Source: Chryseosolibacter indicum
Lineage (GTDB): Bacteria > Bacteroidota > Bacteroidia > Cytophagales > Cyclobacteriaceae
Direction: 5' to 3'
Assembly (NCBI RefSeq): GCF_018598585.1
Contig: NZ_JAHESD010000033.1
Location: 1 to 57,998, forward strand
DNA length: 57,998 bases
The notes under the pieces: generated by a model
The model's database searches: none
Seen by the model: the letters and a program-made list of their open reading frames with translations, nothing else
What the model was told of the DNA's origin: nothing
Shown here: positions 1 to 57,998 of the stretch, one piece after another
Layout of the letters: each line of letters starts with the position of its first letter
Numbering within the stretch: position 1 is the first letter of the stretch
Made by a program: the position numbers and the translations under genes

Positions 1-379
1 CCTCACCTGTAGAACAACCGGCCGACCAAAAATTCAATAAGTCTTTTCCCTCATTTTGCTTTTGCGGCAAAAAATCATTTGTTAAAAATTCAAAATGAGC
101 CGGCTCGCGAAAGAAGTCCGTTTTATTTGTGGTTATGAGGTCAACAACATGAAAAAGTTCAGATTGCTTACCCTCTTCGCTAAATATGTAGTCTAAAAAA
201 TTCTTGTAATTATCCATCCCCAACGCCTTAACTTTCTTGTTAAGTCTGCTCTCTAACATTGAGCGTTTGGAGGGAGGAAGTTTTATACCGTATTCTTTCG
301 TAACATAAGAACTCAGACGATTAAAACTTTCGTCGTCCATTTTGAGAAAAAGAGAATCGCTTATACCTGTTTGTTGCAT
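1..379 (-). CDS. cheR: CheR chemotaxis methyltransferase, N-terminal part (cut by window edge)
   Basis: CheR uses S-adenosylmethionine to methylate glutamates on chemoreceptors and so sets adaptation. I translated the minus strand from the ATG at 379; about 126 codons are present and the frame runs off the left edge. An N-terminal helical segment is followed by TTNKTDFFREPAHFEFL, the hallmark CheR stretch, and then WSAGCSTGEE, the start of the SAM-binding motif I. The start lies 6 nt after the stop of the TolC-like gene, so it belongs to the same operon as the MCP, cheW, cheA and cheY. The family is clear; only completeness is unknown. Confidence 0.9.
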   Translation of the reverse strand, partial: MQQTGISDSLFLKMDDESFNRLSSYVTKEYGIKLPPSKRSMLESRLNKKVKALGMDNYKNFLDYIFSEEGKQSELFHVVDLITTNKTDFFREPAHFEFLTNDFLPQKQNEGKDLLNFWSAGCSTGE

Positions 380-385
380 ACCCGA

Positions 386-1615
386 TTATTTTGTTCCTAC
401 AACCATAAAATGATTTGCAGGCAATTGTTCAGAATGCCAAAAAAATTCTGCATTCACTTTCGCCAGATTATTTTTGGTATCCCATTCAAGCATTCTGAAT
501 TCATAAAGCCGAGCCATTTCAAGTAATAACTCTTTTATACTACTTGAGTATGACATGTTGATTATTTTCTCCTGCTCGTTGATAAGAGCAGAAATATCCC
601 TTAACTCAGTTAAAAGATTATTTCTCCTTTTGTATAAGTCTGTCCAACTGCTCTTCAATTCATTTATGTTCTCCACTTCCTGTTGTACCAATGACTCCCG
701 GCTAAACTTATCTACAGAAGCGTTTGCTTTACGTGAAGAAAACCGAATAGGAATAGACAGCGTTGCGCTAATCGCGTGATAGCTTGGAGAAGGCGCCTCA
801 GGATTAGTAGCCTCAGTCATATAATTATCTCCGATAGCCAAACCAATATCCCCTCTCCTGTTACTTTGCGCCAATGCAAGGCCTTCAAAGGCAAGCATCG
901 TCGAGGCTTTTCGTTCTTTCACCATTATGTTATCGTCATTAAAAAAATTACCCGGTATTGCGGTACTATCAGTCCAAACCGGCTCAAGGGGATGAACTAA
1001 CGTTGATTGTCCGATTAACGTAGTCAGTTCTGTTAAACTTTCTCTTAACGTGATCTCCTTTTCTTCCAGGTTGATTTTAAGTCTTTTTAACTCAACCTTC
1101 TTCTTTAATGAACTTATACTATCATCAGGAACCAATGCAGCGATTCTGTGATAGTGTTTCTTTATCGTAGCAAGCTCATTTTCTCTTAACCAACATTCAT
1201 TATAAAGTAGTAATGCATCACGCTTAAAATTCTTAACAAAGATCTTGTACTGAATAAGTGAAACATTTGCCTGAGCTTTAGCATACCGAATCCGCCTTTT
1301 CCTTTTTCCACCTGTCTCAAGTGTAAATTCAAGCCCGGTAAACAATTGATGTGGCATATTTATCCCGCTGATGTCACCACATGCATTCCCAAAAACGAGG
1401 GTTGGCGTAGGAGAAGCAGAAGCTATTTCAATTTCAGCATCAGCAAGAAGTAGTTCTTTCTCAGCTTGAATGATATCTTCATGAGCATTAATTATTTCGA
1501 TAAATGCTGCAACCGAAATTCTGGATTCAGGTGATATGTTTTGAATGGTTTGTGCGTAGCTTGCCATAGAGACAAGCCACACTAACCATAGAATAAAGCA
1601 ACTTCTGTATTTCAT
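386..1615 (-). CDS. TolC/CzcC-like outer-membrane channel protein in a chemotaxis operon
   Basis: 409 residues. A signal peptide ends near residue 21 (MASYA|QT). Long helical segments with periodic Glu/Lys follow, plus ETGGKRKRRIRYAKAQ, the motif typical of the CzcC/CusC branch of TolC-family outer-membrane efflux proteins. Length fits that branch (about 400-430). Such proteins form the outer-membrane duct of tripartite export pumps. No membrane-fusion protein or RND pump is in the window; the neighbours are an MCP (62 nt upstream) and cheR (6 nt downstream). The role here is therefore unclear: it may be an efflux duct that travelled into the operon, or a component of an export output controlled by this chemosensory pathway. 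The family call is fairly firm, the function is not. Confidence 0.75.
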   Translation of the reverse strand: MKYRSCFILWLVWLVSMASYAQTIQNISPESRISVAAFIEIINAHEDIIQAEKELLLADAEIEIASASPTPTLVFGNACGDISGINMPHQLFTGLEFTLETGGKRKRRIRYAKAQANVSLIQYKIFVKNFKRDALLLYNECWLRENELATIKKHYHRIAALVPDDSISSLKKKVELKRLKINLEEKEITLRESLTELTTLIGQSTLVHPLEPVWTDSTAIPGNFFNDDNIMVKERKASTMLAFEGLALAQSNRRGDIGLAIGDNYMTEATNPEAPSPSYHAISATLSIPIRFSSRKANASVDKFSRESLVQQEVENINELKSSWTDLYKRRNNLLTELRDISALINEQEKIINMSYSSSIKELLLEMARLYEFRMLEWDTKNNLAKVNAEFFWHSEQLPANHFMVVGTK

Positions 1616-1677
1616 GGTTTACAAATAAAGTTTCAAAGATGATCTTCTCAATAGTTATTTACTAAGCATGCTTTAGC

Positions 1678-3840
1678 CTACATCTCAGTGAATTCGCTAT
1701 CTGAAGGTCCACCATCAAACTTTATATCAAACCCTTTAACATGTCCATTTCCATTAGACCCAACAACCTCAAATCTAGATTGGGATTTAGCGGGAGTACG
1801 CAGCGATGTGCTTACCCTTGACTTCCTGAATTTAGAAAGTGAATTATTGTCAAGTTTGAAATAGCTTACTGCAGCCTTTAACTCTTCAGCCTGGCTATTT
1901 AACTCTTCAGCATTAGAAGACATTTCCTCAGCCGCAGATGCATTTCCTTGTGTAACTTGAGAAAGTTGTTGGATAGCTGTATTAACCTGATCTGCACCTG
2001 TATTTTGTTCAACACTCGCCGCAGCTATTTCTTGTACAAGTTGTGCTGTTTTGTTTATATCTGGAAGGGTGTTGAGCAGAAGTTCTTTAGACTGCTGTGC
2101 GGCCTTAACCGTCTTAGCAGATATTTCCGTAATCTCCGCTGCAGCCTTCTGGCTCCGCTCTGCAAGTTTGCGTACTTCAGCCGCAACTACTGCAAAACCT
2201 TTTCCATGCTCACCAGCACGCGCGGCTTCTACCGCAGCATTAAGTGCGAGCAAATCTGTTTTAGAAGCAATTTCTTCTATTATTGCGATCTTCTCTGCAA
2301 TGTTGGTAATCGCTTCTACTGTTTCAGATACGGATTCACTGCTTACCTGTATATCCTTTGCAGCTTTGTTAGAAATCTTCTCTGTCTCACGCGAGTTATC
2401 AGTGTTTTGCTGAATATTAGCAACCATCTGCTCCATAGAAGAAGATACCTCTTCTGATGCACTTGCCTGCTCCTGTGCTCCCTGTGACATTTGTTGTGAT
2501 GCAGAGGCTACCTGCTGACTTGCAGCGGATACATTTTCAGCACCATTATAAATGGTAGAAGCAATTTCACGAAGGCTCGTAACCATTGTTTCCAAAGCCT
2601 CATCAAGATCGCCTCCTTTATTCTTGATAGAAGCAAAATCAATTGTTAAATCCCCTTTAGCAACTTTCTTGGCTACGTCTACACTGCTCCGTAATTTTTC
2701 GAGCATATACTGAAGTTCATTCAACATCTCTCCTATCTCATCTTTCTTATCCAAATTAACATTAGCAGAGAAGTCCCCTTGAGCGATCTTCTTAATTGTA
2801 GTCTTTGCAATATTTAATGAAGCGGTTATATCCTTCAACAGCCAGGTAGCCACAAGGATGCCAATAAGTACTGCCACAGAGATGATAATTACCATCGTAA
2901 CAATAGTACTAGTATACATATCATCAGTTATAATGCGGTCCGTCGCTAGACTACTTTCTATCGTTGCCTCTACTTGTGATAATACCGCATCACTTGCATC
3001 GTCAAGCTTTTCAACTTCCCCTTCTGACAAAGCTTCCGCCTTTGTATTGGTGTTTTGCATGGCAAGCTCCCTAACTTTTAAGTGCACGTTATAGAAGTTG
3101 CTGTACTGCATTTGATACCTATCAAACAATGCTTTATTCTCGCCACTCAGGCTTCCACCGATAGACGTGCTTAGTAACTCAATCTGAGTTTCAAGTGTTC
3201 CAGTTTTTCTAATCACCTCTTTGTTTTCCTCATCTGTTTCTGCCGCTATCATGGCATTTTCCGAATTCTTCAAATCCACCAGCAAGCTTCTCATGCGATG
3301 TACTCTATCCACCTGCTCTTTTGCTCCCGACGTTGAAAGTTTTCCTAAAAGCTCATCTAAAGTGGTTTTTAACTTACCGAACTCAATTTCTCCTTCATTT
3401 CTTGAAAGTTGTGTTGCTACTACCTCTGAATTTTGAAGCGCTAAGTTAACTACGTTTGACCCTACACTAATAAACTCGTTAACCCGTGCTTTAAGCTCTT
3501 TTGTTTTTAATAAGATGTCTCCATCACTTATCTTTTCAAGCTCCGCAATAGATGTAGTCAATTCATCAACGAATCCATCGATGGAACGTTTTAAGCCATT
3601 CATCGCCTCCATGTTTTCTGCCTGAATAATTTTCTTTTGGTCTCTACTAATTTCGGTAAGGTTTACCTCTATATCACCAATAAGCTGGAGCTGAATAGTA
3701 CTTATATCAGTGATTTTGTTTAGTCTATCGTTAATCTCGCCAATACGAAAATAAGATACAGCAAAAATTACTGCCATGAGCAGTAAGAGTACGGTAAATG
3801 CAGCTACAAGCTTCGTCCGAATAGTTAAATTTTTAATCAT
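1678..3840 (-). CDS. Methyl-accepting chemotaxis protein with two HAMP-like segments
   Basis: 720 residues. The first membrane segment is at about 12-30 and the second at about 310-334. Between them lies a long helical periplasmic sensor region (about 31-308). Two successive HAMP-like segments follow (about 335-388 and 389-440, the first with [20 protein letters not shown], the second with AKGDLTIDF). The signalling domain is rich in Gln/Glu/Ala heptads, and its hairpin tip [20 protein letters not shown] and [16 protein letters not shown] are canonical. This receptor would relay its signal to CheA through CheW, encoded 36 nt upstream. The polar C-terminal tail does not end in the NWETF-type CheR tether. 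The ligand cannot be told from the sequence. Confidence 0.95.
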
Positions 3841-3876
3841 GTAAGTGGGGTGTATTAAGTAAAAAATATTCTAGTG

Positions 3877-4359
3877 CTAGTTCATTATTTGATTAAGTTG
3901 AAGAATGTCTGCTGATGAGAAAACCTTATTAACATCCATTATCATCGTAATGTCGCCTTTGTTATTCACAACTCCGGTGATGGGCGTCTTTGTGTTGTAG
4001 TTTTCAAATTCAGGAGCTTCCTGGATATCAGATGGCGAAAGTTCAATAACCTCTTTTGCCACATCAACCAATGCTCCTATTTGAATAACTTTTTCATCGG
4101 TTACCATAATATCGATAACCATTATTCGACTCTTCTTTGTTGCAAGCGCTTCGGATAAGCCTAACTTCAGGCGCGTGTCTAACAGGGGAAGAACTTTACC
4201 CCTGAGGTTTATAATACCTAACATATAATGCGGCGCATTTGGTATCTTTGTTACTTTGTCCAACTCTACAATCTCCTGCACATGATCAACTGCAAGCGCA
4301 AATTTCTCATCGCCAAGACCAAAAGTAATATAGGACTTCAACTGACTTTCATTTTGCAT
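3877..4359 (-). CDS. cheW: CheW coupling protein
   Basis: 160 residues, a single CheW domain. It links chemoreceptors to the CheA kinase in the cytoplasmic array. Typical CheW segments are visible: YITFGLGDEKFALAVDHVQEI, NAPHYMLGIINLRGKVLPLL (the conserved NLRG core) and GALVDVAKEVIEL. It is 9 nt downstream of cheA and 36 nt upstream of the MCP gene, as expected for a dedicated receptor/CheW/CheA set. Start chosen at the ATG at 4359, which gives a full-length domain with no signal peptide. Confidence 0.95.
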   Translation of the reverse strand: MQNESQLKSYITFGLGDEKFALAVDHVQEIVELDKVTKIPNAPHYMLGIINLRGKVLPLLDTRLKLGLSEALATKKSRIMVIDIMVTDEKVIQIGALVDVAKEVIELSPSDIQEAPEFENYNTKTPITGVVNNKGDITMIMDVNKVFSSADILQLNQIMN

Positions 4360-4368
4360 AACACCTTC

Positions 4369-6381
4369 TTAATTTTTATTATGTTCAAGCTTAAGTAATC
4401 GAGAGGGATCCAATACAAGCGCCAAACTGCCATTACCTAAAATGGTACTACCTGCAATGAAATCCTGTTGTTGATAGACATCACCCAATGGTTTTAACAC
4501 CGTCTGCATTTTGCCTTCAATTTTATCAACCGCTATTCCCTTCCTCTTCCCGTCAATTGATATTGAAATAACATCTGCAGTTTTAGGGACATCAACTACA
4601 TCGTTGTGAAATTGCTTGCGGAGCGAGAGAACAGGCAGCAACTCATCATTAACAAGAACAGATGTATTTACTCGTTCCCCGGCATATAAGGATTCATAAG
4701 AAATCCGATCAATACGCTCTATAACATTTAAAGGCACTACATATCGTGTATCAGCTACCTTCACCAGCAGACCTTCTATTATAGAACGCGATAGCGGAAG
4801 CTTAATATGAAAAGCTGTGCCTTTACCCTTCTCACTTTTAATTGTGATACTGCCTCGTAGCTCATTAATTTTTTGTCTTACAACATCCATACCAACTCCC
4901 CTTCCTGATATATCAGAAACTTTATCAGCAGTAGACAAACCCGGATGAAATATGAGATTGAAAACCTCTTCCTCTGAAAGTGTGATGTCTTCACTCACCA
5001 CTCCTTCTTTTATAGCTTTACGAAGTACAGCCTCCTTATCAATACCTTTCCCATCATCGCTGATAATGATGTTTACATAGGCACTGCTATTAAACGCTTT
5101 GAGTTTTACAGTACCAAATTCGCTTTTACCTTCAGCTTTGCGTACTTCTGGAGAGCTGATGCCATGGTCTATAGCATTTCTTATGAGATGAATCATTGGC
5201 TCCGACATCATCTCGATCACATCTTTGTCCATTTCCGTATCGGAACCTTCACTTAGAAAATTTACTTTCTTATTAAGGGACTTCGACAGATCTCGAACAA
5301 ACCTTTTAAACTTTGTAACTAACGTTTCTATAGGCACAAGCCCTATTTCCAAAGAAGTGTCACGGAGTCTGCCTGTAATCATTTCCAAATTCTCTGCCAC
5401 CTGGCGAAGAGTTGCATTATTACTATCATTGCTAATTGTCGACAGCTGCGCTTGTAACACAAGCAATTCACTAATCCAGTTCAATAAATCGTCAATCTTC
5501 CGTTTGTCTACTTTTATGATAGCATCGGACTGCGCTTTTCTGACAGGAGTGGTTGGACCGCCTTTCTCAACCAGCTCTTCTGTCTGAATCACTTTTAATC
5601 TCTCCTGTGCCTGCGTCGCCTCTTCAAGAAGCTTCTCCCATTGAAACTGTCCATCATTAAACTTCTCGATGCATTGTTGAAATTCATGATCTTCTATCAG
5701 GTTTCCCGTGGCAATTCTTTGATATTCAACATTACATTCACCTTCAACAAACAGAAAATAACTTTGCAATTCGGCAAGAGATGTTGTGGTAGCTATGAAT
5801 AAATGCCATTGTTTAATTGTCTCTCCTTGTGCGAATACTTTCGTTCGGGAAGTACCAAGGCCTTCAAGGTCTAGCATGATAAAAACCAGTGGATGATTTC
5901 CATCTTTAGTAATATCTATGGAAGGAGTAACGCTGATGAAATATGTAACAAGCTCATCCTTGTCTATGGTTGAAACTGTCTCATCAATATTACTGCTGGC
6001 AATTGCCTCCTTATAATAAGAAATGCTTGTATCAATATGCTCTTGCAAAAGAGAATCCTTTACAATTCTTTCAAATTCCTTTGCCTGAAGAAGATTACGA
6101 ACGTTGTCAAAAGCCTGAAGCGTAATACTGATTAAAGAATCAGTAACCTGCAGCTTATTGGATCTTACAAGATCAAAGAGTGATTCAAGTTGGTGTGCCA
6201 GGTTCCCAATATTATCAAATCCAAACATGTTGGCAGCACCTTTGATAGTGTGCATGGTCCTGAATACCTGTTCCAAGGGTGCTGTTGCATGAGGGTTAGC
6301 TTCAAGTTGCAACAATCCTTCATCAAGATCATTCAATAAGTCCAGCGTATCCTCAACAAACCGAAGTTGATTACTATCCAT
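4369..6381 (-). CDS. cheA: CheA chemotaxis histidine kinase
   Basis: 670 residues. Domains in order: N-terminal Hpt with MHTIKGAANMFGF (phospho-acceptor His44); a region at about 140-230 with ISVTPSIDITKDGNHPLVF that resembles the P2-like domain of some non-enteric CheA proteins; a dimerisation helix pair at about 290-370; an HATPase domain with LIRNAIDHG (N box), SDDGKGID (G1) and SGRGVGMDVVR (G2); and a C-terminal CheW-like domain from about 520. It autophosphorylates in response to receptors and passes phosphate to CheY. Its start overlaps the end of the cheY-like gene by 8 bp, suggesting translational coupling. All catalytic boxes are present. Confidence 0.95.
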   Translation of the reverse strand: MDSNQLRFVEDTLDLLNDLDEGLLQLEANPHATAPLEQVFRTMHTIKGAANMFGFDNIGNLAHQLESLFDLVRSNKLQVTDSLISITLQAFDNVRNLLQAKEFERIVKDSLLQEHIDTSISYYKEAIASSNIDETVSTIDKDELVTYFISVTPSIDITKDGNHPLVFIMLDLEGLGTSRTKVFAQGETIKQWHLFIATTTSLAELQSYFLFVEGECNVEYQRIATGNLIEDHEFQQCIEKFNDGQFQWEKLLEEATQAQERLKVIQTEELVEKGGPTTPVRKAQSDAIIKVDKRKIDDLLNWISELLVLQAQLSTISNDSNNATLRQVAENLEMITGRLRDTSLEIGLVPIETLVTKFKRFVRDLSKSLNKKVNFLSEGSDTEMDKDVIEMMSEPMIHLIRNAIDHGISSPEVRKAEGKSEFGTVKLKAFNSSAYVNIIISDDGKGIDKEAVLRKAIKEGVVSEDITLSEEEVFNLIFHPGLSTADKVSDISGRGVGMDVVRQKINELRGSITIKSEKGKGTAFHIKLPLSRSIIEGLLVKVADTRYVVPLNVIERIDRISYESLYAGERVNTSVLVNDELLPVLSLRKQFHNDVVDVPKTADVISISIDGKRKGIAVDKIEGKMQTVLKPLGDVYQQQDFIAGSTILGNGSLALVLDPSRLLKLEHNKN

Positions 6382-6748
6382 TCTTCAACACATTTTCGAT
6401 CTGTGCAAAGAACGTTTCTGTTCTGTATGGCTTTTTAATCCACGCTGAAAGTCCAGCTTCTTTAGCCGCTCTCATTTTTTCCGGGCTTGATTCGGTTGTA
6501 AGAAATATAACTGGGGTTTTCGCTACAGATGAATCTGCTTTTATCTTTTTAAGAAGTTCTAGACCATTACAATCTGGCATGTTATAGTCTGAGAGAACGA
6601 GATTAATGTCTCCCTTGTGCTCAGTAAGTACTTGAAAAGCTTCATTTCCATTACTTGCATCGAGGATTTCATATCCTTTACGCTTTAATGTGTCACATAT
6701 AAATTCACGAATGCTTTTGAAATCATCTACTACCAGAATTTTCTTCAT
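6374..6748 (-). CDS. cheY: CheY-like single-domain response regulator
   Basis: 124 residues, receiver domain only. The acidic pair is Asp8-Asp9 (LVVDDF), the phosphoacceptor Asp54 lies in LVLSDYNMPDCNG, the conserved Thr in IFLTTES and the Lys in WIKKPYR. It has no output domain, so it acts by binding a target protein when phosphorylated, as CheY does. It is the first gene of the operon. What it controls is not visible: no flagellar genes are in the window, and many Cytophagales move by gliding or are non-motile. Confidence 0.9.
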   Translation of the reverse strand: MKKILVVDDFKSIREFICDTLKRKGYEILDASNGNEAFQVLTEHKGDINLVLSDYNMPDCNGLELLKKIKADSSVAKTPVIFLTTESSPEKMRAAKEAGLSAWIKKPYRTETFFAQIENVLKNG

Positions 6749-7089
6749 TTTAAGGAATTATTAAGCCTTGCTTAAGGAATTTTTAAGGCAGCAAGATGAA
6801 TACAAAAGCAGCGGCAATTTTTACCAAACACTAGCTTAGCATGTTAAAGAAAGATTTCAAGTTAACTCAACGTTAATTTTTACTGCTGATCTCCTTTTTA
6901 TGCAACTTATGCTCATTTTGTAATCTCACCTAAGTATTAACACTTAGCAGTAACGATGCAAGATTTTCAAAAAATTTACATTGTGTTCCACCTACACTTA
7001 TAACCTGATTTTAGTAGCGTCGAGAAATGCCCTTCTTTGGATGAAAGATTTGTTAAGGATATATTAATTAAAAGAAGATGATGTTGAAA
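6749..7089 (-). promoter_or_regulatory. Leader and upstream region of the chemotaxis operon
   Basis: This gene-free stretch should hold the promoter of the minus-strand chemotaxis operon. Two copies of TTAAGGAATT (6750-6759 and 6772-6781) lie directly in front of the cheY start. An inverted repeat CTAAGT/ACTTAG spans 6930-6947. I found no clean TAnnTTTG -7 box on the minus strand; TAGTGTTTG near 6815 is the nearest, with one extra spacer base. No coding frame is convincing here. Confidence 0.3.
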
Positions 7090-7116
7090 GAAAGGAACTC
7101 ACGTTGAATCCCTTCC
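7090..7116 (-). terminator. Possible terminator after tspO
   Basis: On the minus strand GGAAGGGATTC pairs with GAGTTCCTTTC around a five-base loop: 11 pairs, three of them G-U. Only a short T-rich tail follows, so this is a weak candidate. Confidence 0.3.
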
Positions 7117-7163
7117 TTATTAATAGCAATCGTTAAATACTCCTATTACTATTGGACGTTGTA

Positions 7164-7670
7164 TTACGCCGCAGCTTTAGTATGTAGCACAGGGTCATTA
7201 TTCTTTACTGCCTGATATACAGCTACAGTAGATGCGTAAGAAGTCCAACTCAATAATGGCAGAAAGTAGTATGACAGTTTCTTGTCTTGTTTAAGAGCTA
7301 CTGCAAAACTGGTCGCCGCAAGAAGCGCATCTGCTACTGTCCATCCTGCTGCAAGTACCGGGCTTTTCTTATTGGCATATACGTACCCAAATGAGAAAAA
7401 GATGGCCCAGATTGGGATTTGTAAATACAGTAATGTCTTCTTATTCCGACTATCCGAATTAACTAACTTTTGAAGTCCGGTTAGTAAGAAATAATTGTTG
7501 GCCATCCATGCGGGACCAAACAGCCATGGTGGTGGTGCCCACGGCGCCTGCTTGTACTTAGCGTATGACACTGCTTCTGTCTTACCAGGTTTCCTGCCTA
7601 TCAACCCTCCGATCGTAGAGATGGCTACCGAAGCCAACCCTATCTGCCACCATGATAACTTCGTGTTCAT
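7164..7670 (-). CDS. tspO: TspO/MBR family membrane protein
   Basis: 168 residues with five hydrophobic segments. The family signature WAPPPWLFGPAW is at about 44-55, and aromatic-rich helices follow (IPIWAIFFSFGYVY, LSYYFLPLLSWTSYASTVAV). TspO proteins bind tetrapyrroles or cholesterol-like ligands in the membrane and are implicated in stress and pigment control. The usual length is about 155-170. It is monocistronic and flanked by long intergenic stretches. The physiological role in this organism cannot be read from context. Confidence 0.85.
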   Translation of the reverse strand: MNTKLSWWQIGLASVAISTIGGLIGRKPGKTEAVSYAKYKQAPWAPPPWLFGPAWMANNYFLLTGLQKLVNSDSRNKKTLLYLQIPIWAIFFSFGYVYANKKSPVLAAGWTVADALLAATSFAVALKQDKKLSYYFLPLLSWTSYASTVAVYQAVKNNDPVLHTKAAA

Positions 7671-8492
7671 AATCGATATTTAAAATTTGACAATAGCACG
7701 TTTGAAATAAATTTATGCCTTAGAGGCCGGCTATGTAAAGCTTCTTGGAGGTAAATAATTTATTAAAAGTCCATTCATCAATTTACTTGTTCTTCGTATC
7801 TTGAAGAACACTAGCCCTTGTTACGAGTGTCTCATTCCTTTCCTGCCTGGCTCGTATTTAATTTCCTTATTACTTATAAATATTTCATAAGACTGGAGCG
7901 AGAGTGCAAGTAGTGTGCAGAGACTGTGGAGAATGTCTTAGAGAAGCCTTAGGGAATACTTAGAGAATACTTAATCTACCTTGGAAGGAGTACCAAATTT
8001 TTCCTAGCCTTCGCACTGCATTTTACATACAGTAGTTCTACATAATGTTCAATAGTGTAGCTTTTACAACTAAAAAGTATGGAAATCATTTTTTAAATAA
8101 AAACGACGGCAATAAAGAAACCGCTGACATTTTCATTCGTTGTTTCACTACAATTAAGAAGTCACTTCCTATAGATAAGATCAACATCAAACCACGGAAG
8201 CATCTATTCAATTAATGCAAAACATCGCCTAATCATTCCGTTGAAGCCCGTTTTTATCATAAGGCTGTTTCTGTAGGTATAGTTTTTATTATACAAAAAG
8301 CAATCATTCTTTGTTTTGGTTAGGGTAAAGGGGAAGTCCTGTCTAAAGTCGTTTAGCGGGACTTTTTCCTTTTTATAGCCTCTGTATAAGAACATAAAAT
8401 GATATAACACTTACCAGCTAAAATATAAAACTTAAACTCCATCGAGCGTGTATAATTGTAGTATAGAATGATTGGAATTTAAACTCTTATAC
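7671..8492. other. Long intergenic region between tspO and copA
   Basis: About 820 bases between divergently transcribed tspO and copA. The region is AT-rich and holds an 11-bp direct repeat array (listed separately) but no convincing gene. A minus-strand open frame at 8204-8410 (68 codons) has no recognisable motif, start context or neighbour and I do not call it. The copA promoter should lie just before 8493, but no TAnnTTTG box is evident. Confidence 0.5.
7937..7980. repeat. 11-bp direct repeat array, possible regulator-binding site
   Basis: Three near-identical 11-bp units stand head to tail: CTTAGAGAAGC (7937), CTTAGGGAATA (7948) and CTTAGAGAATA (7959). A fourth, degenerate unit starts with CTTAA (7970). 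A period of one helical turn is typical of tandem sites for OmpR- or LytTR-type response regulators. The array lies about 270 bp upstream of tspO and 510 bp upstream of copA. Confidence 0.4.
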
Positions 8493-10748
8493 ATGTCTGC
8501 TGTAAGTGAAATTCAAGTGAAGCCACAGAAAGGAAACGTTATACGTAACACCTTTCCTGTTTTAGAAATGAGTTGTGCCGCCTGCGCTGTAAGTGTTGAG
8601 TCTATACTAAAATCAACCGCAGGTGTTAAAGATGTTGCTGTGAATTTTGCAAATCAAACTGCGTGGGTAGAGTACGATCAGCAACAAATCAAACCAACCG
8701 AGCTCCAAAATGCAGTACGATCAATTGGCTACGACCTGGTAGTTGATACCGAAGATCCACAGGCTATACAGGAAGAAGCACAACGTAAACATTATAAAGC
8801 ATTAAAGCGAAGGACAATATGGTCCTCAATACTGACTATACCTGTTGTTATTATTGCGATGTTCTTTATGGATATACCATATGGTTCCTATATATCCATG
8901 ATCCTCTCCGCTCCTGTTGTCTTTTATTTCGGTAGAAGCTTCTTTATAAATGCATGGAGGCAGGCACGACACAGGCAAGCAAATATGGATACACTTGTTG
9001 CATTATCTACAGGAATTGCCTTTTTGTTCAGTGCATTTAACACATTTTTCCCTGACTTCTGGCATTCAAGAAACTTACATGCGCATGTTTACTATGAAGC
9101 TGCAGCAGTGGTTATAACATTCATTTCGTTAGGCAAGCTGCTAGAAGAAAAGGCGAAGTCAAATACATCATCGGCCATTAAAAAACTAATGGGGCTTCAA
9201 CCAAAAACAGTTCACGTAATTATGGACAACACAGAACACGAGTTACCAGTCGCATCTGTAAAACATGGCCATATCATAGTGGTAAGACCAGGAGAAAAAA
9301 TACCTGTTGATGGAACTCTAATGAACGGTAGTTCTTTTGTTGATGAAAGCATGATCACAGGTGAACCTGTACCGATCGAAAAGAAATATGGTGATAAAGT
9401 TTTTGCAGGTACCATCAATCAGAAAGGAAGCTTTCAGTTTGAAGCTCAAAAAGTAGGTAACGAAACCATATTGGCGCAGATTATTAAAATGGTGCAACAA
9501 GCACAAGGAAGCAAGGCACCTGTGCAAAAGCTTGTCGATAGAATAGCTGGAGTATTTGTACCTGTTGTAATTGGCATTGCTTTACTTACCTTCATTGCAT
9601 GGATGATATTTGGAGGAGACAATGCATTTACGCACGCACTTCTCACTTCAGTCACAGTACTTGTTATTGCTTGTCCTTGCGCTTTAGGACTTGCAACCCC
9701 TACTGCCATTATGGTTGGTGTAGGAAAAGGTGCTGAAAATAACATTCTGATTAAAGATGCAGAAAGCCTGGAGCTGGCACATAAGGTTAATGCAATCATA
9801 CTTGATAAGACCGGCACCATTACAGAAGGGAAACCCGTGGTGACAGACCTCATCTGGGCTGCGACTGAAAAAGAAGTGGAAACTTATCAAAGAATATTAT
9901 ACACGCTTGAATATCAATCCGAACATCCGCTGGCTGACGCTGTCGTGAATAAGCTAAAACCACAACAGATAAAATCTGTTGCTTTAGATGCATTTGAAAG
10001 CATTACTGCCCGGGGAGTAAAAGGAAAAGCGGATAACACTACTTATTATATTGGTAATAAGAAGCTAATTGAGGAACACAATATTAAAATTTCCGACAGC
10101 ATCATTTCAAAAGCTTTAACACTGCAGTCAGAAGCTAAAACAGTGGTATACTTTACTGACGATAATAAAGTAATTGCACTAATCGCAATTGCAGACCGAA
10201 TAAAGGCGACATCAAGAGATGCCATCGGTTTACTACAAAAAAAAGGTATAGATGTTTATATGCTCACAGGCGACAATGAGCAAACAGCAAGAGCTGTTGC
10301 AGCGCAGGTTAATTTAAACCACTATAAGGCAAATGTATTACCTTCTGATAAAGCTGATTTTGTAAAACACTTACAAGCACAAGGCAAAGTCGTAGCGATG
10401 GTTGGCGACGGCATCAACGACTCACAGGCATTGGCACAAGCAGACATCAGTATTGCGATGGGTAAAGGATCAGATATTGCAATGGACGTAGCTAAGATGA
10501 CATTGATAACATCTGATCTGATGTCTATCCCCAAAGCATTAAATCTTTCAACGAAAACAGTACAGGGCGTCAGACAAAACTTGTTTTGGGCCTTCATATA
10601 CAACGTAATAGGTATCCCTCTGGCAGCAGGTGCTTTATATCCTCTCAATGGTTTTCTTCTTGACCCGATGATCGCAGGTGCGGCTATGGCTTTGAGTTCT
10701 GTAAGCGTCGTAGCTAATAGTCTGCGACTAAGAACAACAAAGATTTAA
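8493..10748 (+). CDS. copA: Copper-translocating P1B-type ATPase CopA
   Basis: 751 residues from the ATG at 8493; a TTG seven codons upstream is possible but less likely. It exports Cu(+) from the cytoplasm using ATP. One N-terminal HMA domain carries MSCAAC (Cys28, Cys31). TM6 has the transport motif CPC (394-396), the phosphorylation site is DKTGT (Asp438), the SEHPLAD motif marks the P1B nucleotide domain, and [20 protein letters not shown] is the hinge. TM7 has FIYN and TM8 has MALSSVSV, matching the Cu(+) subtype residues (YN and MxxSS). Two small proteins follow, one a CXXC metal-binding protein, so this is a copper-resistance module. Confidence 0.95.
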
Positions 10749-10841
10749 GCGTAAGCACCAATCTGATAATTTTATAACGTTTGTCGAATTATATATAATC
10801 AAAAAAATTCCTTGACGTGTTTATTAAGTAAAGTTTACGTT

Positions 10842-11039
10842 ATGAAAACACCAGGCCCAACAAATTTAAATATGAAAAATAGCGATTGCTGCATGACTGC
10901 CACTAGTGCCGTAGAAGCTATAGGAGGTAGCATCAGAACGACAGCGCCTACAGAGGCAGAGATAGAACTAAGATATGGTTTAACAAAGAATGCTATTATC
11001 CATGCATTAGAAAAGGCTGGATATAATACCACAAAATAA
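10842..11039 (+). CDS. Small cysteine-containing protein between copA and a metal chaperone
   Basis: 65 residues from the ATG at 10842; a TTG at 10812 would add ten residues, and the Met at residue 11 would remove ten. It contains SDCCMTATSAVE near the N-terminus and ends in IIHALEKAGYNTTK, which resembles the last helix and strand of a heavy-metal-associated (HMA) domain (compare VVEKAGFKAEVI in the next gene). The middle does not match an HMA fold, so I cannot assign a family. Its place between copA and a CXXC chaperone suggests a copper-related role. It may be a divergent or remodelled HMA protein. Confidence 0.6.
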   Translation: MKTPGPTNLNMKNSDCCMTATSAVEAIGGSIRTTAPTEAEIELRYGLTKNAIIHALEKAGYNTTK

Positions 11040-11111
11040 CCCTCTTCTTGCGACTATCTATTTTATTTAAAAGCAGAAACAGAAAACATTATACAATAAA
11101 TAAACTGAATT

Positions 11112-11318
11112 ATGGGAACATCTAAATTCAAGACTACAATAAAATGTGCAGGATGTATTGCTAAAGCTACACCATTTCTCAACGAAGCCTTTGGTGAAAC
11201 TAAATGGGAAGTAGATATCAGCAGTCCATCTAAAGTTCTTACAGTTAAAGGAGAACAAGACAAAGATAAAATCATCAAGGTTGTTGAGAAGGCAGGGTTT
11301 AAAGCAGAAGTAATTTAA
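11112..11318 (+). CDS. CXXC heavy-metal-associated domain protein (copper-chaperone-like)
   Basis: 68 residues, a single HMA domain. The metal site is IKCAGCIAKA (CXXC) in the first loop, followed by helix PFLNEAFG, strand WEVDISSP, VLTVKGE, and the closing helix KIIKVVEKAGFKAEV. Proteins of this size bind Cu(+) in the cytoplasm and hand it to the CopA N-terminal domain. The site lacks the Met that precedes the motif in classical CopZ (MxCxxC), so metal preference is not certain. It ends the copper cluster, directly before a strong terminator. Confidence 0.8.
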   Translation: MGTSKFKTTIKCAGCIAKATPFLNEAFGETKWEVDISSPSKVLTVKGEQDKDKIIKVVEKAGFKAEVI

Positions 11319-11321
11319 AAT

Positions 11322-11351
11322 AAAAGAGAGCTCTAAGTGGAGCTCTCTTTT
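11322..11351. terminator. Bidirectional intrinsic terminator between converging operons
   Basis: A perfect 12-bp inverted repeat, AAAAGAGAGCTC and GAGCTCTCTTTT, surrounds the loop TAAGTG. The A and T runs at both ends let it act on the plus-strand copper genes and on the minus-strand SusCD operon that ends at 11379. Confidence 0.85.
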
Positions 11352-11378
11352 GTTTAGAGTTGTCTTTTTTATTACTGT

Positions 11379-11708
11379 TTATTCTGCCACTATTTCCATC
11401 GTTCCTGTTAATCGTCCATTTGTTACAGAGAGCGAGTGAGTACCAGGACTATTAAAGTTTAGAATTACAAATTCACCTCCACGGGTAGGGGTGATGGCAG
11501 CACCATCCAGTGTCCAAGTATACGTTTCATTAATCGTGTAACCATCTACATAGTACTCAAATTCTTCTCCCACCGTAATCTCCCCTTCCCCAATAATATG
11601 TAGGCTACTGCCTGGCCTCCACGACATTGTTTCTTCAGGATCAGTACAAGAGAAGAGTAAACAAAATAGAATAGCGCTGGTTAGTATATAGATTTTAAAT
11701 TTCTTCAT
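11379..11708 (-). CDS. Small lipoprotein with PKD/Ig-like fold, last gene of a SusCD operon
   Basis: 109 residues. It starts with a lipoprotein signal peptide ending LFCLLFSC, so Cys21 is the likely lipidation site. The rest is beta-rich with GEEFEYYVDGY, YTWTLDGA and FVILNFNSPGTHSLSVTN, a pattern of the PKD/Ig-like domains that accompany SusCD systems. It starts 16 nt after the SusD stop and is probably surface-exposed next to the SusC/SusD complex. Whether it binds ligand or assists assembly cannot be told. Family assignment is from fold pattern only. Confidence 0.7.
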   Translation of the reverse strand: MKKFKIYILTSAILFCLLFSCTDPEETMSWRPGSSLHIIGEGEITVGEEFEYYVDGYTINETYTWTLDGAAITPTRGGEFVILNFNSPGTHSLSVTNGRLTGTMEIVAE

Positions 11709-11724
11709 AGTAAAATTATTTAGC

Positions 11725-13182
11725 TCAAAATAAATCCCACCAAACTTTTGTTGTCAACTCATCCGGACCTTGTTTCTCTATTGCTGTGATGTAGTTCTGT
11801 CTGTTTAAGGTTTGCTCATCAGGTGGATAAGTTCTGCGTACAGGTACTTGGTTAATACTCACCAAGGGACCGCTTACAGGCATTTTAAGAATACCCGTAA
11901 AATCCAACCTCCTGTATTCTGCCCATCCCTGGAATCCTTGCATATATAATGCAATCCATTTTTGAACTCCCAAAGATTGCTTCCAGTTACCAGCATCATA
12001 AGGATTTGCTAAAATGTAGTTATCAATTTGTGCAGGAGTAGCCACCTCCCAGTACTCCATTGACTCGCGAATTCCTTCACCATAAAAATCAGCTGCAGTT
12101 TTACCAAGGGCTGCTCCCCTTTGAACTGCTTCTGCTAAAATGAATTTAACTTCTGCGGCATCCATGATAAGTCCTGGTAAATCCGGAGAAAGTATTTTAG
12201 CACTGAGTTGGGATACGGCATCAGGAACAAGCGCGTTTGCAGCTGCTGCATTTTGACCATAGGGCCGTCCGATAAACTGTCCCGAATTCTTAGCAGGAGC
12301 AAAGTAAGCATTAATACGAGGATCATTTCTAGCCAGCAGAACATCAATAAGTGTATTACTACTTGAAAAATCGTTTCGATTACCAACAATAACATCGACA
12401 TAGAGTGGATTTGTGGCAGGCTGAGACGCCAGATAGTTAATTTGCGCAGTTTCGGTATAGTCTTCAAACACGCCTGATGTATATGCTTCTGTAATTGCTG
12501 CAAGTGACTCTTGCTCCATTCTATCGACCATTCTTATCGCCACACGAAGCATGAGTGAGTTTGCAAACTTGCGCCAGAGTTCCATGTCACCATCATAGAT
12601 AATATCACCACTGGCAAAGCCTGGAGCTGCGACATCGATCATGTCACGTGCAGCTCTTAAGCGCCTTAACAGGTCAGGATAAATATCCTGCTGTCTCGAA
12701 TATGCAGGAGCAAGTGTATCCTGCTTTGCCAATAAAGCGTTTTCATAAGGAATGTCTCCATAAAGATCAGTAAGAAACTGATAGGTCCAAACCTGCATAA
12801 TAGTCGCAATGGCAATCTCATTGTCACTTCCTGTTAATTCATCTTCTTCATTCAACCTAATAATCTCCTGGAGGTTATATATGCCTGTATAGATCGTGTT
12901 CCAGGTTGTATTGTTTGTTGCAGGCCTGTACTGATAACGGCTCTCTTCCGTATATTGGTTCTGAGACCAGTATTGAGCCAAGGTCATGCCTACCCTGGAA
13001 TTGTCAAATCCTCCATATACCTGATCCATAATCGTTTCAACAGCATATGTGAAAAGATAACCTCTCGGTACATCTTCCGGTTGATTAGGATTTGTGTTCG
13101 TTTCTTCAAAATCTTCACATGCAAACATAAACGCACATGAAATCACTGATATCTGTAATATATGTTTAATTGAATTTTTCAT
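11725..13182 (-). CDS. SusD-like substrate-binding lipoprotein (SusD_2 type)
   Basis: 485 residues. The lipobox is FMFAC, with Cys22 followed by acidic residues (EDFEE), as for surface-exposed lipoproteins of Bacteroidota. TNTNPNQPEDVP and AQYWSQNQYTEE near the N-terminus are typical of the SusD/RagB subfamily PF12771. TPR-like helices follow (MQVWTYQFLTDLYGDIPY, FILAEAVQRG). SusD proteins form the lid over a SusC transporter and capture glycans or peptides at the cell surface. The SusC gene ends 18 nt upstream. The substrate is unknown; this subfamily is often linked to non-starch substrates, including peptides. Confidence 0.92.
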   Translation of the reverse strand: MKNSIKHILQISVISCAFMFACEDFEETNTNPNQPEDVPRGYLFTYAVETIMDQVYGGFDNSRVGMTLAQYWSQNQYTEESRYQYRPATNNTTWNTIYTGIYNLQEIIRLNEEDELTGSDNEIAIATIMQVWTYQFLTDLYGDIPYENALLAKQDTLAPAYSRQQDIYPDLLRRLRAARDMIDVAAPGFASGDIIYDGDMELWRKFANSLMLRVAIRMVDRMEQESLAAITEAYTSGVFEDYTETAQINYLASQPATNPLYVDVIVGNRNDFSSSNTLIDVLLARNDPRINAYFAPAKNSGQFIGRPYGQNAAAANALVPDAVSQLSAKILSPDLPGLIMDAAEVKFILAEAVQRGAALGKTAADFYGEGIRESMEYWEVATPAQIDNYILANPYDAGNWKQSLGVQKWIALYMQGFQGWAEYRRLDFTGILKMPVSGPLVSINQVPVRRTYPPDEQTLNRQNYITAIEKQGPDELTTKVWWDLF

Positions 13183-13200
13183 AGATGAAAATTTATGATC

Positions 13201-16200
13201 TTAAAATCCCAACCTGATACTTGCACCATAAGACCTTAAACTAGGGATAGCACCACCTTCGTATCCCTGTATATTTCCGGATCCAGTAACAGCAGCTTCG
13301 GGATCCAGGTGTGGCACGTTTTTATACAAAATCGCAAGGTTTCTTCCTATCAATGAAAAAGAAATACTCCTGAACGGGGTGTTTGCAATAAGAGATTGAG
13401 GCAATGAATATCCCAGAGAGATTTCGCGAAGTTTAACAAAGCTTGCATCGTAAACAAATGCCCGTCCATGACCAAACATAGACGCAAAGAAATCAACAGG
13501 ACTTATCTCAATATCATTAGGAACAAAGTTGCCGTCCTCATCTTCTTTAACACCATCAACTACCATATACTGTTGCCTGATATTACCTGCTACTGTTTCC
13601 TCCATCATCCCGCTGTATTTACCAAATGTACTGGTGAGCGAATACAATTCACCGCCATATTGTGCGCTGAAAAGAAAACTAAGGTTAATGCCTTTGTAGT
13701 TAAAGCTACTTGTTAAACCGCCAGTCCAATCGGCAAGAACCGATCCCAATGGCACAAGCTGATCAGAGAAAGCATAAACTCCATTATCATCTACTACTTT
13801 CTTTCCGTCCTGGTAAACATAGTCGTAACCAGTAATTACTCCTAACGGCTGACCTACACGTGCATCTATGGTTACCGCAAAAGGACCTGTAGCGATCCGA
13901 TAATTCTCTATTCCCTCAGGTAACTCTAATAACCTATTTCTATTACGAGCCCAGTTTATACCAATATCCCACCGGAAGTTCTCTGTCACCACAGGCGCTC
14001 CCGACAGTGCTATCTCAATTCCATTATTGCGAACGCGTCCTGCATTTATAATTTGGGATGTATAACCAGAAGCACCACTTACAGGAACCTGAAAAATTTG
14101 ATCTGTAGAAATAGTATGATAATAAGTTGCATCAAAAGTTAAACGATCATCAAAGAAGCGCAAGTCAACCCCAAATTCATATGACCTGGTTTTCTCGGGT
14201 TTTAGTTCAGGATTATTTAAAGTAACAGGAACCCTATAACTTGGGTTAGAACCAAAATAGTTCTGGGGCTCATAAGTGAAGCCTGTACGATAAGGATCAG
14301 TATCATTTCCTGCCTCAGCATAACTTCCTCTTACCTTAGCCAATGATATTTGCTGCGATCCTTCAAATACCGGTAGACTGCTCAAAAGAAAACTTGCACT
14401 TATAGAAGGATATAAAAATGAGTTATTCCCTGAGGGCAATGTTGACGACCAGTCATTACGTAACGTTCCATCAACGTAAATCAGGTCGCGATAACCAAGT
14501 GATACGCTTCCAAAAACACTGTTTATATTCCTTTGACTTGTATTATCTGTAATGATAGGGCGTTGCATAGAATTTTGTAGGTTGAAAAAGTCAGGAACGC
14601 TTAAGCCCCCTACTGTTTCACCAGCATCAAGGTTATAGTGGTTCTCGCGGATATTACCCCCTACAAAAGCAGTAAGTGATAGATTATTGGTAACATTTCC
14701 TGTGAAAGTAAGAATAAGATCTGCATTGGTTTCTCTTACCTGTCTGATCTCTGAGATGTAGAAAGACTGTCCTACTGAGCCGGTAGCTTTGCGCTCTTCT
14801 CTTCGGTCAGTATAAAAGTCATTCATAATGCGACCAGTAAGCTTAAGCCATTTATTAAATTGATAGCTAAGGGTAACATTACCAAAAATTCTATCCCTGC
14901 TATCATTTTGGTAATTCTTACGTCTGATCCAGTATGGATTATCAGAATACCGCGGTCTTGGGTTATCCTCGCTGTCGCGATTCCATGAAACCTGTTCACC
15001 AGTAGCAGTGATCCAATACCGGTCAAGAATATCCATATCTACTTGACGCTGTCCGAAAGTATTGAATTGTACCATTACATCGGAATATCCCTGCTCAGGT
15101 CTGCCTTGAGCTGTGCTATTGATGTAGTTTACCCCCGCAGAAGCCGTAAGCTTATCTGTGAGATTAAAACTACCATTAAAGTTAATAGTGTTTCTATCCA
15201 GGTCACTATTAGGCATTATTCCCTTTGCATTAAGATTGGTATATGCCAACCGAAAGGTTCCTTTTTCATTTCCACCGTTGAAAGCAATTGAATTGGTGTT
15301 CTGAATTCCAAGTTCAAAGAAATCACGGACATTATTAGGATGTGCAACCCATGGGGTGGTTTTATTATAGAATTCAGGAAACTCCGGATAATAGCTGTAG
15401 TATTGACGAACCGGTCTTCCATCAAGCCTTGGCCCCCAGCTTTCGTCAACATAAAATAGTGCTACATCCTCGCCTCGTTCATTTCGCGAAAAAGGACCTG
15501 CTCCCCCACCGTATTGATTTTGATAATCTGGTAATATAAGTATATCCTGAAACTGAATATCAGAGCTTACATCAACACCAATTCCTTTCCGCTTTGCTCC
15601 TTTTTTTGTTGTAATAATAATTACTCCGTTTGCTGCCCTGTTGCCGTACAACGCTGCAGCACTAGGCCCCTTCAATACGTTTACCGATTCAATATCCTCA
15701 GGATTGACATCCTGTGCTGCGTTTCCGTAATCATAACCACCAGCACCTCGTTGAACATCTGTTGAGTTGAAGTTTGAATTATCAAGAGGAATACCATCGA
15801 CTACAAAAAGTGGTTGGTTTTCATTTGCAATGGATCTAGCTCCTCTGATGAGAATTCTTGATGAACCACCAAGTGCTCCCTGATTTCCCTGGATCTGAAC
15901 GCCGGCTATCCTTCCCTGCAGACTGTTGACAACGTTTGTTTCTTTAACTCTTGTGATGCTCTCCCCCTGTATCTCCTGTACAGAGTAACCTAAGGCTTTG
16001 GCTTCGCGCTCAATACCTAAGGCAGTAACTACCACTTCGGATAGTTGCTGAGTATCTTCTGAAAGTGTAACATTAATAGTGGTCTGATCACCAATTGGCC
16101 GGGTAACTGTTTGGTACCCAATAAAAGTAAATACAAGGTTACCTGTTCCCTCATTTACTGTTATCGAGTAATTACCGTTAGCATCCGTAACGGTTCCATT

Positions 16201-16347
16201 TGTAGTCCCCTCCTGCACGATGTTTACACCTGGCAGCGCTGACTGATCGGCTGCCACTACTCTACCACTAATCGTTCTTCCCTGGGCCAGCACATGACTC
16301 AACGGAAGCATCAGACATAAAAATAGAATCTGTAAAAATTTTTGCAT
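13201..16347 (-). CDS. SusC/RagA-type TonB-dependent outer-membrane transporter
   Basis: 1048 residues. The signal peptide ends near residue 21 (SHVLA|QG). A carboxypeptidase-regulatory-like domain follows (about 22-105, GRTISGRVVAADQSALPG), then the plug with VVTALGIEREAKALGYSVQE and the SusC signature GPSAAALYGNRAANGVIIIT, then a beta-barrel ending in GASIRLGF with a terminal Phe. It imports a substrate captured by the SusD encoded just downstream. There is no N-terminal STN domain, so it is not expected to signal through FecR. It is the first gene of its operon and the LuxR-type regulator gene lies 117 nt upstream on the same strand. Confidence 0.95.
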   Translation of the reverse strand: MQKFLQILFLCLMLPLSHVLAQGRTISGRVVAADQSALPGVNIVQEGTTNGTVTDANGNYSITVNEGTGNLVFTFIGYQTVTRPIGDQTTINVTLSEDTQQLSEVVVTALGIEREAKALGYSVQEIQGESITRVKETNVVNSLQGRIAGVQIQGNQGALGGSSRILIRGARSIANENQPLFVVDGIPLDNSNFNSTDVQRGAGGYDYGNAAQDVNPEDIESVNVLKGPSAAALYGNRAANGVIIITTKKGAKRKGIGVDVSSDIQFQDILILPDYQNQYGGGAGPFSRNERGEDVALFYVDESWGPRLDGRPVRQYYSYYPEFPEFYNKTTPWVAHPNNVRDFFELGIQNTNSIAFNGGNEKGTFRLAYTNLNAKGIMPNSDLDRNTINFNGSFNLTDKLTASAGVNYINSTAQGRPEQGYSDVMVQFNTFGQRQVDMDILDRYWITATGEQVSWNRDSEDNPRPRYSDNPYWIRRKNYQNDSRDRIFGNVTLSYQFNKWLKLTGRIMNDFYTDRREERKATGSVGQSFYISEIRQVRETNADLILTFTGNVTNNLSLTAFVGGNIRENHYNLDAGETVGGLSVPDFFNLQNSMQRPIITDNTSQRNINSVFGSVSLGYRDLIYVDGTLRNDWSSTLPSGNNSFLYPSISASFLLSSLPVFEGSQQISLAKVRGSYAEAGNDTDPYRTGFTYEPQNYFGSNPSYRVPVTLNNPELKPEKTRSYEFGVDLRFFDDRLTFDATYYHTISTDQIFQVPVSGASGYTSQIINAGRVRNNGIEIALSGAPVVTENFRWDIGINWARNRNRLLELPEGIENYRIATGPFAVTIDARVGQPLGVITGYDYVYQDGKKVVDDNGVYAFSDQLVPLGSVLADWTGGLTSSFNYKGINLSFLFSAQYGGELYSLTSTFGKYSGMMEETVAGNIRQQYMVVDGVKEDEDGNFVPNDIEISPVDFFASMFGHGRAFVYDASFVKLREISLGYSLPQSLIANTPFRSISFSLIGRNLAILYKNVPHLDPEAAVTGSGNIQGYEGGAIPSLRSYGASIRLGF

Positions 16348-16397
16348 ACCTCATTACTTTTTTAAAATATGATGAGATACTGCGAGAAAAAAATACT

Positions 16398-16430
16398 TTT
16401 ACCGTTAAAGACGTTAGGTAAATTTTTACC
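16398..16430. promoter_or_regulatory. Three TTTACC half-sites upstream of SusC
   Basis: TTTACC at 16398-16403, its reverse complement GGTAAA at 16417-16422, and TTTACC again at 16425-16430 form overlapping inverted repeats. They lie 50-83 bp upstream of the SusC start, between it and the LuxR-type gene. The position suits an operator for that regulator or for autoregulation of the locus. No factor is known to me for this sequence. Confidence 0.4.
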
Positions 16431-16464
16431 CTATCCCCATTATTGTGGTATTAAGTAAACCTGG

Positions 16465-17100
16465 TTAAATGACAAGTATTAACTTGTCTTCTACAGCTTT
16501 GGCAAGCGCTTCTTCTTTTGAGTGTACCTGCAATTTGCGATATAGGTTCTTCATGTGTGTTTTAGCTGTCTCTCTTGAGATACCAAGTTTATCAGCAATT
16601 GTACTATACGTTGCTCCCATAATCATAAGCCTTAATATCTCATTCTGCCGCGTTGACAACTCTGCAAACTTGTTTAATTGAAAGCTCTCGAATATCTTTC
16701 TTGTAACAGCAGGTGTGATAGGGTATACACCCCTGTCAACGTCATGAAGGATTTGCTCCATCGACTCCCACGTTCTGCTTATGTTTGAAAGTCCAGCCAG
16801 ACCAATTGTAAGTAAATCGAAGATAAGGTCATCATAATCAAGGTCGCATTGCACAAGCAATTTGATTGCAGGAAACTGACTTTTAATCTTCCCTATGGTT
16901 CGAACAACCAACTCATCATTACTGTCTACTACAACAACAATAATTTCAGGTCTGCTTTTTAATAACGATAGAAACGCTGCTTTAACATCTTTATAGAACC
17001 CTACAACATTATAATCTTCTGAAGCCATTTCTTTTACAAATGCATCCTTCAGTATTTGATTTTTATCAATGATGAGTATTCTTTTCCTGGACTTCTTCAT
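16465..17100 (-). CDS. LuxR-type DNA-binding regulator with degenerate receiver domain
   Basis: 211 residues. The C-terminal GerE/LuxR helix-turn-helix is clear (about 146-205: LSTRQNEILRLMIMGATYST, GISRETAKTHMKNLYRKL). The N-terminal half has the receiver pattern (ILIIDKNQILKDAF) but only one of the two acidic residues (Asp12). The strand that should present the phospho-Asp reads PEIIVVVVDSND, with Asp59 two positions out of register. The conserved Lys region is GLAGLSNIS, with no Lys. It may therefore work without phosphorylation. It lies just upstream of, and co-directional with, the SusCD operon and is a natural candidate regulator of it. No partner kinase is adjacent. Confidence 0.85.
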   Translation of the reverse strand: MKKSRKRILIIDKNQILKDAFVKEMASEDYNVVGFYKDVKAAFLSLLKSRPEIIVVVVDSNDELVVRTIGKIKSQFPAIKLLVQCDLDYDDLIFDLLTIGLAGLSNISRTWESMEQILHDVDRGVYPITPAVTRKIFESFQLNKFAELSTRQNEILRLMIMGATYSTIADKLGISRETAKTHMKNLYRKLQVHSKEEALAKAVEDKLILVI

Positions 17101-17527
17101 AGGTTTCGGTTTTCTGCCGCAATCGAAAAAACAAATGCCGGAAAGATTAGAATAACATTAGAATAAATTTCCAGAGAAAAACCACTTAGAAGTTTTTGTC
17201 AAAAAAAGGTTGATCAAATTCATGCCACCATACATAGTGATTATAGAAATTACTGAGCCGAATGTATTAACGACACGGTCAATAAACTGTGTAATGTGTT
17301 GACATTTTTAAGCAACACCATAATCGTGATCGATTGTTACAACATAAGCTCTCTGCATAATCGCCCCTATACCTTGATATTAATCCACCCGTATAGAAAT
17401 ATAGCATAGCGATTCCGTTGTGGTTACTTAAGAAAGCAGCCATTAAAACGTGTTATAAGGTTTTTCTTTATAGAGACCAGCATCAAATTTTTTCGGTGAT
17501 TGAACATAAAGACCTTCTAAATTAAAA
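17101..17527. other. Intergenic region between regulator gene and pseudogene
   Basis: About 430 bases, AT-rich. ATTAGAATA occurs twice close together near 17147-17164. I see no gene, RNA or clear promoter box. It must contain the promoter of the minus-strand LuxR-type gene and once contained that of the plus-strand lipoprotein pseudogene. Confidence 0.4.
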
Positions 17528-18400
17528 ATGAAAAAGTAGTTTATATTTATTGTTCGGTAATGGCTGCTATGTTTTCATGTTCAGATGAAGAGCATAAGCA
17601 GCAATTAAAAGAAGTTCAGTTCTCCTTCGATTCGGCCGCTTCAAATAACGAACAAGGGCGAGGTAGCTCGATAAGTTTACCCTCAAATGCTTATCTGTTG
17701 TTGAGTCTCAACAATGACAAGGTGACGTAATTATTAAGGGACAACCTGTAAAACTTCTCCATATGGGTGATAGCTATACTTCCGAGCCAATCGAATTAAG
17801 CCCAGTATTTTATAACGTCACTGATTTTATGATAATGGAAGATTCAACTTAAGTTCTCTACGCTACTTTTCTATCGCGGTAACTTTGGCTACCTCAGGCT
17901 CCATTGTTGTAGATTGGGGAGACGGAACTAGACAAAACTATAATCTTTCTTCGAACGATGGCAGAACACTGAAACACGACTATGAGGATATCTATGGGGC
18001 TACTACCTCATTTCCCTGGGAGGAGACATTCAAAAGTTAAAATCTGTTACCCTCCTTGAAGGACGATACTTTAATATATCATTAAGCGATATACCTTCTT
18101 TGGAAATGTTTAGTTCTCAGAGCTACCTAGATGATGTAGACGTCAAGGGAGTTACTTCTGCCAGACGATCATAACATTAACTTCGTAAGCTTTGCTAATG
18201 GCGAGGTGATCAATTATTCTACACCTTTCGATTTTATAATCGAGAACATTTACAACAACGCTAAGACAAGACAAATAAACCGGAGGAACATTCGATATTC
18301 AAGAGACCTATTTCGTCACGGCCCAACTCAACAAGGTTTAGCCATGCTTGAGGAGTTGAAAAAGGATTTTGGATGGACCATCAGGTATACGCTTCAGTAA
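17528..18400 (+). pseudogene. Degraded surface lipoprotein gene with PKD-like WGDG motif
   Basis: Six successive reading frames give one continuous protein. ATG at 17528 starts MKK, then shifts in an A run to a lipoprotein signal with MAAMFSCSDEE (frame from 17560, stop 17728). It continues as VIIKGQPVKLLHMGDSYTSE (from 17724, stop 17850), then FNLSSLRYFSIAVTLA and VDWGDGT (from 17843, stop 18038). Next comes IQKLKSVTLLEGRYFNISLS (from 18025, stop 18172) and finally NINFVSFANGEVINYS (from 18167, stop 18398). Four junctions look like one-base losses and one like a one-base gain. The parent would be a secreted lipoprotein of about 285 residues with a PKD-type or leucine-rich-like surface domain. 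All nearby genes are intact, so true decay is likelier than poor sequence. Confidence 0.8.
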
Positions 18401-18783
18401 CCTTAGTTAGATAAAAGATACATTGACCCTCTCTCTATAGGCTTTGCGGAAGCGCAGCCTATTCCTTATATTAAGGAGCTGCCTTTATTTATAGACTCCT
18501 TTGCTTACGTTTATTGAACTCAAATTTTTCGTATTAACAGATCTTGAGTAAATCCTCAGTTGATATAATCTATAGTAAGATTTCACACATCATTACTGTT
18601 GCCGGAGAATACCAGTCCGGTGTATGATTATCCAGAAAGTATCAAAAACCGATAGACAGTACCGCATTCGTTTGTGATCCCACTATTTTAATTTCTAAAT
18701 ATTAAAGAGGAGGAGGATGGAATTTAGAAGGGTGCGAATTGGTTATTATGCTAAGAAAAGAGTAGGGAAGAAATAAAAAAGAA
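18401..18783. other. Intergenic region between pseudogene and tRNA-Glu
   Basis: About 380 bases without a gene. A hairpin at 18437-18462 (ATAGGC and TGCG pairing with CGCA and GCCTAT around GAAG, with two unpaired Ts) follows the pseudogene stop by about 40 nt. It may be the old terminator, although it lacks a T tail. Nothing else is recognisable. Confidence 0.4.
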
Positions 18784-18820
18784 AAAAGGGAAATCAGATG
18801 TTAATCCAACTTTCCCTTTT
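18784..18820 (-). terminator. Terminator of the tRNA-Glu transcript
   Basis: Minus-strand AAAAGGGAAA pairs perfectly with TTTCCCTTTT across a 17-base loop and runs into a T stretch. It begins three bases after the 3' end of the tRNA. Confidence 0.65.
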
Positions 18821-18822
18821 AG

Positions 18823-18894
<72 letters not shown>

Positions 18895-18992
18895 GTGTTA
18901 CTGTGTTTGTCAAAAGGTGTGCAAAGATATATCTGTACTTTCTATTTGCAAACCTATGCGAGATTTTTTTTTCAAAACCCTTAAACTTTTCA

Positions 18993-19023
18993 TTTGTTTT
19001 AGGTTTCATCTATTTTATTTTTG
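18993..19023 (+). promoter_or_regulatory. Bacteroidota-type promoter of gap
   Basis: TTTG at 18993-18996 and TATTTTTG at 19016-19023 are separated by 19 bases, matching the -33/-7 consensus TTTG-N19-TAnnTTTG. Transcription would start near 19030, about 20 nt before the gap ATG. Confidence 0.6.
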
Positions 19024-19024
19024 A

Positions 19025-20050
<1,026 letters not shown>

Positions 20051-20080
20051 TTTCATTACAACAAAAATATTTTTTGTAGG

Positions 20081-20105
20081 AAGCCGCTTTTTTAGCGGCT
20101 TTTTT
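20081..20105 (+). terminator. Intrinsic terminator of gap
   Basis: AAGCCGCT pairs with AGCGGCTT around a TTTTT loop, followed by a T run to 20105. It is a textbook Rho-independent terminator 30 nt after the stop. Confidence 0.9.
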
Positions 20106-20185
20106 CATTTCAGGCACAAAGATTTAGCTGCTTTTAGACGTAAGGCCACTTGATAACGGCCTCGAACGTTTAAAAGGATCAGGTG

Positions 20186-21382
20186 ATGAGAGATTACTAC
20201 GAAGACTTAGGTGTATCTCGCAATGCAACTTCAGGCGAAATAAAGGCAGCTTATAAAAAGCTGGCAAAGTTGTATCACCCTGATCGTAATCCTGGAAATA
20301 GACAGGCAGAAGAACTTTTCAAAATAATAAATGAAGCTTATCAGGTTCTCTGTAACCCATCAAAAAAAGGACGATACGACCTCCGCATCAATGGTCTCGC
20401 TCAGGTATACGATGAATTATACGTGGCCGAACTAAGAAAGAACAGGTACTATCGCTGGAAAAAAGCGCAGGAAAGCAGATATCGTATAGATAAAAACTAT
20501 TTTAAAATTCAAGCCCTGGCATTCCTTGTTTTTCTGATCATTGCAGGTTTTTGCTTCTCCGTAGTACGCACGGCTCACTACTATGTAGAGAAACAAGAGT
20601 TAAAGAAAACAAGAGCAAATAAGGAACAACTTAAAAATGTAAATGGCCTTTTTGGCTCCGGACGTTTCGACGATGCCTTTAAGTTAATTAGTAACCTGGA
20701 GGAGAAAGATCCACTGGAATACAGATATAGTTTTGCAAAAGACAGTCTCGTGGGCGCCCTCCGCAAACAAGCAGACCTCGAATTCAAACTCCGTAATTTC
20801 TCTTCAGCAATTTCTCACTATAACGTTCTAAAAAATTATGAGCATCCGCTTCGCTCCGAAACGTTACAGAATATATATCTGTGTGAGTACAATATGGGAA
20901 ATTATCAGCAATCAATTGAAGTACTGAAACAGTTGCACGCTGAGGAGCCTCATAACCTTGCATTGATCTATGAAATAGGAATGATTAACCTTCACAAGTT
21001 AAACAAACCCGAGGAAGCACTGCGCTACTTTACTTTAGGCAAGAGATTGTTTAAAGAAAACTTTAGTGATGTTTACGGAAGAGCCTTTCAGATAGTAATG
21101 AATTCAGCTGACGCTCCTGACATCTACTATCACCTTTTTGTTGCAAAGGCTCAAGCCAATATTAAATTAAAAAGGTATAAAGAAGCTGTTACTGACTGCA
21201 ACTGGGCCATTTTTTTGAGACGAAATCAAGCCGATCCTTATTACATGAGAGCCCTGGCTGCTATTAATATCCAGGACTACAGCAACGTCTGCGAAGACAT
21301 TTCAAAAGCGAAACAATTTGGCATTCTGAATATCGACAGACTTCAGCGCAAGTACTGCTATATCGCACTGCAACAACGATAG
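20186..21382 (+). CDS. Membrane-anchored J-domain protein with TPR repeats
   Basis: 398 residues from the ATG at 20186; a GTG one codon earlier is the alternative. The J domain occupies about 3-65, with the Hsp70-stimulating HPD at 31-33 and [21 protein letters not shown] basic stretch ([10 protein letters not shown]) precedes one hydrophobic segment at about 108-127. A helical coil and several TPR-like repeats follow to the C-terminus ([37 protein letters not shown]). By the positive-inside rule the J domain is cytoplasmic and the TPR part periplasmic. It probably recruits DnaK to a membrane-associated process; the client is unknown. It is followed 87 nt later by a TerB-like gene. Confidence 0.85.
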
Positions 21383-21469
21383 ATAATCCACATACTGTCG
21401 CTTAGAATGATTACCTTGTATTAAAATCCTAAGGCCTGATATTATCGAAAAATTCAGCCACAAACATTT

Positions 21470-21913
21470 ATGACAGATCTTACTAAAGAACAAATTCACT
21501 CGCTAACTAAAAGTTATCTTAATATCCTCGCCTTATTCCTGGATCAGGAGAATATTGAAAGTCGTTTTTTGAGATGCCTTCTCAAATGGGGATTTCAGCT
21601 CAAATTAAATCCTGAAGACCTGAAGAGGGGCATCGACATCTCATTATTGAAATTCTCACAACCGCAGGAAAAAATAGAACGACTTGAATCTATTTATCAC
21701 CTGGTTTACATGATCTACCTTGATAAGGTAGTCGAAGACATAGAACTTGAGGTTGCAACAGTATATGCAGAAAGACTTGGCTTTAAACCGGATGTTGTTA
21801 GCGAACTTTTTAAATCCATTGCTACTGCGGATTACGACGAACCTAAGCCACTCAAAGGCCAGGATGAAGTAATTGAATTCTTGAAGCTTTACGACCCTGA
21901 CGTAGTGGCGTAA
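21470..21913 (+). CDS. TerB-like all-helical protein of unknown function
   Basis: 147 residues, no signal peptide or membrane segment. The pattern is a bundle of amphipathic helices with HLVYMIYLDKVVEDIELEVA and VYAERLGFKPDVVSELF. This recalls the acidic helix pairs of TerB-type domains, although the typical DG.(I/V)...E core is only partly kept. The assignment is tentative. It follows the J-domain gene and precedes the his leader, which has its own promoter, so it is probably the end of a short transcript with its upstream neighbour. Confidence 0.6.
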   Translation: MTDLTKEQIHSLTKSYLNILALFLDQENIESRFLRCLLKWGFQLKLNPEDLKRGIDISLLKFSQPQEKIERLESIYHLVYMIYLDKVVEDIELEVATVYAERLGFKPDVVSELFKSIATADYDEPKPLKGQDEVIEFLKLYDPDVVA

Positions 21914-22005
21914 ACCATTCGCATGGATTGCATTAGGTTAAGGTATCTTGAATTACAAGAACAAACGCGCAGTTGGTTTTCTGCTAAAACGAAGCGTTTC
22001 AAACC

Positions 22006-22035
22006 TTTCCATATTCTTAATTGCTTATATATTTG
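22006..22035 (+). promoter_or_regulatory. Predicted promoter of the histidine operon
   Basis: TATATTTG at 22028-22035 matches the TAnnTTTG -7 box exactly. TTTC at 22006-22009, 18 bases upstream, is one base off the -33 box TTTG. Transcription would start near 22042, about 30 nt before the leader peptide. Confidence 0.5.
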
Positions 22036-22072
22036 TAGTTATCAAATCAATTTAGTTATTTGGTGCACAATT

Positions 22073-22150
22073 ATGAACAGATCACTTAATATAGCACTTC
22101 ACCACCATCATCATGATATCCTCGCGATGCGTGGCAAAGTACTATTTTGA
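22073..22150 (+). CDS. hisL: Histidine operon leader peptide (five consecutive His codons)
   Basis: 25 codons, read as MNRSLNIALHHHHHDILAMR followed by GKVLF and a TGA stop. The five His codons (CAC CAC CAT CAT CAT) are at 22100-22114. Short peptides with His runs upstream of hisG are the sensing element of transcription attenuation: a ribosome short of charged tRNA-His stalls there. The His codons also fall inside the first strand of an RNA secondary structure, and the stop codon lies 23 nt before the terminator stem. It is too short for usual gene callers. The E. coli hisL analogue has seven His codons but no other similarity. Confidence 0.88.
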   Translation: MNRSLNIALHHHHHDILAMRGKVLF

Positions 22151-22205
22151 GTTTTTTATAATGAAGAATTTCAAAGGCTTGTCACACCGACAAGCCTTTT
22201 TTTTT
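22102..22205 (+). promoter_or_regulatory. Histidine operon attenuator (alternative RNA stems)
   Basis: Four strands are visible. Strand 1 is CCACCAT (22102-22108, inside the His codons) and can pair with strand 2 ATGCGTGG (22127-22134, one bulged C). Strand 2, as GTGGCAA (22131-22137), can instead pair with strand 3 TTGTCAC (22179-22185), which contains the 3' half of the terminator's 5' arm. That pairing is prolonged inwards by TTTGAG (22146-22151) with TTTCAAA (22169-22175). Strand 3 with strand 4 forms the terminator at 22173-22199. A ribosome stalled on His codons covers strand 1, frees strand 2 and favours the antiterminator. A ribosome that reaches the stop at 22148 covers strand 2 and lets the terminator form. 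Confidence 0.75.
22173..22205 (+). terminator. Attenuator terminator before hisG
   Basis: AAAGGCTTGTC and GACAAGCCTTT form a perfect 11-bp stem around ACACC, followed by a run of T to 22205. It stands 13 nt before the hisG ATG, so termination here prevents expression of the whole operon. Confidence 0.9.
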
Positions 22206-22218
22206 AATACAAATGTAA

Positions 22219-23079
22219 ATGGAAACACTACTGCGAATTGCAATTCAAAAATCTGGTAGGCTGCAAGAGGGCTCACTTGACCTTCTTAAAGAAAGTGGAT
22301 TATCCTTCAGCAATGGAAAAGAACAGCTTAAAACTCAGGCAAGAAATTTTCCAGTTGAAGTTCTCTTCCTCCGTGATGATGATATACCTCAATACGTCGA
22401 AGATAAAGTAGCTGACGTAGGTATTGTAGGTGAGAACATCCTTCTTGAAAAACAAAAGAAAAACCAACTCATCAGAAGACTCGATTTTGCTAAATGCAGA
22501 CTCTCCATTGCCATACCGCGAGCAGAAAATTATGGAGGTGTACAATCTCTACAAGGCAAGAATATTGCCACCTCCTACCCTAACATCGTCAAGAATTTTT
22601 TATCAAAGCATAATATAAATGCTGGCATCCACGAGATCAGCGGCTCCGTTGAAATAGCTCCGGGTATCGGCCTTGCAGATGCTATTTGTGACCTGGTAAG
22701 TACAGGAGGAACCCTCCTTAGCAATGGTTTAAAAGAAGTAGAAGTAGTCATGCAATCTGAGGCTGTGATTATTGCTACACCACAACTGGCTCCTGAGAAA
22801 CAACAAATACTCGACAAGCTCTTATTCCGCATTGAAGCAGTACAGAAAGCAAAAAATAACAAGTACATTCTTCTTAACTGCCCCAATGACGCCATTGACA
22901 AAATAACAAGTGTAATTCCAGGTATGAAGAGCCCCACCATTATTCCATTAGCAAGACCAGGTTGGAGTTCGCTACATTCCGTTGTAGATGAGAACGATTT
23001 CTGGGAGAAGATAGACCAGCTTAGAGGCTTTGGTGCAGAGGGAATTCTTGTAGTGCCAATAGAAAAAATGATTGTTTAA
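22219..23079 (+). CDS. hisG: ATP phosphoribosyltransferase, long form
   Basis: 286 residues. It catalyses the first step of histidine synthesis, joining ATP and PRPP. LLRIAIQKSGRLQEGSLDLL at the N-terminus and the PRPP-binding segment EIAPGIGLADAICDLVSTGG are clear. The length and the C-terminal segment (about 210-286, ending GILVVPIEKMI) show the long form with its own ACT-like regulatory domain, so no HisZ partner is needed and feedback inhibition by histidine is expected. It is the first structural gene of the operon, 13 nt after the attenuator. Confidence 0.95.
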   Translation: METLLRIAIQKSGRLQEGSLDLLKESGLSFSNGKEQLKTQARNFPVEVLFLRDDDIPQYVEDKVADVGIVGENILLEKQKKNQLIRRLDFAKCRLSIAIPRAENYGGVQSLQGKNIATSYPNIVKNFLSKHNINAGIHEISGSVEIAPGIGLADAICDLVSTGGTLLSNGLKEVEVVMQSEAVIIATPQLAPEKQQILDKLLFRIEAVQKAKNNKYILLNCPNDAIDKITSVIPGMKSPTIIPLARPGWSSLHSVVDENDFWEKIDQLRGFGAEGILVVPIEKMIV

Positions 23080-23097
23080 TAATTGAATTAACCGCCA

Positions 23098-24381
23098 ATG
23101 AAAATATTTAATAATCCATCAAGAGAAAGCTGGAACGAAATAGTAAAAAGGCCGCAACTCGCATTAGACTTTCTGGATAGTGGTGTCCGCAATATTATCA
23201 ATCGTGTTAAAGTTTCAGGAGATCGTGCACTGCGTGAATTAACATTGCAATTTGATAAGGCAGAAATCAAATCAATTGAAGTTGATGCTTCAGAACTTAA
23301 TAACGCTACCCGGTCACTACCCGCAGCTTTAAAACAAGCAATAGAAGTTGCTGCAGATAACATCAGAAAATTCCACGCAACCCAAAAGCGTCAGGATGTA
23401 CAAGTCGAAACCATGCCTGGTGTAGTGTGCTGGCGAAAGGCTGTACCTATTAACAGAATTGGTATCTATATTCCAGGTGGCTCTGCTCCCCTGTTCTCTA
23501 CTGTATTAATGCTGGGAATACCAGCAAAACTTGCAGGCTGCTCTGAAATTATACTTTGCACGCCTCCTGACAAAGAAGGGAATATTAACCCTGCAATACT
23601 CTTTGCAGCGCAACTGGTTGGCGTAACAAAAATATTCCGCGTTGGAGGAGCCCAGGCAATTGCGGCAATGGCTTATGGAACAGAAAGCATACCGAATGTT
23701 TATAAAATCTTTGGCCCTGGCAATCAGTATGTGACAAAAGCGAAACAACTCGTAACAGAAGACGGACTTGCCATCGATATGCCTGCAGGACCATCAGAAG
23801 TTTTAGTTTTTGCAGATGAAACAGCAAACCCTAGCTTTATTGCTGCAGATCTGTTATCACAGGCAGAACACGGAGAAGATAGCCAGGTTGTATTGGTACT
23901 GAGCAATGAAATAATCCTGAGTGCGATACAGAAAGAAATTGACAAACAACTCAACGATTTACCCCGAAAAGCAATAGCAGAAAAATCATTATTCAATAGC
24001 AGGGTTGCTATTTTTAACGACAGCACCTCTGCAATTGAATTTATCAATGCGTATGCTCCTGAGCACCTCATTGTAATGGTGAAAGACGCTGACAGTATAA
24101 TTGACAAAGTTATCAATGCAGGTTCTGTTTTTATCGGTAACTATTCACCAGAAGCTGTGGGCGATTATGCCTCTGGTACAAACCACACCTTGCCCACCAA
24201 TGGATTTGCCAAGGCTTATGCAGGTGTATCTCTTGATAGCTTCTTAAAGTATATTACATACCAAAAGATCTCAGAAGAAGGAATTAAGAATATCGGACCA
24301 ATTGTAGAACAAATGGCAGAAGCTGAAGAACTTTTAGGTCATAAGAAAGCCATAACTGTAAGACTTCAAACCCTAAACTAA
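23098..24381 (+). CDS. hisD: Histidinol dehydrogenase
   Basis: 427 residues, the usual length. It carries out the last two oxidations, L-histidinol to L-histidine, using NAD and zinc. Diagnostic segments are YIPGGSAPLFSTVLMLGIPA, KIFGPGNQYVTKAKQLV, MPAGPSEVLVFAD, QAEHGEDSQVVLVL and VGDYASGTNHTLPTNGFAK, which carry the zinc- and substrate-binding Gln/His residues. It starts 18 nt after hisG and is followed by hisC after 6 nt. Confidence 0.96.
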   Translation: MKIFNNPSRESWNEIVKRPQLALDFLDSGVRNIINRVKVSGDRALRELTLQFDKAEIKSIEVDASELNNATRSLPAALKQAIEVAADNIRKFHATQKRQDVQVETMPGVVCWRKAVPINRIGIYIPGGSAPLFSTVLMLGIPAKLAGCSEIILCTPPDKEGNINPAILFAAQLVGVTKIFRVGGAQAIAAMAYGTESIPNVYKIFGPGNQYVTKAKQLVTEDGLAIDMPAGPSEVLVFADETANPSFIAADLLSQAEHGEDSQVVLVLSNEIILSAIQKEIDKQLNDLPRKAIAEKSLFNSRVAIFNDSTSAIEFINAYAPEHLIVMVKDADSIIDKVINAGSVFIGNYSPEAVGDYASGTNHTLPTNGFAKAYAGVSLDSFLKYITYQKISEEGIKNIGPIVEQMAEAEELLGHKKAITVRLQTLN

Positions 24382-24387
24382 AACAAG

Positions 24388-25434
24388 ATGAAAGGAAAAT
24401 CATTTATAGATATCCGCACATTGGTCCGGAAAAACATTCTAACCATGAAGCCATACTCATCAGCTAGAGATGAGTTTAAAGGAGAAGCTGAAGTCTTTCT
24501 TGACGCAAACGAAAATCCTTATCCTACACCATACAATAGATATCCTGATCCCCTTCAAAAAGAAGTAAAAGAGAAACTGGCAGCACTTAAAGGTGTAGAT
24601 GCTTCACAGATATTTTTGGGCAATGGCAGTGATGAAGCTATAGACCTCCTTATCCGTGCATTCTGTGAGCCCAACCACGATTCCATACTTATTACTGAAC
24701 CAACCTATGGGATGTACGCAGTTTGTGCCGACGTTAATGCAGTAAACATCCAACAAGTTCTGCTAACACCAGAATTTGACCTCGACCTGGATGCATTTCC
24801 CAATGCTTTTGATGCAACAACTAAAATAATTTTCCTTTGCAGCCCCAACAATCCTACAGGTAACTTATTAAGCAGAGATAAGATCATTGAAGTGTTAAAT
24901 CGCTTCTATGGCCTTGTGGTTATTGATGAAGCTTACATCGATTTTTCGAACAGCAGAAGCTTTGTACAGGAATTGAAGAAGTATCCTAATCTTGTTGTAC
25001 TTCAAACCTTTTCCAAAGCATGGGGGCTTGCAGGACTTCGTCTGGGTATGTGTTTCGCATCCGAAGAGATAATTTCAATTCTCAATAAGATAAAGTACCC
25101 TTACAACGTCAACATCCGAACACAGGAGCTTTCGCTGGAGGCGTTGGAAAATGCATACAAAAAAGACATTTGGGTAGATGAAATATTAAACCAGCGCGAT
25201 AAGCTCATCAAAGCTTTAAAAGGTCTAAAAATTGTGGATAAAGTATACCCTACCGATTCCAATTTTATTCTTGTCAGGGTTCAGGATGCCAATGCTACAT
25301 ACCGTTACTTAACGGATAACAAAATAATCGTAAGGGATAGATCCCGTGTTTCCTTATGTTATAACTGTCTGCGTATCACCGTAGGAACACCTGAAGAAAA
25401 TGAAACATTGATCAAAGCACTAAAACAATTATGA
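24388..25434 (+). CDS. hisC: Histidinol-phosphate aminotransferase
   Basis: 348 residues, fold-type I PLP enzyme that converts imidazole-acetol phosphate to histidinol phosphate. [17 protein letters not shown] is the substrate-binding N-terminus, CSPNNPTGN and [10 protein letters not shown] hold PLP contacts, [14 protein letters not shown] carries the Schiff-base Lys210, and [20 protein letters not shown] is the C-terminal Arg motif. Its stop overlaps the start of hisB by 4 nt (ATGA), consistent with translational coupling. Confidence 0.95.
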
Positions 25435-26546
25435 AGAAGGTACTTTTTATTGATAGAGATGGAACGCTAATAACTGAGCCACCTGATCAGCAAATCGACA
25501 GCCTGGAAAAATTAGAGTTCTACCCGGGTGTATTTTCTTCACTTTCGCGTATTGCTAAAGATTTAGATTATGAGTTGGTTATGGTCACAAATCAGGATGG
25601 ACTAGGAACAGATAGTTTCCCCGAGAATACCTTCTGGCCAGCGCACGAAAAAATGATTAAAGCGTTTGAAAACGAAGGTATCATCTTTAGCAAAACATTC
25701 ATAGACCGATCTTTTCCTCACGAAATGAAGTCAACCCGGAAGCCAGGAACAGGAATGCTTACCGAATTCTTTTCAAAGGAATACGATCTCAAAAATTCAT
25801 ATGTCATTGGCGATAGAGCTACCGATGTTGAGCTCGCAAAGAACCTGGGTGCAAAGGCTATCTTAATTAACAATGGAAGCTTGTCAGAAAAAATTATTGA
25901 GCTACAACTCGAGGATTATTGCTCACTAACAACAACGTCATGGAATGAGATTTACAAGCTCCTGAGTAAGCCTCAACGAAGTGCTTCTGTAGCAAGAACT
26001 ACCAAGGAAACGGATATTAACATAGAAGTTAACCTTGATGGAAATGGAAAATCTTCCATTAATACCGGGTTAGGTTTTTTTGATCATATGCTTGATCAGT
26101 TGGCAAGGCACGGAAATCTTGATCTTGTTGTTAACGTAAAAGGAGATTTGCACATTGATGAACATCATACTATTGAAGATACTGCCCTCGCCCTTGGTGA
26201 CGCATTTATAAAAGCATTGGTTGACAAAAAAGGAATAGAACGTTATGGCTTCTGCCTTCCTATGGATGATTGCCTCGCACGAGTAGCTATAGATTTTGGA
26301 GGAAGGCCATGGCTCGTCTGGGAAGCCGAATTTAAACGCGAGAAGATTGGTGAAATGCCCACTGAAATGTTCTATCATTTTTTTAAGTCCTTCTCTGATA
26401 CAGCAAAATGTAACCTCAATATTAAAGCGGAAGGAAATAATGAACATCATAAAATCGAAGCTATTTTTAAGGCCTTCGCGAAATCAATCAAAATGGCAGT
26501 AAAGAAAGAAGGGAATCAATTGCCATCAACCAAAGGAATTCTATGA
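25431..26546 (+). CDS. hisB: Bifunctional histidinol-phosphatase / imidazoleglycerol-phosphate dehydratase
   Basis: 371 residues, two domains. The HAD-type phosphatase (about 1-165) starts [12 protein letters not shown] with nucleophile Asp8 and Asp10 and keeps [17 protein letters not shown]. The dehydratase (about 185-371) has [31 protein letters not shown] and [15 protein letters not shown], the His clusters that bind its metals. The Cys-rich zinc loop of the E. coli phosphatase is replaced by [15 protein letters not shown], which has no Cys. I recall this as usual in Bacteroidota. The fusion covers steps 6 and 8 of the pathway. It overlaps hisC and hisH by 4 nt each. Confidence 0.95.
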
Positions 26547-27130
26547 ACCTCGTATTAATAAAATATAATGCAGGAAATATTCAATCGGTAAGCTTCGCCC
26601 TTGAACGCTTAGGCATAAGCTTCAATATAACTGATGATGCAGAGCAAATCCGCAAAGCAGATAAAGTAATTTTTCCTGGCGTAGGTGAAGCAAGTACTAC
26701 AATGACTTTTCTAAAAGAAAAGAAATTAGACCAACTGATAAAATCATTAACGCAGCCCGTACTTGGTGTTTGCTTAGGCATGCAGTTGATGTGCCGGTTC
26801 TCGGAAGAAAATAACACACCCTGCCTGGGTATATTTGATGAAGACGTGAAGCGGTTTATTCCTGAAAGCACCATGAAGGTTCCGCACATGGGTTGGAATA
26901 AATTGCTCTTGAGGGAAGACTCCTGGCTCAACCCTGAGCTATCAGACCAATACGTATATTTTGTTCACAGTTTTTATGTTCCGGTCAACCGATACACATC
27001 GGCTCTAACAGACTACATCAATCCCTTTAGTGCAGCTTTAAAAAAAGATAATTTTTATGGAGTCCAATTTCATCCGGAAAAGTCAGCTTCAACTGGTGAA
27101 CTGGTTTTAAAAAGCTTCTTAGATTTATGA
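26543..27130 (+). CDS. hisH: Imidazole glycerol phosphate synthase, glutaminase subunit
   Basis: 195 residues, class I glutamine amidotransferase. The oxyanion-strand motif is FPGVGEA, the nucleophile elbow is GVCLGMQLM with Cys77, and the His-Glu pair is in [10 protein letters not shown] near residue 175. It supplies ammonia to HisF. The first residues [16 protein letters not shown] are typical of HisH. It overlaps both hisB (4 nt) and hisA (4 nt). Confidence 0.95.
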
Positions 27131-27840
27131 GAATAATACCCGCTATAGATATTATTGATGGCAAATGCGTTCGCCTTACACAAGGAGATTATCAGCAAAA
27201 AAAGATTTACAACGAAAACCCCGTTGAAGTAGCCCAAAGCTTCGAGCAGGCCGGACTAAAATATCTTCACCTTGTAGACCTCGATGGAGCCAGGGCAGGA
27301 AGAGTAACTAACTGGAAAGTAGTTGAAGAAATTTCATCAAAAACAAAGTTGATTATCGATTTTGGTGGTGGTATAAAAACTGATGAGGAGGTAAAAAATT
27401 TGTTCGATCTTGGCGTAGCGCAGGTAAACCTCGGAAGCATTGCCGTAAAAGAACCTGACAAAGTAATATCATGGAGTAAGAAATATGGGGCAGAAAAATT
27501 GATCCTAGGTGCTGATGTTAAAGATGAAATTATTGCAATACATGGATGGCAGGAAAAATCACAACTAACAATTGATGACTTCATAAGCAACTTTCAAAAA
27601 CATCAACTCAATCATATTACATGTACCGACATTAGTACCGATGGTACTTTAAAAGGACCAAACATCGGCTTATATCAGCATCTCATAACCAACTATAGCA
27701 GCATAAAACTTATTGCAAGTGGTGGAGTTGGATCCTTTGAGGATCTTCAAACACTACAATCAATCGGTGTCTTCGGGGTCATTATTGGCAAAGCAATCTA
27801 CGAAGGCAAATTAAACCTTAAACAACTTGTAACTCTTTAG
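27127..27840 (+). CDS. hisA: ProFAR isomerase
   Basis: 237 residues, a TIM barrel that isomerises the ribosyl moiety of ProFAR. The catalytic Asp8 is in [19 protein letters not shown], the two phosphate-binding loops are [13 protein letters not shown] and [13 protein letters not shown], and the second acid lies in [14 protein letters not shown]. The HisA-specific VRLTQGDY separates it from HisF. It ends 2 nt before hisF. Confidence 0.95.
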
Positions 27841-27842
27841 GA

Positions 27843-28598
27843 ATGCTTACAAAGAGAATAATACCTTGTCTTGATATTAAGGACGGACGCACAGTAAAAG
27901 GGATTAATTTTTTAAACATAAGAGACGCGGGCGATCCGGTTGAGCTTGGTTCTTTATATGCACAACACGGTGCTGATGAATTAGTATTTCTCGATATATC
28001 GGCCACCAACGAAAAAAGAAAAACTTTCGCTTCCCTTGTAAAAGATATTGCGCGTCATATAAATATACCCTTTACAGTAGGCGGTGGTATAAGCAGCGTG
28101 CAGGATGTCGCCCCGCTGCTTGAAGCTGGCGCTGACAAGGTTAGTATTAACTCAGCTGCTGTAAGAAATCCGAAGCTTATTGATGATCTTTCCAGAGCAT
28201 TTGGTTCACAATGCATCGTTCTTGCAATAGACGCAAGAACCGTTAATGATAATTGGTTAGTACATACAAATGGAGGCAGGCAGGCAACCGATATCCGGTT
28301 GTTTCCGTGGGCAAAAGAAGGCCAGGAAAGAGGTGCAGGTGAAATACTCTTCACAAGTATGGACCATGATGGAACCAAGGCCGGCTTTGCAACTGAAGCC
28401 TTGAACGCGCTTCACAACCTTCTTAATATTCCGGTAATTGCATCTGGCGGTGCGGGTAATAAAGAACATTTTGTTGAAGCTTTTACTAAAGGGAAAGCGG
28501 ATGCAGCGCTTGCTGCCAGCATATTTCATTTCCGTGAAGTAGACATCCCGGATTTAAAATTGTTTCTTAAAAATAATGGAGTTAATGTAAGGCTATAA
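27843..28598 (+). CDS. hisF: Imidazole glycerol phosphate synthase, cyclase subunit
   Basis: 251 residues, a TIM barrel related to HisA. It closes the imidazole ring with ammonia from HisH and releases AICAR. Signatures are [18 protein letters not shown] (catalytic Asp11), [45 protein letters not shown] with the second catalytic Asp, and [13 protein letters not shown]. It is followed by hisIE after 12 nt. Confidence 0.96.
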
Positions 28599-28610
28599 TT
28601 TTGTTAAAGA

Positions 28611-29213
28611 ATGATAATTACTGATAATATAGATTTTCAGAAACTAAATGGTCTTGTTCCCTGCATTGTTCAGGACGCTAACACAAAAAATGTCCTAATG
28701 CTTGGCTTCATGAACGAAGAAGCTTTCAATAAGACAATCCGCGAAAAAAGGGTAACTTTCTATAGTCGCACTAAAAATCGCCTCTGGACTAAAGGAGAAA
28801 CTTCGGGTAATTTTCTTGAAGTACATGATATTTTAGTTGACTGCGACAGTGACTCAATACTAATTAAAGCGCACCCTATTGGTCCCGTATGTCACACAGG
28901 GGCTGATACATGCTTCAACGAATCCAACAAAGATTTTTCTCTCCTCACGTTAGAGTCAATCATTCAAGACAGAAAAAAGAATCCCAAAAAAGGTTCTTAT
29001 ACAACTTCCCTTTTTGAATCAGGAATTAATAAAATAGCACAGAAGGTTGGAGAAGAAGCAGTAGAGATAGTGATAGAAGCAAAGGATAACAATAAAGAAT
29101 TATTTCTTAATGAAAGTGCTGACCTGCTTTATCATTTCCTGGTACTACTTGTACAAAAAGGCTTCTCGCTTTCAGATGTTGTAGAAATACTTAAAAAAAG
29201 GCACAGCAAATAG
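28611..29213 (+). CDS. hisI: Bifunctional phosphoribosyl-AMP cyclohydrolase / phosphoribosyl-ATP pyrophosphatase
   Basis: 200 residues, the HisI-HisE fusion that performs steps 2 and 3. The cyclohydrolase half (about 1-110) has LMLGFMNEEAF, TFYSRTKNRLWTKGETSG, the metal-binding DCDSDS and PVCHTGADTCF. The pyrophosphatase half (about 118-200) has KKGSYTTSLFESGINKIAQK and VGEEAVEIVIEAK. It closes the operon, so all enzymes from PRPP to histidine are encoded here in the classical order. No terminator is seen after it; its stop is one base from the end of the convergent gene. Confidence 0.95.
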   Translation: MIITDNIDFQKLNGLVPCIVQDANTKNVLMLGFMNEEAFNKTIREKRVTFYSRTKNRLWTKGETSGNFLEVHDILVDCDSDSILIKAHPIGPVCHTGADTCFNESNKDFSLLTLESIIQDRKKNPKKGSYTTSLFESGINKIAQKVGEEAVEIVIEAKDNNKELFLNESADLLYHFLVLLVQKGFSLSDVVEILKKRHSK

Positions 29214-29214
29214 C

Positions 29215-29784
29215 CTAGTCATTAATAACAATACTTTCACCTTTCGGGAAAATCTTGATATAAGAAAGCTTATAGGTAATTGTTTTTTGCCTTTTAACCA
29301 CAGAATACTCACCCTCTATTAATTCGGGCGATTCATTAACCATTGAGAAATTAATTACTTCACCACTTGGCTCTGTATGATGGTAAATAAAACCCTTACC
29401 TTCTGCAATGCTATTAAGATCTCCCACTATGGGGTATTTCTTATCATCCTTATAACTTAAAGATACTTCAATAAAATCGCGTTTAGTACCCATCCGGTCT
29501 TTCATTATAGCTACGCGGGCATAATTTTCTTTACGTTCTACAATCTTTGATTTTTCTTGAGAAGATAACAGCCCTTTCCCCGTCTTTGAGATAACACAGG
29601 AAACAGAATAAATACCTTCTACAGCATGGGTTGATTCCTTCAGAAAATATCTTCTCATCATATTTTCTAAATCAACTTGCTCGTATTGATACTTCTTTTT
29701 AGAAAAAAAACGTGTGCTTTTACCTTGTGCATGGGCTTGGGTAAATAAAAAAACAAATAGCAGAACAATGTAAATATTTCGCAT
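29215..29784 (-). CDS. Secreted protein of unknown function
   Basis: 189 residues from the ATG at 29784, which begins a good signal peptide (MRNIYIVLLFVFLFTQAHA|QG). An upstream start at 29817 would put 11 polar residues in front and is unlikely. I do not recognise the family. The mature part is beta-rich and lysine-rich, with FFSKKKYQYEQVDLENMMRR, a stretch EGIYSVSCVISKTGKGLLSS and YPIVGDLNSIAEGKGFIYHH. It is convergent with hisI with one base between the stops, and has no obvious operon partner. Confidence 0.75.
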   Translation of the reverse strand: MRNIYIVLLFVFLFTQAHAQGKSTRFFSKKKYQYEQVDLENMMRRYFLKESTHAVEGIYSVSCVISKTGKGLLSSQEKSKIVERKENYARVAIMKDRMGTKRDFIEVSLSYKDDKKYPIVGDLNSIAEGKGFIYHHTEPSGEVINFSMVNESPELIEGEYSVVKRQKTITYKLSYIKIFPKGESIVIND

Positions 29785-29973
29785 AACGAGGTTTAAAACA
29801 TAATGCGTGTCTTCCAAATCGCCTTTACAGCTTTAAATTAAACAATGCCATAGCGATAAAATATTGGTAATTTGTAAACACAACAATTCCAGGATACGAT
29901 TTACAACTTTTTTATTCCCAATTCAATACCGCAAATCGAATTAATGCTCATTAGAATTTTCTCCTTCAAAGTA

Positions 29974-30078
29974 TTAAGTAACAATACGCTTGCCATTTTT
30001 AATTACAGTTTTTATTTCGTTTAAATAATCTACTCCTGCACCTTTAAAAAAGGGTAGAAATAACGTTACCAACACCAT
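29974..30078 (-). pseudogene. Possible 3' relic of an amidohydrolase-like gene
   Basis: 34 codons from an ATG at 30078 to a TAA at 29974. The C-terminal part (DYLNEIKTVIKNGKRIVT) has the look of the closing beta-strands of metal-dependent amidohydrolases (xxVKxVxKNGK). No upstream continuation was found in any frame. It could equally be chance. Confidence 0.2.
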
Positions 30079-30127
30079 GTTTGGTTTTCATTTAGTGTAT
30101 TACCATGAATTTCTTGCCGATATTATG

Positions 30128-30135
30128 TAAATTTG
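30128..30135 (+). promoter_or_regulatory. Candidate -7 box for the histidine kinase gene
   Basis: TAAATTTG matches TAnnTTTG and lies 26 nt before the kinase ATG. No TTTG is found at the proper -33 distance, so the call is tentative. Confidence 0.35.
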
Positions 30136-30161
30136 TATAAGTCGGGCCTTAATCTTATCTA

Positions 30162-32123
30162 ATGCAAATTCTGCATAAACTTGTATACACAGGGATAGGT
30201 TTTGCCAGAAATGCTTCCGAAAGAAGAAGCATTTACCTCTGCAACCTCCTTAGTGTAATTCTGTTTTTGTTAGGTATACTACTTTTTACATTATACTACC
30301 TGTGGTACGATTGGAGTGTAATTACCGCTACAATACCAGCAATTGCTGTACTATGCCTCTCCTCCATTCTTCTCAACTACTTTAACCTTTCGGCTCTTAG
30401 CAGAACCTGGCTTTGTTTGGTAATTCCGGTTACCACAATGGCATTATCAATATATTCAAAAAATATCTACTTCTATAGACAGGAAGAACTCGACTACTTT
30501 AGCTTTAGATTCATTATTTTATCAAGTAGCGTTTTCCCTTCCATTTTTTTTTCTATCAGGGAAAAAAGATTCCTTTTCGGCGTATCAATCTTAAACTATT
30601 TAATCCTTATTTTATTTGATCCGCTCCACCAGGCATTTAATGTCCCTTATTCAAAACATGATATGCTCAAAGAGTCAAATTATTATTTCATCAACGTGGT
30701 GGTTACCATTACGTATGCAATAATGGTTGGTGCAGTACTTTTCCTGAAAAGAATCTCCGAAGAAAACGAAATCAAAACGGAAGCCCTTATAAACGACCTC
30801 CATAAGATCAACAACGAACTTCTCAGTAAGAATAAAGAAATTGAAATCCAGAATCAGGAGATTACAGCCCAAACTGAGAATTTAAATGCCAGTCAAACAA
30901 AGTTACAGGAAGCCTACCAGCTTATAGAACAACAAAAAGAAAGGCTGTTAAAAACAAACAACGACCTTTCAAGCGAACTCGTAACAATTAATAACAACCT
31001 TACAAAAACAAATAACGAGTTAATCAAGCACAATAATGAGTTGCGCCAGTTCTCTTACACGGTGTCTCACAATCTTCGCGGCCCTGTTGCGAGTTTAGGA
31101 GGACTTATCAATCTCATCAGCAAAGAAAATCTCAGTAAAGAGAATACAGAAATCTTCAGTCACATCAATAGTTCTGTTCAACGACTGGATAGTATCATTA
31201 AAGACCTGTCTAATATTATTGATATCCGCCACGACTTGTTCAACATAAGACAAAAGATAGATCTTGACAAAGAAGTTTCAGAAATAATCGAAATACATAA
31301 AAAAGAAATAAATCAACTGGGCATTTCCATTAAAACAAATTTCAGCCAGTGTACAGAAATTTTTTCAGTAAAGCCGATGCTACACAGCATCTTATATAAT
31401 CTCATAACAAATGCAATAAAATACAGGTCGCATGAACGGCCTCCTGAGATTAACATCTCCTGTCACTATAATGAAAATCATTTCATTATACATGTTAAAG
31501 ATAATGGGTTAGGTATTGATTTAAAAAGTCATAAAGACAACTTGTTTAGGCTATATAAAAGATTTCACTATCACACTGAAGGAAGAGGTTTGGGCTTATA
31601 CCTCGTAAAACTGCAGACAGAAATACTAGGTGGCCATATCGAAGTTGAAAGTGAAGTTAACCGCTTTACTAAATTCACTGTGTATCTTGCTAAGCCAATT
31701 AATATAGATAGACAAATACTTCACGAAAGTAAGTATGCAAGCATTTTCTACGATGCAACACTTGATTCAACAGGCGTTATATGGAATGGGCCTGTACCCG
31801 GAAACGAGTATAGAAACATTTTTGCAAAATGTGTTGAGTTCTTTAAAGTCTACAGTACCCCTAATTACATAACCGATCTGAGAAATCAGGGTCATGTAGG
31901 AAAGGAAGACCAACAGTGGGCATTTGAAACGATGATTCCGGAAGCCGCCCGCTACGGTATAAAAAAAGTTGCAGCAATCGGAATATCAGATGCATATGCT
32001 GATGAAAACATCAAAGATTACTACCTGGGAATACATAATAATCTTCTCAAATTTGGTGTTGAATTCAGGTTTTTTCCTTCCGTAGAAGAGGCGTCGCTGT
32101 GGATGGTGAAATCAAAAAGTTAA
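30162..32123 (+). CDS. Membrane histidine kinase with C-terminal SpoIIAA-like domain
   Basis: 653 residues. Five or six membrane segments lie at about 28-200. A coiled coil follows (about 205-295, rich in Asn/Gln/Lys), then HisKA with FSYTVSHNLRGPVASL (phospho-acceptor His303), and an HATPase domain with NLITNAIKYRS (N box), VKDNGLGID (G1) and GRGLGLYLV (G2). Residues about 515-653 form an extra domain: VIWNGPVPGNEYRNIF, YITDLRNQGHVGKEDQQWAF and IPEAARYGIKKVAAIGIS match the SpoIIAA-like/STAS-related fold (PF11964). No response regulator is adjacent; the next gene is a PAP2 phosphatase 17 nt downstream. The signal and the role of the extra domain are unknown. Confidence 0.88.
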   Translation: MQILHKLVYTGIGFARNASERRSIYLCNLLSVILFLLGILLFTLYYLWYDWSVITATIPAIAVLCLSSILLNYFNLSALSRTWLCLVIPVTTMALSIYSKNIYFYRQEELDYFSFRFIILSSSVFPSIFFSIREKRFLFGVSILNYLILILFDPLHQAFNVPYSKHDMLKESNYYFINVVVTITYAIMVGAVLFLKRISEENEIKTEALINDLHKINNELLSKNKEIEIQNQEITAQTENLNASQTKLQEAYQLIEQQKERLLKTNNDLSSELVTINNNLTKTNNELIKHNNELRQFSYTVSHNLRGPVASLGGLINLISKENLSKENTEIFSHINSSVQRLDSIIKDLSNIIDIRHDLFNIRQKIDLDKEVSEIIEIHKKEINQLGISIKTNFSQCTEIFSVKPMLHSILYNLITNAIKYRSHERPPEINISCHYNENHFIIHVKDNGLGIDLKSHKDNLFRLYKRFHYHTEGRGLGLYLVKLQTEILGGHIEVESEVNRFTKFTVYLAKPINIDRQILHESKYASIFYDATLDSTGVIWNGPVPGNEYRNIFAKCVEFFKVYSTPNYITDLRNQGHVGKEDQQWAFETMIPEAARYGIKKVAAIGISDAYADENIKDYYLGIHNNLLKFGVEFRFFPSVEEASLWMVKSKS

Positions 32124-32140
32124 AACGTGGGGCACCTTAA

Positions 32141-32719
32141 ATGGAACATCTTATTGAACTAGATAAAAAATTTTTTCTTCTCTTAAATAGTTTACACAGC
32201 GAAGAACTCGATCAAGTAATGATGTACATATCCCAAACTATTATTTGGGTACCCCTATACTTGTTACTGCTTTTTTTAATTTTAAGAAAATACAGGAATG
32301 ATAGTTGGCTTCCCCTGTTGGGAATTTTAATAACTATAGTTATTGCTGATCAGTTTGCCAGTGGTGTTTTAAAACCGATAACACAGCGATTACGTCCATC
32401 ACGCGAACCTTCCCTGGAAGGTCTGGTTCACATCGTCAACGGATACAAAGGTGGCAAGTACGGCTTTGCCTCAAGCCATGCCGCCAATACATTTGGCCTC
32501 GCTACTTTTATATGGCTCATCTTCAGAGAGAATTTAAAATGGTGCTTGCTTTTATTTATCTGGGCAGCTGTCGTAAGCTACTCACGCATCTATTTAGGTG
32601 TTCATTACCCTGGAGATATCGTTGCAGGTATACTCATTGGTGTTCTCGCAGCTTTTGCAGGATTTAAGTTTACGCAATGGCTGGGCAACATTACCAAACG
32701 TAAAAATTCAGTTACCTGA
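32141..32719 (+). CDS. PAP2-family membrane phosphatase
   Basis: 192 residues with five or six hydrophobic helices. The three catalytic motifs are complete: KPITQRLRPSR (KX6RP), FASSHAANTFG (the SGH-type motif with active His), and SRIYLGVHYPGD (SRX5HX3D). Such enzymes remove phosphate from lipid phosphates such as undecaprenyl pyrophosphate or phosphatidylglycerol phosphate, on the periplasmic face. The substrate cannot be told here. It probably shares a transcript with the kinase upstream and overlaps the 3' end of ribE by 12 bp, convergently. Confidence 0.88.
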   Translation: MEHLIELDKKFFLLLNSLHSEELDQVMMYISQTIIWVPLYLLLLFLILRKYRNDSWLPLLGILITIVIADQFASGVLKPITQRLRPSREPSLEGLVHIVNGYKGGKYGFASSHAANTFGLATFIWLIFRENLKWCLLLFIWAAVVSYSRIYLGVHYPGDIVAGILIGVLAAFAGFKFTQWLGNITKRKNSVT

Positions 32720-33301
32720 TTTCTCTAATAATCGTTTAACATACTTTCCAATAATGTCAAACTCCAGGTTAACTGTATCACCTTTCTTCAGCTCATGAAA
32801 ATTAGTATGTTCATAAGTATAAGGAATAATTGCTACCCTAAACGCATTTACCCTGCTATTGAAGCATGTTAAGCTCACGCCATTTACAGCAATAGAACCC
32901 TTCTCAACAGTAATATTACCAGAAGACGTATCATACTCAAAGTCATAAAGCCAGCTTCCGTTTTCATTTTGTACAGATGTAACCAAAGCCGTTTGGTCTA
33001 CATGCCCCTGCACAATATGGCCATCAAACCTTCCGTTGTTAACCATGCAACGCTCCAGGTTTATTTTACTTCCACGCTTCAGTCCACCAAGGCTTGATTT
33101 CTTTAATGTTTCATCAACGGCAGTTACCCAATAATCATCAGATTCTATCTTTATAATGGTAAGACAAACGCCATTATGAGAAACGCTTTGATCTATTTTT
33201 AATGCTGGTGTAATAGCACTTCTGATTTTAAAATGACGGTTAGTTCCCTCATCCTTTATTTCGAGAAGCTCCCCCACCGTTTCAATAATTCCTGTAAACA
33301 T
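32708..33301 (-). CDS. ribE: Riboflavin synthase alpha chain
   Basis: 197 residues, two tandem lumazine-binding barrels. The start MFTGIIETVGEL is diagnostic. Repeat 1 carries SVSHNGVCLTI, and repeat 2 starts near residue 97 with GRFDGHIVQGHVD and has GSIAVNGVSLT. The enzyme dismutates two 6,7-dimethyl-8-ribityllumazine molecules to riboflavin. It is alone on the minus strand. I looked for an FMN riboswitch upstream and found none. Confidence 0.95.
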   Translation of the reverse strand: MFTGIIETVGELLEIKDEGTNRHFKIRSAITPALKIDQSVSHNGVCLTIIKIESDDYWVTAVDETLKKSSLGGLKRGSKINLERCMVNNGRFDGHIVQGHVDQTALVTSVQNENGSWLYDFEYDTSSGNITVEKGSIAVNGVSLTCFNSRVNAFRVAIIPYTYEHTNFHELKKGDTVNLEFDIIGKYVKRLLEKSGN

Positions 33302-33317
33302 TCCTTAAAAGTTTGCA

Positions 33318-33325
33318 CAAACTTA
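33318..33325 (-). promoter_or_regulatory. Candidate -7 box for ribE, inside a palindrome
   Basis: On the minus strand TAAGTTTG matches TAnnTTTG, 17 nt before the ribE ATG. It overlaps the perfect inverted repeat AAGTTTGCACAAACTT (33309-33324), which could be an operator. No -33 TTG is present at the usual spacing. Confidence 0.35.
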
Positions 33326-33472
33326 AGCATTGTTCTGCATACTGCGCTTGCCAGGGTCTAGTCCCGTTAAGAAAAATACCAGTCAACCTCGATTAAAACA
33401 TTATGCTTAATTCTGATGTTTTTATTTCTATTAAACATTAAAACATCTAGCTTAAAACTTTAATTCAACAAT

Positions 33473-34381
33473 ATGGAATTTGGCCGGGTATCACAAGAAA
33501 CGCTTGACAGTGTAGATTTTAAACTACCGCCTGACAATGCTGAAACTTTAAAACTCCTTCAGGCGCACAAAAGGAATGTACCCACAGAAATTTTTATTGG
33601 ATGTGCGAAGTGGGGCAGAAAAGACTGGGTAGGTAAAATCTATCCGAAAGGAACAAAGGAAGGAGACTTTTTAAATCACTACGCCAGGCACTTTAACAGC
33701 ATAGAATTAAATGCAACCTTTTATAGGATACCAACTTTCGCTCAAACAAACGGATGGAAAAGTAAAGTAGGAAAAGACTTTAGATTCTGCCCCAAATTTA
33801 CTGACCAGATCTCCCATATCAGAAGACTTAAAGAAACACAAAAACAAGTTGATCAATTCCTGGAAGGAATCTCCGGGTTTGGTGACAACCTAGGCCCCGT
33901 CTTTCTTATGCCTCACCCGGGCATGGGACCGAAAACTATAGATACGATCGAAGCTTTTGTAAAATCTTTACCGAAAGATATCAAGCTGTTTATCGAGTTA
34001 AGGCATGCCCAATGGTTTGCTGATGCCGAAGCATCAAAAGCTGTTTTCAGCATGCTCGAAGAAAACAACGTAGGCACCATCATCACCGATGCCTCCGGAA
34101 GAAGAGATTGTGTTCACATGCGGCTCACAACACCAGAAGCTTTTATCCGGTTTGTGGGTAACGGCCTCCATCCTACTGACTATATGCGTGTTGATGATTG
34201 GGTGCAACGAATAAAAACATGGATGGAAAACGGAGCACAAGCCATTTACTTTTTCATGCATCAGCATGAAGAAATACACTCGCCCGAATTATGTAAATAT
34301 GTTATCGAACAAGTGAACATGCACTGCCACACCAACATCCCTGTACCGCAGTTCATAGGCAACGATCCGTTATTCGTATAA
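33473..34381 (+). CDS. DUF72 (YecE-like) family protein
   Basis: 302 residues. The family signature is IFIGCAKWGRKDWVGKIYP, followed by HYARHFNSIELNATFYRIP, DFRFCPKFTDQISH, FIELRHAQWF and IYFFMHQHEEIHSPEL. The fold is a TIM barrel. No enzymatic activity has been firmly established for this widespread family. It stands alone between divergent or convergent neighbours and is followed by a probable terminator. Confidence 0.9.
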   Translation: MEFGRVSQETLDSVDFKLPPDNAETLKLLQAHKRNVPTEIFIGCAKWGRKDWVGKIYPKGTKEGDFLNHYARHFNSIELNATFYRIPTFAQTNGWKSKVGKDFRFCPKFTDQISHIRRLKETQKQVDQFLEGISGFGDNLGPVFLMPHPGMGPKTIDTIEAFVKSLPKDIKLFIELRHAQWFADAEASKAVFSMLEENNVGTIITDASGRRDCVHMRLTTPEAFIRFVGNGLHPTDYMRVDDWVQRIKTWMENGAQAIYFFMHQHEEIHSPELCKYVIEQVNMHCHTNIPVPQFIGNDPLFV

Positions 34382-34447
34382 CTATTGTTTAATAACTTCT
34401 TCAACGCTCTCTTTTCATTAATAAAACTAAATTCAGCCTTTTTTTGA

Positions 34448-34475
34448 GGTTTCTTTTCTTCGGAAACCAGTTTTT
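34448..34475 (+). terminator. Probable terminator after the DUF72 gene
   Basis: GGTTTC pairs with GAAACC around a nine-base loop, and a TTTTT run begins two bases after the stem. It lies 66 nt downstream of the DUF72 stop. Confidence 0.45.
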
Positions 34476-34880
34476 GACTTAAAGTAGTTAACCTACTGAA
34501 AAGCAATAGAATAGCATTAGATTGACTGGGAAATGACTCCTGCATGCTTACGGTGATGTTGGGTTACAATCGTTTTGACCGAAGGATACCGGGGATATAC
34601 CGGAGTCATCCCCCAGGCACTCTGATGGGTTACTAGTGGGAAACTTATAGCTTACAGCGAGCTATTAACGCTTACAACACAATTTTTGGGTGATCATGAA
34701 TATAGTGCCGCATCATTTGATGAGATAATATTAACTCTCCAAAAATAGATATAACGAATTAAATGAGGCTAACCGCTAACAGAAGCTATAACAATTGTGG
34801 ATTTGGTGTTTAAATAAAGTTCGTATCCATTTATCTAGCATTCTCTATTCCAGTAGTAACTGTACTGCAATTATACCCTA
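34476..34880. other. Intergenic region between DUF72 gene and the FG-GAP lipoprotein operon
   Basis: About 400 bases with no convincing gene. A plus-strand open stretch of some 40 codons ending at 34746-34748 (with FLGDHEYSAASFDEIILTLQ) has no start in a good context and I do not recognise it. ATACCGG occurs twice near 34586 and 34597. No clear terminator for the minus-strand operon ending at 34881 was seen. Confidence 0.35.
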
Positions 34881-36305
34881 CTAATACAATGTATTCTTCA
34901 AAATAAGAACAGCATCACTATTAAATTGCCGACGACCGAAAAGAACCTCATTGCCTACTTCATTGAAATTAAACGCCCCAAGGAAGATATCAATGTCATT
35001 ATCATTATCGTAATCTCCAGCTTCCATCACCAGCCATCGGCCGCGTATGGTTTCAGGAACAACCGAAGCTTTAAATTGAAGATTACCGGTATTCTCGAAA
35101 TAGACGAAGTTCTGTTCAGGACGGGTCTTATAATCAGGAAAAAATGAAATCGCTGCGATGTCTAAATCACCATCATTATCAAAATCACGCGCCACGGCCT
35201 GTGATACCCCTGGCATAGCATGTGTCCAAACTTCTTTAAAGTTATTCTTCTGATCATTTTGAAAGATGCGCACTGCGTGATAAGGCTTTTGTATCATAGA
35301 GAAGTCTGCGTTATCACCATTCGTGGTAAGTATATCCAGATATCCATCACCATTAAAATCAGCAGTCTCAAAATAATTAGATCCATACACGGGTGGGAAA
35401 CGGAGAATGATTTTTTCATTAAAATCCATCTTTCCATGATTATAAAATATCGACAGCTTCTCATCGCCTTGCGCCATTAACGCCATTACATCAACAAAGC
35501 CATCGTTATTAAAATCGTTTAGAAATACCTTACGTGCACCTGCAAGCGGATAAAGAACAAACTTCTCAAATTTTCCGTTAGGTTTTCCTTTATATACAAT
35601 CAGCCCGCCCGTATAATTACCAAAGTTGCATACTACAAAATCATCAATACCATCCTTATCAAAATCAGCTTGCTCGAAGAACACCGGACGTTTTAATGAA
35701 TCAAGCATCTGGCGTTGTTCCTTCATGTTGTCTGACAATTGAATCAGTTTTCCCTTGACCTGATCATTAGGGTCCATCCTGCCCATTAAGCCAACAGCCA
35801 TATCGTTAGCCCTTATTTTCAAGTCGGCCGGTGTGCTTGGCAATTGTGTTGAGTCAAGAATCTTTTGTGTATGATTTGTCTTGTACAACATGCCCAGGCG
35901 TGTGCCTACATACAACGCCTGATGTCCGGAGTCATACTTCAACAGGGTAATGAAAGGCAGCTTAATAGATGATAGGGCCAGTGTACGAAACAGGTGAAGT
36001 GTATCATCAACATTTTTAATGGGTATAGAAAGTGCGTCAGGTCCTTTACTTACATAATACTCCGTTATCAGTTTCCAATCTCCGTCTGATACCATTTGCT
36101 GAGCGGGTATCGAACTTAATATAGCAAGGGCATCCTCTTGCCCGAAATCAGAGAGTCGTCTATGTTCTTTAAAGCCCATTCTGAAAGCCATTTGTGGCAA
36201 CACACTCTTGGCCCATGTTTCTTTATCAAGCAATTCAGGCGAAGGAAAAAGATGACAGCTACTGCAATATATTTTAGCCAGGTTCTCTGACTTTTTATCT
36301 GACAT
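34881..36305 (-). CDS. FG-GAP/VCBS repeat protein with CXXCH motif; lipoprotein signal out of frame
   Basis: 474 residues in the open frame. It begins near KIYCSSCHLFPSPELLDK, a c-type haem-like CXXCH motif usual in this Bacteroidota family. Several FG-GAP/VCBS blades follow with calcium-loop patterns such as DFDKDGIDD, DFNNDGFVD, DFNGDGYLD, DFDNDGDLD and DYDNDNDID, indicating a beta-propeller. Family members normally start with a lipoprotein signal peptide. Here that peptide is encoded one frame away (36293-36367); one extra A in the A5 run at 36292-36296 would join them into a protein of about 495 residues. As written, the protein would stay in the cytoplasm. It is the third gene of the FG-GAP operon. 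Either a homopolymer error or a true slip. Confidence 0.8.
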   Translation of the reverse strand: MSDKKSENLAKIYCSSCHLFPSPELLDKETWAKSVLPQMAFRMGFKEHRRLSDFGQEDALAILSSIPAQQMVSDGDWKLITEYYVSKGPDALSIPIKNVDDTLHLFRTLALSSIKLPFITLLKYDSGHQALYVGTRLGMLYKTNHTQKILDSTQLPSTPADLKIRANDMAVGLMGRMDPNDQVKGKLIQLSDNMKEQRQMLDSLKRPVFFEQADFDKDGIDDFVVCNFGNYTGGLIVYKGKPNGKFEKFVLYPLAGARKVFLNDFNNDGFVDVMALMAQGDEKLSIFYNHGKMDFNEKIILRFPPVYGSNYFETADFNGDGYLDILTTNGDNADFSMIQKPYHAVRIFQNDQKNNFKEVWTHAMPGVSQAVARDFDNDGDLDIAAISFFPDYKTRPEQNFVYFENTGNLQFKASVVPETIRGRWLVMEAGDYDNDNDIDIFLGAFNFNEVGNEVLFGRRQFNSDAVLILKNTLY

Positions 36306-36367
36306 GAAAGATTAGCAATACAAATAATTATGAAACAACAGATGCCTAAAGCACTAGATCTTCCCAT
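36293..36367 (-). other. Detached lipoprotein signal peptide of the CXXCH/VCBS protein
   Basis: From the ATG at 36367 the frame reads MGRSSALGICCFIIICIANL then SC, a lipoprotein signal peptide with lipobox ANLSC. It then runs on in a frame without family similarity. It lies 14 nt after the stop of the upstream FG-GAP gene, where the true start of the third operon gene is expected. Confidence 0.7.
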
Positions 36368-36381
36368 TACCACTCAATTGT

Positions 36382-39300
36382 TTAGAGACCGGCATTTAAA
36401 TTTACGTCTTTCACTACCCTGCTGTTGCCTTTAAAGTCGTATACCGTAAACTCAACAGTGCCTTTAGGAATCCGCCACGCCCGAGATGATTGTGAAAGAT
36501 ATCCTGAACCATAATAAAATTCCACCTTGTGTTTAGCACCATTTGCCAGTGTAACAGCGGCATAGCTATCAGATCGTTCAGGGGTATATAAGCTGGAGGC
36601 TCGAGCAACGCTATGCTTATACACCTTGATGCTGTCAATGTTTTGGGTAGCTATAAAATAATCGCTGTTGGCTGTAGAAAGTCTGGCAAGGGCTTTAGCA
36701 TCACCCGGCACATAGAAACCACTTTTAGCACTTGACGATACGCTAAAATTGCCTTTACCGTCGCCCATAAGAACAACACCCGTCAATGCATCATAACGCC
36801 CTGAAAATACTTCATTGCCATAATCGTTACCAATAAGCATTACATCCAGGTTCCCATCTTCATTGATATCTCCTGTTACCAATCCATTAACTGGCGATGT
36901 TTGTGCGGGTAGCGGTAGCGGAGAAACCTTGAACTTACCATTGCCAGTATTTTCGATATAGCTCGATGAAAAATAATTTCCGTCAAGAACAAGCGCATCT
37001 TTTAATTCCTCGGGCTTGAACAATTTATCTAACGTAGTTTTACCATACTGACTGTATCGTGTAAACTGCTTCCTGAACCGTGGGCTTTGTGAATTTATTT
37101 CATCCCAGAAGTGAACCGGATAAAGTTTCCTAACATCACTTGTAAGCGACTCTTTAATGTAACATCCCAATATGGCATCTACGCTTCCGTTTCCATCAAA
37201 GTCTTTTGCAATTATCTTCAATGGCAGGTTGCGATGAACCTGGTACGTATTATTGGTGCCATGGTTACCAACTATGTAGTCAGTGTCGCCATCGTTGTCA
37301 AAATCTCCGCCAACAATACTATTCCACCATCCCGTCAAAGTTTCAAGTCCTGTTCCTGTTATTCGCTTAAAGCCTGACGCTTCATTTTTAAATACAGTAA
37401 CAGCCATGAACTCACCCACTACAATCAGATCGGGTTTACCATCATTGTCATAATCTGTAAACAACGCATCTGTAACCATTCCAACATTTTCTAATTCAGG
37501 CGAAAGCGTTGCTGTTACGTCAGTAAACGAACCGTTATCATTACGTAACAAAATACTCTTTGCCGGATACGGATAACTTCCCGGCACAACCCTGCCACCA
37601 ACAAAAAGATCAAGATCATTGTCTCTATCAAAGTCGGCAGCTCTTACGCAAGAGCCACTTACCCTGCCATCTGGAATGGCTTTAGTATCTAAGGTAAACT
37701 TACCCTTCCCATCATTTCTATAAAGCCTGTCCTGATAGTAGACTGATCCGGGTTCGTGTTCAATGCTTCCGCTTACTACATATAGATCAAGATCATTATC
37801 ATTATCAGCATCAAACAATAACATGCCTTCATCTTCCGACGCAGAAAAACTATTCTTTGGCACTTCTGATTTTACAAACGTTCCATCCATCTTTTGAATA
37901 AAAGCCGAAGTAACATAACCGAAAGAGCCACCAATCAGTACATCTTCAAGTCCATCACCATTTACATCTCCTATGCTTATACCAGGTCCAGATTGTGAAA
38001 ATTTGTGGGGCAACGTACGTTGAATATTAAAGTCGATACGATCATCCTCCTGGTGCTTATAGCGCAAATTTAATTGCTTCGAAACGTCACTAAAGTAACC
38101 AGCATCAGCAACATCGTTTAATGTTGCTTTGCGCGATTGACTATCGTAAGTAATAGTAAGAACCTGGTTGGCACGTATATTTCTTAATTGCTGTAAATTT
38201 CCGTTTGGCCATACAATTGATATGGAATCAACAATGGTAGCATCACCCAATCCAACATGGATTATATCTTCTACTGACGACAAATAACCTCTGGCAACAT
38301 AGTGTTCGAAGCTCTGCATTAACCCTTTGTTATAGTACAAGGTAACTTTGGTACCCAGCGCTTGTTTATTCGGCGAAGGGCCAACCAGTTTAATACGCAT
38401 ATAATGCGTAGTATCGCTTCCTGATCTATCGGTTAATGTATTTTTATAAATGAAAGCTTTATCATTGATATTGTTAACGATGTAATCAAGATCACCATCA
38501 TTATCAAGGTCAGCAAATGCAGCACCATTTGAAAAAGAAGGTTGCGTAAAACCCCATACTTTTGATATGTCAGTGAAAGTCAGATCGCCATTATTCTTAA
38601 AGGCATAATTAGAAATCTTTATAACAGGAATAGAATCAATCAGGTTTGAAATCTTCACAAACCGCTCAACATCATTTCTATAATTAGAGAAATCTTTATC
38701 AGTAATGTCCTTAGGAAATCCATTGGTAACCAGGAGATCTTTATATCCATCATTGTCAAAATCAGCAAAAAGCGGAGCCCAGCTCCATTCCGTTTGGTGA
38801 ATGCCTGCCAGTTGTCCGATCTCACTAAACTTAATACCCTTATTCAATCCGTTATTAACATGAAGCATGTTTCTCACATACTGATACTCATAGCCATATC
38901 GCTCATTGTTGATATTATTAAGATAGCTCTTGTTATTAATAGTAGATTTCTTCCTGCTGTTTGTTTCAGGAAGCATGTCTAAAGTAACAATATCAGTAAG
39001 TCCATCGTTATTGAAATCCGCCGCATCATTTCCCATGGAAGAATGACTTTGGTGCGCTATCTTAGTAGGACTCTCGTTTCTGAAAGTACCATTGCCATTA
39101 TTAATGTAAAGAATGTCGTTCGAGAGGAAGTCGTTAGAAACGTAAATATCGGGCCATCCATCTGCATTAAAATCAGCCATTGCAAGACCTAACCCATAGC
39201 CTTCATAAACTATACCAGCCTCCTTTGTAACATTAGTAAATGTATCATTACCGTTGTTCCGATAAAGCCTATCGTTGTTAGGCGAACTACCATCTACAAT

Positions 39301-39921
39301 TTTAATTCTATAATCAGAGGGAGACTTTCTGAGATGTTGGTTGGTAAGTACGTAAAGATCAAGATCGCCATCCAGGTCGTAATCGAAAAATGCAGCCATC
39401 GTGCTGTACCCGGAATCAGCAATACCATACTGCTCGGCTACTTCTTCAAAAACAGGCACATTGTCTTTCAGTCCCTTATTCAAAAAAAGCATATTCTTCC
39501 GCAAAGAAGAATCAGGACTCATTGTAGTGGTTACATAAATATCTTTCCATCCATCATTGTTGATATCTACTACAACAGCTCCTGAGTTCCATCGACCATC
39601 CGTTATTTTAATACCCGACTTCTCGCTTATATTCTCAAATTTTAAGTTACCCTTATTAAGATAAAGTTCATTGGGAACCTGGTTTCCAGTGAAAAAGATA
39701 TCCTGCAAGCCATCATTATTGAAATCAGCAACAGCAACCCCACCCCCATTGTATAAGTACTCCTCAGTTAAAATATTAAACGAATCACTCTCTGTTATTA
39801 CGTTATTAAAATTAATTCCAGTCTCCCCCGCTGGGAGCAATTCAAAAAGTGTTTGCGAAGGCTTTTTACAACTTACAATAAGGATTGATACCACTAATAA
39901 CCAATACTGCTGTGATCTCAT
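36382..39921 (-). CDS. Large FG-GAP/VCBS lipoprotein with ASPIC/UnbV domain (second of the operon)
   Basis: 1179 residues from the ATG at 39921, which gives a compact lipoprotein signal (MRSQQYWLLVVSILIVSC, Cys18); an ATG at 39945 would add eight residues. Many propeller blades with DxNxDG loops follow (VADFNNDGLQDIFF, DINNDGWKDIYV, DFNADGWPDIYV, DLDNDGDLDYIV). An ASPIC/UnbV module is at about 525-600 (YVARGYLSSVEDIIHVGLGD, DSISIVWPNG), and a second propeller set completes the chain. The length of 1,100-1,200 is typical of these Bacteroidota surface proteins, whose function is not established. It is about 30% similar by eye in layout to the preceding gene and follows it by 36 nt, so the two look like diverged duplicates. 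Confidence 0.9.
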   Translation of the reverse strand: MRSQQYWLLVVSILIVSCKKPSQTLFELLPAGETGINFNNVITESDSFNILTEEYLYNGGGVAVADFNNDGLQDIFFTGNQVPNELYLNKGNLKFENISEKSGIKITDGRWNSGAVVVDINNDGWKDIYVTTTMSPDSSLRKNMLFLNKGLKDNVPVFEEVAEQYGIADSGYSTMAAFFDYDLDGDLDLYVLTNQHLRKSPSDYRIKIVDGSSPNNDRLYRNNGNDTFTNVTKEAGIVYEGYGLGLAMADFNADGWPDIYVSNDFLSNDILYINNGNGTFRNESPTKIAHQSHSSMGNDAADFNNDGLTDIVTLDMLPETNSRKKSTINNKSYLNNINNERYGYEYQYVRNMLHVNNGLNKGIKFSEIGQLAGIHQTEWSWAPLFADFDNDGYKDLLVTNGFPKDITDKDFSNYRNDVERFVKISNLIDSIPVIKISNYAFKNNGDLTFTDISKVWGFTQPSFSNGAAFADLDNDGDLDYIVNNINDKAFIYKNTLTDRSGSDTTHYMRIKLVGPSPNKQALGTKVTLYYNKGLMQSFEHYVARGYLSSVEDIIHVGLGDATIVDSISIVWPNGNLQQLRNIRANQVLTITYDSQSRKATLNDVADAGYFSDVSKQLNLRYKHQEDDRIDFNIQRTLPHKFSQSGPGISIGDVNGDGLEDVLIGGSFGYVTSAFIQKMDGTFVKSEVPKNSFSASEDEGMLLFDADNDNDLDLYVVSGSIEHEPGSVYYQDRLYRNDGKGKFTLDTKAIPDGRVSGSCVRAADFDRDNDLDLFVGGRVVPGSYPYPAKSILLRNDNGSFTDVTATLSPELENVGMVTDALFTDYDNDGKPDLIVVGEFMAVTVFKNEASGFKRITGTGLETLTGWWNSIVGGDFDNDGDTDYIVGNHGTNNTYQVHRNLPLKIIAKDFDGNGSVDAILGCYIKESLTSDVRKLYPVHFWDEINSQSPRFRKQFTRYSQYGKTTLDKLFKPEELKDALVLDGNYFSSSYIENTGNGKFKVSPLPLPAQTSPVNGLVTGDINEDGNLDVMLIGNDYGNEVFSGRYDALTGVVLMGDGKGNFSVSSSAKSGFYVPGDAKALARLSTANSDYFIATQNIDSIKVYKHSVARASSLYTPERSDSYAAVTLANGAKHKVEFYYGSGYLSQSSRAWRIPKGTVEFTVYDFKGNSRVVKDVNLNAGL

Positions 39922-39957
39922 AATATAAAATGCGCCTAATTTCATGGATACGTATTG

Positions 39958-42900
39958 TTATTTATTCAAGACAGGATTAGATCTTTTAAACACCTTTACA
40001 GGACTATTATTAATACCAACCAAAATTGCCTTTTCTGTCCCTGAAGTAACTATTTTCAAATCCCTTACTTCCCCTTTTATATTGATACCAGTTTCCTCAG
40101 GAGTAAGATATCTAAATCCGCCCTTACCATCTCCTTTTAGAAAAACACCATGATTAGCATCTTGTCGTCCTACCTCTGGCTTCAACCCATATATATTTCC
40201 GCAAAGAAGTAAGTCGAGATTATTGTCCGAATCCAAATCCTCCGCTACAATTGCCATTACAGGCGATACTTGAGCTTGTATTGGTAACGCTTCAATTCTA
40301 ATTCGTGAATTCCCTTCGTTCCAAAGAACTGCACTTCTGAGATCAACCACTTTATAGGCATCTGCTGCCTGTCGTTGCTCTGGTTTAAAAAGCATTTCGT
40401 ATGTTTTACCTGCATAATCTTCATAACGAATAGAATTCTTCTTCAATTGAGGTAATTGAGCCGTCATATCCATTTTTGAAGCAAACGGATAAGGCGTATT
40501 TTCCAAAGGTGGATACCAGTTTATAATAAACTCACTCTTTCCATTCTGATCGAAATCCTTTACATACATAGTTATCGGTCTGCTTTTCGATGCTCTGAAT
40601 TTTGAATTCAGCCCCCAATTACCCAATATATATTCATCTTTTCCATCTCCATTAATATCTCCTTTTTCTATTGAAGTCCACCATCCCTCTGAATCAGGAA
40701 GTTTAGTCGGTGCTTCAATAGCATTACCTGTGTTATGACAAACCATAACCGGCAACCATTCACCAACCACAATGAGATCTTTCTTGGCATCTCCATTGAA
40801 ATCACTCCAAACAGCAGCTGTAACCATCCCTACACCTGCCAATTCAAAAGGAGTTATATTAGTCCAATTACGACCTCCCTCATTACGAAGCAAAAAGCTT
40901 CTTGGTTTTAGTCCATAGTTGCCTGGCACAATTCTTCCGCCAATAAACAAATCTGCATCACCATCATTATCAAAATCCTCAGCCACAATACACGAAAAAT
41001 TACCAATAGCGCGGGGGACATTTTCCTGCATTTTCTTCAGTTTTCCTTTTCCGTCATTCTGATAGTAACGCAACATATGCGCGTTTATTCCCCTGTTGAA
41101 TTCATTACCTCCGGAGCCTATTAAAACATCCAAATCGCCATCCTTATCCAGATCAATGAAAATGCCACACGTACTTTCATAAGTAGAATCAGAGAGCAAT
41201 ACAGATTGAACACTCTGTTTAAACTGACCATTCCTTTGTTGAAAGTAGAGCTTGTCAGGATCACCATACGCACCTAGCACCATAAAATCTTCCATTTGAT
41301 CTCCATTAAGATCACCTTTCAAAATTTTCGGACTCTCTGTAGAAACTTTTCTTAATAGAAGGCGCTCGTAATCAAAGTCATTAAAGTTATTCTCTTTATG
41401 CCTATAATCTCCAATTAAAGATTTCTCAGTTTCATCACTAAACAACACAGGCTTTTTGATCTCATCCTTTTGAAAAAAACGATCAGCCTTTGCGTGATCT
41501 AACGTTAATCTCTGATTGCTTTTTACATTATAAATTACCTGCCCCTTTTTATCAGGCCATATAACCTGTAAAGAGTCAACTGTTTCTACTTTGCCGAGGC
41601 CAAAAAGTAATTGTGGTTCTATAGAACTCTGATACCCCCTAACATTAAAGTTTTCAAGAACCTGAACATAGCCTTTCGAAAACACTTTTACTTTTGCACC
41701 TATTCCATAATAATTTTTAGATGGGCCTTTTAATGCAACTTTCAGATAGTTTTTCTTTTGTGTATTATTTCTATAGATATGAGAAGGCATATTTAGATTA
41801 TTAACAACGAGATCTAAATCTCCATCTCCATCCAGGTCACCATAAGCAGCTCCGTTACTAAACGATGGTTCCCCTAGCCCTAAAGAGTCCGCGTTGCTGC
41901 TAAACACCAGGTTCTTTTTATTGATAAAAGCGTAATTTGGAATCTTGGTAGACGGAAGTTGCTCAAGAAGGTCCGTGTAATCAAACTTTCCTTTCTCCCT
42001 TACTATGCGTTTTACGTTATCTTTATCTGTGATGAAATCAACAAAATCCATTGAAGTGATGTCCTTGTAGATTCCGTTTGAAATAAATACATCCTTCCAT
42101 CCATCGTTATTCATGTCGAACATAAGCGCACCCCAACTCCAATCCGTTGCCGCCATATTCGTTAAAAAAGCTAACTCCTGAAAATTACCCTGACCATTAT
42201 TAACATGAAGACAATTTTGAAGAAGCTGATAATGATAACTTGACCGAACACGTAACTCCTTGATATTCGTTTCTTCGAAACGTATCATTGTTTTGAGGCG
42301 TTTATTATCGCCAGGCAACATTTCAGTTGTAAATATCTCAGGAGCTTCATCATTGTTTAAATCCGCCACATCAGCTCCCATACTAGAACCTGAGATCACC
42401 TCTGTACGACTAATTATTTCCTCAGAAAATTTACCGTTCCCTAAATTGATATACAGATAATCCCTTTCCCAAAAATCATTACTGATATAAATATCCGGAT
42501 ATGAATCGCCGTTGATGTCTCCAACTGAAACGCCCAAACCAAAACCAATAGCACTTTCATAAATGCCAGCTTCTTTGCTAACATTAGTAAATACGCCGTT
42601 ATCATTCCTCAACAACTTATCCCCGCCGTCTGCATTTACTACCTCCCTGGACACATAGAATTGTTCAACCCTATCAATGGATTTAAAGCTATTATTTAAT
42701 ATATAGCAATCAAGATCACCATCCTGATCATAGTCAAAAAAAGAGGCATGTGTAGAATACCCCTTATCATTCAATCCAAACTCAGCCGCACGTTCGGAAA
42801 AGGTGAGGTCACCATTGTTAATAAATAATTCATTTTCCTTGTTTGCTCCTTTTACATCTCCAGAATTGCAGACGTAAATGTCGAGCAAGCCATCTCCATT

Positions 42901-43266
42901 AACATCAGCCATTGCAACACCTGTGCTCCAACTTTTTGTTCCACCAACACCTGCGAGGTCTGTAACATCATCAAATACAAAGTTTCCTTTATTCAGAAAG
43001 AGTTTATTCTTTCCTTGATTAGAAGTAAAATAAATATCCGGTAACGAATCGTTATTAATGTCGCCAATAGCAATACCACCTCCGTTATAGAAATTACGGT
43101 ATGTAAAGACATTAAACTCCTTTGTGTCTTCAACACTATTGGTAAACGAAACATTAGTATCCTCAGGAGAAAGGAGAGTAAATAATTTTTCCGGGTTATT
43201 CTTCCTGTTGCAACTTATGAGTAAAAGCGAGAAGAAAATTGGGAGGCAGTAAGAGAAAGTTCTCAT
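39958..43266 (-). CDS. Large FG-GAP/VCBS lipoprotein with ASPIC/UnbV domain (first of the operon)
   Basis: 1102 residues. The lipoprotein signal ends FFSLLLISC (Cys19) followed by NRKNN. Propeller blades carry IGDINNDSLPDIYF, MADVNGDGLLDIYV, FFDYDQDGDLDCYI and FDMNNDGWKDVFI. The UnbV-type module (about 500-590) has FNVRGYQSSIEPQLLFGLGK and DSLQVIWPDK. The architecture is the same as in the next gene. Repeats with calcium-loop residues suggest a rigid surface binding platform. A -7 box is found just upstream and a terminator separates it from the SusD gene, so the FG-GAP genes may form their own transcript. Confidence 0.9.
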   Translation of the reverse strand: MRTFSYCLPIFFSLLLISCNRKNNPEKLFTLLSPEDTNVSFTNSVEDTKEFNVFTYRNFYNGGGIAIGDINNDSLPDIYFTSNQGKNKLFLNKGNFVFDDVTDLAGVGGTKSWSTGVAMADVNGDGLLDIYVCNSGDVKGANKENELFINNGDLTFSERAAEFGLNDKGYSTHASFFDYDQDGDLDCYILNNSFKSIDRVEQFYVSREVVNADGGDKLLRNDNGVFTNVSKEAGIYESAIGFGLGVSVGDINGDSYPDIYISNDFWERDYLYINLGNGKFSEEIISRTEVISGSSMGADVADLNNDEAPEIFTTEMLPGDNKRLKTMIRFEETNIKELRVRSSYHYQLLQNCLHVNNGQGNFQELAFLTNMAATDWSWGALMFDMNNDGWKDVFISNGIYKDITSMDFVDFITDKDNVKRIVREKGKFDYTDLLEQLPSTKIPNYAFINKKNLVFSSNADSLGLGEPSFSNGAAYGDLDGDGDLDLVVNNLNMPSHIYRNNTQKKNYLKVALKGPSKNYYGIGAKVKVFSKGYVQVLENFNVRGYQSSIEPQLLFGLGKVETVDSLQVIWPDKKGQVIYNVKSNQRLTLDHAKADRFFQKDEIKKPVLFSDETEKSLIGDYRHKENNFNDFDYERLLLRKVSTESPKILKGDLNGDQMEDFMVLGAYGDPDKLYFQQRNGQFKQSVQSVLLSDSTYESTCGIFIDLDKDGDLDVLIGSGGNEFNRGINAHMLRYYQNDGKGKLKKMQENVPRAIGNFSCIVAEDFDNDGDADLFIGGRIVPGNYGLKPRSFLLRNEGGRNWTNITPFELAGVGMVTAAVWSDFNGDAKKDLIVVGEWLPVMVCHNTGNAIEAPTKLPDSEGWWTSIEKGDINGDGKDEYILGNWGLNSKFRASKSRPITMYVKDFDQNGKSEFIINWYPPLENTPYPFASKMDMTAQLPQLKKNSIRYEDYAGKTYEMLFKPEQRQAADAYKVVDLRSAVLWNEGNSRIRIEALPIQAQVSPVMAIVAEDLDSDNNLDLLLCGNIYGLKPEVGRQDANHGVFLKGDGKGGFRYLTPEETGINIKGEVRDLKIVTSGTEKAILVGINNSPVKVFKRSNPVLNK

Positions 43267-43289
43267 GAAGGTAGTTAGGCTTAGAATTA

Positions 43290-43319
43290 CAAAGATAAGT
43301 AAGTTCGAATGCTTAAAAA
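43290..43319 (-). promoter_or_regulatory. Candidate promoter of the FG-GAP operon
   Basis: On the minus strand TATCTTTG (43290-43297) matches TAnnTTTG, 24 nt before the ATG at 43266. A T4 run at 43316-43319 stands at the -33 position, 18 bases upstream, one base off TTTG. Confidence 0.45.
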
Positions 43320-43370
43320 TCTAGTCCGCTTATAATTTAATAATCATCAAGGAGCTATAAAATCTACAAT

Positions 43371-43397
43371 AAAAAGAGGCAGGTGTTTTCCTGCCTC
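43371..43397 (-). terminator. Terminator after the SusD gene
   Basis: Minus-strand GAGGCAGG pairs with CCTGCCTC around AAAACA, followed by TTTTT. It lies about 30 nt after the SusD stop and before the FG-GAP promoter. Confidence 0.85.
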
Positions 43398-43426
43398 CTT
43401 CTATTTGACTATTATAGGCTTCTATT

Positions 43427-45166
43427 TTACCAAGGATCGTTCTGCTTCAAAATCCGCTCTCCGTTTAGCGTGTTCGCCTCAATTTGTGCTTGGGGAATTG
43501 GATACCATCTGTGCTTAACATTATCATAAGCATCTGCATCTGAATAATATGTCCTTGACGCTTTTGTTTTATTTACAAACTTATTCAAGACATCAGCTGC
43601 AACTCCCCATCTTCTTAAATCAAAAAGTCTGTGTCCTTCTAAAGCAAGTTCCAGCCTTCTTTCCATACGTACTGCATTTTTTGCGAACTCCGGGCCATTA
43701 GCTACAAATGTACCTGTTGGATAAGGTTCTACCTTATACTTAGCCCATGTTATTGCAGGATTGTCTATATCTGTAGTTATAACTGCAGCACCAGTTATAT
43801 CATCTGATGCAGGACCTTGAGCACATGCACCAGCACGCGTTCTAATCAGGTTCACAAGTTCTTCAGCACGATTTAGATTTCCCAGTATCACTTCCGCCTC
43901 GGCTAATAATAACATTGCATCCGCTAATCTTATAATAGGGTAATTTATACCGTTGTACGCGTTATTATTCCATCCTCCGCTGGATGTTCCATCAGTTTTA
44001 TAATGAATGTGCTTTTTAGAGCTGTAAGGACCAGAGAAGGTTCTATCCCTTATCCAATTGGGAGCATGAACACCCCAATCTAGAAATGGCACTCCATCTC
44101 TACCGATCGTAAGATCAATACGAGGATCGACAAAATCTGAAGTCGCGTTTAAATCAGCGTCGTCAGAAGTATCAAAATCAGTGTCGGGTAAACCATTTGC
44201 GTCAACTTTAAATGCATTAACAAGATCTTGAGATGGCTGATGAAATCCGCAGCACCCAAATTGAGGCCCCGCAGGGAATGCTAATTGATTTAGCCAGTTA
44301 GCATTACGCGAATTACCACCATCATTAGTAGATGCCTGTACGCTAAACAGAACCTCCTCATGATTTTCTCCTGGCACCTGGAAAACATCTTTTAAACAAG
44401 GTGCTAATTTTTTAGCATTTACCACAATATCGAGTTGCTCTTTAGCTTTTGTAGCTATCGCGGCATCAACATTGTCTTGATAAAGATACATCTTCCCTAG
44501 AAAAGCACGGGCAGCAAACCTGTCAACTCTTCCTCGCTCCTTTTGTGTTTCCGGAAGCAGAGGTATAGAAGCTTCTACATCTGCAATTGCATTAGCCAAT
44601 GGAGTAACACCAACGTTGGATTTTATATAGTTTTCACCATCAGCTTCTGTGAAATAAGGTACGTTCCCCCAAACTTTATACAATTCAAAGTGATAGTATG
44701 CACGTAAAAAACGGGCCTCACCTTCAATAGTCTTTTGTTTATCCCCTGCAATACCGTCTGTTTGAGACATCAGTTTAAGTGTGTTATTAGCACGTTTAAC
44801 ACCCTCATAGGATTGCACCCACTTATCATTCATGATAGCATTGCCAGCAGACCATTGGTATATCTCCAACTGAGTAATTTCAGGAAAATCTGTTTGCTCA
44901 GATCCCTTGTATGCGTCATCCGTGGGAACACTACCTAGAATCCAATTCCATGGATTTGCACTCCAAGTATTATTGTTGTCGAGGTTCATACCATCGAGGA
45001 GACTATATGCACCAATTAGCGCTGCATCTACTCCATCCTCGCTTTTCAACGTTTCTTCGCTCAGAAAACCTTGAGGCTTCTCATCAAGAAACGAACTACT
45101 ACATGCTCCACCAATGGCAAGAGCAAGTATTATAAAAGAGCTGTATATTAAATATTTTCTTTTCAT
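43427..45166 (-). CDS. SusD/RagB-like substrate-binding lipoprotein
   Basis: 579 residues from the ATG at 45166, which begins the signal peptide MKRKYLIYSSFIILALAIGG then AC. The longer open frame to 45199 would overlap the SusC gene and prepend polar residues, so I reject that start. SSSFLDEKPQGFLSEETL after the lipid Cys is typical, as are ARFLRAYYHFELYKVWGNVP (the SusD TPR core) and the C-terminal RRLELALEGHRLFDLRRWG. It captures the substrate for the SusC encoded 19 nt upstream. The substrate is unknown; the linked FG-GAP lipoproteins give no enzymatic clue. Confidence 0.94.
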   Translation of the reverse strand: MKRKYLIYSSFIILALAIGGACSSSFLDEKPQGFLSEETLKSEDGVDAALIGAYSLLDGMNLDNNNTWSANPWNWILGSVPTDDAYKGSEQTDFPEITQLEIYQWSAGNAIMNDKWVQSYEGVKRANNTLKLMSQTDGIAGDKQKTIEGEARFLRAYYHFELYKVWGNVPYFTEADGENYIKSNVGVTPLANAIADVEASIPLLPETQKERGRVDRFAARAFLGKMYLYQDNVDAAIATKAKEQLDIVVNAKKLAPCLKDVFQVPGENHEEVLFSVQASTNDGGNSRNANWLNQLAFPAGPQFGCCGFHQPSQDLVNAFKVDANGLPDTDFDTSDDADLNATSDFVDPRIDLTIGRDGVPFLDWGVHAPNWIRDRTFSGPYSSKKHIHYKTDGTSSGGWNNNAYNGINYPIIRLADAMLLLAEAEVILGNLNRAEELVNLIRTRAGACAQGPASDDITGAAVITTDIDNPAITWAKYKVEPYPTGTFVANGPEFAKNAVRMERRLELALEGHRLFDLRRWGVAADVLNKFVNKTKASRTYYSDADAYDNVKHRWYPIPQAQIEANTLNGERILKQNDPW

Positions 45167-45185
45167 GTCTGTTTTACGATTAAGG

Positions 45186-48100
45186 CTAGAATCTTGCATT
45201 TACACCTATAATAAATGACCTTGATGATGGATAGTTACCAAGATCATAACCGGTCCATCCGTCATTTTGATTTTGACCATCTACATTTACACCAATATTA
45301 ACGTTGGAGAGGGCAGGATCAAGGCCACTGTAGCCAGTAATTGTAAATAAGTTTTGTGTTTGCACATAGAATCTCAATGATTGAATGCCAAAAGAACGTC
45401 CAGTTGGAAGAGTGTATCCAAGGGTAACATTTTGTGCCCTTAAATAGGAACCATCTTCAACATAGGCTGTACTAGATTGGCTAGCAAAAGTGTCAGATCC
45501 ATCTAATTTAGGTAATGACCCTCCCGGATTTGATTCAGACCATGAATCCGTAAGAACTTCTTTACTTACGTTAGAATTAAACTGTCCAAAATGTGTAAAT
45601 AATCTATTATAGTTATAGATATCGTTTCCTATAGACGCGTATAAGAACATAGTAAAATCAAAATTCTTATAGTTTAATCCTAATGTTAACCCCAAAGTAA
45701 GGTCAGGGTGAGGATTGCCTATAACTCCTAAATCATCACCATTGATTCTACCGTCCTTATTGATATCTTTCCTTCTATATCTCCCGATGGCCTGGCCAGT
45801 TTGATACTCTGAACTAGCATCTCCATCAGCAGCATCTGCGGCATCCAACTCGGCTTGACTTTGGAAAATTCCATCATTTGTATATCCATAAAAGCTAGAA
45901 ATAGGATAACCTACCCTCCATACGTTTACTTCTCCGAATCGCTTGTCTATACCTGCAGGAAAAACAGATGTTGCTTCTCCATCAAGTTTAGTGATTTCAT
46001 TTCTGTAATGCGATAAATTAAGAGAAGCATTAAATCCAAGGTCACCTGTAATGTTTCCACGGTAATTGATGCCTAAATCCCAACCTGTGTTTTCCATTGA
46101 AGCAACGTTCCTGTAAGAAGGAAACGCATTTCCGGCAGCTCCTGCAAAAGGAGGATTATAGATTAGATCATCTATTGTACGCTTATACACATCAAATACG
46201 AGTCCGATTTTTCCATCAAGTATAGAAGCGTCTAATCCTATATTCATAGATGTATTCTCTTCCCATTTAATATCCGGGTTTCCATATCTATACAGAGTAT
46301 AACCACGGGTTAGTGTATTGCCACCACCGATTGCATATCCTGCATCAGAAACAGTTCTTCCTCCGTATTGATTGTAGGCATTGTAAGCAGTTGGAATGTT
46401 TTGATTACCTGTGATACCCCATCCTGCTCTTAACTTTAAATCACTTAGGAACGTTAGGTTTTGCATGAATGCTTCATTGGAAATCCTCCATCCGACACTT
46501 GCTGCTGGAAATACACCCCAACGATTGTCTTCAAGAAAATCTGAGGTTCCATCCCTGCGCAGTGTGAAGCTTACCAAGTACTTATCATTATACTCATAAT
46601 CTAACTTCCCAAACATTGATGCTAGCGACACAACGCGCTTATTACTTGACAAACTGTTAAAAGTTGAATACGTAAGATTCAAATATCTTACAGGGAGATC
46701 AATAAATTGAAGATTATCTACCTGGGCTTGATTTTGTCTAAAGTTGTTCTGTACAGCTTCATACCCACCTAAAATTCTTAGATTATGAACATCAGCAAAC
46801 TTCTTGTTGAACTCAAGTGTGTTAGTCCATACCCAATTGAAGTTAGTCTGATATCTTTCCTGGTAACTATTACTGCTATTAACTTCTCTATCTTCGTATC
46901 GAGGAAAGTTTGCTTGAGGTAAGAAGTTATTACGGAAGTCAGCACTAAAACTAGTTCTAAACTTAAGAGCCTCTATAATTTTATACTCTCCGAATACATT
47001 TCCTAAGATCCGAAGATCTTCATTTTTATCATTTTCATTAAGTTTAGCAAATGCTACAGGATTTTTAGCATTAGAAAAGCCATTGGTCTTTGCACCAGCA
47101 TAATTACCAGCAATATCATAAACTGGAACTATTGTATTCATCAACACAGTTTGTGTGATGGTGTTTTGTTCATTTCCATTACCGCCTTGTTGATCTACCT
47201 GTTCAGATCGAGAAAGGGATAGGGATTGGCCGATTGTGATTTTCTTACCAGGTGTAAATCTACTATTTAATCTAGCTGAGTATCTTTTAAAGTATGTATA
47301 ATCCATTGTTCCTTGTTGGTTCATATAACCAATCGAAGCACTAAAGGTAGCGTTCTCACTTCCGCCGGATAAGCCGATATTATGCTCTGTGATAGGTGCA
47401 GGACTGAACACTGCATCCCACCAATCAGTTCCAGATGCATTTGATCGCATGATCAAATTATCAGGATAGTTATATGCACTCTCATCAACATTAGTTGCAG
47501 GCACCATCACGTCGTCAGCTTTGTCTGCTGTTCCCCTATCATCTGTTGCTGTTGGAAAAAAATAAGTTGGAATAACCGGATTATTTGCGTCGCCGCCATA
47601 GAAATGGACCATATTAGGATTTTTAGCAATTTGCACGCGGGCAAAATCCCTAGGGTCTTTAATCAAAATGTCATTGTATCCTTTAACAGGTGTTTGGATA
47701 CCAACATACCCATCATATGTCACTTGAAGCTTGCCTGCTTTACCTTGTTTAGTTGTAATAATAATTACTCCTGCATTAGCACGAGCACCGTAAATTGAAG
47801 CTGAGGATGCATCCTTAAGAATTTGCATTGTCTCAATGTCATTCGGATTTAATCCTGCTAAGGCCTTATCTCCCTGAATCTGTACCCCATCAATAATGAC
47901 AAGAGGATCATTATTCCCTGATATGGAACTGATACCACGAATACGAATGTTAGAACCCTCGCCCGGTTGACCGGAGGTAGATACAGTAATACCAGGAGCC
48001 CTACCAGCTAATTTTTGACCAAATGTGGGAGCGCGGACGGTGTTCAATTCACTTGCGTCAACAACAGCTACCGCTCCGGTGATATCGCGCTTCCTCTGTT

Positions 48101-48440
48101 CAGAATAACCTGTAATTACTAACTCAGATAATGTTGTTACATCCGGAGCTAATTGAACATCAATAGAAGTTCTTGAGCCCACAACAATTTCTTGAGAAGT
48201 GTAACCGACAAAAGTAATAACTATTGTCGCCTGATCGTTGTTAACGGGCAATGAAAATCTCCCTTCAACATCCGTAGCTGTACCCTGAGATGTTCCTTTA
48301 ATTAAAACATTCACTCCTGGCATTGCATTTCCACTTTCGTCAGTGACCCTTCCAGTCACAGTCCTTTGTGCCAGAGCCGCCGAGGTAAATGCCAGCACTA
48401 ACGCGGCTATTAAACCCAGGGATCTGTAGAGTTTTTTCAT
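45186..48440 (-). CDS. SusC/RagA-type TonB-dependent transporter
   Basis: 1084 residues from the ATG at 48440 (MKKLYRSLGLIAALVLAFTS, cleavage near ALA|QR); an ATG two codons earlier is the alternative. The carboxypeptidase-regulatory-like domain (RTVTGRVTDESGNAMPGVNV) is followed by the plug with ELVITGYSEQRKRDITGAVA and the SusC motif LKDASSASIYGARANAGVII, then a large barrel ending in FIIGVNARF. It has no STN domain. It is the first gene of the locus, and a palindrome-rich region with operator-like repeats lies upstream. Confidence 0.95.
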   Translation of the reverse strand: MKKLYRSLGLIAALVLAFTSAALAQRTVTGRVTDESGNAMPGVNVLIKGTSQGTATDVEGRFSLPVNNDQATIVITFVGYTSQEIVVGSRTSIDVQLAPDVTTLSELVITGYSEQRKRDITGAVAVVDASELNTVRAPTFGQKLAGRAPGITVSTSGQPGEGSNIRIRGISSISGNNDPLVIIDGVQIQGDKALAGLNPNDIETMQILKDASSASIYGARANAGVIIITTKQGKAGKLQVTYDGYVGIQTPVKGYNDILIKDPRDFARVQIAKNPNMVHFYGGDANNPVIPTYFFPTATDDRGTADKADDVMVPATNVDESAYNYPDNLIMRSNASGTDWWDAVFSPAPITEHNIGLSGGSENATFSASIGYMNQQGTMDYTYFKRYSARLNSRFTPGKKITIGQSLSLSRSEQVDQQGGNGNEQNTITQTVLMNTIVPVYDIAGNYAGAKTNGFSNAKNPVAFAKLNENDKNEDLRILGNVFGEYKIIEALKFRTSFSADFRNNFLPQANFPRYEDREVNSSNSYQERYQTNFNWVWTNTLEFNKKFADVHNLRILGGYEAVQNNFRQNQAQVDNLQFIDLPVRYLNLTYSTFNSLSSNKRVVSLASMFGKLDYEYNDKYLVSFTLRRDGTSDFLEDNRWGVFPAASVGWRISNEAFMQNLTFLSDLKLRAGWGITGNQNIPTAYNAYNQYGGRTVSDAGYAIGGGNTLTRGYTLYRYGNPDIKWEENTSMNIGLDASILDGKIGLVFDVYKRTIDDLIYNPPFAGAAGNAFPSYRNVASMENTGWDLGINYRGNITGDLGFNASLNLSHYRNEITKLDGEATSVFPAGIDKRFGEVNVWRVGYPISSFYGYTNDGIFQSQAELDAADAADGDASSEYQTGQAIGRYRRKDINKDGRINGDDLGVIGNPHPDLTLGLTLGLNYKNFDFTMFLYASIGNDIYNYNRLFTHFGQFNSNVSKEVLTDSWSESNPGGSLPKLDGSDTFASQSSTAYVEDGSYLRAQNVTLGYTLPTGRSFGIQSLRFYVQTQNLFTITGYSGLDPALSNVNIGVNVDGQNQNDGWTGYDLGNYPSSRSFIIGVNARF

Positions 48441-48581
48441 AATCATTTTTGGTTTGGGTTAATTTAAAGATAGTTATGCGTCACACACAATACAGAATTC
48501 TGCATAATGCACGCTCCTAAAGTATATATTCTTAATAGTCACTTAAAAGCAAAATCAAAAAAAATGTTATTCAATCGTTAG

Positions 48582-48617
48582 CACAATCGATTGTGAAACC
48601 GTTAGTGAAAGCGATTA
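48582..48617. promoter_or_regulatory. Operator-like palindrome and repeats upstream of susC
   Basis: A perfect 14-bp palindrome CACAATCGATTGTG (48582-48595) is followed by two tandem elements, GTGAAACCGTTA (48593) and GTGAAAGCGATTA (48605), 12 bp apart. CAATCGTTAG precedes them. A central CG with AT flanks is reminiscent of LacI-family operators. The site lies about 140-180 bp upstream of susC and 230 bp upstream of divergent cysS, in a gene-free stretch of 400 bases (48441-48844). The same stretch also holds the palindromes CAGAATTCTG (48493-48502) and GCATAATGC. No regulator gene is adjacent. Confidence 0.4.
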
Positions 48618-48844
48618 CTGTATGCTTTATGCGGTTTGTATTCATGTTGATCCTGTAAATTCATTTAAAGGAAAAAACCAACTTCAGTAAAGGCTCAGAG
48701 AGAGATAACTACGTGTAACAACAAAAGCGGAAAGATGTAGCAGTTGAGAGTTAGCGCTTTGAGTAAAGCCAATTCTTATCATTAAACCAAAGAATTGGAC
48801 TCTCAGTAATAGATTATTCTCTATTTTGCCAACCTTTTGTAACT

Positions 48845-50353
48845 ATGGCACTTTACGATCAACACCCGGTTTACTTAACCAATTCGCTATCTGGTAAAAA
48901 AGAGAGATTTGAACCTATCCATGGAGGAAAAGTAGGGATGTATGTGTGCGGACCTACCGTATATAACAAGGCTCATTTAGGTAATGCCCGTACTTTTCTT
49001 ACATTCGACATTGTAGCACGCTACTTTCGTTATCTAGGTTATAAGGTAAGGTATGTAAGAAACATAACTGATGTCGGGCATCTGGAAAGTGATGCGGACG
49101 AAGGTGAAGATAAAATTGCAAAAAAGGCCAGGCTAGAACAGCTTGAACCAATGGAAATTGTAAAACAATACACTGAAGATTTCCATGAAGTAATGCGACA
49201 ATTTAATATACTTCCTCCAAGCATAGAACCTACTGCTACAGGTCACATCGTTGAGCAAATAGAAATAACACAAAAGTTGATTGAGAAAGGGCTTGCGTAC
49301 GTTGTGAACGGTTCCGTTTATTTCGATGTAAAGAAGTATAACCAAACAGCGGACTACGGCATTCTCTCCGGAAGGAGAATAGAAGATTTGATGGAAAGTG
49401 GTCGTGAACTGGACAGCCAGGACGAAAAGCGGGAGAAGATTGATTTTGCTTTGTGGAAGAAAGCTTCTACTACCCATATCATGAGGTGGCCTTCTCCCTG
49501 GGGCGATGGATTTCCAGGGTGGCACATTGAGTGTACAGTGATGAGTACAAAATATCTGGGAGAAACATTTGATATTCATGGTGGCGGTATGGACCTGAAG
49601 TTTCCACATCACGAATGTGAGATTGCACAGGCAACAGGAGCTAACGGGAAACCTCCTGTTAAATACTGGCTCCATTCAAACATGTTAACAGTGAACGGAC
49701 AAAAGATGAGCAAGTCACTCGGCAATTCATTTCTTCCCCACGAACTGTTTTCTGGTAACCATCCCCTGCTTGATAAAGGATACTCGCCCAACACTGTTCG
49801 ATTCTTTATGCTGCAATCACACTACTCAAGTACACTTGATTTCAGCAACGAAGCATTACAAGCTGCTGAGAAAGGTTATCGAAAATTAGGCTATGCATTA
49901 AAAGATGTAAAAAGATTAATGCATTCACCAACATCACACATAGATCAGGAGTTGGAAAAGGAACTTCAGGAACAAATTGAAGAATGCTTCGCGAGTATGA
50001 GTGATGATTTTAATACGGCAAAAACTATTGCTGTGTTATTCAGCATGTCGAATCGGATCAATGATTTTAAGGCTAATCCTGAAAAAATAGGTAGCGTGAG
50101 TAATGAGTTGTTTGATCGTTTTAAGACAGCGTACATTGGCTTCATGGAAGACGTTCTTGGTTTACCTGAAGAAGTAGCACAAAATGACGAGCTACTTGCC
50201 GGTACAATCAATGTGCTTATTGAATTACGCAAAAAGGCCAGACAGGATAAAAATTTCTCATTGTCTGATAAAATAAGGGATGATCTTAAAAAGATTGGTG
50301 TTAAGCTAATGGATGGCAAAGACGGGGAGATGACATACGTCATCGAGAACTAA
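48845..50353 (+). CDS. cysS: Cysteinyl-tRNA synthetase
   Basis: 502 residues, class I synthetase that charges tRNA-Cys. [19 protein letters not shown] holds the first zinc Cys and the HIGH-type motif (HLGN). [11 protein letters not shown] and [17 protein letters not shown] supply the other zinc ligands, and [11 protein letters not shown] is the KMSKS loop. The C-terminal helical DALR-like domain is complete. It is followed by yidD after 3 nt, and its divergent neighbour is a SusC gene. Confidence 0.97.
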
Positions 50354-50356
50354 AGG

Positions 50357-50578
50357 ATGATTAAGAAATTATTTATACTGCCGATTCGAATCTATCAACT
50401 AACCCTATCTCCATTATTGGGTGCCCAATGCCGCCATACTCCCTCTTGCTCACATTACACTGTTGAAGCAATTAATGAGTGGGGTGTAACTAAAGGGATA
50501 TGGCTTGGCATAAAACGTATCAGCCGCTGTCATCCCTGGGGAACAAGCGGCTTTGATCCGGTACCGAAGAAAAAATAG
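50357..50578 (+). CDS. yidD: Membrane protein insertion efficiency factor YidD
   Basis: 73 residues. The family pattern is complete: [20 protein letters not shown] at the N-terminus, [15 protein letters not shown] with the conserved Cys residues, and [17 protein letters not shown] at the end. YidD assists YidC-dependent insertion at the inner membrane. It usually sits between rnpA and yidC; here it is instead translationally linked to cysS (3 nt), an arrangement that says nothing about function. A small GC-rich hairpin (TGTGTG/CACACA, 50590-50605) follows but lacks an immediate T run. Confidence 0.93.
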
Positions 50579-50655
50579 GTGTAACCAATTGTGTGCGCCC
50601 ACACACTAGTATTCCTGATTATTTTTTTGTTGCTTAGCAGTAACACAGAAAAGGT

Positions 50656-51240
50656 TTGAAAGTTCTGCATGACAACAGCAAGTTGGTGCTTAACCTGAAA
50701 AACGGTGATGCCCAAAGTATGGAACTCCTATTCCGGAGGCTCTATCCACAGCTGTGTGCTTTCGCTAACAAGTTTTTACATGATCTGGATGAAGCAGAAG
50801 AGATTGTTCAGGAAGTCTTTTTTAAGATATGGAAAAACAGAGCCAATCTTAATGAAAATGAATCTATACAAAGTTATCTATTTACCGCAGTTAAAAATGG
50901 ATGCTTTAGTTTGTTAGCCCATAATAAAATTAAAGACAAGTATGCCTCTTTACTTGAGCAGATTTACCTTTCTGGTGAGTATGGTACTATCAATCACGAT
51001 TCACTTATCGCAACAGAACTTGAAAAGGATTTTTCAAGAGTACTTGAAACTTTACCTCCTGAATGCAGAAGAATTTTTGAGTTGAGTCGGTTTGAAGGAC
51101 GTAAGTACCATGAGATTGCAAATGAATTAAATATTTCGATAAAGACTGTTGAAACACAAATGTCACGTGCTTTATCAAAAATAAGAGTTCAACTAAAGGA
51201 TTACCTCGTAACAATAATCCTTCTTGAGTTGCTTAAATAA
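50656..51240 (+). CDS. ECF-type RNA polymerase sigma factor, TTG start
   Basis: 194 residues. Region 2 has LYPQLCAFANKFLHDLDEAE and EIVQEVFFKIWKNR. Region 4 has LPPECRRIFELSRFEGRKYH and EIANELNISIKTVETQMSRA. It belongs to the Bacteroidota sigma-70 subfamily paired with FecR. The only plausible start is TTG at 50656: an in-frame stop lies five codons upstream, and the first ATG (codon 22) would cut into region 2. It should direct transcription of the SusCD genes downstream once released by the anti-sigma factor encoded 72 nt later. Confidence 0.92.
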   Translation: MKVLHDNSKLVLNLKNGDAQSMELLFRRLYPQLCAFANKFLHDLDEAEEIVQEVFFKIWKNRANLNENESIQSYLFTAVKNGCFSLLAHNKIKDKYASLLEQIYLSGEYGTINHDSLIATELEKDFSRVLETLPPECRRIFELSRFEGRKYHEIANELNISIKTVETQMSRALSKIRVQLKDYLVTIILLELLK

Positions 51241-51312
51241 CTTTTTTAAAAATTTATCTAATACCGTGTAAGGGTACCTGAAGGTTGATCAGTAGTATAG
51301 TCAAATAACTAT

Positions 51313-52320
51313 ATGAGGATTCAGCCTGACCAATATTATCGCGATCTTATTTCTGGCTTCTTGGAGAAGCAGCTGAGCGATGCGGAGCTTGATGAACTGA
51401 AAAGCTGGCTCATGCAAGATGCTTCGCACAAAGAATATTTCGACAAAGTCAACGAGAACTATCAGACTACAAAAATTCTGGATCAGTTCAATTCCGAGAA
51501 GATTGACAACGCATGGCTGAAACTCTCTGAAAAAATTAATGGAGAAAAGAACCGGCATTTTAAACAAAGAACGATAAGCCAATACTACTACAACTTCCTG
51601 CGAGTAGCTGCGTCTGTATCCATACTTGTGCTTACATCTCTCCTGCTTTGGAAACTATATAATTCTGTAGTTACTCCAACTTCAGATCTTATAGTTGTAG
51701 AGAACTCTCAAACACGCAACACACATATAGTTCTTCCTGATGGCTCACTTGTCTGGTTAAATGGCAGTAGTACCATTGAGTACAACAGCGACTTCGGTAA
51801 GACCAACCGCCAAGTAAAATTAAATGGTGAGGCATTTTTTGATGTAAAAAAGAAAGACAATCAAAATTTTATTGTAAGGACTAATAATATCTCTGTGCGT
51901 GTGAAAGGTACACGCTTTAATGTAAGCGCTTACAAAGGTCAGGAAGTTAAAACAACACTTGAAGAAGGTAAAGTTGAATTATCTCTTTATGACGATAAAG
52001 TCTACCCTATGGTGCCGGGAGAACAAATCATTGTCAACGACAAAGAGAATAGAGTAGTGTTGCAAAAAGTGGATCCGGCTGACTACACGGCATGGAAAGA
52101 AGAGAAACTTCTATTCGACAACACGCCGCTTGCTGACATTATCCTTAAACTGGAAAACCGCTATAAAGTAGACATTGTTGTCGATGCCCAGGTTGCGAGC
52201 AGAGAAAGGTTAACAATGACTATTCATCAAGAAACCATTGATGAAATTATGGAGATGATACAACTCTCCTCAAGATTGAACTGGAAAAAAACAAACAATC
52301 AAATTTTAATATATGAATAA
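51313..52320 (+). CDS. FecR-family anti-sigma factor
   Basis: 335 residues. A cytoplasmic N-terminal domain (about 1-90) precedes one membrane helix at about 95-116 (VAASVSILVLTSLLLW). The periplasmic FecR domain follows (about 125-230: LPDGSLVWLNGSSTIEYNSD, VKLNGEAFFDVKK, VRVKGTRFNVSAY). The last 80 residues form the STN-related DUF4974 domain (FDNTPLADIILKLENRYKVD). It holds the sigma factor at the membrane and receives the signal from the STN domain of the SusC protein encoded 43 nt downstream. Confidence 0.94.
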   Translation: MRIQPDQYYRDLISGFLEKQLSDAELDELKSWLMQDASHKEYFDKVNENYQTTKILDQFNSEKIDNAWLKLSEKINGEKNRHFKQRTISQYYYNFLRVAASVSILVLTSLLLWKLYNSVVTPTSDLIVVENSQTRNTHIVLPDGSLVWLNGSSTIEYNSDFGKTNRQVKLNGEAFFDVKKKDNQNFIVRTNNISVRVKGTRFNVSAYKGQEVKTTLEEGKVELSLYDDKVYPMVPGEQIIVNDKENRVVLQKVDPADYTAWKEEKLLFDNTPLADIILKLENRYKVDIVVDAQVASRERLTMTIHQETIDEIMEMIQLSSRLNWKKTNNQILIYE

Positions 52321-52363
52321 ACTAAAGCACAACTAACCTAACAACCAACTAAAACCCGAACAT

Positions 52364-55300
52364 ATGAGAAACCTTTATTTAACTTACCAGAGAAGATGTC
52401 ATGGATGGTATACCATGATATCTAAGCTGCTCGTTCTTACAATAACGTTAGGACTGGGCACACATGTAACATCTTTTGCCAGTAATCAGGGGAGCCCTGA
52501 AATTATTTTAGAGCTCAAGGAAGCTTCTATTAAGGATGCCTTAAAGGCAATTGAAAAGCAATCGCGGTACAACTTTGTTGTTAATGATAATAGAATTGAG
52601 ACCGTAAGAAAGAGTATTACAATCAGTATCAAGGGTACCGATATCCGGATGATATTGGATCAGATTCTTGAAGGAACAAACATTACTTACAGGATTAAGA
52701 AAAATAATATAACACTTATTCCTCCGTCAGATTCAAATGCTTCAGGCTTTGCACCCTTAGCAGACGTAGATCGTACATACTTTGAAGCTTCGGTTGGAGG
52801 ACCTCAATTAAACAATTTATTTTATGCTAGACCTGCAATCGTTATCACTGGTAAAGTAACAGATGAAGCCAATGCACCACTACCTGGAGTTAACGTACTG
52901 GTTAAGGGCACAACAATAGGAACAGTAACAGATGCATCCGGTGTGTATTCGCTTGACGTTCCGTCAAATGACGCAACGCTTGTATTTAGTTTTATTGGTT
53001 ATATAACACAAGAAGTACCTGTTGGAGCACAACAACAAGTTGACGTTATTTTGAAAGCTGACGTTAAAACGCTCAATGAAGTTGTTGTTATCGGTTATGG
53101 TACACAAAAGAAGTCAGATTTAACAGGCTCTGTGGGAACAGTAAAAGAGCAGGAGATAACAGAGAGGCAACTTCCATCCGTTTCACAAGCGCTTGCAGGA
53201 AGGGTTGCTGGTGTTTCTGTAAATATCAACTCGGGAAGACCTGGAGGACAATCTAATGTGCGCATCAGAGGGTTTAGTTCAATTAGCACATCAAACAATC
53301 CGCTTTACGTTGTAGATGGTGTTATCATGCCGCAGGGAACTCAAACTGACGGAACAACAACTAGAGGATCATATTCTTTGAATAACGCTATCGATAATAT
53401 CAATCCTGCCGATATAGCATCCATAGAAATACTAAAAGATGCATCAGCTACAGCTATCTATGGTGCACGCGGAGCAAATGGTGTTATTCTTATCACTACC
53501 AAAAGAGGGAGCACAACAGGAGGACGTATTACGTACGATATGAGCTTAAGTGTTCCTACTATTGGACCGAAGCGTGTCGAAATGCTTAATGCAAGAGAAT
53601 TTCTCGCTGTTGAACAATTAGGGTGGGATAACATAAAAGTTTACGATCCAGCAGGATGGAATCCTATTACCAATACGCACGTATCTAACCGAAGAAACCC
53701 TGCTCTTGACAGAGCTGAGGACAGAGGTGAGTATGCGCTGTTCGATGAAAACGGAAATCCATTGTATGATACCGACTGGCTGAAGGAGTCAACACAAAAT
53801 AAACTTTCACAAAATCACCAACTGTCCTTAACAGGAGGAAATGCAGATAATAGCTATGGGGTGTTTCTTGGTTTCAGGGATGACAACGGTTTACTTCTTA
53901 ATTCTTACCTTACCAGATACTCCGGCCGATTTGTAATGGATAGTAAAATAAAGGATTGGCTTAAGGTAGGTGGAAGTTTAGGATATAATACCCAAGAAGA
54001 AAACTTAGTTGACCATGGTACGGGCGGCTTAAATTCAGTTAGGATGATAACGGAAGCACTACCTATTCTTCCTGTGCGCTATCCTAACGGTGTGTATTCT
54101 CATAATAAAAATTACTCACCCTCCATTGAAGGCGGTCAAAATCCTGTAGATCAGCTCCTTCATAATAAGTTTATTCTCAGAAGCCGTACAACTTTAGGAA
54201 GCTTTTATGCTAACTTCAACTTAGCGAAGGGACTTGAGTTACGATCAACGGTCGGAACAAACATCTTGGAAAGAGAACAAGATCAATATACGGCACGTCC
54301 TGCCCCCCAAACACCTACATATGAATTTCCTGATAATGAAAAAGGTTCGGCCAGATTACAAAACAACCGTGAAACTTTTTGGTCGTTTGAAAATTACTTG
54401 ACTTATAATAAAGATTTTAATGATATCCATTCATTGACAGCAATGGCAGGGATCTCATGGCAGGAAACCAACATTTTCTGGTACCAGGCCAGATCGCAAA
54501 CATTTATCTCTGACTTCATTAATACAAATAACCTAGGCAGTGCTTCTAACTTTTTACCATCACCACCTGTAGAATCAGGAAGATCAAGATTTGCATTTAA
54601 CTCCTATTTTGGGAGAGTGAACTATAATCTTATGCAGAAGTACTTGTTGACAGTTACGGGAAGGATGGATGGTTCATCTAAATTTGGTGAATCAAACAAA
54701 TATGCGTTCTTTCCTTCTGCGGCACTTGCCTGGAGAATTTCCGAAGAACCGTTTTTAAAGGGTAATAATGTTATCTCTAATTTAAAATTGCGTTCTAGTT
54801 ACGGGATCACTGGTAATTCGGAGATAGGCACTTACTCAGCATTGCCGTCACTACGTATCGTAACAGGAGTTGCAAACAATGTTAAAGTTCCCGCAGTAGC
54901 AATTAACCGACTTGGTAATCCTGATTTACAATGGGAAAAAACGGCTCAAACGGATGTTGGTCTTGAAATAGGATTATTTGAAAACAGGATAAACCTGGAG
55001 GCAGATGTTTACTACAGAAAAACAACGGATATGCTATTAGATGCACCACTACCTCATAGCAGCGGTTATGCCACCATTGTAAGAAACGTAGGCAGTATGG
55101 AGAATAAAGGGTTTGAATTCTCAATCACTTCAGAAAATATTCAGCGCGACAACTTTAACTGGACCACCACTTTTAACATCGCTATGAACCGTAACAAAGT
55201 TCTTAAGCTGGCTACTCCTGCTCCCATCTTTGGTGTTGGAAACCCTAACTTCACCAACCAGACTGGTGTAATTATGGAAGGCCAGCCTGTTGGTGCTTTT

Positions 55301-55978
55301 TGGGGCCTGGTACGCTTGGGCACATGGGGAACCGAAGAAGCTGATGAAGCTGCAAAGTATGGTCAAAACACTTACAGAGGAACAGGAAAACCCATTCTTC
55401 CTGGTGACGTAAAATACCTGGATAGAAATGATGACTATCAGATTAATGATCAAGACAGGATGATCATCGGAAATGGTAATCCAAAATCGTATGGTTCCTT
55501 GATTAACACAATCAGATACAGAGCTTTTGACTTCACCTTGGATCTGCAGTATTCTTATGGTAACGATGTATTGAACATGACTTACCATTCAGGTGAAGAC
55601 AGAACAGGGCTTGCAAATAGTTTTAGATCTGTACTTAATGCGTGGACTCCTGAAAATCAAAATACAAACATTGCTGCTATTCGCGATTCCAAAGCAGGTT
55701 ATGTTTCTAACGTAGACACACACTGGGTAGAAGATGGCTCTTTCATTCGTGGAAGAAACATTGTGCTTGGATATACCTTACCTGGTGCAATAACAGAACG
55801 CATCGCGCTCAGCAGGTTGAGAGTTTACGTTTCAGCACAAAATTTCTTCCTGGCAACAAAGTTCAAAGGAAACGATCCTGAAGTTTCAACCTATACAAAT
55901 CCTTTTGCTCAGGGCCAAACATTCTTTGATTACCCCAAACCTACTATCTATATGTTTGGAATAAATGCAGGTTTATAA
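52364..55978 (+). CDS. SusC-type TonB-dependent transducer with N-terminal STN signalling domain
   Basis: 1204 residues. The extended signal region ends near residue 41 (GTHVTSFAS). An STN domain is at about 45-120 (ILELKEASIKDALKAIEKQS, MILDQILEGTNITYRI). A carboxypeptidase-like domain follows (about 158-240: ITGKVTDEANAPLPGVNVLV), then the plug with EVVVIGYGTQKKSDLTGSVG and LKDASATAIYGARGANGVIL, and a barrel ending in IYMFGINAGL. The STN domain is what distinguishes transporters that signal to FecR; the other two SusC proteins here lack it. Ligand import should thus induce its own operon through the sigma factor. Confidence 0.95.
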   Translation: MRNLYLTYQRRCHGWYTMISKLLVLTITLGLGTHVTSFASNQGSPEIILELKEASIKDALKAIEKQSRYNFVVNDNRIETVRKSITISIKGTDIRMILDQILEGTNITYRIKKNNITLIPPSDSNASGFAPLADVDRTYFEASVGGPQLNNLFYARPAIVITGKVTDEANAPLPGVNVLVKGTTIGTVTDASGVYSLDVPSNDATLVFSFIGYITQEVPVGAQQQVDVILKADVKTLNEVVVIGYGTQKKSDLTGSVGTVKEQEITERQLPSVSQALAGRVAGVSVNINSGRPGGQSNVRIRGFSSISTSNNPLYVVDGVIMPQGTQTDGTTTRGSYSLNNAIDNINPADIASIEILKDASATAIYGARGANGVILITTKRGSTTGGRITYDMSLSVPTIGPKRVEMLNAREFLAVEQLGWDNIKVYDPAGWNPITNTHVSNRRNPALDRAEDRGEYALFDENGNPLYDTDWLKESTQNKLSQNHQLSLTGGNADNSYGVFLGFRDDNGLLLNSYLTRYSGRFVMDSKIKDWLKVGGSLGYNTQEENLVDHGTGGLNSVRMITEALPILPVRYPNGVYSHNKNYSPSIEGGQNPVDQLLHNKFILRSRTTLGSFYANFNLAKGLELRSTVGTNILEREQDQYTARPAPQTPTYEFPDNEKGSARLQNNRETFWSFENYLTYNKDFNDIHSLTAMAGISWQETNIFWYQARSQTFISDFINTNNLGSASNFLPSPPVESGRSRFAFNSYFGRVNYNLMQKYLLTVTGRMDGSSKFGESNKYAFFPSAALAWRISEEPFLKGNNVISNLKLRSSYGITGNSEIGTYSALPSLRIVTGVANNVKVPAVAINRLGNPDLQWEKTAQTDVGLEIGLFENRINLEADVYYRKTTDMLLDAPLPHSSGYATIVRNVGSMENKGFEFSITSENIQRDNFNWTTTFNIAMNRNKVLKLATPAPIFGVGNPNFTNQTGVIMEGQPVGAFWGLVRLGTWGTEEADEAAKYGQNTYRGTGKPILPGDVKYLDRNDDYQINDQDRMIIGNGNPKSYGSLINTIRYRAFDFTLDLQYSYGNDVLNMTYHSGEDRTGLANSFRSVLNAWTPENQNTNIAAIRDSKAGYVSNVDTHWVEDGSFIRGRNIVLGYTLPGAITERIALSRLRVYVSAQNFFLATKFKGNDPEVSTYTNPFAQGQTFFDYPKPTIYMFGINAGL

Positions 55979-55996
55979 AATCAAAAAACGACAATT

Positions 55997-57547
55997 ATGA
56001 AATTACATATAAGATACTTTAATCTCCTGCTGATGACAGGATTCTTATTAGTGGCGAGTGGATGTAACGAATTTTTGGAAGAAGAAGACCCTTCCAACAT
56101 TGCTCCTGACACATTCTTTGCTACCCTTAGTGAGGCTCAGGCGGCAGTTGATGGTGTTTATCAGGACATGCGATTCCCCAGCGAAGGTGCCGGTATATTT
56201 TCTGCAAACTTTCAAATGCTTGAAGCTTTCAGTGGAACCGCAGAAACTGAAACGGGACAAAATTCAGATCTTAATAACCTTTATAGTTATCAACATACAG
56301 GCGATAATTTACACCTAAGTCAATGGTGGAGACAGTTGTATGAAGGCGTAGCTAATGCGAACCTTGCTATCGATCGGATTCCTACCGTGCCTTCTATCAA
56401 ACCGGAGGATTTAACAAGACTTATGGGGCATGCTAGATTTCTGAGAGCATACTATTATTTTTATCTCGTACGCTTATGGGGTAATGTACCGCTTCTTACA
56501 AAACCAATTTATACATTTGATGATCCTAACATAAATCCTCCTCGTTCGTCTCAGGAAGAAGTTTACTCCCTTATTGTTGACGATTTACTTGCAGCTGAAA
56601 GCGCCGGATTCCCATGGACAGATGAAACAGGGAGAGCATCAATGAGCGCTGTTAAATCTTTATTGGCGAGAGTCTACTTAACGATGGCAGGTTATCCATT
56701 AAACCGAGGAACAGAATATTACCAAAAAGCTGCAGACAAGGCAAAAGAAGTGATTGATTATGCTAATGCAAATCCAGATAAAATTGGTCTGTTTCCTGAA
56801 TATGCTGATTTAAGAAACATCAGCAATGAAAACAAAAAGGAACATATCTTCATGATTCAATACGCTGCAGGAATAGCGAACGCCGATTATCAAAGCTTCT
56901 TTTTACCGAACAACACTAACATAACTGCTTCAGGAGAAGTGGGTACAACCGTGCCAACCGAAAATTTTATCTCTTCATTTGAAGCAGGAGATAAACGCGT
57001 TATGGAGAAACAATTTTTCTTTACAAGTTATTTTCTTGGTGGAGGAACTGGTGCAGCTACTACCTTAAGTAGACCTTATGTTTTCAAACATTTTGATCTC
57101 GTTGCTAATGGAGCTCCTGGTGCTTCAGGATCAGGACAATCAGGTTTAAACTACCCGCTTATTCGCTATGCCGATGTTCTCCTGATGTTTGCTGAAGCAC
57201 AAAATGAAGTAACAGGTCCTACTACTGAAACGTATGACGCACTGAAGGCGATAAGAGATAGGGCAACATTAACAACTCCAAATATTGGTGACTTTACTCA
57301 AAATACTTTCCGCGAAGCTGTCTGGAGAGAGCGGTGGCATGAGTTGTGTTTTGAAGGAATTACATACTTTGATATGCTGCGCTTAAGAAAGATCTATGTC
57401 GACAAGAATAATACGTTTGTAGATTTTGTGGGTGGAACCTTAAGTACTGATGTTACTTTACAGGAGAAACATTTACTACTCCCGCTACCTGCTCAAGATT
57501 ACAGAAATAATCCGAGCCTCCAGGGTAATAACAATCCCGGATGGTAA
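55997..57547 (+). CDS. SusD/RagB-like substrate-binding lipoprotein
   Basis: 516 residues. The lipobox is LLVASGC (Cys23), followed by NEFLEEEDPSNIAPDTFF, the usual start of RagB/SusD proteins. ARFLRAYYYFYLVRLWGNVP is the TPR core, LNYPLIRYADVLLMFAEAQN and RERWHELCFEGITYFDMLRL the conserved C-terminal parts. It starts 18 nt after its SusC partner and is followed by a terminator, closing the four-gene signalling operon. Confidence 0.95.
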   Translation: MKLHIRYFNLLLMTGFLLVASGCNEFLEEEDPSNIAPDTFFATLSEAQAAVDGVYQDMRFPSEGAGIFSANFQMLEAFSGTAETETGQNSDLNNLYSYQHTGDNLHLSQWWRQLYEGVANANLAIDRIPTVPSIKPEDLTRLMGHARFLRAYYYFYLVRLWGNVPLLTKPIYTFDDPNINPPRSSQEEVYSLIVDDLLAAESAGFPWTDETGRASMSAVKSLLARVYLTMAGYPLNRGTEYYQKAADKAKEVIDYANANPDKIGLFPEYADLRNISNENKKEHIFMIQYAAGIANADYQSFFLPNNTNITASGEVGTTVPTENFISSFEAGDKRVMEKQFFFTSYFLGGGTGAATTLSRPYVFKHFDLVANGAPGASGSGQSGLNYPLIRYADVLLMFAEAQNEVTGPTTETYDALKAIRDRATLTTPNIGDFTQNTFREAVWRERWHELCFEGITYFDMLRLRKIYVDKNNTFVDFVGGTLSTDVTLQEKHLLLPLPAQDYRNNPSLQGNNNPGW

Positions 57548-57575
57548 CTAGTTAAATATTACTTTGGGTTGGGTA

Positions 57576-57613
57576 TCCCTGCTTTCAAATTTAATTTGGA
57601 GCAGGGACTTTTT
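57576..57613 (+). terminator. Terminator of the ECF/FecR/SusCD operon
   Basis: TCCCTGCT pairs with AGCAGGGA, prolonged inwards by CAAAT with ATTTG past a small unequal bulge. The sequence CTTTTT follows the stem directly. Confidence 0.8.
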
Positions 57614-57713
57614 ATTCCTAAATAGAACATCCTAACATAACTATAGCCACTCATCAAACAATAGTTACCATTTATTACCCAAAAGATTACATTGAACAAT
57701 ATTTTTTAAATCT

Positions 57714-57998
57714 ATGCCCGATTTCCAGATAAAAAAGAATGCAAAAGAGTATGATGTATGTATCATCGGCTCTGGCGCAGGTGGCGGCATGGCCGCATTC
57801 ACATTGGCAAATGCCGGAATTAAAGTTGTTATGCTTGAAGCAGGCCCAATGTATGACCCTGCGAAAAATGTAACACAATTAAAATGGTCCTATGAATCGC
57901 CCCGGCGTGGCGCAGCATCTGTTCACCGTCACTTTGGCGATATGGACGCTGCTTATGGTGGATGGCAACTTGAAGGTGAACCTTATACCCATAAAAAC
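57714..57998 (+). CDS. GMC-type FAD oxidoreductase, N-terminal part (cut by window edge)
   Basis: 95 codons from the ATG at 57714 to the window edge. [20 protein letters not shown] is the dinucleotide-binding loop for FAD, followed by [15 protein letters not shown] with the ribose-binding Glu. This is the pattern of the glucose-methanol-choline oxidoreductases common in Bacteroidota, often paired with a gluconate-dehydrogenase-like subunit. The rest is outside the window, so substrate and completeness are unknown. A terminator separates it from the SusD gene. Confidence 0.85.

Follow-up and report, generated by a model that had tools for sequence, protein, structure and literature searches.

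Introduction

The closest described counterpart of the locus reported here is the his attenuator of E. coli and Salmonella (HisL, Rfam RF00514), in which a leader peptide with a His run, alternative hairpins and a terminator with a T run lie before hisG (PMC9413887, in its available text). The present locus has the same parts and, as proposed below, would follow the same logic; it differs in a very short predicted 5' UTR and a promoter of the Bacteroidota type. Outside the His run the leader peptide is presumably unlike HisL. For three lineages of Firmicutes, a phylum other than that of the present locus, His leaders with 3-5 consecutive His codons, a terminator and an antiterminator were predicted by comparison (PMC9413887). 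The available text of that study names Proteobacteria as the home of his attenuators, and words beginning with Bacteroid- are absent from its main text.

A leader RNA listed for the Bacteroidota is Bacteroid-trp (RF01692; PMC2864571, available text); by its name it senses Trp, unlike the His leader described here, and its model ends AAAAAAGGCUUGUC, close to AAAGGCUUGUC of the present locus. A conserved structured 5' element with no Rfam hit lies before hisG in Flavobacterium psychrophilum and other Flavobacteriaceae, that is, in the same phylum and before the same gene, and the same report gives strong clues for leader-peptide attenuation before amino-acid operons; its available text describes no his leader peptide or switch (PMC9723704). 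The available text of a transcript map of B. thetaiotaomicron mentions, in general terms, sORFs that resemble the leader peptides of attenuators (PMC7366714), and that of a 2021 study of the his genes of the superphylum refers to attenuation once, for Salmonella and E. coli, and lacks words beginning with leader- (PMC8305728). No his leader peptide of Bacteroidota was found described in the available parts of the open literature; a 2010 survey by Lopatovskaya et al. may cover the phylum.

The analysis concerns a stretch of 57,998 nucleotides from Chryseosolibacter indicum (contig NZ_JAHESD010000033.1), hereafter the window, for which an original prediction had proposed a complete histidine attenuator upstream of hisG. 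The results indicate that the region is very probably a ribosome-controlled transcription attenuator of the his operon, with a mechanism that we infer, and most likely one of a known kind, ribosome-mediated attenuation, in a lineage that lacks an Rfam model.

Results

A His-rich leader precedes a complete his operon

The features of the locus are collected in Table 1. The predicted ORF of 25 codons, five of them consecutive His codons, was borne out by translation of positions 22073-22150. Runs of at least four His codons, counted on both strands and in all frames of the window, comprise one of five, located in the leader ORF, and three of four. The sensor codons specify the amino acid that is the product of the operon itself, a His run standing before his genes, and Pfam matches revealed a complete operon with the genes in the order hisG, hisD, hisC, hisB, hisH, hisA, hisF and hisIE. 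The hisG of the window is nearest to those of Chryseolinea, Pseudochryseolinea and Ohtaekwangia, with 86-88% identity in named loci.

Table 1. Features of the his leader and operon in window coordinates
Feature	Position	Strand	Remarks
-33 TTTG box of the likely promoter	22032..22035	+	two-box pattern in relatives
-7-like box GTTATTTG	22055..22062 (TTTG 22059-22062)	+	two mismatches to TAnnTTTG; 10 nt before leader ATG
Leader peptide ORF MNRSLNIALHHHHHDILAMRGKVLF	22073..22150 (stop 22148-22150)	+	25 codons; related leaders in relatives
Strand A, 5' side of the first pairing (proposed ribosome-free state)	22091..22116	+	
Sensor, five consecutive His codons	22100..22114	+	CAC CAC CAT CAT CAT
Strand B, 3' side of A:B and 5' side of the antiterminator	22131..22151	+	core GTGGCAA, 22131-22137
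Strand C, 3' side of the antiterminator, overlapping the terminator 5' arm	22170..22185	+	core TTGTCAC, 22179-22185
Terminator hairpin	22173..22199 (22173-22183 with 22189-22199)	+	11/11 standard pairs, 5-nt loop
T run of the intrinsic terminator	22197..22205	+	nine T
hisG	22219..23079	+	Pfam HisG and HisG_C
hisD	23098..24381	+	Pfam Histidinol_dh
hisC, aminotransferase	24388..25434	+	Pfam class and position
hisB	25431..26546	+	Pfam HAD phosphatase and IGPD (dehydratase)
hisH, class I glutamine amidotransferase	26543..27130	+	Pfam class and position
hisA	27127..27840	+	Pfam His_biosynth and position
hisF	27843..28598	+	Pfam His_biosynth and position
hisIE	28611..29213	+	Pfam PRA-CH and PRA-PH

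The hairpin before hisG sits between that gene and an upstream gene (21470-21913) on the same strand, an arrangement that would also suit an ordinary terminator of the upstream gene, or a leftover of one, with the His run present by chance. In 80 loci, searched over up to 3 kb upstream of the his operon and over a shorter distance in 13 of them, no homologue of the upstream gene was found, and therefore leader and terminator travel with hisG and not with that gene. Chance is also contradicted by the frequency of such ORFs. A strict rule (an ORF with ATG start, 8-45 codons long, in which seven codons include three or more for His, within the last 260 nt before hisG) found a His-rich leader in 229 of 259 distinct upstream regions and gave 0 of 259 for the reverse strand and 1.1% for shuffles; some genomes occur twice among the region collections. 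An upstream-gene terminator with a fortuitous His run is accordingly very improbable, and the hairpin is treated below as part of the leader.

Searches with Rfam at gathering score returned no match in the window save a distant tRNA, and one tRNA only in 20 related loci; a tRNA gene lies at 18823-18894 of the window on the minus strand. The His_leader model RF00514 did not match the window at gathering score or at E≤10; the description of the locus as a complete attenuator stands as regards its parts and not as regards membership of the enterobacterial family. Bacteroid-trp was rejected as a home for the leader, with 22.5 bits at the window site against a cut-off of 49, and this model matched in 0 of 60 genomes of the family at E≤0.001 under stricter filters. 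A further model, R1, was discarded as a means of finding attenuators elsewhere in the genome, since the his site alone scored strongly (E 5e-19) and the next of ten matches had an E of 0.012.

The terminator and two competing pairings

A perfect 11-bp terminator with a T run 13 nt before hisG had been predicted, and all 11 pairs and the nine T were found, with 13 nt between the end of the T run (22205) and the hisG ATG at 22219. The hairpin has an energy of -15.6 kcal/mol, and the leader from 22060 to 22212 folds to -40.8 kcal/mol compared with a shuffled mean of -22.7 (z -5.2). The hairpin pattern GGCTTGYC-N3-10-GRCAAGCC occurs once in the 5.8-Mb genome, and the view that the conserved GGCTTGYC arm is a general terminator sequence was therefore rejected.

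Folding returned both of the pairings expected to compete with the terminator. The A:B pairing is a broken stem spanning 22091-22145 with an energy of -15.5 kcal/mol including inner helices; the pairing of the His-codon strand proposed for 22102-22108 with 22127-22134 was recovered, at the different coordinates 22102-22105 with 22131-22134. The B:C pairing joins 22131-22137 with 22179-22185, exactly as proposed, plus 22139-22140 with 22177-22178 and 22145-22151 with 22170-22176, for a total of -14.2 kcal/mol, the last being the helper helix that had been placed at 22146-22151 with 22169-22175 and is shifted slightly. Taken alone, the window leader has a B:C pairing with p 0.155 against dinucleotide shuffles and p 0.015 against synonymous versions.

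When the RNA was folded from the point after a His-stalled ribosome to the point before the terminator 3' arm, B:C was the best fold in all six end combinations; for a ribosome standing at the stop codon, with the RNA starting beyond it, the terminator was the remaining structure. When the 5' part was removed from the complete RNA, the terminator and not the antiterminator was the minimum with each of three start edges. Folding with part of the leader blocked, the check suggested originally, thus reproduces the switch as long as the terminator 3' arm is unmade and fails to do so once the whole RNA is present. Since the terminator wins at equilibrium in the complete RNA, the switch would depend on timing, with B:C forming first.

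Modelled positions of the ribosome

A ribosome covering 13 nt from the first base of the A site was placed at every codon of 47 leaders, and the free RNA was folded up to just past the terminator loop. In this model the antiterminator formed in 251 of 251 positions with the ribosome on the His run, in 132 of 141 with the ribosome 1-3 codons past it, in 40 of 259 with the ribosome in the middle of the tail, and in 0 of 141 with the ribosome at the last two codons or the stop. The predicted spacing, in which a ribosome stalled on the His codons frees strand B and one at the stop codon covers it, is reproduced by the first and last of these counts.

The register also bears on the suggestion that a protein or small molecule operates the switch in place of the ribosome. 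Non-ribosomal control of his genes is known elsewhere (T-box and HisR, in the available text of PMC9413887) and nothing specific to the locus points to it; no Rfam family covers the region at gathering score, and the His codons lie at the register that would free strand B, which together make control of this kind highly unlikely in comparison with sensing by a translating ribosome.

Of 229 ribosome positions that precede the His run by more than two codons, 215 gave the antiterminator and 13 gave A:B, indicating that the ribosome-free state is not explained by energy alone; as modelled, A:B as the state without a ribosome appears to be the weakest arm of the explanation. These counts suit a variant of attenuation, not exclusive of the rest, with two states, in which A:B is irrelevant and readthrough is the default without a ribosome. 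Against it stand an A:B pairing that averages -16.3 in the 47 leaders versus -9.2 in their synonymous versions, the better score of the own than of the swapped A:B partner in 36 of 47, and the leader of the window itself, which formed A:B at the first three ribosome positions tried. In addition, A:B is made before strand C and for this reason may be kinetically favoured. The two-state variant is possible but less likely than not.

The putative promoter

The original prediction began the region at 22028, where TATATTTG resembles a -7 box. This sequence was rejected as the -7 box: TAnnTTTG occurs within 120 nt of the leader ATG in 2 of 47 leaders, the window included, against 8 of 47 in the reverse control, and by eye the relatives have the -33 TTTG box at the place of 22028. 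Two TTTG boxes, for which the consensus was taken from the available text of PMC7366714, are better placed in the relatives, and the sequence at 22028 is probably not the -7 box of the promoter. The pattern TTTG-N21-25-TTTG/TTCG ending 7-15 nt before the leader ATG was found in 35 of 47 leaders including that of the window and in 1 of 47 on the reverse strand, and a TAnnTTTG-like box was absent within 60 nt of the ATG in 43 of these near leaders. From these patterns the likely promoter is the TTTG/TTTG pair ending 10 nt before the leader ATG, which would make the 5' UTR very short.

A two-box rule requiring the second box to end no more than 20 nt before the leader ATG was applied to the other leaders described below. 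It found the pair in 7 of the 29 leader-bearing regions among L047-L081, in 23 of 55 in the class sample and in 30 of 50 of the second form, with 0, 1 and 0, respectively, on the reverse strand. In the class sample a TAnnTTTG-like box ended within 12 nt of the ATG in 19 of 55 leaders and at 13-25 nt in another 19, the reverse strand giving 1 and 5.

Conservation in near relatives

The 47 leaders, from the Chryseolinea/Ohtaekwangia clade and its neighbours, were hand-picked from 79 regions with leader and terminator. All 47 leaders have a B:C pairing that exceeds in strength the mean of their 200 dinucleotide shuffles (p≤0.05 in 35 rows taken singly); it reached p≤0.05 against 200 synonymous-codon versions in 33, and the own B:C partner was better than the mean swapped partner in 37. 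The A:B pairing reached p≤0.05 against synonymous-codon versions in 31 of the 47. Within the His cluster, CAC is used at the first, second and third codons in 30, 32 and 25 leaders, respectively, and CAT at the fourth in 42 of 47 and at the fifth in 32 of 35; the his genes of the window contain 18 CAC and 21 CAT. To judge from these counts, the choice of His codon in the leaders is dependent on position in the cluster.

Covariation was examined in an alignment (A1) that is out of register for some rows (L019, L033), with controls that leave some relatedness. The terminator has 99.0% of cells paired and double changes in 7 of 11 pairs, a result reached in 0 of 500 shuffles. The antiterminator has 82.5% of cells paired versus 27-56% when slid; its 8 double-change cells were equalled in 0 of 500 shuffles, while slides of +2 and +3 gave 8 and 13. 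Double changes occur in 3 of its pairs, a number that 75 of 500 shuffles reached as well. For the A:B stem 71.4% of cells are paired versus 28-46% when slid, and 9 pairs show double changes, a count also reached by 283 of 500 shuffles. RNAalifold on the alignment returned the terminator only and not the other stems. The comparison of relatives that had been proposed therefore showed the His run, the terminator and the antiterminator strand to recur, with compensatory changes that appear clear in the terminator and modest in the antiterminator and A:B.

The residues outside the His run also recur within the clade (MRG.. tails), as might be expected of a small working His-rich protein, for example a metal-binding one, that happens to lie before hisG. 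The tail coincides with strand B, and tails vary together with the terminator arm with which they pair; codon choice exceeds the synonymous expectation, and none of 7 leader peptides matched NCBIfam families. A working protein is for these reasons very unlikely, and the ORF is best read as a leader.

Among the near relatives, the candidate leader of L021 has two His codons, and the frame of L022 stops soon past the His run. The distance from the terminator stem to hisG is 176 nt in L042 and 16 to 100 nt in the other 46.

Distribution across the class

A class-wide draw of 158 genomes gave a HisG match in 69 and none in 89, and the class sample consisted of 60 of the 64 HisG-matching genomes outside the family of the window. 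Under a looser rule (450 nt; ATG, GTG or TTG starts), which has a reverse-strand rate of 11/259, a His-rich leader was present in 55 of the 60 regions upstream of hisG, with no His-rich ORF in the other 5; a terminator with a T run was present in 37 of 60, and 18 of the 55 leader-bearing regions lacked one by the rule used. Outside the near clade, 59 leaders of the terminator type had an own B:C pairing that beat swapped partners in 52 (Wilcoxon p 5e-8) and the shuffled mean in 55, with p≤0.05 in 35. B:C was weaker than -10 kcal/mol in ten rows (L052, L054, L059, L065, L069, L198, L206, L209, L223 and L225). The strands differ between clades and yet match, as in CGGTGGGCTG with AGGCTTGCCG and in QA-type tails, CTCAGGCG, with arms CGTTTGAG; the tail of the leader peptide therefore seems to follow the RNA.

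A second form without a terminator

HisG was found in 138 genomes of the family, of which 130 upstream regions were examined and 8 left out. A His leader was present in 121 of the 130 by the looser rule, with a terminator in 35 and none in 86. In 77 of the 86 terminator-less leaders the last His codon lies within 4 codons of the stop, and in 9 it does not. Compared with shuffles, the 28 nt around the stop codon have the better fold (p≤0.05) in 48 of these 77, in 0 of the 9 and in 0 of the 35 leaders with a terminator. A common end of this second form is VHHFHHSS-stop within TTCCTC-stop-GAGGAA; other stop hairpins are TCTCTC/GAGAGA, TTGCT/AGCAA and TGCCT/AGGC. A motif resembling CATATCGCC follows 3' of the second-form his leader in 32 of 49 by the pattern used here. 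The terminator-less leaders with His codons abutting the stop make up part of rows L111-L170 and L232-L271; L108 has seven consecutive His codons near the stop, with neither a terminator nor a stop hairpin by the rules used.

A model (R2) built from 33 second-form leaders gave matches in 15 of 41 genomes, 14 of them just upstream of hisG and one weak match elsewhere, with none in the genome of the window. Covariation of the stop-codon hairpin in the motif-bearing his set was not significant (62 of 500 shuffles as high) because the stem hardly varies there; the candidate hairpin is instead supported by the shuffles and by the different stems in other leaders. A search of the second form for an intrinsic terminator or one clear alternative pairing found neither.

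The genome of the window has, outside the window, a leader of this second type before thrA (L290, the same place as L285), which ends ISTITTIITG-stop within TACGGGG-TAA-CCCGTA, followed by CATATCATCCC, and lacks a terminator. The gene was named thrA, aspartokinase, from an AA_kinase match in an 815-codon frame. Among the best 30 thrA loci of 68 genomes with a match, a sample biased to close relatives since it holds best matches only, 25 have a leader whose end is rich in Thr and Ile, and a stop-codon hairpin is present in 23 of the 25; under a stricter rule the count was 15 of the best 30, with 0 of 30 on the reverse strand, and the motif was found in 11 of the 15. In L316, also upstream of thrA, ACGGGGAGTTCCCGT and CATATTGCCC are present and no leader ORF ends there by the rule used; perhaps this is a decayed or differently framed leader.

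The same genome also has a leader of the terminator type, MNQYTNIAWWWHKSLNDRCIAML, before trpE (L280), a gene named from a chorismate-binding match. It has a GC-rich terminator-like hairpin together with A:B- and antiterminator-like pairings, as in his.

Discussion

Sequence and comparison establish which parts the his leader has, that these exclude one another, that they are in register with the His codons and that they are conserved. In the proposed mechanism, RNA polymerase would start a few nucleotides upstream of the leader ATG, and the 25-codon leader would be translated by a ribosome following the polymerase. Under a shortage of charged tRNA-His, this ribosome would wait on the His codons and cover strand A, leaving B free to pair with C as C is made, so that the terminator would be forestalled and the operon read. 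When tRNA-His is plentiful, the ribosome would reach the stop codon and cover B, C would pair with its 3' arm in the terminator, and transcription would end in the T run before hisG. For this mechanism we infer close coupling of transcription and translation, timely formation of the antiterminator, efficient termination, the start site of transcription and tRNA-His as the signal.

In the second form the regulated codons would stand directly before the stop, with the stop in a hairpin loop followed by a [CT]ATAT-N-CCC element. A stalled ribosome would hold the stop-codon hairpin open, and a terminating ribosome would let it close or would expose the RNA beyond it, perhaps to Rho. The cys leaders of Mycobacterium are comparable in having regulated codons near the stop and no intrinsic terminator, with Rho suggested as the factor; according to the available text they have no conserved possible terminator hairpin, whereas the second form has a stop-codon hairpin and a CATAT-CCC motif (PMC1262725). 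By this analogy, the favoured explanation is that a stalled ribosome masks the stop region and that Rho terminates transcription. The wider proposal, that nearly leaderless attenuators including that of the window extend across the class and have in much of the family been replaced by a terminator-less type with a stop-codon hairpin, common to thr operons and forming a new architecture for two amino acids with one motif, seems to us evenly balanced between right and wrong.

Bacteroidota usually start translation without Shine-Dalgarno pairing. To judge from their promoter boxes, many of the leaders seem to start close to the 5' end of the transcript, where a ribosome would load early. The 5' UTRs of B. 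thetaiotaomicron have a median length of 32 nt, and only about 3.7% of them are below 10 nt, in the available text of PMC7366714. Since attenuation needs a ribosome close behind the polymerase, an attenuator conserved across Bacteroidota would be evidence for coupled transcription and translation in this phylum. That part of one family lacks the terminator, having lost it, and carries its His codons next to the stop would provide a natural experiment on the conversion of one attenuator type into another and, if the proposal is true, the stop-codon-hairpin type would be a new architecture of attenuation that serves two amino acids with a common motif.
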